DNA of 64,000 bases from Halichondria panicea (lineage: Eukaryota; Porifera; Demospongiae; Suberitida; Halichondriidae). The notes beneath the pieces were generated by a model, which worked only from the letters and a program-made list of their open reading frames with translations, was not told where the DNA came from and made no database searches. Numbering within the stretch: position 1 is the stretch's first letter; every line of letters begins with the position of its first letter. A program made the position numbers and the translations under genes. Below, in pieces: positions 1 to 64,000 of this stretch. Location: NCBI RefSeq assembly GCF_963675165.1, contig NC_087377.1:9565122-9629121 (forward strand), given 5' to 3'.

Positions 1-34
1 CGGTCGTCTGGGGGCATGCCCCCCAGGAAATTTT
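1..34. repeat. Palindromic repeat copy 1 (GGGGGCATGCCCCC core)
   Basis: The window opens with CGGTCGTCTGGGGGCATG followed by CCCCCCAGGAAATTT. The same block recurs at 2498-2530 in the same orientation. The core is a near-perfect palindrome. The two copies bracket about 2.5 kb that includes a RecQ-like pseudogene, so they may belong to one dispersed element, but no full element border is seen. Confidence 0.5.
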
Positions 35-1002
35 GGTTTTTAGACTGTTTGATATATCGCATCTGATGCATTTTCTTAGGGTTTTTATGAAGTACAAATT
101 GTATTGTGAAACAAAAGTTTTGCAGTGATAACACAGTTTGCATTAAAATGCAGCGGCAACAATTTCAAGCCCGGTGCTAACGGTACTATGAGTCAGCTTA
201 GATATTTAAATAGCTGTGTTCTAATAATTCCTGTGGCTACTGCATCGGTAGAGCAAAGTGTTTCCCAGACGAAGCTCATCAAAACACGGCAGCCTGAGCG
301 ACATTCTGCCGATAACCTGAACATTTTGTGAGCATTTATATTTGAATCGAATTGGCATTTTTTAATTTGGTGTCTCAGGCGTGTGGCTATACTATGTCAA
401 TGAATTGCCTTCATTGCTAATTTATCGATCTTCGGTCAAAATTTTAATCGCCAAATTTTCCCGTTATACGGTGTTGTAATGTATAGCCACAGATATTTCA
501 TGTGGCCAGTATATACACTGCAAAAAATAGTTCATTGCATGAGCACATGCGCAGGCAGCGCATGCAGTATAGCTCCAAAATGACATGGCAGTAAATCTGA
601 TCATTATAATTATAATCCAATATTTGAATGTTAAAAATTATGGCTTTTGGTGCTATAGGTATGTTAATTCGCTATAGGTGTCAGTAATAATTTTTTGAAT
701 CAGAGACTGATGAAGTTGAATAATAATAGGCTGAGAATAAATAATTGTGTGAATATTTGGCACAGGCCTAAATTTCTACATCAATCCGTCATATGCAGCG
801 TCACAGCTATAATTATTATGAATCTTTCTACAAACACATTAATACATTGGGTGATAGGATTGGCTGGGGGGAAACAAGAGAGTAAGGGAGAAAGCCGTTT
901 GTCTTTAGAAGAATAAACATGGTTTGCGGTTGTGAGCAAACAGAGGATATAATAATAAGAACCATATACTTATACTAACTAAGAAGGGGTTGGTAGATTA
1001 TG
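35..1002. other. Non-coding AT-rich stretch with a repeat remnant
   Basis: No convincing gene. Around 357-490 there is a remnant of a repeat family whose words (TTTAATTTGGCG-like, ending AAATTTTCCCGTTATACGG) recur at 46.68-47.06 kb. Short ORFs here show no domain. At 983-1002 the words GGGGTTGGTAGATTATG match the start of the repeats at 3279 and 36797, so a copy of that family was probably interrupted by the MITE at 1003. Confidence 0.4.
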
Positions 1003-1338
1003 TACCGTATAGCGGGTATATTTCGAGGGTATAAATTTTCGCGGATGGACCATTACAAAGGATTTCGCGGATTTTATTTTCGTGGTCTGAGTTCCCAGCC
1101 TTTTGGCGCATGCGCACATCAACATGCAGCTGTACCACCACACCGTTAGCCTCGAATCCAGGCCTAGCCTATAACGGTGAGGTACCTCTTATTGTTGATA
1201 GGTGTGGTCAATAATACTGAACACGCCTACTATTCAATAAAGATATAAATTTTCGTGGGTATAAATTTTCGCGGTTTAGGCTCAATCCGCGAAAACCGCG
1301 AACATTTATACCCTCAAAATATACCCGCTATACGGTAT
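1003..1338. mobile_element. MITE with TA target duplication (CCGTATAGCGGGTA family)
   Basis: The left end reads TACCGTATAGCGGGTATA and the right end is its inverse, giving inverted repeats of about 40 bp (they also include a TATAAATTTTCGCGG block). The flanking TA on both sides fits a TA target duplication as in Tc1/mariner-like elements. About 330 bp, no ORF, so non-autonomous. Relatives occur at 11466, 19110, 20009, 37157, 41915 and 45238. Confidence 0.75.
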
Positions 1339-1651
1339 TTACTGTTGGCGCGTGGGTGGACAATTAATTTATTATTTACCGTATTTTATCTCATTGAACG
1401 TTAAAACAGTATTTTATCTTATTGTGATAAAGAACAGAAAAAAGAAAAAGGAGAGGCTACCTCTCTGTATATACTGTAGACAGAGACAGCTAAGTAAAAC
1501 ATCAGCTCTGTAGATTTATTCATTAACTTGAGGCTCGGATCGGATACACACTCAGGCGACAAGTTAATCTTAGTTAAACCTGTGGGTAAAAAATAAATGT
1601 GGATAAGTACAGTGGCTGTGACGTAACATAATGTGAGGACTACTTATTGAT
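1339..1651. other. Non-coding stretch
   Basis: A/T-rich DNA with a purine-rich patch (GAACAGAAAAAAGAAAAAGG) that recurs near 28.67 kb. No ORF or inverted repeat is convincing. It may be a further decayed 3' part of the RecQ-like pseudogene to its right. Confidence 0.3.
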
Positions 1652-2167
1652 TTACACAATAGATTTACCATTGAAAGCACTATCCATTAATACACACTCA
1701 AGCAACAAGTCCCTCGGATCGGATTCACACAAGTCCCTCGGATTGTAAACACATTCAGGCCACACAGTTCTCGGACCAGATACCACGTACTTACTCTGTG
1801 ACCAATTTTCGGCAAATGTCACAACAATACTTCCTTCCAGAGAGAATGGCACTGAACGTCGAACAGACACACCAACACTTTGAAGATGGCTTCACTCAGA
1901 GAAACAAGAGGAGAAATCACCATCACAACACTTCTTTCAGAGAGAGGTGCACTGGTCCTGTCAAGCTTCACATCAATCAAGAAAGGGAGTGTCTGGAAAG
2001 CAGATGGACTTGCTCTGGGACTTGCCATAGCCGGTCGGTACGGTACCCACATAAACACCAGCGTACAGACACTTCAACGCCTCCAGCTGCTTGTCTTTCA
2101 AGACTAGACCTGGTTTTCCAACACAGGATAACACGTACGCGAGAGCAGAAGAGAAGGTAGCAGCCAT
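1652..2167 (-). pseudogene. RecQ-like DEAD/DEAH helicase fragment, frameshifted
   Basis: On the minus strand two overlapping frames together spell the start of a RecQ-type ATP-dependent DNA helicase. A start methionine at 2167 leads to a Q-motif-like LKDKQLEALKCLYAG, then a Walker A motif PTGYGKS (near 2035). After a frame change near 2000-2030 come FLIDVKL and SVVMVISPLVSL, which fits helicase motif Ia. A third frame (1652-1870) carries YNPRDLCESDPRDLLLE and continues the same decayed protein. At least two frame changes and no DEAH box are seen, so this is a truncated pseudogene. RecQ-like genes of this kind are often high-copy in invertebrate genomes, sometimes carried by mobile elements (inference). 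The call of the helicase family is firm; the parent gene is unknown. Confidence 0.6.
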
Positions 2168-2497
2168 TACACAACTTGGACTAGATTTCTTTTTTTCAAT
2201 GACATCATTATAAATGAAACGGATATCAATGTTTTACAAACTAATGCGGAATAAGAATACTGATAAATATACTGCAATTTACGATTACCCAGATTCTGGG
2301 TAATTCTGGCGCATGCGTAAACAGTGTATACCAGGCCGTCTTTCTCAGCGGCTTGGAATCGAGGCTAGCACTCAAGTAACATCAAACTATTTTTCCTTTT
2401 CTAGTTACATGTATTCACTAATTTTTCTATTCACCTATTTATGCTATTATTGATTTTAAAATACAAAATTAAAATGCCATAATTATGCGCAGGTACA
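2168..2497. other. Non-coding stretch
   Basis: AT-rich sequence upstream of the helicase pseudogene. GCGCATGCGT (2309-2318) resembles the GCGCATGCGC at 1105. Nothing else supported. Confidence 0.3.
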
Positions 2498-2530
2498 CGG
2501 TCGTCTGGGGGCATGCCCCCAAGGAAATTT
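2498..2530. repeat. Palindromic repeat copy 2
   Basis: Same-orientation copy of the block at 1-34 with one C fewer in the palindrome and an AAGG variant after it. Confidence 0.5.
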
Positions 2531-3278
2531 ATAAACTGATTTATAAACTGATTTATGTGAGTGAGTGACTCGGGGTGTCAGTCAAGCCTGGTAGAACCAA
2601 GTTTAACAATATTAAGTTATATACAACATGTCATGACATAGAAATTATAATAATTGGACTGTATAATTGTATTACATAACAGCCAGTTAGTAGTCTTTTC
2701 TATGAAAAAAAGATTCTTCCTGACGAGAAACAACAAATTATAGCCGTGTTTTTTGTTTTCCATGCAGACAAATCGTCTCGTTTATATACCTATTTGCTCC
2801 TCCAAGTCAGAAAATTTACCCATTTTCCCCAGCAAAATCTATGCACTAATATCATGAACCTTGCAAGTTTAACACGAGTCTGGAAAATTAAGTATCTTTT
2901 TTGATCAGCCTTAGTTTGTACTTGATATACGAAACTTTCTTTCCCTAAGTTTAATGTTTTATTGTTGACGATGATGATAGAAATTAAATAAATGTTATAA
3001 GTTATCATGTAGTCTGAGACGGTGTGCATGCATGGCATCTGTATTGTGAACTCTGACCTGCTTCAAAAGTTCGCTTTAAAAGTTCACTTTGATATACATC
3101 ATGCTCTACCTATGTTTATTGGTATAAGCAAAAAGCTATAGATCTAGATGTTTTCACATGATGTAAACAACTTTGTATTCAGTGTATATAGTATTAGTGC
3201 TGTGACATAATACTTTCAATGTGCACTGTGTTTACACTCTTACTGTGCATGTAGTGCATGTGGCGTGTTATGATTAGG
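2531..3278. other. Non-coding AT-rich stretch
   Basis: No ORF with a recognisable domain on either strand; the 82-codon minus ORF at 2790-3038 has no family features. No strong inverted or tandem repeat was seen. Confidence 0.3.
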
Positions 3279-3560
3279 GGTTGGTAGATTATGCTCGAGA
3301 TAATTATTATTGTATTCTTTTCAAGTTTTAACAGCCTATTATTCTTTTCAAATTTCCTAATATTCCCACATTATTCCTCCAAAGCACAACATAGACCCCA
3401 TGTCGTCGCATAAGTAACATCTAATGGCCACATGACTCAAGGAGATAATTAACCACCAGTACTTCCATCAGGCCTACAAATGTTTAAAATTATTATGACC
3501 TGCATTTCCAAAATCTGCCTATTCTCATATAATTGTTAATCCATTATGCCAGCATAAGTC
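3279..3560. repeat. Dispersed MITE-like repeat (GGTAGATTATGCTCGAG family), copy 1
   Basis: Shares long stretches with 36797-37107, including TGCTCGAGATA, CAGCCTATTATTCTTTTCAA and CCCACATTATTCCTCC. The left end (GGTAGATTATGCT) and the right end (AGCATAA) look inverted, clearer in the second copy. No coding potential. Confidence 0.6.
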
Positions 3561-4554
3561 TCACCAAAAAAGGTACCTGCACATTATCAGACGCATGATG
3601 TGTTGGCAGGGGATCTAATGCCTCAGTTAGCTTAGCTAGGTCAGACTCATAGAGGTTCAGGGTACAACAATCGAATCAGTTCATAAAGAGACACACATGC
3701 ATGCTACAAAACAGAAACACAGAAAAGTTTCTAGAAAACTAATACAGAACTCATGATACACGTCACTGGAGTAAGGAAGAGATCCTTCAGCTGCAGAGAC
3801 TGCACCTGTAGGCTGTTATTCGCTGCAATACACTCAGTTGCCTGTCCAGAATTCGGTCCCTTCCAATAGAATTCGAGTGTGACCTATAGCTAAGCATTAA
3901 TTTTGCATGGGCTCAATTATAACATACAACTTTAGCATTCATATCACACAACTATTGACTTAGCTTGCTATACCTAGAATTTAGATTTTTGAGATTCGAT
4001 CAATGTACGAAAAAGCGACTGAATTTGCTTTGCTGCAGTAATAGCAAAAATGTGTCTTTACATTATAATTATTGGCAACAATAAATATTCTGTTAATACA
4101 AACACGTATTCAGTATTCTATTGTAGACTTTGAGTCTTACCTAGGAGGTGATGTTAGCTACCTACTGAATAGCTCAGTCAGAGCCTCTCTGAGTTGTAAA
4201 TTATTGAGTTTGCCATATTCAAAGACTCGCACGCATGTTTGGTTTGTGTTTTAAGACAGTAGGATACAGCCATTTGATCACCAACAACATACAGCAATTA
4301 ATAGCAAAATTTATTGGAAGCTCAACATTAATTGACAAGACATTTACCACTTGACCTCTCCTTTCAAGCTGCATGTGCTGGAAGTGTTGATAGTTTTGTG
4401 CTAATATTACAATCTCTTGCTCAGATATATGGATTTTCTATAGACATTTAGTTTTGTACTTTGTGTGCATCAGATAACCTACTTTCCACAACTAAATAAG
4501 AGGGTATATACTTGTATAGAAGCTATAGAACAGTGTCCATAATAGTCGGCTGGT
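3561..4554. other. Non-coding AT-rich stretch
   Basis: No gene supported. The 60-codon ORF at 4072-4254 has no domain and lies in simple AT-rich DNA. Confidence 0.3.
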
Positions 4555-4672
4555 TTGGTCCTTTAGTCAACACTCAATTCCGTTTCCAATATTATAGACT
4601 ATAGTATAGTCTAATATTGGAAGTAGTCTAATATTGGAAATGGAATTGAGTGTTGACTAAAGGACCAGTCTA
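4555..4672. repeat. Inverted repeat / foldback of about 118 bp
   Basis: Left arm GGTCCTTTAGTCAACACTCA (4557 on) is the inverse of the right arm ending at 4670. The arms are about 45 bp with one mismatch and continue with CCAATATTAGACT words around a small centre. Probably a solo MITE. Confidence 0.7.
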
Positions 4673-6039
4673 GCGGAACTAGATATAATTATAATTATGG
4701 TTGAAGTATTGTATCATAGCCATTACTCGAGAAAGAATTTTGTAAATCTACAAATCAAAATCCCCCAAAATGTGGCTAGAAGAGCCTATCACAAAGGCAT
4801 GCCATACTGTCATGTTGCCAAACATCTGAAAAGCAAGTACTCTGAAAAGCAAGTGTACTTAATTGACGAAGGTGTCCCTGTACCTATATATAGAAGTACA
4901 TGTTGAACCTGACAATCCTGTGACTCCAAATATACAATTGCGTTGTAGACAGTTCCTTTGGATACTTAGTGAAGTAAGCACGGGATGCTGTGTACGATGC
5001 CCTCATAAGGAATGACATTACTGTTGTAACATTCAAGTGGGTCAAATATGTCAGTGACTGGTATATACCGTATGGGCCCAGGGTTTTTTTGCTAACATAA
5101 TGACGAAAGATGTATGGCCATCAAATGAATGTTGAAGTATACATTAAGTACTGTTGTCGCCTAACCTAATTTTGCGTTGATCGATTTCCAATGACTGCAT
5201 TAATTTAATTGTATAACACTCGCACGACTATAAACAATCATATTCTAATAGCATTGTTCACCACTCATGTCATTTTTTGTTGTACATTTCTATTGAACTT
5301 CGACTAAGTGCAGCAATAACATGCATCATATAATTATACACGTATTAATAGCTGTTAGCCATGAATATAATGCTCAATGTCCAATTTATAAATAGTTGTG
5401 GTCAGATATATTGCAGTAACTTGTGAGGGAGGAGGAGGATGATCAACTGGCACATTGTAGTATGTACATCAAATGAAGGCATTTGATAAAACGATGGCAA
5501 CGAGGGATCCATTCGTTTGGGAGAACTTTCCTCCAATTTTACTTGACGGTGTGAAGTGTAAAATGTGCCCACCATATCGCTGAAGAAGCATTCCACATTT
5601 TACATCTTCAACTTAGTGGAAGCTCTTGAATGCTTGATATCTCCTCAGTGCAAGTGAGAGAGATGTGTACCCACGGTTAAGCTCTTGAATCAGCCGCCCT
5701 TCTCAAGGTCTCTCCCCCCTCAGGTAGGAAGGGCGGCTAATTCATGAGACTGGCATGCAATTAACAATTAACACAACGGCAATTAGAGACCTGATTAGCA
5801 AAGGTTAAGTGCTTCGCGCCTCCTCTGCATAGAACGAGTGCTACATTAGAACTTGACCAGGCGTTCTTTCAGATAACGAACGGCTGGTCTCGAGGCTATC
5901 CTGATGTCACCGGGAGTAGAGATGATTGCGGTTTGCCTTTGCCTTTGACACTGCTAGTACGACTGCTGCATGCTGCTGAGAACTCTGCTGCAATCGAGCT
6001 AGCTAGCTAGCTACGTACGTATCTCTGCAGATATAAAAA
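4673..6039. other. Non-coding or unrecognised stretch
   Basis: Contains a 69-codon plus ORF (4697-4906) and a 64-codon minus ORF (5402-5596) that I cannot match to any family. A short inverted repeat (GAATCAGCCGCCCTTCTC near 5689, and its inverse GAAGGGCGGCTAATTC near 5728) forms a stem with a pyrimidine-rich loop. AGCTAGCT simple repeat occurs near 5995-6013. Confidence 0.3.
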
Positions 6040-6799
6040 TAGTCTCGCACCAGCCCCGATTAAAAATAGGGTCTGGAGAACTTCCTATCAACGAGTTGTG
6101 CAAGGCCTTAAGTGAGTGATAGTAAAATAGTGGTCACAAATAATATTATTCATGGTTGATAACCACATTGTGGTTACAATAATGTGAAAACCACAGTTCT
6201 GCAAATAAATTTATATGTTGAGAGTCCTCTGTGCTCAGTACTCAAATCAGGATGGATCTACACATGCAAGAAGGAGAGAAGCTTAGCAACTACTCAGAGT
6301 CACTAGAAAGATCTAGACTGAGCTTATACAAACCAGGCATGTTATGTTTCAAGGTTCTCAACAATGGCATGGATTCAGTTCTCAGAGAAAAAGATGCAAA
6401 TCAAATTTTATTTGCAGTACTGCCACTTGAATATGGAATGCTGGTTTCAGGTGTACTAGTAGGAGACATCCTTGAAGCTAATTATCTACAACTCAGCTCT
6501 TGCTTCTGTACAACTACCCATGGAACTTCTCTCTCTTTGTGATCTTCTGGGATAGTCTTAGGGCATAAATAAGCCATTATTGTCAGTTGCATTTAGCTAG
6601 AAACTGTAGCAAGTTGGGCAACAAGAGGCTGCTTTGCATAACTATCTTTCCTTCTTTTTGCCTCCAGTTGACCGCAGCGGTTAACACGCCGAGAAATCTT
6701 CGGCGTGTCGACACAACTTGTACATAGGAAGTTCACCAGACCCATGTTATCGACCTAGCGTTCAAATAGAAAACATCCGGGGCTGGCTGTGCGAGACTA
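6040..6799. mobile_element. Inverted-repeat element with an internal ORF
   Basis: The left end TAGTCTCGCACCAGCCCCG and the right end CGGGGCTGGCTGTGCGAGACTA are imperfect inverted repeats. The arms also share the AACTTCCTAT / ATAGGAAGTT words farther in. The 760-bp interior holds a 103-codon plus ORF (6231-6542) of unknown function. A compact stem (CACGCCGAGAAATCTTCGGCGTG) lies at 6686-6708. Superfamily not assigned; no clear target duplication. Confidence 0.5.
6231..6542 (+). CDS. Unrecognised 103-codon ORF inside an inverted-repeat element
   Basis: An open frame of 103 codons with a methionine start. The first half is polar (MQEGEKLSNYSESLERSRLS) and the second half more hydrophobic with several cysteines. 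No domain recognised, no signal peptide. It lies wholly between the arms of the element at 6040-6799, so it could be a captured exon or a chance frame. Not shown to be expressed. Confidence 0.2.
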   Translation: MLSTQIRMDLHMQEGEKLSNYSESLERSRLSLYKPGMLCFKVLNNGMDSVLREKDANQILFAVLPLEYGMLVSGVLVGDILEANYLQLSSCFCTTTHGTSLSL

Positions 6800-6957
6800 G
6801 AAGACCTTGATTTACCTTAGCTGTCAAAGGTTACGCGTGGGCGTTTTTGTGAGCAGTTCTAAAAATAGCTCAATAGGAAGTCAGAATGATGATTCTGAAG
6901 TTGCATACATGCCGTCCTGTTTTTTTCTGTTGTGTATTTAAGTCAGTGTTTGTGTAT

Positions 6958-7402
6958 GGCGCTCCATTTGTTTCATATTCAATAGTGAAAAATATTGTCA
7001 ATGGCGAAATATGTTGACAATGATGTAATGTGATTGTCAATACTTGGGTTACCTATTGTCAATGATTATCCGATTCATTGTCAATAACTATCGTCATGTT
7101 TGTCAATAATTGGGGGTGCCTATTGACAATAATTCCAACAATTATTGACAAACATGACGATATTATTGACAATGAATCAGATAATCATTGACAACAGGCA
7201 ACCCAATTATTGACAACATCACGATAGTTTATTGACAATAGGCACCCAATTATTGACAAACATGACGATAGTTATTGACAATGAATCGGATAATCATTGA
7301 CAATAGGTAACCCAAGTATTGACAATCACATTACATCATTGTCAACATATTTCGCCATTGACAATATTTTTCACTATTGAATAATGAAACAAATGGAGCG
7401 CC
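6958..7402. mobile_element. Foldback element built from repeated TATTGACAA words
   Basis: A 445-bp palindromic structure. It starts GGCGCTCCATTTGTTTCAT and ends with the inverse (ATGAAACAAATGGAGCGCC). Inside, the word TTGTCAAT is spaced about every 15-30 bp in the left half and ATTGACAA in the right half, interleaved with variable words (ATCGTCATG, ATTATCCGATTC, GGTAACCCA). Arms 6958-7137 and 7218-7402 pair almost base for base; 7138-7217 repeats part of the right arm. No ORF. Confidence 0.8.
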
Positions 7403-7575
7403 ATATTTGTGCCTTATTGTTCAGTTGTCATTATCATATTCAGATGCTAAGTGAACCCCTGTCCCTATAGGCATAGTGCAGAGTATACTCAGTATCTAGC
7501 AGTGATCTAGAGTCTTAGTCTCGATCTAGGCTATCAAAGATATATTAAACAAGTACGCTAGCTAAGTCTTTCAGA
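7403..7575. promoter_or_regulatory. Upstream region of the 174-codon gene
   Basis: AT-rich leader. A TATA-like GATATATTAAAC lies at 7538-7549, about 30 bp before the ATG. TCTTTCAG ends one base before the ATG and could be a splice acceptor, in which case an upstream untranslated exon exists. The two readings cannot be separated from sequence. Confidence 0.3.
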
Positions 7576-8100
7576 ATGGCCACCAGTCAGCAAAGTAGCT
7601 CGGCAACTACAAGAACGAAATTTAGCTTTGATGATGCCCCTGCACCTCCAACGATTACACTAACCCTTGGTCAACTGAAGGACAAGAGTCTTTGGGACCG
7701 TGTAAAAGAAGCAGCCAAGTCACTGTCACCAGAATCTTTCATGGCAAAGATTCAGGATGAGCGACAGAAGATTGAGGCTAAATTAGATGAGGGTACAGAA
7801 CTCACTGATGAAGACATTGAGTTTCTTAACCAGTCTGCCGAAGAACAAGTAAATGAGGCTTTCAATACTTTCAAGAAGCAGTATTTGGAGCATGTTAAGA
7901 TACAGAAGACCGATTCTCCAGAGGAGATAAAGTTGAAGATTGAAGTTCAACGAGGTTTGACAGCTTGGCTGAAAGATCTCTTTGCCTGGGTTATTAAAAA
8001 GCTTAAAGAGATATTTGCAATGATAAAGAAAGCAGTAAAGTGGTGTTTTGAGCAAGTGAAGGAGCTCTTCAAGAAACTGTTTTCTTTTATCACTTCATAG
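7576..8100 (+). CDS. Uncharacterised 174-aa protein with a cationic amphipathic C-terminus
   Basis: A single open frame from ATG (context CAGAATGG, A at -3) to TAG. The first 30 residues are Ser/Thr/Pro-rich, with FSFDDAPAPP at 17-26. Residues 33-120 are charged and predicted helical (EERQK/EEIKLK-type patterns). The last 45 residues (about 129-174) are strikingly regular: Trp/Phe/Leu/Ile alternate with Lys every 3-4 positions (WLKDLFAWVIKKLKEIF, then two more turns of the same kind), giving a long cationic amphipathic helix. No signal peptide or true transmembrane segment. The family is not recognised. Such a tail could bind membranes, lipids or another helix; that is inference. The gene has no intron in its coding part, unlike the receptors in this window. 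Codon use and length make it the best gene in the first 20 kb. Confidence 0.75.
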   Translation: MATSQQSSSATTRTKFSFDDAPAPPTITLTLGQLKDKSLWDRVKEAAKSLSPESFMAKIQDERQKIEAKLDEGTELTDEDIEFLNQSAEEQVNEAFNTFKKQYLEHVKIQKTDSPEEIKLKIEVQRGLTAWLKDLFAWVIKKLKEIFAMIKKAVKWCFEQVKELFKKLFSFITS

Positions 8101-8255
8101 GGTTGTTATACTCTGTATTATACTGCAGTTGACTTTTAATTATGTGACTGAGAGCTATAGCAAACAGAAGTGATTGTGTTATTAGATCTATAGAGGTGAT
8201 GTATGTATATAGTGTTTTGCCATTTTAAAATTAATGTCCTATAACCCTTTCCCAT

Positions 8256-8389
8256 CACTGTAAAAAATGATGTGTGGTTTTCACGCAAGTGCGTGACTAT
8301 TGTGGCAACTATCAGGAAAAAACGCACATTTGCCACAATATAGCCATGCATGCACTCTGCGTGAAAACCACACATCATTTTTTACAGTG
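8256..8389. mobile_element. Short MITE, CACTGTAAAAAATG termini, copy 1
   Basis: 134 bp. The left end CACTGTAAAAAATGATGTGT is the inverse of the right end ACACATCATTTTTTACAGTG; the arms are about 32 bp. The centre has a second inverted pair (TATTGTGGCAA and TTGCCACAATA). A second copy is at 12850-12992. CACTG termini occur in several superfamilies; no target duplication is evident. Confidence 0.8.
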
Positions 8390-8394
8390 TGCAG

Positions 8395-8800
8395 GCTATC
8401 GCAAGGAACCTGGAAAAGTTCCATCACTTTAGTAGTTCAAAAGGTCAGCCCAACCCACGCTGCCCCCAATGAAGTGGTCATGCATGGCCTAGACTGGCTA
8501 GAGATGGGCATGGGTGTCAATGGTTGTGCACACTAACCCAGTCGATTTTATATGGAGTGGCATTTGTGTCAAAAATAAAAATTGATCTGCTTGGCAAAAT
8601 TGATCAGCAAAATGCAAATCAAAACTGCAGTGTCAGCAAATCGATGCAAAAATGCAAATCAAAACTGCAAAATCAGCAAATCGATCTGCAAAAGCTGAAT
8701 CGATGTGCAAAATGCAAATTAAAACTGCAGAGTCAGAAAAATCGATCTGCCGGCGAAATGAATCGATCTGCAAAAATTCCATTTGTGACCTGACTTTTGA
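8395..8800. repeat. Word-array element (GCAAATCAAAACTGCA words)
   Basis: The left 150 bp (GTTCCATCACTTTAGT, GCCCAACCCA, CCCCCAATGAAGTG, TGGAGTGGCATTTGTGTCAAAA) match the left part of the element at 29820-29985. From about 8575 the interior is an irregular array of words ATCGATCTGC, AAAATGCAAAT and AAAACTGCA repeated about 4-6 times, ending at AAATTCCATTTGTGACCTGAC (8775-8795). No coding function; the 89-codon ORF across it is repeat translation. Confidence 0.6.
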
Positions 8801-9708
8801 ATCCAAGCGCAATGGCAGCGTGCAATAACGCAAAGTAAAAGAGAGTGAACTGTGAAGGAGAATTACCTCCTTGATATACGTTGAAGGATGGTTCTGGTAG
8901 GACATTAAGGGGGGAATAAAGCCAAAAATTATCATCTCAAAAAACTTTTTGGCTCTAAAATATAAAACACAGTAGGACAACTCAGATTTCAAGTTTCAGT
9001 TGAAGTGAAGGCTCCATTATGAAACTACAGCCAATTCTTAAACCCATCTAAGCCAGCAAATTGAGAAAAAAGAAAAGAAGCTACATATTCCCATAAGGCA
9101 TGTACAGTAGTTTTCCATACAGATCGAGGTTTTCAGGTAGGTTGAGGGAATGCTTCAGAGTGTAAAGTTACTCATTGGGCTTGTTTGCTGCAAAACTGGG
9201 GGAGGAGCTGGATGTTTAAGTTTTGTGGGTGGAGCTAGGACTATAATTTTGTCCATCCGGCAAACTGAGGTGAAGGAACAGGGTTGACTTGAATAGAGAC
9301 CACAGATTTAGTAGAGACACAGAGATGCCAACTTCAGATATTAGTTTTCAAAAGAATAATGATGCAGTTGACGTTGCTAGGTTGGCTGTTTATATAGGTT
9401 GACTGTTGCTAAGCTAGTGCATTTCTAGTAGCCAATAGGTTTTGGGATCTAAATCAGTTAGAACATGTGCATTCGGTATCTATGGTTATAGTGTCCCTCA
9501 TCCCTCGGGCTAAAGCCCTCGAGCTTTGGGACACTATAACATATAGATACCTCATGCCCATGTTCTAACCATAACTTATTACATGTGTATCTTCTTGTAA
9601 ATCAATACAATGTACAATGTTGTAGTTTGTAGCCCAGAGCAATCTATAGTACCGGTACTATAGCTCATAGTTCCCTGCTAAATACACTCAAATGGGATCT
9701 AAATGTAG
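8801..9708. repeat. Mixed dispersed repeats, no gene
   Basis: 9127-9178 is a solo copy of one arm of the palindrome at 29065-29225 (GAGGTTTTCAGGTAGGTTGA). 9330-9560 matches 28495-28660 in inverted orientation, including CTAGTAGCCAATAGGTTTTG and GCCCTCGAGCTTTGGGACA. The remainder is AT-rich with no convincing ORF. Confidence 0.55.
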
Positions 9709-10394
9709 TACAGTGGTTTGCAGAACAGTTGTCATACTCAGATAGGCAGTAGGCGGTGGCTCTTAAGTGTGTTGTGGTTTTGTGGTCTTTTCACACTATA
9801 GACCTTTTACTCATGATCAATCATGACAGCAACTTTAAAAGAGTTTTTTCCCATGAACTGTATGTTGAGCTGTACAACCTTTAATGAATATGGTGTATAC
9901 CTTCCCACAAGAAAAGTACTGAAAAGTAGTTTCCCATGATGATTCATGAGTCTAGTACATGTACAAGTAAACAGATGTACCAGACCTTTTTACTCATGAA
10001 TCATCATGAGAATGACCTTTTTTAAAGTTGCTGTCAAGAGCTAAACTGCCCATCACTTTTAATGAATATGGTGCAGCAGGAGCAGCACTGAAGAGAATAT
10101 AGAACAAATTCAAATTTACCAAACACGCAGCATTGATTAAATTTTAAACTAATTTTCAGTACTTTTCTTGTGGGAAGATATACAACATAAATATTCATGC
10201 AGAAGATTAATTAAAGGTTGTACAGCTTAACATATATACATGTAGTTCATGGGAAACAACTCTTTTAAAGTTGCTGTCATGATTGATCATGAGTAAAAGG
10301 TCTATAGTGTGAAAAGACCACAAAACCACAACACACTTAAGAGCCACCGCCTACTGCCTATCTGAGTATGACAACTGTTCTGCAAACCACTGTA
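9709..10394. mobile_element. Long inverted-repeat element with CAGTGG termini
   Basis: TA-CAGTGGTTTGCAGAAC at the left and its inverse GTTCTGCAAACCACTG-TA at the right. The arms are about 225 bp (9711-9935 and 10150-10392) at high identity. The centre carries additional inverted words (TTACTCATGAATCATCATGAG). TA on both sides fits a TA target duplication. No ORF. Confidence 0.8.
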
Positions 10395-11046
10395 CCATGT
10401 ACAGGAAAACATCTGTACCTCTGCAACCACAATGTAGTAAATATATAGGCAGTATTTCTAGTTGGCTTCTGCATGTTATGATTGTCTCAGTAATTAACAA
10501 GCCAACAAATAATCATAAATTGAAATTGTCATAGCCTGCAAAACACTGTAACTGTAATGGAAAATTTGACGGATGTTTTTAGGTGATTTGGCACCAAATT
10601 TAAAACCGCCAAAATAAATTAAGTTTTCTGGTGCATGGTCGCATTTTGTCTGACTGAAGTGATTGCGATTAGTAGCTCAGCTAACTTGTTGCTTGCTTCA
10701 TTTTGACAAAGCTAAAACTTGTGAGCTGAGGGCCTGTTACTATATTATCTGGGTCTTGTATGTTATAGTGAATCAAGGAATTAGAAGTTGCTCAAAATTG
10801 GATTTTTCTGGAAGCAGCTTGTTGACCTCAAGCATCAAGCATTGATAAATGCTGTGCAAGTAGAGTAGTAAATGTACATACCCTTTGAGTTGTGTGAAAG
10901 TCTGCAGTATCCCAGATAGTGGATGCATCAGTATTTTACTTAATAATGATTTTGTGGTGTGTGGGTGGACAAAACAGGTACAATTGTGGTTGCAGTGCTC
11001 TTGGAGTGTAACCTGCAAAGGTATGGAAAACCACTGTAATACGGTA
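10395..11046. repeat. Dispersed element related to 25527-26487
   Basis: Shares ACCACAATGTAGTAAATAT, ACTTGTTGCTTGCTTCA and GAGCTGAGGGCCTGT, in the same order, with the element at 25527-26487. The right end GTATGGAAAACCACTG matches that element's inverted terminus. The left end is degraded where it meets the 9709-10394 element. ORFs inside are short and unsupported. Confidence 0.6.
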
Positions 11047-11465
11047 TATAGCTCATGGATGAAACTTACTACTTATAGTGCACTAGCTGTACATGTTCAT
11101 GACGTTGTTAACGAACTGGAGTTATGCTCTCGTCATTTAGTGAGGATGGCTATAATTAGGTCCCTAACCAAATTTTTGCTCAAATAGTTAGGCTTTAGCT
11201 ATTAAGCAACTTGGTTAGGAAATTTAGTGCTTGTGAGTAATTTCACCACAATTTTAATGTATGCAGGTGTCTTTCTCATAAAAACTATTCACTCAACTTT
11301 CGGTCAGCGATAGGAATTTAGGGACTACGAATTGTATACAAGTTTGCTTGAACTTTGGAAGGAATTTGGGCCCAACGAAGAGAAATTAAATTTAGAGCCT
11401 AAAGATAATTATTGTACCTGCATGCTGTCATTAAGTATTTTCTTAACTTACCTTATAACAATAAT
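11047..11465. other. Non-coding stretch
   Basis: AT-rich, no domain in any ORF, no clear repeat. Confidence 0.3.
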
Positions 11466-11675
11466 TACCGTATAGCTGGTAATTTTCGTGGGGCAAAATA
11501 TTCGTGGTTTTCGTGGTTGGAGGTCTGACCACGAATATTTTACCCACGAATGAAGCGACCTTGCCTACCTTTACCTACAATCCAAGCAGCAACCACGAAA
11601 ATATTATCCACGAAATGTCTCAATATTGCTAAACCACGAATATTTTGTCCCCCGAAAATTACCCGCTATACGGTA
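11466..11675. mobile_element. TA-flanked MITE (CCGTATAGC family)
   Basis: Left TACCGTATAGCTGGTAATTT and right AAATTACCCGCTATACGGTA are inverted. The interior has TTCGTGG / CCACGAA words. 210 bp with no real ORF. Confidence 0.75.
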
Positions 11676-11684
11676 TATGTTATA

Positions 11685-11793
11685 GTTAAACAATGGCCTC
11701 GAGTGTCTGATAAACCACGAGGTGCAGCCGAGTTGGTTTATCTGATTACTCGAGCGTGTAAAGCAAATATACCACGAGAGGCCATAGTTTAAC
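11685..11793. repeat. Inverted repeat of about 109 bp
   Basis: GTTAAACAATGGCCTCGAG at the left pairs with CGAGAGGCCATAGTTTAAC at the right. Inner words (GATAAACCACGAGG and TTGGTTTATC) also pair. Confidence 0.65.
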
Positions 11794-12041
11794 TGGCTTG
11801 TACTATGTTTAGAACTGTACTACTATGTTTAGCTACTTCCTGTCATGCTTCTTCAATGAATATGTTTATAACTACTGTTTGACGTCACTGTTGCTATAGC
11901 TATGCAATGAATTTGCTATTTTTTTAAAAAGCGATGGCTGATTCAAGCATAAGTGTGCAGGATTGGTTATTTATGCATGTTATACTGACATTAGCATGAC
12001 ATTATATGTATAATTGCATAACATCCCCACATTATACATGT

Positions 12042-12438
12042 CAGGGGCGTAGGCAGGAATTTGAGGAAGGGGGGGCTGAGCTGTTCGCGCCAGAAACTAC
12101 TTGGCGCGGAGCGCCGAAAATTCCGGTGACCGGAAGCCACACCCCCTAATTAATGACTCATTGCGCATGTGCAAGAAATAGCCACACCTTGCTTCAATTA
12201 ATAATACTGCTAAAGCTAGCTAGCTAGCCATAGCTAGCTAGCTAGCTTAGTTGCGCTAAAGAATCAAAGTTACTAGTATAGTATAGCTAGCTCTTGGACA
12301 TGCTGTTTGTCTGCCACTAATCTATACCAGTAATTCCCAGGCTGAAGACTCATCAGAGAAGGTGGGGCTCTTAGTGTAGTTTTTGCAGAGAAAGGGGGGG
12401 CTCCAGCCCCCAAAGCCCTCCCCCTCCCTACGCCCCTG
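12042..12438. mobile_element. MITE with CAGGGGCGTAG termini and 5-bp duplication
   Basis: Left CAGGGGCGTAGGCAGG and right CCCTCCCTACGCCCCTG are inverted. The flanks read CATGT before and CATGT after, a 5-bp target duplication. The interior has a G-rich and a C-rich run and an AGCTAGCT patch (12214-12250). Non-autonomous; hAT-like termini. Confidence 0.7.
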
Positions 12439-12439
12439 C

Positions 12440-12740
12440 ATGTAACATATAATGTTGATATAAAAACGTATAATGTGCATAATGTCACATTCATACAAGT
12501 GATGTAATAATTATGACATTATGCATTTTATACTTGATGTATAATTGTTATGCATATTGTGCATAATGTCACATTTTAGTAAGTGGTGTATATTATGCAT
12601 AATATGCATAACGTCAAATTTATATTTGATGTATAATTGAGCTGCATAATGTGCATAATGTCAAATAATTATTTTAATTGTGTATAATATGCATAATATG
12701 CATAATGTCAAATTTGTGAGATCCAAGTTGGGATGTGTTG
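12440..12740. repeat. AT-rich array of GCATAATGTC words
   Basis: The words TGCATAATGTCA, TATGCATAATATGCATAA and TTGATGTATAATTG recur irregularly every 30-60 bp. Similar GTATAAC/GTATAATG words continue at 13500-13860. Looks like a degenerate minisatellite rather than a gene. Confidence 0.5.
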
Positions 12741-12849
12741 GTGTTACGGATAATAGAGTTTGGCTACAGGTACACTTAATTGTGTATGTATATTACGCAT
12801 AATTATAATGTGCATTATAATTTCGGGATTATGGGCGGTTATAAGGGTA

Positions 12850-12992
12850 CACTGCATGTAAAAAATGGTGTGTGGTTTTGACGCAAGTGCATGACTATTG
12901 TGGCAATTATCAGGAAAACCGCAAGAAAAAACGCACGTTTGCCACAATAGCCACGCACTCTGCGTCAAAACCACACATCATTTTTTACAGTG
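12850..12992. mobile_element. Short MITE, CACTG...CAGTG, copy 2
   Basis: 143-bp relative of 8256-8389: same CACTG start, ATGGTGTGTGGTTTTGACGC arm, central TATTGTGGCAA / TTGCCACAATA pair, and CAGTG end. The left terminus has a small insertion (GCAT). Confidence 0.75.
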
Positions 12993-13010
12993 CGCGCACT
13001 ATAGCTATAT

Positions 13011-13498
13011 ATAAGAGGTTAGGTAACGGTATGGGTAAGGGTTAGTTAGCATAAGGGGTAAAGGGTTAGGGATATATAGGGTTATATAGGGCGTAAGGTT
13101 AGGGGGTTATAGGGTAACAGGCTAGGGGGTCAGGGTCAGGGTAAAGGGTTAGGGTAAGAGATTAGAGTTAGGGTAAAGGGGTTAGAGTTAGGGTAAAGGG
13201 TTAGAGTTAGGGTCAAGGGTTTGAGTTAGGGTAAAGGGGTTAGAGTTAGGGTATAAAGGGGTTAGGGTAAAGGGTTAGGGTAAAGGGGTTAGAGTTATAG
13301 GGTAAAGGGGTTAGAGTTAGGGTAAAGGGGTTAGGGTTAGGGTAAAGGGTTAGAGTTAGGGTAAAGGGGTTAGTGTTAGGGGTTAGGTGGGTAAGGTTAG
13401 GGTAAAGGGTTAGGGTAAAGGGGTTAGTGTTAGGGGTTAGGTGGGTAAGGTTAGGGTAAAGGGTTAGGGTAAAGGGGTTAGAGTTAGGGTAAGGGATT
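13011..13498 (+). repeat. Degenerate telomere-like tract (TTAGGG-rich)
   Basis: Nearly 500 bp of variants of GGGTTAG joined by GGTAAAGG (for example TTAGAGTTAGGGTAAAGGGG). TTAGGG is the metazoan telomere unit, but the array is interspersed with TAAAGG and has a higher-order unit of about 20-45 bp, so it is interstitial or a minisatellite, not an active telomere. A minus ORF of 102 codons here is repeat translation. Confidence 0.75.
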
Positions 13499-13870
13499 AA
13501 TATAGGTGTTATGCACATTATGTACACTGGCACAGTTGTGCGTAAGTGTGACATTATACACGTTGACTTTATACTGTATAATGTCTAACATGTGTATAAC
13601 ACTGTGTATAACATGTGTATAACGTGGTATAATTATGCATGTTATGCACATTATACTGGTATTGAAAGAATACTGACTATCAAAACAATGACATCATAAC
13701 TGAAATAGTAAGACAATGCACGAAACTGATTCACATTATACTTATTATACTAGATTATGGTGGTAATTTGTGACTTTATACATCACTCTATGCAATATAA
13801 CATGTGTATAATGTGTATAGAACCATGTAAAACCTCTATGTGTATAACATCCTAAAGTATAAATAGTATA

Positions 13871-14442
13871 AATAGCCAATCCTGCACTGCTCTCGATTCA
13901 AGCAAGCGTCTATGATTCAAGCAAGCAATTGTGAAGGCTGTGTTTCTGCATCTTTATAGAAGGCACTTCAAGAAAGTACACTGGTGCTACTTGTCTACAA
14001 AGAGTGCAAATGTACCCCAAAATATCATTCCACAAGCCTACTGTACTGGCCCAGTGCAGTGCAGTTTCTTTAGTCTGAGAAACACTTGGCAGTCTGGACC
14101 CTTCTTACTGCTCCTGGTCCCATGCAGCAATGTAATAAGCAGGTTGTGACAACCAATGTTGAAAGTTGAAAAAAAGCAACACAAACAAACCAGTATCGTT
14201 CGATTCACGATCACGGAGTTCTTCGAAATTTGCCTCCTTTTTGGAACTATTCATCGCTCGAACTTGGCTCTTTTTATGTTGACTAAAATCATTAGTAGTC
14301 TGTTTTGTATTGAATTCTCTCTAACTCTAATATTGCTAATATTGATTGAATTGAGTAGTGTGTCATTGTTTTAATTGAAACAGTGTGTCAATTTTGTTGC
14401 AAAGGTGGGATACTGTGTTCAGTTTTAGCTGTACATGTAGTT
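13871..14442. other. Non-coding stretch
   Basis: Starts with two GATTCAAGCAAGC copies near 13895-13926. The inverse of a related segment (GATTCAAGCATAAGTGTGCAGGATTGG in part) lies at 11940, so 11.94-13.93 kb may be one 2-kb element with inverted ends. The two 72-codon ORFs lack any domain. Confidence 0.3.
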
Positions 14443-14510
14443 TGACCACAGCCATGGTATATGGCAGTTATACACTAGGGTATAACTGCCATATACCATG
14501 GCTGTGGTCA
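14443..14510. repeat. Perfect 30-bp stem hairpin
   Basis: The left arm TGACCACAGCCATGGTATAT followed by GGCAGTTATA (14443-14472) is exactly complementary to 14481-14510, with an 8-nt loop. All 30 pairs are perfect, so it is young or maintained. It may be a minimal MITE or a small-RNA hairpin. Confidence 0.85.
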
Positions 14511-16582
14511 GACAGGTTGTATAAGTAGTATAAACTACAACTGAAGCCTTTGATCTTTGGTGCAACCATAGTACAACACTGTATAACTTGAAAAGCCTAG
14601 CTGTGCAAATAATTTATACTGTATACACTAGGCAGATGGATCAATACTAAAATTGTAAATTGTTTATTTTTCAGTTTTTAGCGTTTTGGAATTTGTGTAA
14701 GCTTTGGATTGACTGTACGTGTTTTGATTACTTTACAATAGGTATGATTATGCACATGGATATACCTGGGAAGTATTGAGATAGTATATAGTATAACAAG
14801 GGGGGAAAATGTTAAACAAATCAAACTGACAGGGAAAAATCTTTCTTACTGAAACGGTATCTCATCACCTCTGAAGTAACAATTTAACAATAAGCATCCA
14901 TAATAATAATCTCACCTCAATCTCCATGGCTCTGCATGTATGGCTCTTTTTTACCATGATCACGACGAGAGCTGGTTAGGTTGTTCTTTTCATCCCATGA
15001 TCGAACAGAGAGAACCTGAGCCAGTATCAGTGTGCATACATGTAAAGTTGCATATAGGTGAAGCTTGTGCAGGAGTGTATAATTACAAAATAAAATTCAC
15101 ACTTAATAGCACTTAACTATACTTACTTCCATATATTTATTTATAATTATGTGTACACTGTGCTATAGTGTATATTAGTACTGAAGTGCATGGTGGTGGT
15201 GCTCAATAGGAGCATCTAGCAATTAATGTGGACTACCAATTATGATACACATGCATACCTCAATACAATAATTTGACTTTTGATTCTGAATGATCTTTAC
15301 CTAATAGTAGAGTCCAATCTAACCCGGTATACAAGATTCACAGAAATTGACACTCGATCAAATTTTAATGTCCCACAGGACAATTATAATCATCTACTCT
15401 GCATGAAGGTACAAAAATACTCATACTAGTGATGAGAGGTTATAAAGGAGGTTGGGGGTGACTGTGCTCACACGTGTTATTAATTATAGTTTCAGGTGTC
15501 AGCATATCGTGCTTATTATAAAATTAATACAAATGTGCTAACTAGCTACACTACAAAACCTAAGTCTAATAATCAGCAATACGGAGTACTTTTTTTGTTT
15601 GTGGACGGTTCTGCTAAGAGGTGCTGCCGTGCTCCACGCTGGAATACTCCACTGGATACTCCCCGGGTTGTTGGGCCGCCTGTTGATCACTCCCTGGCTT
15701 TGGACGTTTGGTGCTGAGATCAATATCGGCATAGGTCAGCTAAAGTGGTGAGTGTGTGTGCATAGGCAATAGTTTACACAATTGCATAAACACATTAGCA
15801 AATCCATTAACAACGATAACTATTGTGAAAGTCCAGAAATTGGATACCCAGCTACATGTATAGCTATAGCTATTTCAAGCGTGGCCATTATAGTATATAG
15901 TATACAGTATACACTAAAGGTTAATGGTAGCTGTATAATGTCAGAATGAATGTTATCATGGTTAGACATAATAACAGAAACCTGTTTAACCACAAGCTAT
16001 TTACACAATGAACATCTGCTAAGCAAACTTGAATGTTAGCTTTCAGTAAAGAAATGCAAACATAAACATAATTATTATATTAATTATTATAAGGCCACAC
16101 AACTAATCACTTGTTTCTCAGGCCCACCCACATCGTTTTTTGCCCCTCATGCTAGCTTTTTGACTCTAGCTACTTTCTATATGGTACACATGACATTCAT
16201 TCTTGTCCACACTCCAGGAATAAAAAAGCATACATCAATATAATTACGTGTAGGGGCTCTAGCAGCAACAGTTTATAGACTGTGGCTATATAACAAAGAT
16301 GTGGCCTGCTAACACAGGCCCAAACACATAATTATGCTATGGAGACTTTGCATGGGGCCCATTAAGCTGGCTGTATTATAGAGAGTGGCCTATATATACT
16401 TAAATATATAGGATGACCACAGTAGACAAGTTTCACTATAGCTATAATACTGCTTTACACATTATCAGTCCAACTACAACTGTAACCGTGCATGTTCACT
16501 TAACTTGAAATGCAAACCTTATCAGAGGTCAAGCACTACCGTAAAAATGGTACAATCTGATTGGTCACTAAGATGTCCATTC
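14511..16582. other. Non-coding AT-rich stretch
   Basis: No gene supported in either strand; ORFs at 15496 and 15538 overlap each other and have no domain. TGCTAAGCAAACTTGAATGTTAGC at about 16017 recurs at 46208 (dispersed repeat). Confidence 0.3.
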
Positions 16583-16740
16583 AGGGGCGTAGCCAGAATT
16601 TATAGTAAGAGGGTGCTCTCAAGGTTGATGGGAGCGTAGTGCACACCGCCAACAAATTTTGGACCGAAAGCTACACCTCCTGGCAAAAAGGGGGTATTAT
16701 GCATGAGACATTTAACCCCCTTTGTCTTGAAGTAGTCTTG
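16583..16740. mobile_element. Truncated CAGGGGCGTAGCC element
   Basis: The left terminus CAGGGGCGTAGCCAGAATTT is of the family seen at 12042 and 55867. No matching right end is seen before unrelated AT-rich DNA. Confidence 0.45.
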
Positions 16741-16984
16741 AGAGAGCTACATGTAAATAGCCTGTTCACTAATTACTATGGTCAATAGGCTTTGGATGTA
16801 AGCTTTTAGTGTTCAAAAAGTGATTGGGTATTATGTAGCAATTAATATAATTTTAAGGATAATTGGCTACTCTAGCCTATATCTGGCCAATTACTATAAT
16901 TTAATTATGTACTTAAACTAACTTTTGTGGTATCTCTGTCAAAACAAGTGTACAACTCCCAAATTCTTTACAAAATGCTCTGAG

Positions 16985-17290
16985 CACAGTGCTTGCAGCC
17001 TGGAGAGTAAAATACCACAATAGGTTGACTAGTTGTACTTAAATGTATATCAAGATTGGAACATTTCCAAGAAATTGTGCTGATACCATTGTATAGGTGA
17101 ATGAATAAGACTTCAAAAATATTTCCCCAAAAGTTGTTGTATAGTGGGATATCATTTTAGGTGAAAATGGGGGTGATCGTAAAAAAAGGTGTGTAACATC
17201 AAAATTAATATCTCCGGAAATAAAACAATTTTTTTACGACATAATTATGTACATAAACTGATTACTATTGAGTTTTTTGGGTGCCTTGCC
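16985..17290. repeat. Dispersed repeat copy 1 (pair with 49925-50230)
   Basis: About 300 bp shared with 49925-50230 at roughly 85 percent identity by eye, including ATTGGAACATTTC, GAAATTGTGCTGATACCATT, TTTCCCCAAAAGTTGTTGTA and AATGGGGGTGATCGTA. No coding capacity. Confidence 0.7.
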
Positions 17291-17299
17291 AGACCTTAG

Positions 17300-18755
17300 C
17301 CGACAACAATTGGTCTCAAATAGTGAACTTTGACCCTATCTGAGGCTATCATCTCTGCACCTGGAAGCCATAATTATTGATACTGCAGCTAGTTTATACT
17401 GGGCAGCTTGTTAGTGCTTTTTAAAGACTTTCTTTGAGTTCAAAGAACTTTTGATGCAACCTGAATTCAAACTAAAGATGTTGAATTTGCTGGAGTGTTG
17501 ATAAACGTCTCTCTCAATCAGTGGCCTCTCTCGAATTGTAGCCTCCTTTGCCAGCAGAATGAAACATTTATAGTAGCCGCGACCTTAGATCACGTAAATA
17601 TTGTATGTACGCACCCTCGGAGGAGTGTGTTTAATCGCGATACATCCCAAGTGCACGTGAAATATATAATTTATGTCACTTCCTTATAACTACAACCATT
17701 GACGTCAGATAGCAACTGTGCAGAAGAGAAAAGTTAGCTATAGCTAGTGAGCTAGGATACAAAAGCTAAAAAGAATACCGTAGGTGTGTGCTGAAAGGTC
17801 TGCTTCCCCTGGCCCTGCTGTGAAGTGTATATATTATATACAAATCACAGCTCAGCTAGCTAGAGCTAGGATATTAACAAAAAAGACCGTATATATAATT
17901 ATAATTATAGGTTAATTTGTTAGCTGTCATGTTGAAAGGTCTGCTCCCCCTGACCCTATAATACTATAGTGTTACGAAGTGCATATATGCAAATCACAAC
18001 TCATATACTTATAGCTCACCGGCAAAAGTAACAGCTACAACTGCCTTTCAGGCATCTCCCAATGCAATGTATTGAACAAAGAACAATTATTTTTGATCTC
18101 TATCTATACATGCATGCATGTTGCTGTTGTTATTGTATTTGTGTGTATAAATGAGTTAAAGTTACTGTCTGGAAACTATAGTGACGTACGTGGGCGTATT
18201 GTAGCACGGGAGTGGGTGTATATGAGAGCTGTGCAGTATTAGATCTTTATACCAGTTATACTTTATACATGCAGTTATAATATACCTTGTATGCTATTAT
18301 ATCAGCTATAATTATTAATACTGTATAATAATAATTTTATTATAAATTATGCTGTGTATAAAACAGTATAGTTGTATAATTGCTATACTGTATAACTATA
18401 CATTGTAATTATAATTCAATACATCATACTCAGTATATTCAGTATAATTATATCACTTTATTGCATTGTATAACTATACAGTATAGTTGCGTGTATACTG
18501 TGTAACTATATAATTGTACTCAAATTTCATGGAGGTCAGCTTGCCCACGAAAATAACAAATATTTTACCCCACAAAAATTACACGCTATATACAGTAGGG
18601 TGGTGGGTGGTGCTTTAGTTGCATCCTGGGCATAATATCAATATCATACAGGCATGTACTGTATTTACATCAGTATAGTACTATCCTTTGATGTCTGACC
18701 ACAATGAGCACTGTAACCATAATTAATATCCTCTATAACTATAAGCTATAACTAT
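17300..18755. other. Non-coding AT-rich stretch
   Basis: Between 18230 and 18530 the DNA is a run of TATAATTATAC/GTATAACT words. 18534-18598 is a fragment of the CCGTATAGC MITE family (TCAGCTTGCCCACGAA, ATTTTACCCCAC). No gene. Confidence 0.3.
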
Positions 18756-19026
18756 ATAATATCCCCTAACCCTACTAACCCTAACAATATCCTATATATA
18801 CCTCCCTAAACCTAACCCCATGCATCCCCTATATACATGTAAGCTAACCCTGTCCCAAACCTATAACACAGCATGCCCTAACAGCATCCCCTAACACCTA
18901 AACTAACCCTATCCCCTAACCTTAAACCTAACAATATTCTATATAACTCCTCTAAACCGAACCCGTCCCCTAACTCTCCCCCAACTCTCCCCCCACTATA
19001 AACCTAACCCCATCCCCTAACCCCCT
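18756..19026 (-). repeat. Degenerate telomere-like tract (CCCTAA-rich)
   Basis: About 270 bp of CCCCTAACC, CTAACCCTA and AACCTAACCCC variants. This is the opposite strand sense to 13011-13498. A short pure stretch CTAACCCTAACCC also occurs at 19649-19662. Confidence 0.65.
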
Positions 19027-19109
19027 ATATATTATTATACTTTCGTTATAGTTATACCGACAAAATTAACAAGTTATACACACCTCAAAAAGATAATTTT
19101 TATTGTATT

Positions 19110-19290
19110 ATCCCGTATAGCGGGTAATTTTCACGATGCAAAAAATTCATTAACTCAAAATACAGTGATTTTCGTGAGTGAAAATTTCGCTTGGCTTCAT
19201 TGCGTGCATGCATGTATTCCGGCTAAGTTTTCGTGGAGGTCAGCTTGCCCACGAATATTTTGCGCTACGAAAATTACCCGCTATATATAC
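19110..19290. mobile_element. CCGTATAGCGGGTAATTTTC MITE
   Basis: CCGTATAGCGGGTAATTTTC at the left, and ACGAAAATTACCCGCTATA at the right. The inner AAAAATTCATTAACTC block is shared with 20035 and 37190. Confidence 0.65.
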
Positions 19291-19794
19291 AGTATAGCGT
19301 AAATTTATCTAGTGAACATTATAGTTGTGTAATACAGTTATACAAGTAACAAATATACTGTATATAACGTTGTATAACTGTTGTATAATTGATGTATACT
19401 TGCGTATAATTATACAGTTATACACCACATTACGGTAATTTTGATATCCTCAGGCCCTTAGTAGCATTCTCACTATACGCTCTCAAAATATCTTCCATAT
19501 AAGCAATTAAGCGTGCAAGAGATATATAATTTATTAACACAGCTATATATGTACTGACTAACGTGAACTGGGGTTGTACTGTACAATGTACATGTGGATG
19601 GCATGCAGTACACATTGTTTGTGATATACACAAGTGAGTAACTGTTAACCCTAACCCTAACCCATGATAAAAATTGCACAATTCATACATGATCACTACC
19701 ATATTAGGCAATGACTAGGGAAGCTGAACAGCTGAACATTATAACCTGTCCTGCATGTTATTATGTTATTTCAGTCTAATGCCAGAGGGGCGTT

Positions 19795-19868
19795 TTGTGG
19801 TTAGTATTATGACTTTGTGGTTAGTGTTATGACTTTATGGTTAGTGTTATGACTTTGTGATTAATACT
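19795..19868. repeat. 22-bp tandem repeat
   Basis: TTGTGGTTAGTRTTATGACT repeated about three and a half times with few changes. Confidence 0.75.
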
Positions 19869-20008
19869 GCCTGTTGCACTTGGCAACAACGTAGCAACGG
19901 GATATATCATAAAACGTAGTGTTTTCACTGTACACAGGCTACAACTATGGAAAGCAGTCTAGGGGGGGTAACTCAGGTTAGTTGCTGTCTTGCATAACAT
20001 TTTACAAC

Positions 20009-20229
20009 ACTGTATAGCGGGTAATTTTCGTGGAGTAAAAAATTCATTCAACTCGAACACGGTGATTTTCGTGAGTAACATTTTTGTTTGACTTCATTGC
20101 CTGCACCGTATTGGCTGCACTGCATCGCATGCATTCCGGTAAACCATGCCTACGTTTTTGTGGAGAAATTTTTCGTGGAGGTGAGCTTTCCCACGAAAAT
20201 AACGAATATTTTACTCCACGAGATTACTA
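20009..20229. mobile_element. CTGTATAGCGGGTAATTTTC MITE, right end eroded
   Basis: Left arm CTGTATAGCGGGTAATTTTC; right arm TATTTTACTCCACGAGATTAC lacks the terminal CGCTATAC. Close to the copies at 19110 and 37157. Confidence 0.6.
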
Positions 20230-20393
20230 GAAAGTGATGTGAGTTTGCTAGAGAGCACAACTGTAGATCTACCAAAGGCACCATAGTAATACACTGAATG
20301 ATATATTATAGGTCAAGAGTCTAACGTAAACATTGTATATGCCACACATAATATAACGCATGTCGTCCCGCCTCCTCTGGTAACCACTAATAT

Positions 20394-20625
20394 AGTGTTT
20401 CCCCCAGTGTAAAGTTCAAACAGGGTGGCCAGACTATATGGCTTGGGGGAGGTAGATGTAAAATAATGCTAGTCATTATTTGGCACACAGCTTCTCAATG
20501 TCCTAGCTCTAACACAATATAGAGAGAATCTGTACATGCATCCTGCAGAACCTTCCCCAAATTTAAATAGCTACTCAAACAGGGTGGCGCCATAATATTA
20601 TTCTTTAACGTGTGGGGGAAACACT
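20394..20625. mobile_element. MITE with AGTGTTTCCCCC termini
   Basis: Left AGTGTTTCCCCCAGTGTAAAG and right CTTTAACGTGTGGGGGAAACACT are inverted. The interior contains two AAACAGGGTGGC words. 232 bp, no ORF. Confidence 0.75.
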
Positions 20626-22175
20626 GATAGTTACCTTTTAGTAATAAAATGTGTGGAGGTTGGTCACAATTGTTAATTAGTCTTCTAATTTACCACCAAT
20701 TCCTACACTAAATGCTCATAGAAGGAACCCGACCCGACCCAACCTGCTGAGTCAGCACTTTTATCTCATTTTTACATTCCTGAGCGTTTATCTATCTTGT
20801 CTTACGACTCTTGTTAGTAAATATTCCGTAACAACATTTTGATGTGTGACCAACCTCCTCTCATAACATGAGTTGATGATTCAATTTATGGTCTGATATG
20901 CTATCTTTCACTAGTCTATACACAGAAATCACTGTTGTACCAACAATCAGAAAGCGTAATTAAAGATCACTTTCTTCTGAAATGAAGGCCAGAGGCTAGT
21001 TACGACAACTACAATTCCCAATAGTACCACTATCAAGGAGGCAGGCCTTATCATGTTGAACTTCTCTTATCTAGCCCTAAAATCATGTACACACACAAAC
21101 ATTAGGGTGGATCTACATGTTCATCTATACATGTACACATTCCATGACAACCAAACGTTTGGTTTCGGAGAGTCATTGTATAGATACTTTATAACTAAAG
21201 CAACCCAATTAAGAGTGTTATTATAATAGTATATTATATATATAATAAAATACTTACATATTTCACAAACGCTATAACTCCAATTAAGGCAATAGAGCAC
21301 ACGCACACATACATACACTCACACACATACATACATACACTCAGCACACTAGAATGGTTTTTATATAATTGACAGGTGAAAGCACATAACTATAACAATG
21401 GGTATGTAGTAAGGCCACCGTGTATCTCACAGTAATGTTGCTGACAAGAAAACAGCTATTCAACAGCAGTAAAGTGAAACTGACTTCTAGTTGTGCTACT
21501 GAATCCTTTCAAGAAGGTACAAACATTTATCATTAGACAGTGGTCAGGACAAACACATGTCATTACAAATTAATTTTGTGAAAGTAAAAGTGGCAATTAA
21601 GTGACAATGCAATAGGGAGAGTGAAAGAGTTGTACATCAGGGATTACCTATTAGGAGCCAGTTGCTATAATTATACCACACTAGCTGGCTATAAATGGCA
21701 ACTTTGTGCTGGGCATGCCATGTTTTCCTAGCACACAGGCAGTCATATGCATATGCTGGCTATAAGCCCATCAAATAAATTACCAAAATTATACCCAGCG
21801 AAAACTGGTTCTTCCTACAGTGCAAGGTTTCCTTCCTAAACACCAACATGCATGCACACAGAATGTGGGTCACTCATAACATGTGTACAGTATATAAGAA
21901 CTGTATTGTGTTTGCACAATACACAGCAATGTGCTTCTGTTGACCTCTAAGAGAGCGGTTTAATTATTGAGAAACAGTTCATGATGCTGTAGAATGTACA
22001 TGTACACCTTTACCGTAAGTTGCTATAACTACACAATAATACAGGAAGCTACACGTACATGTACATACTTAAAACACACACTTTAATACTTTCTTAGCAG
22101 GCACATACATATTCAAGGTATACACGTATATACATATGCAGTTACTATTTTCTGTGATGTACACTAGACAAGTCC
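20626..22175. other. Non-coding stretch downstream of receptor A
   Basis: AT-rich, with a CACACATACATAC microsatellite at about 21300-21345. Probably includes the 3' untranslated region of receptor A. No further repeat of its tail exon was found here. Confidence 0.35.
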
Positions 22176-25100
22176 TCATCCACTCACCCCTTCGCTGGCT
22201 GGAGGAATCACATCCGGACCTCCCTTCTTTTTGGAGGACCTCTTGGGCTTGTCCACCACAGCGTAAGTGTCTCCAGAGACAGCGGTCTCGTGCTCAATCG
22301 TGCTGGGATCCTGGGTAGGAAAGACAAAGCAGTAGTGCATAATAAAAAGCGGTCAGAGTAATACCAAAAGTTCATACACTCTTGGTAATATACACAAAGC
22401 AGTATTCACAAATGGTTCACAAAACAACGCTGTAATTAACTTATACCTGAGGCTTAAACTTGCAGCAAGTGCATGTACTTTACACATACCTGATATAGAG
22501 CTTCTGGTGGAGTTGGCTTTGGTTTTGTGTTTTTCTTGCCCTTTATATCGACCATGGTGTACTGGTCCTCAGTGCCTGGAGCTGCCTGGTGCTCAATGGA
22601 TTTGGGGTCAGCATACAGGGAGTCAGGTGGTGGGGGGGATGAGGTACTTTCACTGTAACGAATAAACACATGGTTAGAATAACTACCAGAGCAGCATAAT
22701 TCCCACAACTCTCAAACAGACATAACATACGTTAGTTTCTCAGAATCTCTTGGTTTTGACTCGCGATCAGAATCTGTGTTCGTCATTGAGATTTCAATAC
22801 AGTTATGTTACATGAAAAAAATTTAACACACGAAAGAAGACAAGAAAGCCAAATTTGTAGAAGCAACTCTTGCTATAATTATGCATAATACGTTTTATTT
22901 ACCTTGTTGGCAGCAACACATGTAGAAGAGCACGCCCACACCAAAACCAAACAGGAACATGAGGAAAATAACGGCCAAAATTGCCCACCATTTTTCTGAA
23001 AGAAATTAAGGACAACACTATATTTTTTTGCATTCATGCAATTCACTTGCTTTCTACAAGTCCGTTGAGGAGAGAGGTCAAGTATCGAGCTGTCAGCACT
23101 CCACAGATAATTCCAATTGCAAAAGCCAGTGCCAGAATAATCACCACAATCAGCCAAACAGCAACTGCAGAAAGCACTTAGCACAATCCTCAACTCATAC
23201 GTAACTTACATGTGCATAAGTTACAATACACACAACTTACACACGCATGATCTCATTCCAGCTGGTTCCCAAGTTCCACCAAGACACGTGATTTGAGGTG
23301 AACCGATCAATTCATAGATAGCCAAGGTACAGCTCAGAGTAGCAGTGGTGATGTGAGACACCGTGCCATTAGTAACCTCCCTGTCCAGCTGCATGGACAC
23401 TCCACTGCCCATGAATGGCGAGAGGGCACTCACAGGGCATGTGTTAAAGTTGAGATTAGTCTGAGTGTCAATTATAATCCCATTATACATCAGAGTTGCA
23501 TGATAACACAGGTTAGTGGATGAAGCCACGGGTGCACAAGCCGAACGAGGCATCAGTTGTATGGTGGATGTGCTGAAATCTGACAAGTTTCGACAAACAC
23601 CATTTCCTTGTTCAAACCGAACAATGAAGTTTCCACTTTGCTCAGAAGCACAGTTTTGACCGAGAGAGAACGTGAGACAATTCATTGTTTCTAGTGTACT
23701 ATTATCAACAACAAAAGGAGTAACTATAGGAGGATAGAATACAGTTACATAACACGAGTCCTCATACTTAAGCTTACCAAAAAATCCTTCAGATACTTCA
23801 CGGCTTGTTCCAGCCACATTAGTCACATTCACAGTGAAAGTGTACACATCATTCTCAACTGTGTCTGTGAGCTGGTAGGATAAATCAGGAACAAATACTG
23901 CACTGCCACTGAGACCCCCAGCTGAAGTGTAGGTTATGGTAGGTTGGGTATTTAGGGGAGGAGTCAACTGAGCAGCCGGGTTACTGCTGCTCTGCACCTG
24001 TGACGTATATAATTTATGAATAATTAGACACCACTACTATTTCATGTAAGTAATCATTCACTTACTCCCTCCATTAAAGTCCATGATCCACTGATTGGCA
24101 ATGACGGATTGGAACAGACAACGGATCCATTGGGTTGAGTTAGTACAGGGGCTGGAAAAATATAAATAAATAAAATGCCAACTGTCTGCATGGTGTTCCA
24201 CTCACATGCTATGTTGAACATCACAGAAACATCGGTGTTGTTCAGCACTCCTGGACACACAGCACTGGTAGCCACAATACTGACAGTGTGAGACCGGGTG
24301 TAGCTCAATCCAATCACAGTGATGCTGTTGTCAGTGACAACCACTGTGCCACTACCTCCAACCACACTGGCAGAAATAGCGACCTCTGTCCCAAGCCTTC
24401 CGCTACTGCTGACCAAGAATCTGAATCGTCCAGTAGTTGAGTCGCCCACCGAATATTCCATACTATCAACAGTTGGAGTGGAAGGAGGACCTGCATGAAG
24501 TGAGAAAAATGACATAAATTGACCATTAAATGTTCACCTGCATAATAGATCATGGTTAAAGATTGCACTAAGGTCATTTCAACTTAATTACATGCGACTC
24601 TCTGGCTCCTACAATTATACCGGCTTTCCTGGTCCATAAAATGAAAGTCCGTAAAGTATCCTTAGGATGGCCTAATAATAATTATACATTATGGTATGAT
24701 AATCTCACCAATAACTTGTATAGTCAAGTTTCCAGCTTGAGGATCAGCTGATAGACTACCAGCATTACAAGTCACCACAGCACCATTCAGTGACTGATCA
24801 ACTGGCAACACAAGAGTAGACGTCCTTGTGGGTTGATTCATAGCACTGACCATATTAATGGTGAATGTTCCACACAGGAGGTCAGCTGGCGTGGTAGTGT
24901 GGGGAGCAATGGCAGTGCACCCTATGGGAGCATCAATTTCCCAACGAGTCACCTCAACACCGTCATGAGAACAGGTTAGGCTGACGGTAGTTCCTGAACA
25001 CACTAGTAGGGACCCATCAGTAACATTGACACCACCGATACTGACTTCTAAACTGCTCACAGCATCTGCATCATAACTGATTTACAATATAATTATACTG

Positions 25101-25237
25101 TTGCATTACCTGCGCCTTTTTGGTGAAGGCCTAACAACACAACGAAGCAAATCTGGGAGAGAACACAACATAACACAGAACAGCTTTGTAAAGTAGGCTA
25201 AATTTACATTACTTACATACACAGGTACATTCTTCAT
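22176..25237 (-). CDS. Receptor A: Ig/FN3/sushi-like receptor with two TM exons and a tyrosine tail
   Basis: Twelve exons reconstructed by splice sites and frame: 25217-25237, 25110-25152, 24709-25065, 24206-24490, 24066-24151, 23778-23997, 23241-23723, 23051-23164, 22903-22995, 22731-22773, 22490-22652, 22176-22310. They sum to 2043 nt, 680 aa, no stop. Residues 1-21 are a signal peptide (ICFVVLLGLHQ core). 22-140 is an Ig domain (SLTCSHDG, RWEI, VVTCNAG). 141-337 are FN3-like (SYTRSHTVSIVA; DVYTFTVNVTNVAG). 338-498 ends in a sushi-like module (ATLSCTLAIYELIGSPQITC). Two hydrophobic exons follow: TM1 (499-521, WLIVVIILALAFAIGIICGV) and TM2 (538-563, AILAVIFLMFLFGFGVGVLF). The tail is a two-unit repeat, each unit having a YxDP...IEH box and a YxxV box (QYTMVD, TYAVVD). 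The intron after TM1 uses a GC donor (GCAAGT). The final GGG is followed by GTGAGT, so another downstream exon could replace the VSG stop. Expected at the cell surface; ligand unknown. Confidence 0.85.
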
Positions 25238-25526
25238 TCTTTCAGTATAGATCTACTGAAGAAAGTCTGGATCATGTCTCAAACTAAATTCTAGATTGTA
25301 GATCTATACTGAGACAATTATAACTTAATTATAATCTATAAATATAATTTAGATCTATTATTAATTTTGATTGATGTAATTTCAGTTATAAATTGCTTGG
25401 GGGTTTTTCAGGCTGGGTTTTTCAGGCTGGAGCTAAGCGGTTGTGCATATGCTAAAGATACAGATATACCATGAAAGCAAGCAGTGTATGATACATCTAG
25501 ATAGACCCTGTACAAATCAGTGCTAA
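25238..25526. promoter_or_regulatory. Upstream region of receptor A
   Basis: AT-rich sequence with repeated AGATCTA words before the first exon of receptor A (reading leftward). No clear TATA or initiator can be singled out. Confidence 0.3.
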
Positions 25527-26487
25527 CAGTGGTTTTTTTCCATACTTATATATGAGCACTGCAACCACAATGTAGTAAATATAGGCAGTATTTTGGTTAG
25601 CTTTTAATTAATTGTCAGTAACAAGCCAACAAAAGCAATCTTACATGGCCGCAATCCCTTCTATACTCGCTAAATTTTTAGTTGAACAGTAATTAACTCC
25701 TCATATTTCGTCTGACTATAGTGATTGCGATGGTACCTCAGTAACTTGTTGCTTGCTTCAATGATATGAGCCGGGCTAAAACAGGGAGCTGAGGGCCTGT
25801 ATTTACATTTTATCCGGGTACAACTATAATTATACCGCTGCATATAAAGAAAGGAGTTGCTCGAGATTGCATTTTTTCAAAAGCATATACAGGGCTGTAT
25901 CCAGGATTTTGGATCAGGGGGGGCAAATTGAGCAAATTAAAAATGTAGGAGGGGCTAAGTCATCAGAATTATAGCAGAATCTGCCAGATCCTAGGGGGGG
26001 GGGGGCGAATTACCCCCCCTCCCCTCCCCCCCTTAATGCAGCCCTGCAATAAATGCTGTGCATGCAGTAGTACATGTAAACATCCCACTGTGAAAGTCTG
26101 CAATCCCAGACACTTATAGTCGTAAGATATCGGTATCTTTGACCTTTTAATTTGTGATGTGTGGGTGGTGTGGGTGGACTAAAATAACAATAATTAAAGT
26201 CTATTTGTGAGTTTGACCTTCATGAAGTTGTCATAGCTTCGTCATACTTTACTGAAATTCAAAGTTTTATATACCATTGGATTCCTTGTTAAAAAGCGCT
26301 TCTATATCCATATGCTGTAGAGCTGGTAAGCTCCAACCAGCTAAAAGTTATGTAGAAGTCCCAGGGAATACTTGCCCATCACATAAAGCATAAACGAAGC
26401 CATGATTGACCACATAACTTCCGGGTCGAACTCAACACAAATAGACTTTACATTGTGGTTGCAGTACAGAGTGTATGGAAACCACTG
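25527..26487. mobile_element. Non-autonomous element with CAGTGGTTT...AAACCACTG ends
   Basis: The left end CAGTGGTTTTTTTCCATAC pairs with the right GTATGGAAACCACTG; farther in, GCAACCACAATGTAGT pairs with ACATTGTGGTTGCAG. 960 bp. Shares its interior with 10395-11046. A second element (25890-26046) is nested inside. No transposase. Confidence 0.7.
25890..26046. mobile_element. Nested MITE with CAGGGCTG termini
   Basis: CAGGGCTGTATCCAGGATTT at the left, AATGCAGCCCTG at the right, with G-rich and C-rich runs inside, the same layout as the other CAGGG elements here. Inserted in the 25527-26487 element. Confidence 0.55.
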
Positions 26488-26656
26488 TAGATTCTGTGGC
26501 TATAGTTACTTGATAATAATTTAATTTCTTCTCTCAATATAATTACAAATGCATAGGTTCTCTGCATGTATTGTCATATTCACGGAAGTCATATTTAACA
26601 CAGCCTCATATAATTATTGTTTACTGAAATAATCTGAGATGATGTGAGCATAGTTT

Positions 26657-27297
26657 ACAGGGTTTTGCAGAATTCTTGCAACAGGGCTAAACAGACACAG
26701 CAATGACTTCCATATATGGAAGTCAACTGCTGACTTATAATAATATTATTATGCAATGGTCATCCTGAAATGTTGATGAGACAAGGAGCTGACAAAAGAA
26801 ATTGCCAGAGGAGATTTGGTTAATAATACAATAATTATAAGACCTTCTGTCTTCACGCTTATCAATATCAGCCAATACCACTGTTTGGAGGGTGTTTCGT
26901 TTATCAACCTTATGAATGCTTACAACCTTATGAGCTGATGCTCTCTGGACATCTTTCAATTCAAATAATTATACACATACCAGGGTGTCATACAGGATTT
27001 TGAATTAGAGGGGATTTTGAAAAGTCACCAGAACATTTAAAAAAAGGTCAACAGTTATTTTAATACCCTGCCAGCTATGGACACTCAGTCTTACGACTGA
27101 GTACCTGAATGCAAATTTTAGGGAAGGGGGGGGGGTTGGAGCCAGAGGGGGATAATCATATATCCCTATATGCTGCATATACAATATACATGTATACACA
27201 ACATTTTTTTTATAGTCAGCAGTTGACTTCCATATAATTATATGGAAGTCATTGCAGTGTTTAGCCCTGTTGCAAGAATTCTGCAAAACCCTGTAAA
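26657..27297. mobile_element. Foldback element with long inverted ends
   Basis: The left arm 26657-26735 (ACAGGGTTTTGCAGAATTCT, then GACTTCCATATATGGAAGTC) is the inverse of the right arm 27215-27297. Inside, 26982 carries CAGGGTGTCATACAGGATTT, the left terminus of the family seen complete at 48499-48703. No ORF with a domain. Confidence 0.7.
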
Positions 27298-27298
27298 A

Positions 27299-27660
27299 GT
27301 CAGTATAATAGTGGTGCATGGTGGTACTGTGACTGATGGGGCCTTACAAGTATGTCTAGACACTACCGTCAGCTAGCCTCACCGGTACTCATGACATCAC
27401 TGGCGATCTGACTCGTTGGGTGATTGGTACTGCCATAGAGTGCTCTATACACTCAGCTACTCACACTACCAACTCTACTCATCCGATGCCCTGCATGTAT
27501 GGAGCATTTATCATTAATATGATCAGTCTCTGAATCAACCCACACTACATGAGGATGTCTATATACTCGTGTGTTGCTAGTTGATCAATCACTGAACTTG
27601 TTATGTTGGTGCACTGACCGATCGATCTGATCCCCAAGCTGGGAACTTCACTATACTGCG
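27299..27660 (+). pseudogene. Decayed Ig-domain exon of the receptor family
   Basis: This segment aligns to the Ig exon of receptors A and B along its whole length: GGTGGTACTGTGACTGATGG, CACTACCGTCAGC...CTCAC, GATCTGACTCGTTGGG, TGAATCAACCCACA, GTTGATCAATCACTGAA, TCCCCAAGCTGGGAACTT. Several indels and stops break the frame and no flanking exons are preserved. The transcript sense is plus, as in receptor B, and it is somewhat closer to B (GCGATCTGACTCG). It is a relic of a fourth family member or a solitary duplicated exon. Confidence 0.75.
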
Positions 27661-28494
27661 CTGCTACTGCTGCTACCAGCGCTGCCATGCAGTGAAGACA
27701 ATTAATTATCTACAAGGGAAATTTAAGCGATCTGGTGAAAATTGCAATACAAACATGTACAATTAGATACAGTATACAAACTCTTGTAATACAATCATGT
27801 ACTCACTGCATAATGGGACGGTCGATCACTTGGTAATTAAGGTCATGCAGTATAGTGTTTAGTTAAAATATTGCGCTTTACACATCATGGGTCAAGCTTT
27901 CCATAAAATCATAAAATCTCTGATATGGAAAGATGTGTGGCATACTAGAATTGACTTGGTTCATGTAGTTACCTTCTGGGTAAACTGGAGGATTCTTTAG
28001 GTTTGAGTAGGGTCACACATCTATAATAGCACATGTAGTGTTGGTGACGCTCACTGACTGTCTTGGTGATGTTCTTGAAGTTACCTGCGACGTTAGACAA
28101 ATGCTTGAAGGATCGATATGTTTTGCTCTGTACCGCAACCGAGAGAAAGTGAACCACACCTACATAATCGACACTCAGCAATCAAAGTATAATGTACTAA
28201 CAAAAGTAGAGTTACAAACAGACACTATAGTTATATATAGCCTCATAAAATTAAATGTTTTGTTTAACCTACAGGAATAAAATTCCACCTGGCCTATAAT
28301 GATACACTTACGTGTACTAATGATTACACTATAATAGTAAATAGAAATGAAAAAATAATAAAAAACTGCAGGCCACCGACAAGCTTATGAGAAGAACCTC
28401 ACTTTCAGAAGAGCTGATCATGTATCATAGCCGGGTGAGGGCCCCCTAACTCTATACAATCTGTGATAAGCACATGCCCTCCTCTATAAGTACG
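27661..28494. other. Non-coding stretch
   Basis: No other exon of the receptor family was found after the Ig relic. ORFs at 27969 and 28038 are antisense to each other and lack domains. Confidence 0.3.
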
Positions 28495-28660
28495 CCCTCG
28501 AGCTTTGGGACACTATAACACATAGATACCTCATGCCCATTATATCTAGATCCCAAAACCTATTGGCTACTAGAAATGCACTAGCTTAGCAACAGTCAAA
28601 ACAGTCAACCTAGCAACTGCATCATTTCTTTTGACCGTATTTTATCTTATTGACCTGTGT
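28495..28660. repeat. Dispersed repeat, inverse of about 9330-9560
   Basis: GCCCTCGAGCTTTGGGACAC and TAGATACCTCATGCCCAT match 9508-9558 in the same sense, while CCTATTGGCTACTAGAAATG matches the inverse of 9420-9440. The element therefore has its own inverted ends. Confidence 0.5.
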
Positions 28661-29064
28661 GACAAAGAACAGAAAAAGGAGAGGCTGCGAAGGAGCCGGA
28701 GGCTAGCTGCAACCCTTTTGGAGGCGGGCCACGCCCATCTAGCTACTAATTGATGAACATTTGCTGCATGCAGGCAGAATCCAGAACAGTTAGTTATCTG
28801 GGCAGAATCCAGAACTCAATAGTGGGTAATGATCGACCATGATTGTTGTTAAAAACGATCTATGCCAAAAAATCAAGCTAAAGATTTATAATGGCTGCTG
28901 CATCAGTAGAGCTTTGCAGCTCTCTTCTCACTGTTGCAGCTACCAATAGCTAGCGTTCTAGTGCAGAACTAACTACTAAGTAGAGTAGCAACACTCTGTG
29001 GACAAGCTCCTACTACTCTCGAACAAAACCAATCTAGAGCTTCTCTCTTCCATTCTAGTTCTGT

Positions 29065-29225
29065 TACAGAGGTTTTCAGGTAGGTTGAGGGAATGCTTCA
29101 GAGTGTAAAGTTACTCATGCATGAATTACTACATACAGCACAGTACAGCAGTAATTTAATTATAACTTATGCATGAGTAACTTTATGCTCTAAAGCATTC
29201 CCTCAACCTACCTGAAAACCTCTGT
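29065..29225. repeat. Palindromic repeat of about 160 bp
   Basis: TACAGAGGTTTTCAGGTAGG (left) pairs with CCTACCTGAAAACCTCTGTA (right). The arms are about 58 bp with very few mismatches and an AT-rich centre. A solo arm is at 9127-9178. Confidence 0.8.
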
Positions 29226-29819
29226 ATTATGTTACTAGACAAAGCATCTAGCTACAATAATTTTTATGTGTATCTTCTTGTAAATGACAATAAGTAAATG
29301 TTGCATGTAGTTTGATAGCCCAGAGCAATCTATAGTACCGGGTACTATCTGCTAAATACACTCAAATGGGATCTAATCATGTTATATTACATGTGCATCT
29401 CCTTGTAAGTGACAATACAATGTACATAGCCTAAAGCATTTAATAGAGCACGTTGCCAAGTGCTCTATTAGAAATAGAGCACATAGCAACAATAAGCAAA
29501 AACACTCAAGTGGGATCTAAACAAAGCAGATGACGCATTCAAACTTTTAGAGCAAATCTTACGGTGTTATATTATTATGTATCGAATAATTACTAGAATG
29601 TTTTGCGAGCATCAAACATAATTATGCGAACTTTGCAAGGGTTGATCACTTCGCAACAATAAAATCACAAAACCTAAATTATAAAATTAGTACTGGTAAA
29701 TACACACCAGAACGCAGTAGTTAGATGACTGGCAATTTGTCGTACCTTGCCAGGTTATTATCGTGATTGGCTTTGTAGCGTACATCACAAAGCATGTAGT
29801 ATCCCTTTCCAGGTCAATC
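29226..29819. other. Non-coding stretch
   Basis: AT-rich with short copies of words also found around 9600-9700 (AGCCCAGAGCAATCTATAGT). No gene. Confidence 0.3.
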
Positions 29820-30996
29820 GCACAATCTGGAACAGTTCCATCACTTTAGTTTGCATCTGAGCCCAACCCACCAAATTAGCTTGATGTTATCACCCCCCCC
29901 CCAATGAAGTGTCAATGGCTGTGCACAAACTAATCATCGATTTTATGCCTTGCTGCTATGGAGCGCCATTCATGTCAAAAATGCATGACAGAATCATCGA
30001 TCATCAATCAGCAATCATCGATCATTGCCAATCGGTTTGTTGATCACATCAATCGGTTTGTCGATCATTGCCAATCGGTTTGTCGTTCACACCAATTAGT
30101 TTGTCGATAATTTCCAATCGGTTTGTCGATCACCACACCAATCGGTTTGACCTTTCAACTTTACATAGAAACACTTGTATTGTATGTGCACATGTCAATT
30201 GAAGTGAAAGATATAATGCTGGAATACAGCTTCAGAAAACAGTGTGAGACAATACTGGATGAATAAGTGACGCAAATTACATGATAACATGCATGCATGT
30301 TCATGAAAACATGGTCCGAAGAGGTTAAATACAGAAAACATGTTCTGGCATAAATGAGAGTGTGTTTACAGAGTTATGAGTTATGAGCAACACTTAGCGC
30401 TTCCCAAAACCTCCATGGTTCTTGAGGCCATACAGCATTTTTCTTTGAAAAGAGCTGTCTGGTTGTGGTACTGTGTTGGTAGTGTAAGGTGGAGTGCACA
30501 GGTTGATGATGTGGGGAACATTCCTTTTGGGCAGAATGCGAGTACAGGCGACAAGTCTAACCCCAATGGAGGCACTGACTCTGCCCCAGTGAAGAAAGCC
30601 AGCTCAAAGTGACGATATCACTTCCTGCATAGACACAAATACCAAGGGCATAAAAGAAGAGAGGGCATGCAACTTGGGAAACATCAGAATTCATAATACG
30701 ACTGGCCCTCTTGGAGCTTCACTTCTGGCTTGATCTTTAATAGCTAGCTATAGATACGTAATACGTAAGTAGTCGAGTTCCAGTCTAGTCTGTATATAGT
30801 GTCAAGGTGAAGGTTAGGAGCTCAGGTCAAGGGTCAAGCATAGAGGCGCTTAAAGATCGACAAACCGATTGGAAATGATCGATGAACCGATTGGTGTGAT
30901 CGACAAACCGATTGGCAATGATCGATGATTGACCTGCCATCCATCGATGATTCTGTCATGCATTTTTGACCTGAATGGCGCTCCATATGCTGCTGC
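29820..30996. mobile_element. Foldback word-array element with internal ORF
   Basis: 29820-29950 matches 8410-8550. From 29949 an inverted structure begins: GCTGCTATGGAGCGCCATTC at the left and its inverse (GAATGGCGCTCCATATGCTG) at 30973-30992. Next to each arm lies an array of the word AATCGGTTTGTCGATCATTG (left, 30020-30155, about six units) or CAATGATCGACAAACCGATT-type units (right, 30855-30925, about four units). The 700-bp middle is unrelated and holds a 78-codon ORF. Confidence 0.7.
30376..30612 (+). CDS. Unrecognised 78-codon ORF inside the foldback element
   Basis: Open frame beginning MSYEQHLALPKTSM and ending in a polar Gly/Ser/Lys tail (GGTDSAPVKKASSK). No domain recognised. Its location between the arms suggests captured host sequence, but it may be a chance frame. 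Confidence 0.2.
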   Translation: MSYEQHLALPKTSMVLEAIQHFSLKRAVWLWYCVGSVRWSAQVDDVGNIPFGQNASTGDKSNPNGGTDSAPVKKASSK

Positions 30997-33298
30997 CTCG
31001 ATGGAAGTATGTGTGGCCTTTAAAAGCTGCACTCTGGTCAACTAAGCTGCTTAGCAAGCATGTAGACTATTGTAGAGCTTGTGTCCACTTGTGAAGTGCC
31101 TGTGTACACAAATGGCTTGCTGCTTCCTCTTTGAAAATATTCTATGGCTACCAAGATAGTCCAGAGGGTCTACCAATGGATACTACTCAGTCCTACATGC
31201 TGTATAGCTTGTTTTAAACCTTTTCTTTTTTATTTTCTTTTTTATGTCCTTGCAGCTCAGCAGAACTTCAAAAGATAATCGCATTCATGATACTATCCAA
31301 TCTGCCACAGAATCCAATATCATGCAACATTCACAAGTTGATAGCACGCTCCCTCCCAGATTGTTGTTGTAAAATTTAGGGTATAGGCACCAGATTGCCA
31401 GCATACTGTTGTTCTCAGCTGTATAAGAATAATATATTTAGTACATTCTCACCTGTAGTGTATAGCTTGTATCATAGCTGGGCAACTCAGCTTGCAAGTG
31501 TTCGTTGGAGTCATACTATAGGCCACGTTTTTGAATTTAGGGCATATTCTCTGCCATGTTTTCGTATACTTGTCTTCTAGTAGTGTAAGAGAATTTAGAT
31601 CATGTTTGCCATAAATACTGCAATCTGATTGGCTAAAGGAAGTGTTCTATCCCACTTAGAAAATCATGTACTTACTTAGAAAATCATGTACTTCACTTAG
31701 AAAATCATGTAGCAAAGATTAGATAAGAACATTCAAATCTGATTGGCTAGATACTCATGGTTGCTATGATCTAAAATGCTTAGACACTGTTTAGGAAGTT
31801 TCCACATGATTTAGAAGTCCTCACTGCGTTCGGGATACTACAACCAGCCCTTTGGGCTTCTAAATCATGTAGAAACGTCCTAAACAGTGTCTAACTATTA
31901 TTTAGAGCTCATTTACTCTTAACAGTCTGCATGAATTTATGCCGTATTACTAAATTTTGCTAGTGAAAAACCTTTGCGAATGAGCCAAAAATTGACCTTT
32001 TGCGATCTAGCTATTGCGTTCTGGCAAGGATCCGGGCCCCACTACAATTATCAATCCAAGTCTTGTAGACTTTGATTTCATGAACTACCATGCAGATACC
32101 GTAATTACAGCTACAGAAAAAATTAATTCCACTTCTAACCACCAGATACCGTTATTACTGTAATTATACAGCGACAAACATTTTTTTCTGAGTAGCGCAT
32201 CTTTTAGAGCACCAAAATTATAAGTGAGTTGATCACAATTGGTCTTGCAAAATTTCAGAGTATATAATTAATTTTATACATATGGAGTATAGAGGGGTGG
32301 CCGTTCCCGAGAGGTTGCTTTACATTGAAATCATTGTAGTTTCAATCCGGACCTGAGCTCTTGGCCGTTATATAGCGTGTGGTTGCTCTTCGAAGGCAGT
32401 CGTTATGGAGGTTCCACTGTATAAGTTAAAGATGCAGGATTGTCTTGATGTCTTTTTATTAAGTGGCAGAAAAAAATTACAGCAACTAGATCTAGGTGCT
32501 TCTTTTAGGGCCTCAACAATTATGCTGATGCTGACGTGGCGCTGTAATTACATTAATTGCGGTAGTTACAATTTATATAATAATTTTTACAAAACTTATG
32601 TCCTTCATTTGCAGGATGGAGACACACTGGAACAAGTTCCAGTTCCATGCACAGCCATGGTCCAGATGACCGGCCACCAGCAATATTCTAGAGAGGATTG
32701 ACGAAGCTACACTTATAATCAAGCAACTGTACCTGTAAAGAAAGCTCTGCTGGTGTTCTTGAGCACGTTTTATGCATCATTTAACATGGAATACACTGCA
32801 CTGAAGGGTACTCCAATTTCTACCTGGCAGTGGAAATCATTTCCCTTGGCGCCAATTAAGAGAGACTCCTCAAAGATCAAAGTAAACAGGCTCATGGCAG
32901 CAGCAGGTGTCTAACTAACTATAAAATAGCTGATGTATAAACTCACACTTGCATGTATAGATAATTATGTACCATGCATGGCTCCTACATGTATCAGAAT
33001 AGCTGTTCCTACAATTATTTTATGATGTCATCAATTCATATATGCATGGCCAGGCCCAGGCAATCAATATTACATTGATTAATGCAATTGTGGTCACTAG
33101 CACTATATACAGCCAGATCAGAATGGTGAGCATGGGACAAGGGTAATTGGTGAACATCACCAGCTTTGTTTTATGTGTCAGGATCATCATCACCAGTGAC
33201 GGTAGATGATTCAGACTTGTGTTGATACAGCTACAGCTTTGTGCGCTATACACTACCTTTCACTGCATTGTGGAGTTAGTTAGTTGAGTTCTCTACAG
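30997..33298. other. Mostly non-coding stretch with repeats
   Basis: 31640-31715 has three ACTTAGAAAATCATGTA copies. 31782-31892 is a separate foldback. 32290-32425 ends in GGTTCCACTGTA preceded by GGCAGTCGTTATGG, the look of a Tigger/pogo-type MITE end. The 98-codon ORF starting at 32405 begins inside that repeat and is not supported as a gene. Upstream exons of the metalloprotease pseudogene could lie in 32.6-33.2 kb but none can be fixed. Confidence 0.35.
31782..31892. repeat. Foldback of about 110 bp
   Basis: AGACACTGTTTAGGAAGTTT...ATGATTTAGAAG pairs with CTTCTAAATCATGT...CCTAAACAGTGTCT around a 40-nt loop. Confidence 0.75.
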
Positions 33299-34787
33299 CT
33301 ATCAATTAATGGAATAACTGTCACATGGACCCAATCATATGCTTGTGTATGGACACGAGATCCAACAGAAAGAAATGAAGTTGCTGCTGCTTGTGGTTTA
33401 CAGTATGATTTCCACCTCACTATAGCTGGTCTGATTATCAAAGAGGCTAAACTGGAAACTGTGCTCAAGTGAGATATGTTTATAATAATAAGATTATTAT
33501 ACCTTTTCTTATATTGATCATATCACAAGTATACCATAATTATGCATGAATGCTTTGCTTCATCAGTGAAGTTGAGGAGATGTTGCAAGACCTGAAAGCT
33601 GATCATGATAAGCCTCAGCCTGAACTACTCGGAGACATTCATAAACTTAAGACAATGAATGAAGCAGTGATCGAGGGAGATATTTCACCAAAGCTATCCC
33701 ACAAAGAAGACTCACAAGGGTAAATTGCTGGCCATGCAGATTTCAAAATTGATCGTTCATATTATTTCTCATATTACTCCATGTTATCTGCTTTACAGGA
33801 GTCCTGCCGCCATGGAGGAGATGTTGCTTCATACCGAGAAAATTGACGAGGCAACTGCTAAAGTGGAAGCTGCTGGGGGCCACGTTCTACTCCAACTTGG
33901 TCATAACCTCTTGGTTGCAAAAGTTCCCTCTCATGCAGTCAATCAGAATAGCTTCATTCAAGCTTCAGTCCATATTCAAAGCTCAGCATCAGCGGAAACT
34001 TTGACCCATGTTAATGCCTACCGGAAACCACAACCGACGGCTCAAATGTGGACAGAAAAAACGGCTCCAATGGCCTTTGAACGAGAAGATTCAGACGAAA
34101 ATTTTCATGGAGATTCACCCTACAGCCTAACCATGACTGGAAAGATTGCTGTTGTTATTCTTATTGCTTCTGGTCCTGGTAGCTTAGCAATAAGCGATAA
34201 AGAGAAGAACAAGATTTTAAGTGAATGCCTATAGTAGGGCTTAAATTCTGGTCAAATCAAACTGAAGCTAAAGAGGTTCGTTTATCGTTTGCTATGTATT
34301 ATGGGAAGGCAACAATCAGTGCTCCCAACCCAACCTCTTGCTCTAGCTATGCATCTTGCCACAACGTGTTTGCTGATCCTACACTCTTGTTTTCCCAACT
34401 GGTAAAACTGGAAGGGATAAATTAGCACAATAAAAACTATGCTCGTGCTGATGGTGCTTTCCTTGCTTTTTTTTCTAAGTACAGGCAAAACCATTTTGCG
34501 TATGCCGTAATGGCTATTTTGGTGGCGGACCTACATACATGCAGTACAGCAATGACGGTTGGGGGACCGATCGGATTGACAGTGTTTTCGCTCATGAAAC
34601 TGGACATGTTTTTAATGCTCCTGACGAATACAATTATTGTAGGTGCACCCCACTGTATGGCAGGGGAAGCTGCACTGCTACAAATGTCAACTGCAAGACC
34701 TGCACTTCTTCTCAAGCTAGCTGCATTATGAGAGGCAGTGCTTGGAACCTTTGCGAGAACACCAAGAAGCATGTGGGTTGGTGCTAA
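33299..34787 (+). pseudogene. Zinc-metalloprotease-like gene (HETGH motif), broken
   Basis: Three exons join in frame: 33299-33469 (acceptor CTCTACAG, donor GTGAGA), 33566-about 33720, and 33799 onward (acceptor TTTACAG). The first two exons encode LSINGITVTW... and EVEEMLQDLKAD. The third begins SPAAMEEMLLHTEKID and has a prodomain-like stretch (GGHVLLQLGHNLLVAKVPS). The catalytic part follows with AMYYGKATISAPNPTSC and FGGGPTYMQYSNDGWG, then HETGHVFNAPDEY (HExxH plus downstream D/E, near 34593-34631) and a Cys-rich end (CIMRGSAWNLC, HVGWC). Lesions are a frame change near 34222, an in-frame TAG near 34424, and a frame change near 34510. Similar HETGH..DEY proteins with a Cys-rich end are known to me mainly as hypothetical proteins in bacteria and some protists; a transfer origin is inference. 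Sequencing error in T-runs could explain one lesion but hardly all. Confidence 0.65.
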
Positions 34788-35294
34788 GAGACTTACAAGG
34801 AATACTTTTGGACTGCTTACGGACTTGACCTATAATTATAGATTAGTGTGCTGTGTATAGTTCATCTATAGTTGAGTGTAATTATTTGCAGCTATAAAAC
34901 TCTTGTAGTATTTTATATAGTAGTATTATATAGAGTTGTTATAATGTCAATATCCTTTTAGTTTTGTAGCTATGTCAAAGACGTATAAACATAAACGTGA
35001 AAAATTGCTATACTATTGGCCGGGGAAGCACCATGCAAAAAGCGTGGGGAAAAATGGGAGAGAGGCCTATAATTATAGCCTCAAATCCATACCGTTTATA
35101 AGAAAAGAAGGCCTGAAGCGTTGAAACAAGAAAGTGAGAGAGAGCCTTACTCCAATTCGTTATAATTATAATCTCATTCACATGCATGAATTGTACATTT
35201 TACATTTGAGAGCTAAAGTGTTTAATTGAGCTGTATCTATACCTAACCCTAATCATAATTATCATGGCTGCAAATATACCGTTGGTTTGTTACG
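34788..35294. other. Non-coding stretch
   Basis: Downstream of the metalloprotease pseudogene; AT-rich, includes CCTAACCCTAA at about 35242. Nothing else supported. Confidence 0.3.
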
Positions 35295-36695
35295 AATATC
35301 GACCCCATAATACTTAAAAAACACCTGTTGTTCAATATTTGGCATATTTAAGCATATCTTATAACATACCCATATAGTGAAGGAAAGTTGAAAGAGATAA
35401 AAATAAAATAGATTCTGAAATTTGTTATTTACAAGCAGACGATTTTCGTTGTACCTTTTGCATAATAGGTTTGTGAGAAAAATATTTGGTTTATAAACGC
35501 AGGTGTATAGTGAAAATGAGTTTTAATGTTTAGTCAAATAGAGCCCGAAACCTAGTGAGCTAACCATGGGCGGTTTGAAGTGTCCCTAATAGGAAGTGGA
35601 GGAACAAACTGGTGATTGTGGCAAAATCTTAGATGATCTGTGGTTAGGGGTAAAAAGCCAATCGAACTAGGAAATAGCTGGTTTTCTGTGAAAGCTATTT
35701 AAGTAGTGCGTCATCGAACTGTTCTTACATGGTAAAGCACTGAATGGGGAAATCTATATATAGGGTGTATTCAACCAAAAACTATGAAAGTGTAAGAAGA
35801 AAGATCAAAGACAGACAGCGGGCAAGAAGGTCACTTGTCAAAAAGGAAACAACCTAGATCAGAAGTTAAAGTCATAAAAATGAACTAAGTGTAAGGAGCC
35901 AAGAGATTGAGACAACAAGAAAGTGGGCTTGGATCAAGCCAGCCATCTTTGAAAGATTACGTAACAGTTCACTTGATAAATTTATAGGTTTCTAAAATTT
36001 TGGTGACTTAAGTTTATTTTAAGTGACAATCGAAACTCTGGATTAGCAGAATGTTTTGTAATTTATAGATTACGAAAGTTAATCAGAAGTGATAATGCGA
36101 GCATGAGTAAACAACAGTGTGAGAATCATTGTCATAGCCCTAGGGTTCCAATAGAGTTGAGATTATCATGATTAGGTTATACAGCCCCTAAGAGTGAATC
36201 AATGGCAAAAAATTAATAAGTGAAAAGTTTAATTTAATAAGCTGTACTTAAAATTAAACTAACACAAGTGGGCTAAAAGTGATGGTATAATTTATCTTAG
36301 GGAACTCGGCAAAATGACCCTGTAAGATATAGCGAGAAGGGGTGCCTAATCTTAATCTCATACTGATTAAGATTAGGCCTCAGAAAAGAGAGGGTGTCGA
36401 CTGTTTACCAAAAACATAGCTTCCACCAAAGGCCTGTGAGGCTGAAGCATTGTAGATGAGGCCTGCCCAGTGGTTGTATCTCAACCCATGTTATTAACGA
36501 AGTAACATAATTAAATGGCCGCGGTAAATCTGATCGTGATAATGTAGCGCAATCAATAGCCAATTAATTGTTGGCAAGTAACGAATGCCCCACTGTCTCA
36601 AGATAGAAATTGAAATCGTGGTGAAGATGCCACGTAAAAATTGTAAGACAAAAAGACCTTGTTGAGCTTTACTGGAGGCTTATATAATTATTGCA
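35295..36695 (+). pseudogene. rnl: Nuclear copy of mitochondrial large-subunit rRNA (NUMT)
   Basis: About 1.4 kb follows the bacterial/mitochondrial 23S order: ACCCATATAGTGAAGGAAAG, TACAAGCAG, GTACCTTTTGCATAATAGG, GCCCGAAACCTAGTGAGCTA, CCATGGGCGG, GGCCAATC-like AGCCAATCGAACTAGGA, AATAGCTGGTTTTC, GGAACTCGGCAAAATGACCC, GGCCGCGGTAA and AAAAAGACCTTGTTGAGC. It spans roughly from the end of domain I to the start of domain V. The 5' and 3' ends of the gene are missing and the copy is cut off before the peptidyl-transferase loop, with nuclear repeats on both sides, so it is a NUMT rather than a functional gene. Conserved motifs are nearly intact, so the transfer is probably recent. AT bias and insert pattern fit sponge mtDNA. 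Confidence 0.85.
36344..36378. repeat. Perfect 14-bp stem hairpin inside the rRNA copy
   Basis: GCCTAATCTTAATC and GATTAAGATTAGGC flank a 7-nt loop, directly after the conserved GAGAAGGGGT segment. Repetitive hairpin insertions in rRNA and spacers are known from demosponge mitochondrial genomes (established knowledge). Confidence 0.8.
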
Positions 36696-36796
36696 AATTA
36701 TCGATGATCTGGCTTAAGAGTAAACAGACAACAATTTATACGTAGCTGATATAATACTATAAATTATTTTGTGACTGTGTAGCTGGAGTTTTGGAT

Positions 36797-37107
36797 AGGG
36801 ATTGGTGGATTATGCTCGAGATATTGCTATTCTTTTATGCTCAAGTTAACAGCCTATTATTCTTTTCAAATTTCCTATTATTCCCACATTATTCCTCCAG
36901 ACCCTGTGTCGTTGCACAAGTAACATCAAACTATTATAAATAATGCATGGCCACATGACTCTATCTATATAACACTATATAATATAGAATGCCAAGGAGA
37001 TCAGTAGTCTATATAGCCACCAGTATACTTCCGTCAGGCCTATAAACAATTCGTACTGACCTGTATTCAAAACCTGCCTATTATTCTTACCAGCATAATC
37101 TACCGTG
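36797..37107. mobile_element. MITE (GGTAGATTATGCTCGAG family), copy 2
   Basis: Left GGTGGATTATGCTCGAGAT and right CCAGCATAATCTACC are inverted. Interior matches 3279-3560. Located about 100 bp after the NUMT. Confidence 0.65.
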
Positions 37108-37156
37108 GCCAAACCCTAGTTTTGGAGAATGCAGAACATGGATGTGCAGGCACTAC

Positions 37157-37372
37157 TGGTAGTTTAGCAGGTAATTTTCGTGGGGTAAAAAATTCGTTGA
37201 ACTTGGAACAGTGGTGTGAGCACAAATTTTGGTTTGCTTCCTTACATGCACTGTATTGCATGCGTTCAGGATAAACCACACCTATACGTTTTGGTGGGTA
37301 AAATTTCGTTTAGCTTGCTCATGAAGAAAATAATAAATTTTTTACCCCACGAAATTTACCTGTTATACAGTA
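37157..37372. mobile_element. Eroded CCGTATAGC-family MITE
   Basis: GTTTAGCAGGTAATTTTCGTGGGG at the left (terminal bases changed) and CCCCACGAAATTTACCTGTTATACAGTA at the right in inverse. An AAAATTCGTTGAAC block matches 19150 and 20040. Confidence 0.6.
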
Positions 37373-38486
37373 TAATTATTGTGCATTCGCTCTACTTTGA
37401 TGTAAGTCCTAATATTGAAAGTGAGCCTCACTACTTTCATCCATTGGGCTAAATTGTATTGTGTCCATTGTCTTCACATGCACACTTTATACACCACCAT
37501 CTAGAATTTCTAACTCTTCTGAGCTATCGATTTATCCTTGATATTAATAATTTAACACTATTCCCTTGCACTGTTAAGTTAAAACAGGGGCGTAAACAAT
37601 TCAGGGAGGGTGTAAACAAAATTTAGCTCCCTCAAAATTACTGCAATACAGGGAGGGGGGTAAGAAAAAATTTAGATGTCTCATAATACCCGCTTGTACC
37701 CTAAGTCTTATATTGAAGTGAGCCTCACTATATTTTTATCTATATAGGGCCAAGTCAATCGTTTTCACATGCGCAATTTATATACCATCTATAGAATTTC
37801 TGCCTCTTCTGAGCTATAGAGTTATCCTTAATTGATCTTGCATGCACTGTTAAAACAGGGACGTAAATAATTTCAGAACCCCTTCTATATACTGAGTAAA
37901 TCTGGTGCTGGTGTAATAATAGTGAGCACGGGGTGTAAATAATCTCACGTACTGCACGTGTATATGCTGTTTTCTGACTCGTAAGTTTTCTAGTTCTGCA
38001 TGGTCGGTGTCTTTTTCAGTTTCAGAAACAGACAGAAAGTTTCAACACCAAGTTATTGTATACGCTTTCCCATTAGTTTACTCATGTAAAAGCAGTGCTA
38101 GCTAGCACATTGTCTGCTAGAAGGAAGTAGTTAAATGAGGTTTTCACCTGTTGTACTGAACAGCCATTGAAGAGAGTGCTTCCCTGTAGTCCGGAACATA
38201 ATGAATTAATTTTGCGGTGACATTGATTATAAGCTCTCAGTACAGCTCAGACTAGTATAGCAGCTAGTATATCATACATCATCAGAAAATACGGAGGGGG
38301 CGTATTTTTGGGCAGGTACGGTAATTTTATTGTAGGATACATGAATATACACTGTAAAAATTGATACGTGATTATCCCACAATTTATGAATTAATGGTTA
38401 CTACACTGTAAAACTGGATTTCACACACTACGTATGTACTTATAACAACATAATTACAAGAACCGTACAGGGCAGATCGTTGAATA
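37373..38486. other. Non-coding stretch with a local duplication
   Basis: 37395-37600 and 37700-37870 are a diverged direct repeat (AAGTGAGCCTCACTA, TCTAGAATTTCT, CTCTTCTGAGCTAT, AAAACAGGG.CGTAAA). No gene. Confidence 0.4.
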
Positions 38487-38860
38487 TACAGAGGACTCTT
38501 GCTAATCCGGTCACCCTTGAGACAGTGCAGTTTGGCTGCAATAGCGAGGTGGCTGCATTTCAGAAAATAGCCACGGCTAAAAAACAGTCCTGCCTTGAAT
38601 AATATGTAGTTCTCTCTCTCTCGATTAATTATTCTCTCTATTTAAGTCTTCCAAACCACACCCAAAACGTCATATCCGGCCATAATAAACGTATAAAATT
38701 AAAAACCTAGTTTGGGGCAGACAGAACTGACCATTACAAAGAATAGCGAGTGGCCGCATTTCAGGGCGAGTTTTGCAGTAATGATCAAACTAGCAAACAA
38801 AACGACCATATATTGAGGTGAACGTACTTCAGAGAGCCAGATTAGCGAAAGTCTACTGTA
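38487..38860. mobile_element. Tigger/pogo-like MITE, copy 1
   Basis: TA-CAGAGGACTCTTGCTAATCC at the left and the inverse of TACAGTAGACTTTCGCTAAT at the right. Flanked by TA. The inner text (GCGAGGTGGCTGCATTTCAG, AAATAGCC.TGGCTAAA) recurs at 45725-46075. Non-autonomous. Confidence 0.7.
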
Positions 38861-40540
38861 CAACATAACAGTTCTACAATAATTATTATTTATTATACAA
38901 TCTACTATAACTCTTTCCTTGGCAATCTGTTGTAGAAATTACAACAACGGTAACGAATCGTTATGATGAATTAGATGAAGTTGTATGTGAGCTCCTCCCT
39001 GACGAACAAACTGTAGTCTAGGTAATGGCCTTATCAGTCAAGTAGGCTAAAAATCTGTGTCCTTTGATGTAAGCTTTGATGTCTCTTTGTGCATACGTAG
39101 TTATAAAAAAAAAAATAAAAAAAAAAGAAACCTTTGACTAGCTAGGAAGAGTAGCAGCAGTAGTAGTAGGAAGAGTAGCAGTAGTAGTAGCAGTGCAAGC
39201 AGGACTAGACTAGATTAAAAAGTTGGTGGAAAGAATAACTGACCGTTTGGACGTCACCTGGCTGCCAGACTTTCATCTCGACTCTTCCCCCTGAGTAGCT
39301 GGCCTTTCTCTAAGCCACAAAACTGAGCAAGAAGCTGAAGAAGCAGCTAGACAGAGACATGTACCTAGCCTTGAGAATTGGGAGGCGTGGCTCAACTAGT
39401 TAGCCCAGCCCAGAGGAATTGTTACCGTGGGTACTGAACAACCGTAGAAGTAGGGCTACCCCTGGCTTTACTGAATTAACTAGCTGTGTCTGCTGTCTAG
39501 TTGGACCAGATTTAGCTAGATAATGGGGTAGAGAATAGTTGAGCGGTGCTGTGTGTAGCTTGAACTGTACTGGCTGGCAAGAATCTAGTAAGCACCCTAT
39601 GCACTGATAACTCGTCAGAATGGAGGGTATCTTCTATAGGGATCTGGACAGCTGTACATCCAAAGGAGCCAAGGAGTGCCAATCATCTTCTCCCAGTCTC
39701 TGACACGCTAAACAAAACGAGCTAGAACTGGGAGTCCCAGCTAGAATTGCTAGCCGGATCTAGACTAATAGAATGACATGGAGGCGTGGTGAGGCCGGAT
39801 CCACACTAATTGATCGACCTAAAGACGCTCCTGTTCCAGATTTCAGGAATGGCAAGGAAAGGGATAAAAGTTAGATCGACAACAACAAATCCACAAAATT
39901 AAAATTTACACAATTTGATATAACAAGAATATAAGGCAGTTTCAAGTTACTCTTGTGTAAGGCATCCTATAAATCACAGCCAACTGCGCTGCGACTGCAT
40001 TGAGAATTTATAGATGAATTATGTCTGAGCAGTTTAATAGACATGTTTCGATGCTGCTATGGGGATACAACACACAAACAGGGCTGGGGGCATAGATATA
40101 TAAACACACGGCGGGCCTGGGGTGGAGTCCACTAGATCTAGCTTGATAGATCTAGTTCCATAAATTAACAAATGGGGACTTGTGAATTTGGGTGATTGCA
40201 TATTACAGCCTATGCCATGTTCTACTGAATAGATCTAAAAACTGGCTAACCTTTAGCACATGCTGTTGTTTGGGATCAGAACAGTCTACTGGCAGTCTAA
40301 GAGTCGAGTTGCAGAGAAGAAGACTGCATTTGTGTGTGTGCACACACATGGCAAGGGGAGGCTCTGGATCACATGATTAATTTTTCTGCAATGCAGTTGC
40401 AGCTGCTCTTCTATTTCTTTTGAGATGAAGTCCTTAGAAATTTCTTCAGATCGTGCTGTCCTTTGCACTTTGAGCTCCAAAGGAGAGCAGAAGTCTCAAG
40501 TCATCAATACCAAAAGTAAGAGTGAACTACTGTAGACGTC
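38861..40540. other. Non-coding stretch
   Basis: Contains an A-rich run at about 39099-39130, a (AGTAGC)n-like microsatellite at 39150-39205, and no ORF with a domain. The opposing ORFs at 40192 and 40286 are unsupported. Confidence 0.3.
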
Positions 40541-40815
40541 TATATAGAGGGAAATTTTGCATCGATTTAAAGCGACCCTCCAATGGCCAAATATGCGACA
40601 CCCTCGATCTTTTCCCATTTTCTGACCTCTAAAAGTAGTGTGCTGCATTGACAATTATTTTTTTATGTCACGTCCTAAATAGAGGTCAAACCATAGCCTT
40701 GATTCCAAGCCGTAAGAAACAATGTAATTTAAGTGGCCAAAAATCAAGGATAGTAGAGTAACCTACCTCCAATTAGATGCGACCCTCTAAATATGCGACA
40801 CCAGGACTTTGGGTG
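40541..40815. mobile_element. Truncated Tigger-like MITE (ATCGATTTAAAGCGACC family)
   Basis: Shares ATCGATTTAAAGCGACCCTCC, AAATATGCGACACC and CCTCCAATTAGATGCGACCC with the complete copy at 54177-54537. The right terminus is missing. Confidence 0.6.
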
Positions 40816-41063
40816 GGTGTGGTTTCTTGGCATTGAAATGCAAATACAGTCTTATAATCACAGCGCCACTCTAATAGAAGCGCCAAGTTCACATTTTACT
40901 CCAATTAAACATCAAGTAAATTCTGGAATTATTTTTTGCTGGGGTATGATTTCTGCTCTCACTTTGTAAGAATGTATAGACTGTGGGACGATAGAACAAC
41001 TTGATGTATTTTACATGTACATGCATGTATGCATGCAGCGACTGCTCAATAGTTCTATTCATA

Positions 41064-41112
41064 GTGATGATCATCTTTGCCATCATTCTGTGCTACTGGG
41101 ACAAAACAAGAA
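41064..41112 (+). pseudogene. Possible relic of a transmembrane exon
   Basis: Between a possible acceptor (TTCATAG) and donor (GTAAGT) a short frame reads MIIFAIILCYWDKTR, a hydrophobic run followed by basic residues. It lies just before receptor B and may be a leftover TM exon of an older paralogue. Very short, so weak. Confidence 0.25.
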
Positions 41113-41291
41113 GTAAGTGATTTTTTCTCACTTCTAGGTTGTGTGGAATTACAGAACTGAAAGTATCATCATGAAATTGAATTTGTTTATGCTGACTCAG
41201 AACATTCTTGTGTACCCAATGTTTACATAGCTAAATCTCACATCAATAATCTTCTACAACTGAGACAAGCACCTTGTGATCTACTGGAAGA

Positions 41292-44200
41292 ATGAGGATT
41301 GTACCTTCATATGTAAGAGATGTAACAAAAGCTCTGTGTTAAGTTTTGTTTTCTCCCAGATTTTCTTGGTTGTGTTGAGCCTTCACCAAAAAGGCACAAG
41401 TAAGTTAATTACTAACTGGTAAAAGTCCAGAAGCAAGGTACATATAATAGTTTAAATCAGTTGTGATGCAGATGCTGTGAGCAGTTTAGCAGTCAGTAGC
41501 GGTGGTGGCACTGTGATTGATGGGGGCCTCCAATTGTGTCCAGGCACTACCGTCAGCCTCACCTGTTCTCATGACAGCACTAGCGATCTGACTCGTTGGG
41601 AAATTGGTGCTCCCATAGAGTGTACTGCCATTGCTCCCCACACTACCAACCCAAGCATTGCTCTGTGTGGAAATTCAACCATTAATATGGTCAGTGCTAT
41701 GAATCAACCCACAAGGATGTCTACTCTTATATTGGCAAGTCACTGAGTCACTGAATGGTACTGTGGTGACTTGTTATGCTGGTGGTTCTACATCTGATCC
41801 TCAAGCTGGGAACTTAACTATACAAGTTATTGGTGAGATACTATTCTATCGTATAGCGAGTAATTTTCGTGTACATTATCAGGAGTACATTAAGGATAGT
41901 AAGCAACTACTATATACCGTATAGCGGGTATATTTCGAGGGTATATACCCCGGACAGAGTCAGACAACAATGGGTTTGTATGGGCTGTATAGTAGTTGCT
42001 TACTCTCCTTCATGTGCTGCTGATACCATAATTATAGTGCTCAAGAATCCTCAGAATAAATTTTCACGTTTGTTGTGTGTAATTGTAATTATTATATGCG
42101 TTTTAATGCTACTCACCAACAGCTTTTTGGAGTTTCTCCTAGTTTTAATTTTTTTCGTTAACTGCCCTCGAAAAAATTGTGACATTTTGCACCTCACAAA
42201 CATTTCCTGCTATACTCGTACACGAAATGGTGCATCAAACGGAATCAGTAATACTTCCTTTTGTCACCCAGGTCCTCCTTCCACTCCAACTGTTGACAGT
42301 ATGGAATATTCAGTGGGCGACTCAACTACCGGACGATTCAGATTCTTGGTCAGCAGTAGCGGAAGGTTTAGGACAGAGGTCGCTATTTCTGCCGGTGTGG
42401 TTGGAGGCAGTGGCACAGTGGAAGTGATCGACAACAACATCACTGTGACTGGATTAAGCTACACTGGGTCTCACACTGTCAGTGTAGTGGCTACCAGTGA
42501 TGTGTGTCCAGGAGTGCTGAACAGCATCACTGTCGTTCCTGTGGTGTTCAACATAACATGTGAGTGGAACACCAAAGTTGATATTTTTTATTTATTTTTT
42601 CTCAGCCCTTGTACTGACTCAACCCAATGGATCCATTGTCTGTTCCAATCCGTCATTGCCAATCAGTGGATCATGGAGTGCAATGGAGGGAGTAAGTGAA
42701 GGATTACTTACATGAAATAGTAGAACTGTCTAATTATTCATAAATTATATACGTCACATGCAGGTGCAGACCAGCTTTTACCCAGCAGTTCAGTTGACTC
42801 CTCCCCCAATTGGCACACCGATCGTAACCTACACTTCAGCCGGGCGTAATGACAGTGCAGTGTTTGTTCCTGATTCATCCTACCAGCTCACGGACACAGT
42901 TGAGAATGATGTGTACACTTTCACTGTGACTGTGACTAATGCGGCTGGATCAAGCAGTGAAGTATCTGAAGGATTTTTTGGTAAGCTATTTAAATTTAAG
43001 TATGAGAACTTCTGCTATGTAACTGTATTCTTTCCTAGTTACTCCTTTTGTTGTTGATAATAGTACGCTGGAAACAATGAATTGCCTCACATTCTCTCTC
43101 GGTTAAAACTGTGCTTCTGAGCCAAGTGGAAATTTCATCGTTCGGTTTGAACAAGGAAATGGTGTTTGTCGAGACTTGGTTCCATCAGATTTCAGCACAT
43201 CCACCATACAACTGATGCCGAGGTCGGCTTGTGCACCCGTGGTTTCAACCACTTACCTGTGTTATCGTGCAACTCTGATATATAATGGGATTATAATTGA
43301 CACTCGGACTAATCTCAACTTTAACACATGCCCCGTGACCACTCTCTCATCATTCATGACCAGTGGAGTGTCCATGCAGCTGGACGGGGAGGTTAGTACT
43401 AATGGCAACGTATCTCACATCACCACTGCTACTCTGAGCTGTACCTCGACTATCTATGATTTGATTGGTTCACCTCAAATCACTTGCATTGATGGAAGTT
43501 GGGAACCAGCTGGATTGAGATCATGCATGTGTAAGTTGCGTTTAATCTTAGGAACTGAACGGTCTAATTTTTAGAAGCTCTAATTGCATATGCATGTACC
43601 TCCAAGCAATTGGTTCATTGTTTGAGATTGGCTAGTGATTACTTTTCTGCAGTTGCTGTTTGGCTGATTGTGGTGATCATTCTTGTAATACTAACACTGG
43701 CTTGTGCAATTGGATTTGTCTGTGGATTGCTGACAGCTCGATGCCTGCCCTCTCTTCTCAACGGACTTGCCAAAAGTAAGTGAATTAAAATTTATGGTTC
43801 TGTTACAACAGTGAACAAACTCTCATATTTTATTTCAGAGAAATGTTGGGCAACTTTGGTGATTATTCTTCTTGTCTTCTTGTTCTGTTTCGGTGTTGGG
43901 GTGCTCTTTTACATTTGTTGCCGTAAACGAGGTAAAAAGAACAGTTTTTGCTCCTAGCTAGTAGGAGGTGGATGCTTACAGATTTTACCATAATAATTAT
44001 TGTATCTGATGCATGCTGGCCTGTGCTTATACATGTACTTCCTTATAAACGCACAATCATATCATAGACTCGAAACACAAATCAAAGTTGGACACAGTTC
44101 CCGCTGAAACAGGACTCAGTCTGCCAGTTGCGATATACGAAGAACTAGAAGACATACCAGACCCCCACACTCAGCGCAACCTCGTTTATGGCAGTGTTCA

Positions 44201-44297
44201 ACAGTCAACTGACCCAAGAAAACCAATATACGAGGACATTAAACCAGTCCCCCACACCCAGGGAAACGTTGCTTATGGACATGTGCAATTCAATTAA
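41292..44297 (+). pseudogene. Receptor B: close paralogue of A with ITAM-like tail, inactivated
   Basis: Exons parallel receptor A: 41292-41312, 41360-41399, 41472-41832 (Ig), 42272-42559 (FN3-like), 42606-42691, 42764-42980, 43039-43530 (with sushi-like end), 43653-43775 (TM1), 43839-43931 (TM2), 44068-44297 (tail). Splice sites are all GT-AG and intact. Two lesions break it: the Ig exon has one extra base near 41735-41745 (TTGGCAAGTCACTGAGTCAC against TTGCCAGTTGATCAGTCAC in A), and codon CAA of A is TAA at 43104-43106. The ectodomain and TM exons are nearly identical to A, but the tail is unrelated to A's and like C's: VAIYEELEDIPDPHTQRN, LVYGSVQ, PIYEDIKP, VAYGHVQ. A TA-flanked MITE relic (from 41915) sits in the intron after the Ig exon. 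Either a recent pseudogene or an allele-specific null. Confidence 0.85.
41851..42020. mobile_element. MITE relics in the intron of receptor B
   Basis: TACCGTATAGCGGGTATATT at 41915 is a left terminus of the family at 1003; a similar CGTATAGCGAGTAATTTTCG is at 41851. AGGATAGTAAGCAACTACTATA (41893 on) pairs with TATAGTAGTTGCTTACTCTCCT (41987-42008). Confidence 0.55.
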
Positions 44298-45237
44298 TTT
44301 TAAACAGTGAGTCCATTGATTACTGTCTATTATTTTCATTACTTTGTATAACTTTAATTTTCTTGTTCACACGTTTTTAGCAGTCTGTACAATTCATGAA
44401 TTCTTACTCAAGTGTTTGAGTGGAGAGCTTGTACCATTTACCTGCCGAATAATTCTCGATTCACGTGCAAATTTCTGCAACAAGCTGTCACCCATGCACT
44501 GACCTCAATTTTGGACCCTTTTTTCCCCATTGGTAATCCAATCTAGCCACACCCAATACCGTTTAGTGAAACCCCTCCCCTTTTCTACATAATGGCCGGA
44601 ATGTGCAGGGATTTATTAATGTTTCGACAGCCTCAAAATATTCTTGAAACTGCAGGACAACGTACACTTGTCAGAATAATATTATGATGGGGTTGGTACC
44701 AAACTGTAACGTATACACCCTTGGCTATACATGCAAATGATGTCTTAAGGGTGCTGAAGTCAGAACCAACCTTTAAGATCCCCCCCATATAAGTTTGGGC
44801 GAGGGGTACGCCAAAACACGAAGGGGAAATTTCGCTTTACTAGTGGGTCGATTTTAGTAACTTCGTGTGCTCTCTGTGACATTTGATGACTCAATATTGA
44901 GTCAATAGCAGATAAAGGAATCACTATTGAAACATATACACAGCGATGTGATTGTTACTATTGAATATACCATCTACTATGCAGTCAAAACTACTGTACG
45001 TTTAGGAATGCAAACATACACACTAAACCAATACTAACATGCAAGTAATCATAAACAAAGTGGCTATCTGTCTGGTAACTGGACTTCACTATAATTATAG
45101 CATTGCATGCTATTTGCTGGGAATCCCATATTGCACATGTGTACGACCTTTAAACTGACCGCAGTTAGCCTTTCCTCACGAGTGGTTCTACTGTAGACAC
45201 AAGATACCTAGACTCTATAGTTAATTATTTGTGTGAT
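44298..45237. other. Non-coding stretch after receptor B
   Basis: Probably 3' untranslated sequence of B followed by AT-rich DNA. No ORF with a domain. Confidence 0.3.
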
Positions 45238-45430
45238 TACCGTATAGCTGGTTATTTTCGAGGATTGACGAAAATTTAGTGCCTCGAAAATACATCCGGT
45301 ATTGAAACCTCTCTATTGTAGGGGTGTGGTCATTTGAACCTCTATCCTCGAAAATAAAATCCTCGAAATGTTTAAAATTGGACAATCTGCAAAAAATTAG
45401 TGCCTCAAAAATAACCCGATATATACGATA
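45238..45430. mobile_element. CCGTATAGC-family MITE, diverged
   Basis: TACCGTATAGCTGGTTATTTTCGAGG at the left and AAATAACCCGATATATACGATA at the right; two CCTCGAAAATA words in between. Confidence 0.6.
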
Positions 45431-45722
45431 TTTTATTTGGACACATACTCACCAAAATAATTAATTGATAAATCGATGACAGTTAAAATAATTTATAGGC
45501 TTCTTTGCCTTTTTTTTTTTATTTTCAGCTTGTTTGTAGGAGACAGATTCCGTTAACATTATGACTGATTAATGACACCTCAATAACAACTTTTAAACAT
45601 TAAAAATCTTTACCTGGTACAAGGAGAGTGTGATGATAAAATTATTATACTTAAAATAATGATGATCCAGTCATAGTTTATTGGTGTAGTGATGTAAGCT
45701 CCAGGTGTCTTGCAAATTCTTA

Positions 45723-46075
45723 TGTTGTAAATTCTCGTTAATTTGGTCACCCTTGAAGTTTGGCCGCAATATATAGCGAGGTGACTGCATGTATTTCAGA
45801 AAATAGCCGTGGCTAAATATAGCGGTCCCTCAGTGCCTCGAATCTAATGACTGATTTTGCCGCTCTTTCTTAAAATTAATGTTTTGTATTTTACAGCTCA
45901 GTAATGTAGAACGCACTTTTTAAATGATGCTCTATTATAATAAATTAAAACTCTATATAGTTTGGGGCAGCCAGAATAATACAGAATAGCAACTGCCAAT
46001 CTGTGCCAAACGAAACGACTGGTGTATCGAGATGACCGTAATTCAGAGAGCTAGATTATCGAAAGTCTACTGTAT
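45723..46075. mobile_element. Tigger/pogo-like MITE, copy 2
   Basis: Matches 38487-38860, including GGTCACCCTTGA, ATAGCGAGGTGACTGCATG, AAATAGCCGTGGCTAAA and the right end TCGAAAGTCTACTGTA. Confidence 0.6.
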
Positions 46076-46677
46076 TACGATGTATATGGATATATAATTA
46101 TGAGATATTTCCTATGTGGCCTGTTATTGACAAGAATTTATGAAAACACATAACTATAAAACCCTTCATGTTTATCATGTTATTCAGACAACAATAATAA
46201 TTATACATTTGCTAAGCAAACTTGAATGTTAGCTTTCAGCAAAATCATAAGAAAATGAATGCAACCATAAACATACGTGCATGCATGCATAACATACGTT
46301 CAATGCATGGCAAATTCCTGATGGAACGAGGAAAGCTATGCAGTATGCACGTTAATTCTTTTCTGCTATTTAAATTCAGAACTTTGAGCCCCAGGTCGTA
46401 AGGAAACCGCTCCTAATATGTAATCATCATCTATATACACTAATTTTTGGGCAGCATGCAGTTATACCTATTACATAATTACACAGTGCATGGCTGCATG
46501 CATGGGTAATTAAATTTTGGTTCAACAACGCTTGAGAATATAGATCGATGTGTATACATTGCAATAGTGGTCTTCAAAAGCTAAATGCTGTAATAATTTA
46601 TTTACAGATGTATATACAAAATGTAGTACGTTAAATGCCTTCCATGCAGACTCTGCTACCACACATAGGGAAAGGGA

Positions 46678-47062
46678 TACTGTATATAACGGGAAAATTT
46701 GACAAATGATTTAATTTGGCGATTTGGCAAATTATACTGAAAATCGCTAAATTTAAAACGACCAAATTAAAGGGAGCAATGATTATGAGTCACGAGTTTA
46801 AAGTTTAAAATTACAATTCTAAGAAAACAGATGAAGGGAAGGTCTTATCATATCCTAAATCTACCACATTATTGTAGAACCGAAAAAATTTGGCGGGTGT
46901 TTTAATTTGGCAAATTTTACTGAAATCGCCAAATTAAAAATTTCCAGTGGACACGTGCGTCATTGCTGTACTATAGCCACGCCTGAGACGCCAAATTAAA
47001 AAGCGCCAAGTTGGTTCAAATGGCTTATTCTCCAAATATAATATACCCCCCAGTTACACGGT
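46678..47062. repeat. Repeat rich in TTTAATTTGGCRATTT words
   Basis: Inverted and direct copies of AATTTGGCGATTT, CGCCAAATTAAA and TTGGCGGGTGTTTTAATTTG, ending near TACACGGTAT. The remnant at 357-490 has the same CGCCAAATTTTCCCGTTATACGG end. Confidence 0.55.
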
Positions 47063-47367
47063 ATATGCACACTGCATGGACATTAGGTCGAACACAATAT
47101 TCTAGGTGCTACATTTGTTCATTAAAGCAAAGGCCGTGAAGGTATACACTTTTCCTAATATTGTCCTGTGCAGGTGTTCGAGACCCACAAATGTAACGTT
47201 TATATCTGTGCTCGCAAGTTGTGTACATTTTTAAGACTAGAGTTTTATACCTATGAACTAGCTTGTAGTGATAATAATATATAGTGCATGAATAACAGGG
47301 AGGATAAAAAAACTGACACTAATTTTACGCTAGCTAAATATCATAATTCATTGTATGTCGCTTGGAG

Positions 47368-50300
47368 CTAATGAAACTGCACATGTCCATAAGCGAGGTT
47401 CCCTTGAGTGTGGGGGTCTGGTTTAATGTCCTCGTATACTGGTCCTCTCCGTTCAAGTGGAGCCTGTAATTGTTGAACATGGCTGTACGCAATGTTTTCT
47501 TGAGCCAGGGGGTCTAATATCTCTTCGTATATCACATGTGGCGGTGAACTCATTTCAGTCCCAGTTAATTTCTCAGACCTCCTGCAATTATGCAAAGGCA
47601 ATCCAATCACATGCTAACAAAAAAGTTGTTGAATTACAATGCTTAAACAAGTATATATAGTCAAATGCGTGGGCAGGAATATGGTCTAATCAGTAAGGCT
47701 TCTGTTGACGAACATGGAGATATAATAATAACAGCTGACAATAATTATACATTGAACACCACGCACAGCAGTGAGGACACTCACAAGTACTTAGTTAACC
47801 ATAGATAAAGGAAGAGAGGGATTGGAAACGAAGTGGTGCACGTGATCATTTAACATTAGTTCTACACAGAGGCCTCAAAAACTATCTCAGGACTATTGTT
47901 TGCCGGGTAACTTGCTCGAAATAATTATGTTTCCTCGAGACATCATCTCCTCAGCAATTTATAATACGCCTATTCTGTGAGCCATGTATGGTACTAGCTA
48001 ATGACTGACCACACCCAGTAGAGACGCTTCAAAGTGGGTATTTTATTGCTATAACGTGTAAACTAGAAGTAAGCTGCACAGAATGAGCACATTTGCTAGT
48101 GGTGTGCAGAAATAGACATCAGCTTGGCTACCTTGAAAGCCACGCCCCTTACAGATAAGGCTGCTTAAAACAGCCTCAATTGAACCGCAGGGAAGAGCAG
48201 ATGTTCATTTTTGAGGGTACTTTCATTTCCAATCCCTCTCTTTCCTTTATCTCTGGCTTAACCAACCAATAAAGCTGATAAAATTAAGGCAACTGCAAAT
48301 GAGACAGATCATAGTTTCCCACCGTGGATGTGTTGTGATTGTTATATGAAATTCATTGATGAAATCGAATGTTTATAATGATATTCATGGTATTGAATAA
48401 TGATCCAGCGAACACATAATTCACAGAAGTCTCTGATTAAAGTACACCCTCATTTGGAGTGCATGGCCTAACTATAATGGCCTAACTATATTATATTCCA
48501 GGGTGTCATACAGGATTTTGAAGTGAGGGGGGGGGGGGCCTAAAAGTTACCATCAACTGTATTTTCAATATACCTTGTTAGTATGTTACATATAATAGCT
48601 GGCAATGCTCAGTTATACAACTATATATATAGTACCTGAATGCAAATTGGGGGGGGGGGGAGGTTGAGCCAGAGGATCCCCCTTCTCCCTGTATGACACT
48701 CTGGCTATATATTCAAGAAACTAAGCACAGCACACGCTAGCTGCTATATGCACTATTCCTCCCCAGATAGGAATACAGAGAGTCTGCAGTTCTTACGTAT
48801 TAACCAGAGAAATATGGCTCTAACAATTTGGTTGGTTAGACATGGGGGAAGAGCTAGTCTGGTAAATGTCTTAAGAGTATAAAATCATGCACTGGTCTCA
48901 CGACTTACTCACCCCTTTGGATCTTCATCTTTGACTGATCCTTCATACTTTTTCTTCTGAGTTTCTATACAGTATACAGTGAAGAGGATTATGATAAAAA
49001 CGTAGTATGGCAGCTTACCTATCTGATTATATAGCGTACCACAGGCGTATAAATAAGAATACCTACCCCCACTCCTAAATATAAGTGAAAGCACTGGGGG
49101 CGCTGATGCCTCGGTGTAGGTACCAAAGCTACATAACATAATAGCTAGCTTTTATACACACATTGATTATAATTGTACATGTTATCATGATGATTTTGCT
49201 GCATGTAGAATCCAAAAAATCACAGGGAAACTCAAGAGTGGGTAATGATCGACGATGATTGGTGTTAAAAACAATCGATGCCAAAAGCTAAAATTAATGG
49301 CTGCAAGTCAGCAGAGCCTTGCAGCTCTCTTCTCACTCTTGAAGCTACCAATAGCTAACTACTGAGTAGCAACACTCCGTGAACAAGTTTTGCTACACAC
49401 TCTTCTGAAAAGGCTGCAATGGTAAGCAAAACGAGGCATAACTCGAGAACGAAGCTTTATTTTGAAAATCCACAAATACGAATCCAAGAAAACATGACTA
49501 TAAGCCTATAGAAACTATTACTAGCACTTTATTGATCAGTGAGAAGCTAGAGAGTAATAGCTAGACAGACAAGCAATTGTATGGGTACACAATGTACCTT
49601 TCTTGTTCTTCACACAGCAGTAGCCTACGAGAATACCAATTCCAAGGCCAAACACGATTATAAGAAGAATGACCAACAGTAGAGTGCCACACTTTCCTAC
49701 GTTGAGTATACACGTACATACTTGATCTGTAGCGATATCAATTGACTTACCTTGTTGAATTCCTTTTACGCATATCCTACAAAAACGAGTGAGCAATATT
49801 CCCACAATGATTCCAATAGTAATGGAGAGGAAAACCGCACTTATACTGACAGCTATAACCCAACTTGGAACTATGTGAAAAGAGAGTACAGTTAACAAGT
49901 AATCTATAATACCGTACAGTGCCTTCAGCTTTGAGAGAAAATTTAACCACAGAGTGAGTAGTTGTACTTAATTGTATCTCAAGATTGGAACATTTCTAAG
50001 AAATTGTGCTGATACCATTGTGTAGGTGAATAAATAAGCTACAACCTTATTTGAAAATATTTCCCCAAAAGTTGTTGTAGTGGGAAATCATTTTAGGTAA
50101 AAATGGGGGTGATCGTATAATATATGTGTAACATGAAATATCTCCGGAACTAAAGTATTTCAGGACAACTTTTTTGTATCAAAAGATAGAACATTTATTA
50201 ACAATTAATGTGCAAAAACAATTAGACCTTAGCCGACAAATTTGCTTGAGTTCCATCGCTAAGCGAAAAGGCACCTAAAATATCCCATAAATGAGTATTA

Positions 50301-53300
50301 ATCAGTACGTGTACTTATGTAAGCTATACGTAACCATGCATGCATATGTTAGCTAAACTATTCAGGAATGTTGTGCCAAAGTTCCATACCTTAGCCGAAA
50401 ACAATTGGTCTTTTCCATCGCTAAGCGGTTGTCCACTATAGAAAAATGTTGGTGTTTTATAAACCACCACATACCCACCACCTTTGGTTGCCATGGAAAT
50501 GTTTTTGGATATGTTTTAGATAATTTGTTCACCAATACAATGGTATCATCATATTTTCTTAGAAATGTTCCAATCTCAAAATATTTACATTATGTACTAA
50601 CACGTACCAAATTGCGTTTATTTACTCTATAGACTAAAGGCACTACTGTATAGCGCTTTATTTTTGAGGAACTAAAATTCGCAAGTGCTCAAAATAAATA
50701 AAACTCTGAACATTTAGAGGTTTTTTTCTTGTTTCTCAGATGCCATGTCCAATCAGATTTGCAATAATGCAATCACACGATGTGACGATGACTAAAACTG
50801 GCCAGCTATTATCTTCTACTTTCGTACAGGTTTAGTGAGATTTGAATTGAACTGAAATAATATTTTTATGATGCATAAGTCAGCAGTGGCGGATCTGATT
50901 CTTGAAAGGGGGGTAGGTTCCAATTAGGCTTGTTCACAATATCCTACTCACATAGTATAGTATATATACCCACTCTACACTCACGTGGTATAGCTTCACA
51001 CCGAGCAACAGTTCCACTCCATTCACCATTGCTCAAACACTCTCTGTATGGAGAGGAGTCCATTGAAAGTCGATGACTGCCATCCATACAGAAGGGTATG
51101 GTGAAGTGTTGGGATCCAGGGACTGTCTCATTGTAGCACAAACGTCCATTAGGGATCGTGATACCACCAACAAAACCATCCAATAAACACACCTCTGAGG
51201 ATTGTAACACACTGTGACTTGACAGATCAGCTACATCACATTCTGTATGTGTGTGATATTATAATCAAAATCAACTTTTAGACTCACCTGAGCGTAAGAT
51301 TCCCATCACGTTAAATGATAGTACTCCTTGGTTGAAGTAAACGGAATAACAATAAGTGAAATTAGGTTGTAGAGATGTCAGGACAACATCCAGAGTATCC
51401 CCAGCCATGCCGTTATTAGCTGATATCAGAGTGTTAGCATCACAGTTAGGTGTTATTCCGTAGATCACTGTCAAACCGGTCAAGCCTCGGAAACCACTGG
51501 TCAGACGAGCGGACACAGTGGCACTCGAACCTACTACAAGAACTGTTAGAGTCACAAATGAAGAGATACTGGCTGGCGCTGCAAAAAAATAGTCAATAGT
51601 TAGTTAATGGATGGACAATATCAAGCCACCTTGGAAGGATGTATTCACTGATTGACCACCTCCAATTCCATTGGACACGGTAACAGTCACAGTGAAATCA
51701 TTGCTGGGACGATTATCACTAGTGAACTCCGTCTGGTACTGACACAGGGTAGCATTGCAGTTGCCTGTGAGAACAACTTGTGGATCACCGACGGTTCGTA
51801 CAGAGTAAGTAACTGCAGGAGACAAGCCAGGAGCAACCTCGACAGGACTCTGCATGCATGTGTATGGAAAAGTGTTAGAGCACTGGCTCACAGCCAAGCA
51901 GGTAATGATACGGTATATACATGAACATGGAAAAGCCTAGTGGAAACTACTTAAACTATTTGAAGGCTATGACGAAGCTTTAAAAAGGGCAGTGGTGCAT
52001 AGTCAGACATAGATTTAGGACTATAAGATCACAGCAGTCAGCAAAAAGAAGCCTAAAATGTTATACAAATAAGGCACCTGACTCTGGGAGTCCTGGACCG
52101 TCATTTGGATCACATGCAGCAGACCAGGCCTGGAGTGTTTAAAGTAGGACACTAGGCTGACATGCAGTGGTACCGGAGTAGGCTCATAGTAGCCAGCAAA
52201 GAACCCTGGAGTCTCTTCCCATGAAAATATCCACGTGGCTGTAATAGTGCGTCGAATTAAAGCTATAGCTCTATGGCCAACGTGCAAATTCAAACTTCTT
52301 TGCTTTTGCTCGCTTTTATTCGACAACGAAGCTTTAACACATCAAAATCTAAACTAATAACTTGCTATGTGAAGCCTACTGTAGAAACTGCGCATGCGCT
52401 TATGGAGTCAAAAGCAGACCTCTATACGCTTATATTCGAGAATGCGCCTATAATACAGTAATTTTTGAGCCTCACCCAATAAGCTACCTATAGCTAGAAA
52501 GTGAGTGAGCTAGAACTAGATCTATATCATGCTATTATCATATAATTATATTATGCTACAGTTTATTGTACATTCATAGAGTAGCAACACTCCATGGATA
52601 AGTTTTTCTACACACTCATTTGAAAATTGAAAAGGCTGCAATGAATTCCGAGTAAGCAAAACTAGAGAACCAAGCATTGTTTTGCAAATCCACGAATGAA
52701 AACATGACTAGAAGCCTATAAAAACTCTTAGTTGCACTTCATTGATCCTTGAGCAGCTGTATAGCAGTCTACACACACACACAAACACACTATCGTATAC
52801 CTCGCTTGCGCATGCGCACCGAGGCATAAAAAGGGTAAAGTCCACCTCATCTAAGTCTCCATTTTCTTAGCATGATCAGACAAGGTAACAGCTTGCCCAA
52901 AGAGTCCTTCCAGATTGATATCACCAGCTATATATAGACTGTACAGCTCATAGATAAACGAACTTAGCTGAATCAATTCTGACTAATTGGAAAAGCTTCA
53001 ATTCGAGTACAAAAAACCTGCAGTTGAGCATCCGCTTAAAATAAAGATACGCTTATAATCGAGTAAGCGCTAATAATCTAGTTTCTACGATACCCATGCT
53101 GTAAACGCACCACTACAGCATCCAGGTGCAGGCTCAGAAATCACAAACAGACAGACAGACAAACCACTATACCTGTGTCCGCCCACGCACCTCGGGTAAT
53201 AATTATACTGAAGAATGCTACCAAGTTAGAGAGATACTTACCACTGTTGGGAAGGTGACAGTGATAGAGTCGAGGCGGTCACCAGAATACACTGCCAGCA

Positions 53301-54903
53301 CACTGACATCACCAGCAGCAGGGGGAGATGGTTCTATGGACAAATGTAATGAGTCACAATGTCACACTCACCCTATAGGTAGCTCTCCCTCACCTGTTAA
53401 GTTTAGCATTACAGGAGTGCTGAAGCTTCCAGTCTGACCACCACACAAGTCATAGTTGGCCCTGACCCTAACAGAGCAGTTCTGTGGAACAGTCCAACCA
53501 GAACAAACTCTTGAAGTGCTGGAACTGACTGAACAAGAGCCTCCACAATCTGAGACGACATCATATGAGAAGGAGGTTCCACAGCTGGTTGACTCCACCC
53601 AAGATACGGTGAATGTGAACACACCACCAGCTGTCACCATCACGTTAGTGGGTGGTGGGGGTGGACCTGTGCATGAGGGTTAAAGGTCTAGACTGTTGTC
53701 ACACTGTGATGCTGCTTACCTGCTACTCGCAAGGTATCACTGCCAATCAGAGTAGTATCATCTCTTGAACACATTACAGTTTGTCCATCCATGTTGGCAC
53801 TGATAGTAACTAACAGTTCTGATGTATAGCAAGGTTCTACTCCACTAGTGTCCACTAAAGTACCATTACCGCTAATAGCCCCACTTGTACAAGTTGCAGC
53901 AGCAGTCCCTCCAGAGTACTGACCATGGAGTAATATCACACTGTTGGCTGGAGGACAATCAAAGGCAGTTCCTGACCACACCGTAACAACTCCACCGACC
54001 ACAGTACAAGTGTAGGTCTCCATATCACCAGGGCAGAAACACAGTCTTCCATTGGGAAGAGTGGGGGGGACTAAGATGTCAGTGGCTCCATCACCTAGAT
54101 TTATGACAGTCTATTAATCAGTCTCCACTGCTTTTATCACATTTACACTATCGTACTTCTTTGAAATAAGGTGGCCTACCGTAAGACCTCGATTTAAGGC
54201 GACCCTCCAAATATGCGACACCCAGGAGCTTCAGCAATTTTCTGACCTCTAAAAGTAGCGACAGCTGCATTGACAATTATTATTTTTTAATGTCGCGTTC
54301 TAAATAGAGGTAAATGTAGCCACTCCCTAGCCTTGATTGTAGCCCACTGGAAAATCAGTGTTTTTAAGCGGCCTGAAATCGAGACAAGTAGACTCTGTAA
54401 AGTTACCTCCAATTAGATGCGACCCTCTAAATATGCGACACCAGGACTTCAATATAATTTTTCAACCTCCAAAAGAAGTGACCTCTGGCTTTGTAATTAT
54501 TAAAAAGTGTCGCTTTAAATCGAGATCTTACGGTGTATGTTTTCGAATGCAGTGCACTAAAAGGAGATTTTTTTTTTACATACAATTCATTTTCTATAAG
54601 TAATTGCTATGTAGGAAAAATATATCATAGGTATGACCATGCAGATATAATTATGACGTACAAAACTTGAACACATGTACATGCACAAAACAAATAAACA
54701 TGGAGTCCAAGCTTACTTGACTTAATAAGCAAAGTCCCCAACAGTATTAAGCAGGTAACAACGATCTGTGAATTGACAAGAGTGAGTCAAGTAGATCTAG
54801 CACTGACATTATTATAGCTATAGATAATTATATCGAGAGACAAAACCTATTTCATAGTATTGGCCAGGTAGTAGATCTACAGGGCCTTTACCTTTGCTCT
54901 CAT
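47368..54903 (-). CDS. Receptor C: Ig/FN3/sushi receptor, two TM exons, ITAM-like tail
   Basis: Twelve exons, reading leftward: 54892-54903, 54717-54765, 53720-54094 (Ig), 53394-53666 (FN3), 53242-53333, 51630-51849, 51288-51578 (FN3-like), 50985-51242 (sushi), 49751-49870 (TM1), 49598-49696 (TM2), 48913-48964, 47368-47581. Sum 2055 nt, 684 aa, no stop. A short first exon (MRAK) joins a signal peptide (IVVTCLILLGTLLI). 21-145 has paired Cys (YTCTVVGG, TVMCSRDD). 146-236 contains FTFTVSWVEST. 438-523 is a sushi module (VCLLDGF, RLCYNE, CLSNGEWSG). TM1 (524-563, WVIAVSISAVFLSITIGIIV) ends in basic TRFCRICVKG, and TM2 (564-596, TLLLVILLIIVFGLGIGILV) ends in KNKK. The tail has four tyrosine boxes: VIYEEI, IAYSHV, PVYEDI, LAYGHV. 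An extra candidate exon (52078-52238) has the same phase as 53242-53333. The donor after 51630 is weak (GTGGCT). Expected cell-surface receptor signalling through tyrosine phosphorylation; ligand unknown. Confidence 0.85.
47799..48256. mobile_element. MITE with CCATAGATAA...GGATTGGAAACG ends
   Basis: CCATAGATAAAGGAAGAGAG then GGATTGGAAACG at the left; CATTTCCAATCCCTCTCTTTC...ATCTCTGG at the right. Same terminal text as the larger pair at 55374 and 57560. Lies in the long penultimate intron of receptor C. Confidence 0.65.
48499..48703. mobile_element. MITE with CAGGGTGTCATACAGG termini
   Basis: Left CAGGGTGTCATACAGG and right CCCTGTATGACACTCTG are inverted; each is followed inside by a long G run or C run. 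In the same intron of receptor C. A fragment of this family is at 26982. Confidence 0.7.
49925..50230. repeat. Dispersed repeat copy 2 (pair with 16985-17290)
   Basis: Same text as 16985-17290 with scattered changes, lying in the intron between the sushi and TM1 exons of receptor C. Confidence 0.7.
52078..52238 (-). CDS. Candidate alternative ectodomain exon of receptor C
   Basis: 161 nt between a good acceptor (CACTATTACAG, minus strand) and a GT donor (CAG|GTGCC). It is open and encodes ATWIFSWEETPGFFAGYY, then EPTPVPLHVSLVSYFKH and more. It starts in phase 1 and ends in phase 0, exactly like the 92-nt exon 53242-53333 and the 86-nt exons in A and B. Its second half aligns loosely with the 92-nt exon (EPSPPAAGDVSVLAVYSG). 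Using it in place of the 92-nt exon would lengthen the protein by 23 residues; using both would break frame. So it may be a mutually exclusive exon. It could also be a decoy. Confidence 0.5.
54177..54537. mobile_element. Tigger-like MITE, complete copy
   Basis: TACCGTAAGACCTCGATTTA at the left and the inverse (TAAATCGAGATCTTACGGT) at the right. Interior AAATATGCGACACC occurs twice. It lies in the intron between the signal-peptide and Ig exons of receptor C. Relative at 40541. Confidence 0.75.
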
Positions 54904-55010
54904 TGCAGATCTAACATAGGGCCAGGCAAAGTAGATTCCAAATTCCTTGTTCTCACCAGCCTCCACCTTGTAGCCTCCTTGGGCTAGCTAGTACAGTATA
55001 ATATGGGGTG

Positions 55011-55215
55011 CCGTTTGTGTCAAAATCCAAAAACAGTCCATGTTATGAAATGGAGTCAACGTTATGAAATGAGTCAACGTTATGAAATGGAGTCGACGTC
55101 ATAAAGGTCGACCTTACAACAGACTCGACGTCATAAAGGTCGATGTTTTATAAAGGGTTTGTCTAAGTTCACCGTGTTTGATGCACTTCCTTCATGTGTA
55201 TGGAACGCCCATGTG
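55011..55215. repeat. Word-array element (GTCAACGTTATGAAATGGA words)
   Basis: Starts GGGTGCCGTTTGTGTCAAAA, like the ends at 8555 and 29960. Then come about three GTCAACGTTATGAAATGGA words and two to three GTCGACGTCATAAAGGTCGA words, and it ends near ATGGAACGCCCAT. Confidence 0.6.
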
Positions 55216-55373
55216 ACCCCACCCCTCCATTAGCTAGCTACTCTTAAGGTTAGGGTATTGTGTTTCGCCCCCGCGATATTTATGGAGTATGAATATCATT
55301 ATCTCTATGTTTTCAGTGTAGCATCAGACAAGTTGTACTGGAGTTTCTTGCGTCAATTTTTAGCATGGATAAA

Positions 55374-57560
55374 CCATAGATAGTGTAGTAAGAGGGATTG
55401 GAAACGGACCGCGATTGTCGGCCAGTCCAGGCTGCGCAGGAAGTTAATTCACTGCACCGGAAGCTAATAATAGTTTCTTCACATCACCTTGGGATGGCAG
55501 CACAGATTACAGAGCAGACAGACAGCACATGAGACCTTGATAAGAGCTAGAGCTAAAGAGCAGTGATGAGCATCGAAGGTATAAGTCCAAAATACCAGTC
55601 TACATTTGTATAGCTAGCTTGCTTGTCCATTTTAATATTTGTCCCTTTTAATACAGAGAAACACTCTACTGAGATTGAGAGAAGCCACTAAGCCTCTGTT
55701 TGTGAAGACGAAGGATTCAAGATATTTAGCAGCTAGTGCCAGCATCATGTAACTGCACTGACTTTGAGCAACAAAGTTGTAGCTATGAATGGATGATTTA
55801 CAAGGGAAATACAATTTAATAGCTATCACTTTAGCATATTGTGTACTCACACTCTTATACCCTTAGCAGGGGCGTAGCTACCATTGTTTCCTGGTTGCCC
55901 AGAAACCCCCCCAGGAGCTGCTGAGAAAATTGGGCAGGGCTCTCCTATAATTGAAATCAAGCAGCCCTGCCCATCTTTTCATGCACGTGGCTGCAAATCA
56001 ATCATCAGAGCTAGCTAGAGATGGCACCATGAAGCGTTTCACTTTGGCTTTGTCTCAGCTAGTCTCAGCTAGCTAGCTACCTCAAATAAAGAAGACCAAG
56101 ACTTAAGTTCTAGTATCAATCCCAGTATTCTCAGACTCAGCTCTAAGCACAACTTTATTCAGGAAGTATAAGTTTAGAACAATCTCAGCCACATGAAACC
56201 TCTCAGGTAAATAACATTTAATTGTGCTCAGCTAGACTAGCAATACACAATTAATTAACACCTGCCTTTTAGTATGTCTATAGCTAGCTAGCTAGCTTCT
56301 CACAAACATGTAAAAAAGTCAATGAGCAGTAGGTGTTGAGCAGTAGGTGTGCCCCAATCAAGAGGGTGTGGCACCTGAAGTGGGCGTGGTCAAAAATTTC
56401 GCGGCGCTACTGCGCCGCTGATTTTTCTAAGGAAACCCCTGTCTCAAAAGTCTGGCTACGCCCCTGCTTAGTGTATATAGTTGATTCGATTCATAATTAT
56501 AATTATGGTTGTTTGATCACACGTAAAAAAAATAATTATGTGCATCAAATAGAAATGTAGTTAAACACTTCGAGAGGGTTCTAGCCGATTTGCTCACTCA
56601 GAAAGGCACTTGCATCAGGGAGGATGAACAGGTCTCCTACCATGTCAATGAATGATTTGACTGCAAAGGGGCGAGGGGAGTTTTAGGTTTACAATACACA
56701 TTGTATATATACGTACCTGACTGTGAACTTCAGTCCTTGTGGCATCACTACAGCATCTTGTTGCAGCCAGTGCACTTAGCTCCTTACGGCTAGAAACCGA
56801 TTTTTCCCAGTGTCCCAGTCGTCCAGGTATTCATTCTCCAACCCTATAGTATATATCACCCATGGGCAAGTAAACAAGACGGTAGTAACATAATAACGTA
56901 TGACCAGTATATACATGTACATACGTCAATTTGTAATTATACATGTAGACTAAACATCACAGCTACTGCCAAAATAAGGCTTTGTTCAGTCAAATGAAGG
57001 TGTCTATTGCACAATATACAGCACTCACTATAATATAAAGGCATTTAGAAATACTCACGACAAATTATATGCCGAAGAGAGGTACGGAAAAGTGGACATA
57101 AATTTAGGTCAATTTGTCATTTTATCACCATGTTGTGAACTTTTCTTAGTACTTAGCAGGGCCAACTCAACACCATTTCATTCCTTACCTAATTCTCTAT
57201 CAACAACATCATCAATCTTTAATATTGCTTGTATAACAAAAAAGATATAGGTACAGAAAGTCATTCCAGTTTGAAAATGCTGCCAATTTCTGATATAGGA
57301 CTGGTAAATAAGGTCCCAATAAATAATAAGTATCTACATGGTAAGAGAGGCTCTAATAAATACTGCTACTAGTTTTAGTGCTTTACCTTTGTCCTAGAAC
57401 AGGAGAAAACCTTGTCTTTGTATCTCTGGACGGGCGTGATTTAGCACTTATAGCTGCGTTACGCGCAGCCTGGATTGTCCACAAGGCCCCAAGTTCATTA
57501 CATTGCATTGATAAGCCCACGTGATCCCGTTTCCAATCCCTCTTACTACACTATCTATGG
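55374..57560. mobile_element. 2.2-kb element bounded by CCATAGATAGTGTAGTAAGA inverted ends
   Basis: CCATAGATAGTGTAGTAAGA then GGGATTGGAAACGG at 55374 is the inverse of 57527-57560. Inside lie the CAGGGGCGTAG MITE (55867-56466) and a possible short terminal exon on the minus strand (56590-56661, VKSFIDMVGDLFILPDAS) with an acceptor but no convincing partner exon. Could be a non-autonomous element of the 47799 family. The ends may instead be two solo copies. Confidence 0.45.
55867..56466. mobile_element. MITE with CAGGGGCGTAG termini and 5-bp duplication
   Basis: CAGGGGCGTAGCTACC at the left and GGCTACGCCCCTG at the right. The direct flank is CTTAG on both sides. Interior has AGCTAGCT tracts and a duplicated GAGCAGTAGGTGT. 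Confidence 0.7.
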
Positions 57561-57570
57561 ATAAACCCGG

Positions 57571-59764
57571 TGTCATAGGATAGAACCTCCGGGCGACAGT
57601 TTCTCCCCCGGAGCCTGCGGTCTTAGGACAATGCCTCCCCCCCCCCCCCCGGTGGTTTCGTCCTAGGACAGAATCCCCGCCCCCAGGATATATCATCCGG
57701 GTACATGTACCCTGTCAAAACCTGTCAAGGCTTTAGTATAATAAGCGTGCGCGTGCATGTGAAATGTATAGACTGTTAGCAATCAGAATGGCTACTCAAC
57801 AAGAGTATGAGGACATACTGCTGTACAAGACTGCTGCCAGCAATGCTGGCCAGAAGAAATACAGAGACGGGCTTTCCACTAATGACAAGAGAAGTATAAG
57901 AGACAAAGTTCAAAGATATGCTCTGCAGCAACAATGCTTATACCTGCCTGAGAAGGACAGCACTGGCATGCATAGAATGAGAAGAGTTGTGGTGAAGCAA
58001 GAGGAGAAAAGCAGGATACTAAACATGTGCCACGATGGACTGGATGGAATGCATTTTGGGAGAGACAAGACCTATGGAAAGGTATATTTATCATCATATC
58101 TTATAAAGTATAATTATATCTGTTTCATGCATGTAGGTTGCTCAGGATTTCTACTGGAAAGGCCTACATGCTGACGTCATACAGCTCTGCAAGCACTGCG
58201 ACAAATGCCAACGAACGAATCACCAACTGCAGAAGCCCAGAGCAGAACTACACCCCATCCCTGTGACAAAGGTCTGGTACAGAGTTGGTATTGACTTGGT
58301 AGGACCTCTACCTGAAACAAGCTCTGGAAACAAGTACATTATATCACCCTCTCAGACTATTTCTCTAAGTGGCCTGAGGCTGCCCCACTCCCATCAAAAT
58401 CAGCAGAAGGTGTAGCAAAATTTCTGTTTGACACATTTTGCAGGCATGGGTGGCCAAAAGTGATTCAATCAGACCAAGGAAGAGAGTTTATCAACGAAAT
58501 CAACACCCGACTTTTTCAGTTGACTGACATACAGCACTGCATGCGTATCAAGTGCTTACCACCCACAAGCATGTCTATTTTCTTGGTAGAATATTCTGTA
58601 TAAGCTGTGTATATATCTTGTACAATTCTTAGACTTCTGTGTATATGATTATAGGGAACGATGTGGCTGAAGACCCTAGATCTAAACCTCTTTGACAAAC
58701 AAGTGTTGAGTGCAATAGGTGGTATGCTCTCCGACAAGCATATGCGTGTAGCCCACCAGTTATTATCGATGCAATTCCTTAAGTTTGAAGGCTGCTATAA
58801 TACTCTCTTGGCCCAATTAAAGGCATTTCCACCAGTTTCCAATAATCAAGGCCCAGGTAAGACAACGTTTATGTAATTATGATAATTTTACTTGTACACG
58901 TGCAGCTGTGCAAATCTTCTTTGTTGAAGAACGACAGCACTGGATTGCCACTTCTCTGTTTAAGGGTGAACTGTATTTGTACGACAGCTGCTTCAATGGA
59001 ACGCTTTCCCCAAGTACTGAGCTCCAGATAGCACAAGTGTATAGCCCATTAATTCAATGCAATGGGCTGTTGATTTCTGTGGTGGCTCTCCAGCAGCAAG
59101 AGGGTGCTAACAACTGCGGACTATTTAGCATTGCTGCTGCATATCACGCTGCTATGAACGATAATGTGGATTCTCTAGTGTTTGATGAGGCCAAAATGAG
59201 AGCACATCTCATTAAGTGCTTTGAGAAGGGCAAACTCTCACAGTTCCCTCGCACAAAGAAAGCGATGCCCAAAAGACCAACACCACAAACCATTGCCATT
59301 ACAATATACTGCATGTGCAAGAGACTGGACTCTTTTGAGGATATGGTCATGTGTGACAAATGTAGTGAGTGGTATCACTATCGCTGTGCCAAAATTCGCA
59401 AAGAACCAGTAGGTAATTGGTTTTGTTCTGGTTGCATCACTTTATGATTTGTGCACTTTTGGTTATATTTATTGTACTTCTTTCTCTTGCATTGTTGTAT
59501 ATATTGAGTATTGAGATCTATAACATAATAGATACAGCATCTATTGCATCTAGTTAGGCTTTGTCTATGGCTGTTTACTTCGTAGCCTAGACTAGTCCTC
59601 TCAGATTACCTATGGACTGACTTTCACCTGCACCGCAGAATGGGGGAGCTCTGGTCCTGGGGTAGGAGCTTTTGTCCTAGGACAGAAACTCCGGGGGGAG
59701 GATTTATCCTAAGGACGGAACCCCCCCGGAGCTCCTGTCCTGGGGGAGGCCGTGTCCTGTGACA
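57571..59764 (+). mobile_element. Ginger1-like DNA transposon with CCGG target duplication
   Basis: The left end TGTCATAGGATAGAACCTCC and the right end TCCTGTGACA are inverted; the flanking 4 bp on both sides are CCGG. Subterminal regions carry repeated TCCTAGGACA words and G/C runs. The interior encodes a gypsy-type integrase followed by a Ulp1-like protease and PHD finger. From memory of the Ginger literature, TG...CA ends, a 4-bp duplication, and extra Ulp1/OTU and PHD domains fit Ginger1. Confidence 0.75.
57788..59447 (+). pseudogene. Ginger1-like transposase: integrase + Ulp1-like protease + PHD
   Basis: Exons: 57788-58081, 58137-about 58580, 58655-58856, 58906-59447. Exon 1 starts MATQQEYEDILLYKT and ends in an H2C2 zinc-binding region that continues in exon 2 (H..H in MCHDGLDGMHF; CKHCDKC). 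Exon 2 has the integrase core: GIDLVGPLPE (first Asp), VIQSDQGREF (second Asp), and a decayed YHPQ/LVE region. Frame changes occur near 58340 and 58530. Exons 3 and 4 form a C48/Ulp1-like protease: MLSDKHMRVAHQLL, HWIATSL (His), LYLYDS (Asp), ANNCGLFS (Cys). A PHD finger closes the protein (YCMCKR, CDKCSEWYHYRC, WFCSGC). The protease-PHD part is open over 179 codons and might still be made; the integrase is broken, so the element is not autonomous as read. Confidence 0.75.
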
Positions 59765-60132
59765 CCGGGAATCTTCGACTGAGGGCTCTATCCAATTAAA
59801 GAAAGGTAGGGGCAGGGCCAGACAAAGAGAAATTTTGAAAAAAGTCAAATCTGGTTGTAGCCTCCTGTTTATCGAAAATCAAGTGTATTTATAGATACTT
59901 ACCGTCTACTCTTAGCTTTTACTAGCCCGTATGAAATTTTACAACGAATATCTCTTCATCTGGCCCTCTGGAAGGTACTTAGCTACATATAGATACCAAT
60001 AAAGCTTGCTGAAAGTACTTACTGCTCTTATAAATTGACGCAAAAAATAGTCTATGTACTTGCGGTTTTGATGCCCACTTTTCTCATTCATGCATCTTCA
60101 TAATCATGGCATTCTTACACAAAAGAATAACA
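59765..60132. other. Non-coding spacer
   Basis: Between the Ginger1-like and Merlin elements. No ORF with a domain. Confidence 0.35.
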
Positions 60133-60413
60133 GGATCAGGTGTCATATACGGCACCTCGCTAATTAGATTCATAAACGTGTGGGCAAGACACAGGAAGCC
60201 ATGTGCAAGTCCTTAGCAACACAAAATCAATGTACACAGCAAAGAAGATCTGGCTACATAACCAAAAACAGTGACTGAGTGAGTCAGTAAAATAATAATA
60301 CCAATGGTTGACTATATAGTGTTAAATAATACCAATGGCTGACTAAAATCCTGGTTAAATAATGTTGAATAATGGTAGAGATGTAAGAACTGCCATTCTC
60401 ACTCTCACACAGG

Positions 60414-61578
60414 TTATTGTTGTGCTATTTCCCCAAGAATGGAGTTGAAGGCATCCTTGTGGCTAGTGGTAAATCTTTCCCTCCACATAAATTCATCCAA
60501 ATAGCTTGGAAGTTGATGACCGTCACATCCTTTCATCCTCTTGAATTTTGTTTTGACACGGTTCCAGTAGGATTCCACATTCTGGGTATGTGTTCCAGTT
60601 ACCGGGTCGACAAAATGCAGTGAGTGGTTTACAGCAGAATAACTGCTGAAATTGGGAAGAGAAAGCATGTTGTTGTACGCTGCCCACTGGTCTGAGTGAA
60701 TGGTTGTTCCAGGAGCTACATGAGCCTGGATGATAGGCAATAGAACGACAGCTCTTCGGTCATTCACAATCTCCATGTATCCTAGAGCTGGTGTTACCGA
60801 TGTATCTACCAAACCAAACACCCATATCTCTTGCATTGTAGCTCTTCCTCTGTGATGCTGTTTGTATGTGTACAGCACAAACGTACACTAATGTATAATT
60901 TATATATTAATTCACCTTTGGTTTGTGTCGGAATAGAGATTCATCGATCTGCACTGTTATACCAGGCCCACCCAGAATACACGGTGTGTTGACAAGCTTG
61001 GCGGAACAAACTTCCCTCAACCACTGGTATACATTGATCGCAGTTTTTTTCTCCACTTCTGCCAGCTGGTCTGTACTAGTTACAGGGAACTCCCACGCCC
61101 ATAAGTGAATTATCATCAGCCACTTCTGTAGAGTTAGTTTTGATTTGGAAAAAAAACTTCCGTGTCTTATTGATTTTCTTGTTTTGCATTGCCTGCACCA
61201 CCAACTAACTTGATCAGACACATCACGTCGTGGTTTTTCGGACATTGGGATGTTACACCTATTGTGAATGGTCGTATATAATTTGTTGCTGCTACATTGC
61301 TTATTAATTTTTATTAACAGTTGCTGCTACATTGCTTATTTTATTATTATTTATCAGTTGCTGCTACATTGCTTATTTTATTATTATTTATCAGTTGCTG
61401 CTACATTGCTTATAATTAATAATTGATTTTTATTATTTATAATTATTTATCAGTCAACTCATGGTTGGTTATACCTTGAGCAATCACAGGTAGATGCCAG
61501 CAAGTGTCTCTGTCTTAAATACTGGATGATACCTGCCACTCCACCAAACAACACCGGTCCTATCACCAAAAAAGACAT
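60414..61578 (-). CDS. Merlin transposase (IS1595/ISXO2-like DDE)
   Basis: Three exons, minus: 61475-61578, 60916-61258, 60414-60857. They total 891 nt, 296 aa, with no lesion. The first exon begins MSFLVIGPVLFGG and ends in STCDCSR; it joins RCNIPMSEK to make a small Cys motif, followed by WWCRQCKTRKS (zinc-ribbon-like N-terminus). The catalytic triad is visible: D140 in QIDESLF, D205 in IHSDQWAAY, E244 in QNVESYWNRVK. This is the DDE layout of bacterial IS1595/ISXO2 and eukaryotic Merlin transposases. Donors are GTATAA and GTGAAT, acceptors AATAG and CAAACAG. Intact frame plus near-identical TIRs suggest recent activity. It would bind the ends at 60133 and 61696 and cut and paste the element. 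Confidence 0.88.
61299..61440. repeat. Tandem repeat in the first intron of the Merlin gene
   Basis: AGTTGCTGCTACATTGCTTA followed by a TTATTATTTATC spacer, about 38-46 bp per unit, repeated about three to four times. Confidence 0.75.
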
Positions 61579-62007
61579 AGTTTGTATTCTACTTCTTCAA
61601 TTTCGCGGTAAACTTGCAGCAAGCACATGGCTTCCTGTGTCCCGCCCACACGTTTATGAATCTAATTAGCGAGGTGCCGTATATGACACCTGATCCGACT
61701 TCTTCTTGACACGTGACATCAATTGCAATGAATAACATTAATAATGGTTATGAATCTCATTAACACTACATAATCTACATCATCTACATTAAATGTTGGT
61801 AATGAATAAAATTAATCTTATCAGTGCCTGACCCAGGCCTTAACTACACAGAGCTTTATCTGGTTGTGATCATTATTTTTGTTTGTACGCGCATGTGGAC
61901 AGTTGTACCATGTGCCATGAAGTGAACTTATGATAATCAGTCAAGTTGATAGTTGTTAATCTAACTGAGTAGGATAAGCGAATACGCTGCTTGTGTGTAT
62001 ACTTAAG

Positions 62008-62631
62008 CAGTGGCGTAGGAAGCACGGGTGCTCAGGGTGCTGGAGCACCCCCTTATCTCAAGCTACCTTACCTACTTGCTCCATGAACTTTCAGAGCAGC
62101 TAGCTAGAAGTCCAGCTAGTAGCTAGCTATTAGTTACTAAGCTAGCTATACTAGCATAGTTATGTACACAGTACAAAGGTCAGCTAGATGAACCACATCG
62201 TAGATATCTCTTATAAAGAGCAAGCACATTGCGAATCTGCAACAAGCAAGTCTCCTCTCATTTTTGACATTAATGGTAGCCATGAACAGCTACTAAAGAG
62301 GGTAGCTAGACTATAGATCAAGTGTAATTGGATCCTAAAATAGACATGCTGTAGTTAAAACGTTCGTTTTCTTCACTGCGAAGATTAAAACGTTCCTCCG
62401 AAGTACAATGACACATGCAATGCAATCTTTTTTATTGTATATTCATACCCACTTAACAGATTCTATAGATTTAAAGTATATAGCATAAAAATTTTGATAC
62501 TGATAATTTTATACCAAATTTGCTCAGAATTAATCTCCGGGAATGTAGAGTGCCAAAATTTTCCTGGGGCAAGCCCCGGACCCCCAGATTTGTAAAGCAC
62601 CCCCTTACAAAAACATCTTCCTACTCCTCTG
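62008..62631. mobile_element. MITE with CAGTGGCGTAGGAAG termini and 5-bp duplication
   Basis: CAGTGGCGTAGGAAGCACGG at the left; CTTCCTACTCCTCTG at the right. Flanks TTAAG on both sides. Inner inverted words GGTGCTGGAGCACCCCC and GCACCCCCTTACAAAAAC. No transposase. Confidence 0.65.
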
Positions 62632-62699
62632 TTAAGATCGCCTACTAACATGGTCCTTCGAACCGGATCCTTCTAAAACTTAGGGAGGAAATCGATAGG

Positions 62700-62815
62700 C
62701 GAAAAGAAAATTACTCAACGGATTAACTCTAATTGTACGAACAGAAGCAAGTTTACTCAACGGATTAACTCTAATTGTACGAATAGAAGCAAGTTTACTC
62801 AATGGATAATCTCTA
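62700..62815. repeat. Tandem 54-bp repeat before the BEL gag
   Basis: TACTCAACGGATTAACTCTA then ATTGTACGAAYAGAAGCAAG repeated twice, with a third diverged partial unit. Probably leader sequence between the left LTR and gag; the LTR itself cannot be delimited because the right copy is outside the window. Confidence 0.55.
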
Positions 62816-62847
62816 ATAGTGCGGAATTCGCCGGAAGAAAGTACAGC

Positions 62848-64000
62848 ATGACTGATTCAGAAAACTTGGCAAGAAAACGGAGGATAAGAGGAGGTCACAG
62901 AGGCTCTGCTACAAGGTCAATGAACACAGTTGAAGCTCTGCTGGCTGAAGAAGAACCTGACCCAGCCCGATTGGCACAACTCAAGTTGAGCCTTGAGGAA
63001 AAACTCAGCACCCTGACACGATTGGACTCGGAAATATTGGACCTCACTGAAAATGAACACTTAGAAGGCGAGATTCTGGAGTCTGACGAATTCAAGGACG
63101 GAGTGTATAGAGCAATTGTGCAACTTGACCGTGCAGCCACAAGTAGGGCTGCAGCTCCTATTATTGTTCCCACTACTGTTCCTGTTGTTCCCACTACTGT
63201 TCCTGCTGTTCCCACTACTGTTCCCACTACTGTTCCTGCTGTTCCTGCTGTTCCCACTATGGTTCCTGCTGTTTCTGCTGCTCCCACTACTACTGTTACT
63301 ACTGACCCACCAGTCAGTACAGCCCTGGCTACCGGGACATCAACTACCAGGACAGTGACGACAGGGACGACTCCAATCTCCACTCCAGCAGTCATTCCCA
63401 CGCTTGGAGTTCGTCTACCCAAGATCACGATGCAGCCATTCGACGGTGATGTCACGAACTGGACTTCATTTTGGGATTCATTTGACTCAGCAATACACCG
63501 AAATGCAGGTCTAAACGAAATCGACAAGTTTAACTACCTTCGTTCCCTACTGAAGGGGTCTGCACGAGACGCAAATATCTGGTTTGATGCTCACAGAAGC
63601 CAACTACACTGAGGCCATTTCGATTCTGAGACGCCGTTTTGGCAACAAGCAGCAGATTATATCCAAGCACATGGACATCCTCATGGGGACGGATGCTGTA
63701 ACGTCCCCCAATAATGTGAAGGCCCTACGTCACTTCCATGACATTGTTGAATCGAACATTAGAAGTTTGAAGGCATTAGGAGTGGCGGCAGAAACGTATG
63801 GAAGCCTACTTGCGTCTGTCCTGATGAATAAACTTCCTAATGATTTGCGCTTGATCATCGGGCGCAAGATTGGTGAATTAGACTGGCAGCTGGACACCAT
63901 CATGACCGAACTGCTACAAGAAGTTGAAGCCCGTGAACGAGCGAACCCATTGCGATGCCCCAGCCCGAAGAGGGGAAATGGAAAGACACCACCAACAGCT
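62848..64000 (+). pseudogene. BEL/Pao retrotransposon gag (DUF1759-like), one frameshift, runs off the edge
   Basis: Begins MTDSENLARKRRIRGGHRGS. An acidic helical part follows, then a Thr/Val/Pro repeat (VPTTVPAVPTTVP-type, residues about 105-150). From about residue 190 the BEL/Pao gag motif appears: LPKITMQPFDGDVTNWTSFW, then FNYLRSLLKGSA. Near 63572 an extra A shifts the frame; the continuation in the other frame is ISGLMLTEANYTEAISILRR, RFGNKQQIISKHMD, then VLMNKLPNDLRLIIGRKIGE, again typical for the family. The protein is still open at the window end, so protease and reverse transcriptase would lie beyond. The single lesion could be an error or a young inactivation. Confidence 0.8.

Follow-up and report, generated by a model that had tools for sequence, protein, structure and literature searches.

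The window, that is, the whole stretch of 64,000 nucleotides of DNA that was analysed (C1:9565122-9629121), belongs to a genome of 131 Mb in 39 contigs and is surrounded by an array of related receptor genes on C1, at about 8.6-10.03 Mb. Three of these genes, receptors A, B and C, lie in the window (Table 1). Each has two successive exons, TM1 and TM2, that encode hydrophobic segments. A preliminary description of this DNA had reported six such exons, all in phase 1 at both ends, and every one of them was found in its place. As read from the sequence, phase 1 is open in all of them and encodes a strongly hydrophobic peptide. The lengths of TM1 and TM2 (114 and 93 nt in A, 123 and 93 nt in B, 120 and 99 nt in C) are all multiples of three, and each exon has AG immediately before it and GT immediately after it, except TM1 of A, where GC takes the place of GT.

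Table 1. Exons of receptors A, B and C, in positions of the window.
Feature	Position	Strand	Remarks
Receptor A exon 1	25217..25237	-	start codon and first part of signal peptide (MKNVPVY), by eye
Receptor A exon 2	25110..25152	-	signal peptide hydrophobic core (ICFVVLLGLHQKGA)
Receptor A E3, Ig V-like domain exon (predicted)	24709..25065	-	phase 1-1; AlphaFold, Foldseek
Receptor A E4, ectodomain exon	24206..24490	-	phase 1-1
Receptor A E5, ectodomain exon	24066..24151	-	
Receptor A E6, ectodomain exon	23778..23997	-	
Receptor A E7, last ectodomain exon	23241..23723	-	final base T, giving TAA if joined to TM2
Receptor A TM1 exon	23051..23164	-	phase 1-1, GC donor
Receptor A TM2 exon	22903..22995	-	phase 1-1; dN/dS 0.22 in A/L006/L007
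Receptor A E10, juxtamembrane exon	22731..22773	-	
Receptor A E11, tyrosine tail exon	22490..22652	-	YADP, YTMV, YQ|DP
Receptor A E12, tyrosine tail exon	22188..22310	-	YAVV; conserved gtgagt next
Receptor B TM1 exon	43653..43775	+	read from sequence
Receptor B TM2 exon	43839..43931	+	join with upstream exon gives TAG
Receptor B tail exon with stop	44068..44297	+	YEEL, YGSV, YEDI, YGHV
Receptor C TM1 exon	49751..49870	-	read from sequence
Receptor C TM2 exon	49598..49696	-	join with upstream exon gives CGA (Arg), no stop
Receptor C juxtamembrane exon	48913..48964	-	ETQKKKYEGS...
Receptor C tail exon with stop	47368..47581	-	YEEI, YSHV, YEDI, YGHV

The domain names first given to these genes held in part. 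E3 of receptor A is predicted to be an Ig V-like domain: the AlphaFold model had a mean pLDDT of 82.7, and the 50 Foldseek matches listed were mostly V domains of antibodies and T-cell receptors (best E 3e-5, query TM-score 0.50-0.63). For E7, however, FN3-like matches to the fold were weak and no PDB match was obtained at E 0.001, the Sushi domain of C was a Pfam match below threshold (E 0.19), and spliced A matched no Pfam family above the cut-off. N-terminal signal peptides were assigned by eye rather than with a predictor (MKNVPVYICFVVLLGLHQKGADA in A, MRAKIVVTCLILLGTLLIKS in C). Since a conserved gtgagt follows E12, a further short exon is likely in A. About 1.1 kb past E12 and outside the tail exons, a hydrophobic ATG-led stretch (MIRPASLIVVLLGIVVVV...) is seen on the minus strand at about 20980-21060. 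A stop lies just upstream of it, and it could be the signal peptide of something else.

In receptor B (41463-43600 in the window) the last ectodomain exon is interrupted by an in-frame TAA (43104-43106), and the alignment of its first Ig-like exon to that of A covers only residues 1-86 of 118. It is therefore probably a pseudogene. Upstream of B, at about 41039-41112 on the plus strand, reading by eye showed a TM-like segment (...FAIILCYWDKTR) with gtaagt after it. It resembles the single-TM exons of L017 and L022 (...LCYWNKTR), and is probably the relic of an exon from a single-span receptor.

Paired and single spans across the array

The array was found by genome searches with the TM-plus-tail of A, the TM-plus-tail of C, a single-TM exon and a composite TM1-TM2 peptide; the resulting match lists are lower bounds. 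The census comprises 36 loci, namely A, B, C and L001-L033, with a single-TM match at 8898203 left out. A TM1-TM2 pair is present in 12 of the 36 (A, B, C, L004-L008, L010, L014-L016), one recognisable span in 21 (L001-L003, L009, L011, L012, L017, L019-L026, L028-L033) and a degenerate pair in two (L013, L018); the remaining one, L027, is unassigned to any class. Single spans were assigned by a splice-aware scan of phase 1-1 exons only, and in L029 and L031-L033, where the span runs into the tail exon, by hydropathy alone. TM exons were assigned to genes by order and distance, and in L022 and L028 they lie more than 2 kb before the tail. Several single-span loci (e.g. L001-L003, L009, L011, L028) have hydrophobic stretches close to the tail that lack good splice sites, and a hidden second span is conceivable. 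By eye, the single TM of L019, L020, L023 and L030 resembles TM1 at its start and TM2 at its end; these spans are possibly natural fusions of the pair.

That the pair is more than a chance arrangement is borne out by its recurrence in 12 loci and by degenerate or fragmentary remains in a further three. Wherever the matches listed show a trace of one exon, in 15 loci (the 12 pairs, L013, L018 and L034), the other is traced as well, and no orphan TM1 or TM2 was seen in these lower-bound lists. In L013 (C1:10034582-10035093), a gene that looks degenerate, a TM1-like half passes into a TM2-like half with a break of frame, and in L018 the second span of the pair contains in-frame stops. L034 (C13:6177600-6186600) consists of C-like TM and juxtamembrane fragments adjoining a retroelement, and was rejected as a second, independent pair. 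An intronless retrocopy revealing a spliced form was also considered, and no TM1-TM2 match listed was without the intron. At least one disabling change was present in the compared exons of four of the 12 two-TM genes (B, L008, L010, L015), the other genes having been checked in part of their exons.

A third TM exon restoring parity was rejected. No third spliceable, phase 1-1 hydrophobic exon was found after TM2 by the splice-aware scan and hydropathy, the latter covering the last 1.9 kb before the tail and thus only part of the TM2-tail interval of L014. Hydropathy showed hydrophobic stretches between TM2 and tail in L004, L015 and L016, without good splice sites, and the stretch past E12 of A lies outside the tail behind a stop.

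The tails are distributed across these classes. The A-type tail (YADP, YTMV, YQDP, YAVV) is found behind the A-type pair (A, L006, L008), behind the C-type pair (L004, L005) and behind a single unrelated span (L001-L003, L009, L011, L012), the first tail exon being 82-92% identical to that of A (57% in the degenerate L013). B/C-type or related tails stand behind the pairs of B, L007 and L010 and of C and L014-L016; related ones also occur behind several kinds of single span in 15 single-span loci. With the same tail type behind different spans, tails and spans have been shuffled among these genes, while the two spans stay together. The array is thus a natural experiment, in which nearly the same tail stands behind one span in some genes and behind two in others. 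The ITIM-type consensus is [SIVL]xYxx[ILV]. Read by eye, the tail of C appears to fit it (VIYEEI, IAYSHV, LAYGHV); the tail of A does not match the full consensus.

Splice junctions and sequence constraint

Because the introns around TM1 and TM2 are in phase 1, the first base of a junction codon is supplied by the exon before it. For the six A-clade genes that base is always T, and the first two bases of TM2 are AA or AG. A join that leaves out TM1 therefore gives TAA in A and TAG in B, L006, L007, L008 and L010 (upstream end of L010 read from sequence); three of the six, B, L008 and L010, carry a disabling change elsewhere. A TM2-only join yields CGA (arginine) and is open in C, L004 and L005, with the upstream end placed by eye, least certainly in L005. 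In L014 and L015 an FN3-like exon reads openly into TM1, to which it is fused, and a Sushi-like exon was not found between the two. L016 falls outside the junction test, since about 3 kb upstream of its pair revealed no ectodomain. Because of the stop at the join of the upstream exon with TM2, or of the fusion of TM1, TM1 looks obligatory in eight of the 12 genes (A, B, L006-L008, L010, L014, L015), given a normal upstream exon. A TM2-only receptor is excluded in these eight unless the upstream exon is skipped too. The original suggestion that either exon can be skipped is therefore correct as to the reading frame, which is kept, but not as to the product: in A and B only TM2 is freely skippable.

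The donor sites show no sign of regulation, except for the GC donor of TM1 in A. This donor, gcaagt at 23045-23050, makes the intron between TM1 and TM2 of A a GC-AG intron; the other 11 pairs have GT. The donors of TM2 are ordinary (scores 6.6-10.3). A weak TM2 donor had been suspected from the bases at +5 and +6 as a sign of skipping, and was dropped after scoring of the whole site (donors were scored and acceptors of other exons left out). The symmetric phase of the TM exons is no evidence of regulated splicing, since other modules of gene A (E3, E4, the E5 and E6 pair, E7) are also phase 1-1. The TM1-TM2 introns measure 43-67 nt across the 12 pairs, and other introns of gene A measure 44, 54 and 54 nt. 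Their length is therefore uninformative on regulated splicing, as had been conceded at the outset, and a steric barrier due to a short intron was rejected on the same ground.

Selection was estimated by the Nei-Gojobori method, with genes carrying a disabling change left out. In A/L006/L007 dN/dS was 0.44 for TM1 and 0.22 for TM2, and in C/L004/L005/L014/L016 it was 0.78 and 0.15, respectively; when B, L008 and L010 were added to the A clade, the values became 0.53 and 0.26. The excess of pS over pN reached p<0.05 in 10 of 11 pairs for TM2 and in three of 11 for TM1, the pairs being overlapping and not independent. Pairwise alignments of TM1 were ungapped, and a deletion in TM1 of A is misplaced in them. 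Low silent divergence of TM1 was considered as a possible mark of a splicing enhancer. In A/L006/L008 it was lower in TM1 than in E7 (pS 0.10 vs 0.29); no such lowering was seen in B/L007/L010 (0.17 in TM1, 0.15 in E7).

For the tail, selection figures cover the A-type only, which is under stronger constraint in two-TM than in single-TM genes. In the two-TM genes A/L004/L005/L006 dN/dS was 0.13 for E11 and 0.11 for E12 (0.16 and 0.13 with L008), and in the six single-TM genes 0.57 and 0.39. The tail tyrosines are kept in 20 of 20 positions in five two-TM genes and in 21 of 24 in six single-TM genes, three of which have lost one. Judged from these substitution patterns, TM2 evolves as coding sequence, and TM2 and the A-type tail act as protein in the two-TM genes. 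Since TM2 is constrained and, with a normal upstream exon, readable only through TM1 in the A clade, proteins with both spans probably exist there.

TM1 and TM2 do not clearly look like tandem exon duplicates, and this origin was set aside. At the DNA level the score of their similarity was reached by none of 500 shuffles in L007, by 11 in B, 17 in L016 and 30 in L005, and by 64-173 in the other eight of the 12 genes. In protein, at most 25 of 500 shuffles reached the score in six of 12 genes (L004 1, L014 2, L015 2, L005 12, C 18, L010 18), a nominal similarity, but TM1 scores no better against TM2 than against unrelated single spans.

Topology and alternative readings

A secreted N-terminus followed by two spans places the tail outside the cell. 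This paradox had been pointed out before, and it is real and now stronger: an A-type tail stands behind one span in six loci and a B/C-type-related tail in 15, and constraint on the tail is higher in the two-TM genes. The loop between the spans has a net charge of +2 to +4, with basic residues in all 12 pairs, and basic residues directly follow TM2 in 11 of 12, the exception being A (QQ). Both spans, on these residues, look like type I anchors. Basic residues after both spans, which had been remarked in C, are indeed present there but are not peculiar to it.

In the best reading, to which we give a probability of roughly 0.4 and to which a constitutive two-span receptor is a close rival, TM1 is a fixed anchor and TM2 is optional. 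The products would be receptors at the cell surface, made up of a signal peptide, an Ig-like ectodomain and a tail with tyrosine motifs. TM1 would serve as the fixed membrane anchor, and TM2 as an optional second span. Splicing of TM1 directly to the tail, without TM2, would give a cytoplasmic tail that is able to signal, as expected of the single-span sisters. When TM2 is included, a TM1-TM2 hairpin would leave the tail on the wrong side of the membrane and give a non-signalling form. The skipping of TM2, the topology and the signalling are the parts of this scheme that we infer. An optional TM2 is favoured because TM1 is fixed where it can be tested, the tail would be inside on skipping, and TM2 would be retained for the two-span form. 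The evidence on this side consists of the stops at the upstream-exon/TM2 join in 6/6 A-clade genes, the fusion of TM1 in L014 and L015, the constraint on TM2 and tail, the full set of tail tyrosines in the two-TM genes with an A-type tail, the similar tails behind one span in 21 of 36 loci, the lack of a spliceable third span in the scans described above, and the published parallel of Botryllus fester. Against it stand the ordinary TM2 donors, the occurrence of TM1 and TM2 together in 15/15 loci, and the better conservation of TM2, which fits constant use. The low share of exon skipping in the sponge Amphimedon, reported as 1.8% of alternative-splicing events (PMC4432959), also counts against it. 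The further idea of TM2 as a splice-controlled topology switch is rather unlikely. Here an exon of 93-99 nt would move an ITIM/YxxV-type tail from the cytoplasm to the exterior, and one gene would supply both a receptor that signals and a silent counterpart, throughout the large array of what is taken to be a sponge. If true, exon-controlled reversal of the tail would be a simple way of silencing a receptor with its outer face unchanged.

That both exons are always included, giving a constitutive two-span protein whose tail is extracellular, or inside if one hydrophobic segment fails to span fully, is a serious though somewhat doubtful possibility. It would account for the joint tracing of both spans in every locus with any trace among the matches listed, for the stronger constraint on TM2 than on TM1, and for ordinary donors and TM1-TM2 introns no shorter than others in gene A. 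The basic loop and the basic residues after TM2, which leave both sides of TM2 mostly basic, are also consistent with it, as is the rarity of exon skipping in Amphimedon (PMC4432959). Yet the tail would then lie outside, although the A-type tail is strongly constrained in these genes and similar tails stand behind a single span in 21 loci. By a rough hydrophobicity scale, moreover, each of the two segments should be able to insert.

Short forms ending after TM2 or TM1 by intron retention, with TM2 belonging to tail-less decoys and the tail coming from other transcripts, are quite unlikely. Keeping the TM1-TM2 intron would bring an immediate stop (...SK followed by stop) in 6/6 A-clade genes, and keeping the next one a stop after 2-17 codons in the A clade; in Amphimedon, moreover, intron retention accounts for more alternative-splicing events than any other type (45%; PMC4432959). 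However, it is the donor sequence (GTAAGTGA) that supplies the early stop, which may be incidental; conservation is lacking for the read-through after TM2, and the TM1-TM2 intron is open in frame in C and L004.

Mutually exclusive TM exons, as in exon 17 of Dscam1, are very unlikely: the two exons are adjacent and phase-matched, the TM2-only join is open in C, L004 and L005 (upstream ends by eye, least certain in L005) and TM1-TM2 protein similarity is nominal in six of 12 genes, but that join is a stop in 6/6 A-clade genes, TM1 is fused to a domain exon in L014 and L015, the similarity in DNA is for the most part no greater than in shuffled sequences, and TM1 scores equally well against unrelated single spans. 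The preliminary proposal of regulated or mutually exclusive exons thus fails, as far as mutual exclusion goes and given the normal upstream exon, for A, B, L006-L008, L010, L014 and L015; for C it is possible.

Comparison with known receptor systems

Tandem TM exons in sponge receptors were not named in the titles and opening lines of abstracts of the literature searched, partly with narrow searches. The two-TM genes differ from each of the systems below in having two TM exons together with a tyrosine tail common to single-span sisters.

In Drosophila Dscam1, an Ig/FN3 receptor, the TM region is encoded by either of two alternative versions of exon 17 (PMC1397879). These are mutually exclusive tandem variants, whereas duplication is not evident here. 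Such an arrangement has each exon alone joining its flanks openly; TM2 alone meets a stop in 6/6 A-clade genes and joins openly in C, L004 and L005.

By published description rather than sequence homology, the closest analogue is the fester/uncle fester (FF) family of Botryllus schlosseri. Fester is described as having an Ig and Sushi ectodomain and three predicted TM segments from exons 8-10 (PMC12065747, PMC3549757). The likeness extends to the signal peptide, successive TM exons, a multigene locus and duplicated module blocks, and perhaps to the Ig-type and Sushi ectodomain (here Ig V-like in E3 of A, and Sushi below threshold in C). The three TM segments of fester place the tail inside when all are used, and that tail is described as short, without known signalling motifs; here, unlike fester, each gene has two TM exons and a tyrosine-motif tail, and three successive TM exons were not encountered. 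The first TM exon of fester (exon 8) is reported in all splice variants sequenced, and six of its eleven exons are optional (PMC3549757). From the published exon counts we infer that the later TM exons are among the optional ones. The parallel is nevertheless weaker than it looks, as far as the analogy goes. According to the account available in PMC12065747, bulk transcriptomes, whether from short or long reads, do not match the fester splice variants obtained by PCR, splicing of uncle fester is not extensive, and genotype-specific fester splicing falls mostly between the Ig/Sushi region and the TM.

The fester co-receptors of Botryllus (FcoR), family neighbours of fester, are described as multigene type I receptors with Ig/Sushi domains, a single TM and a long tail that bears ITIM, hemITAM or YxxI/L/V motifs (PMC12065747). 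They resemble the 21 single-span loci of the array; the sharing of one tail type by one- and two-span members is not mentioned for FcoR in the published passages concerned. The C1 array comprises shuffled receptor genes that combine Ig-like ectodomains with TM segments of several types and with tails carrying tyrosine motifs. Through its parallel with a tunicate histocompatibility receptor that has TM exons in tandem, it may be regarded as a candidate self/non-self recognition complex.
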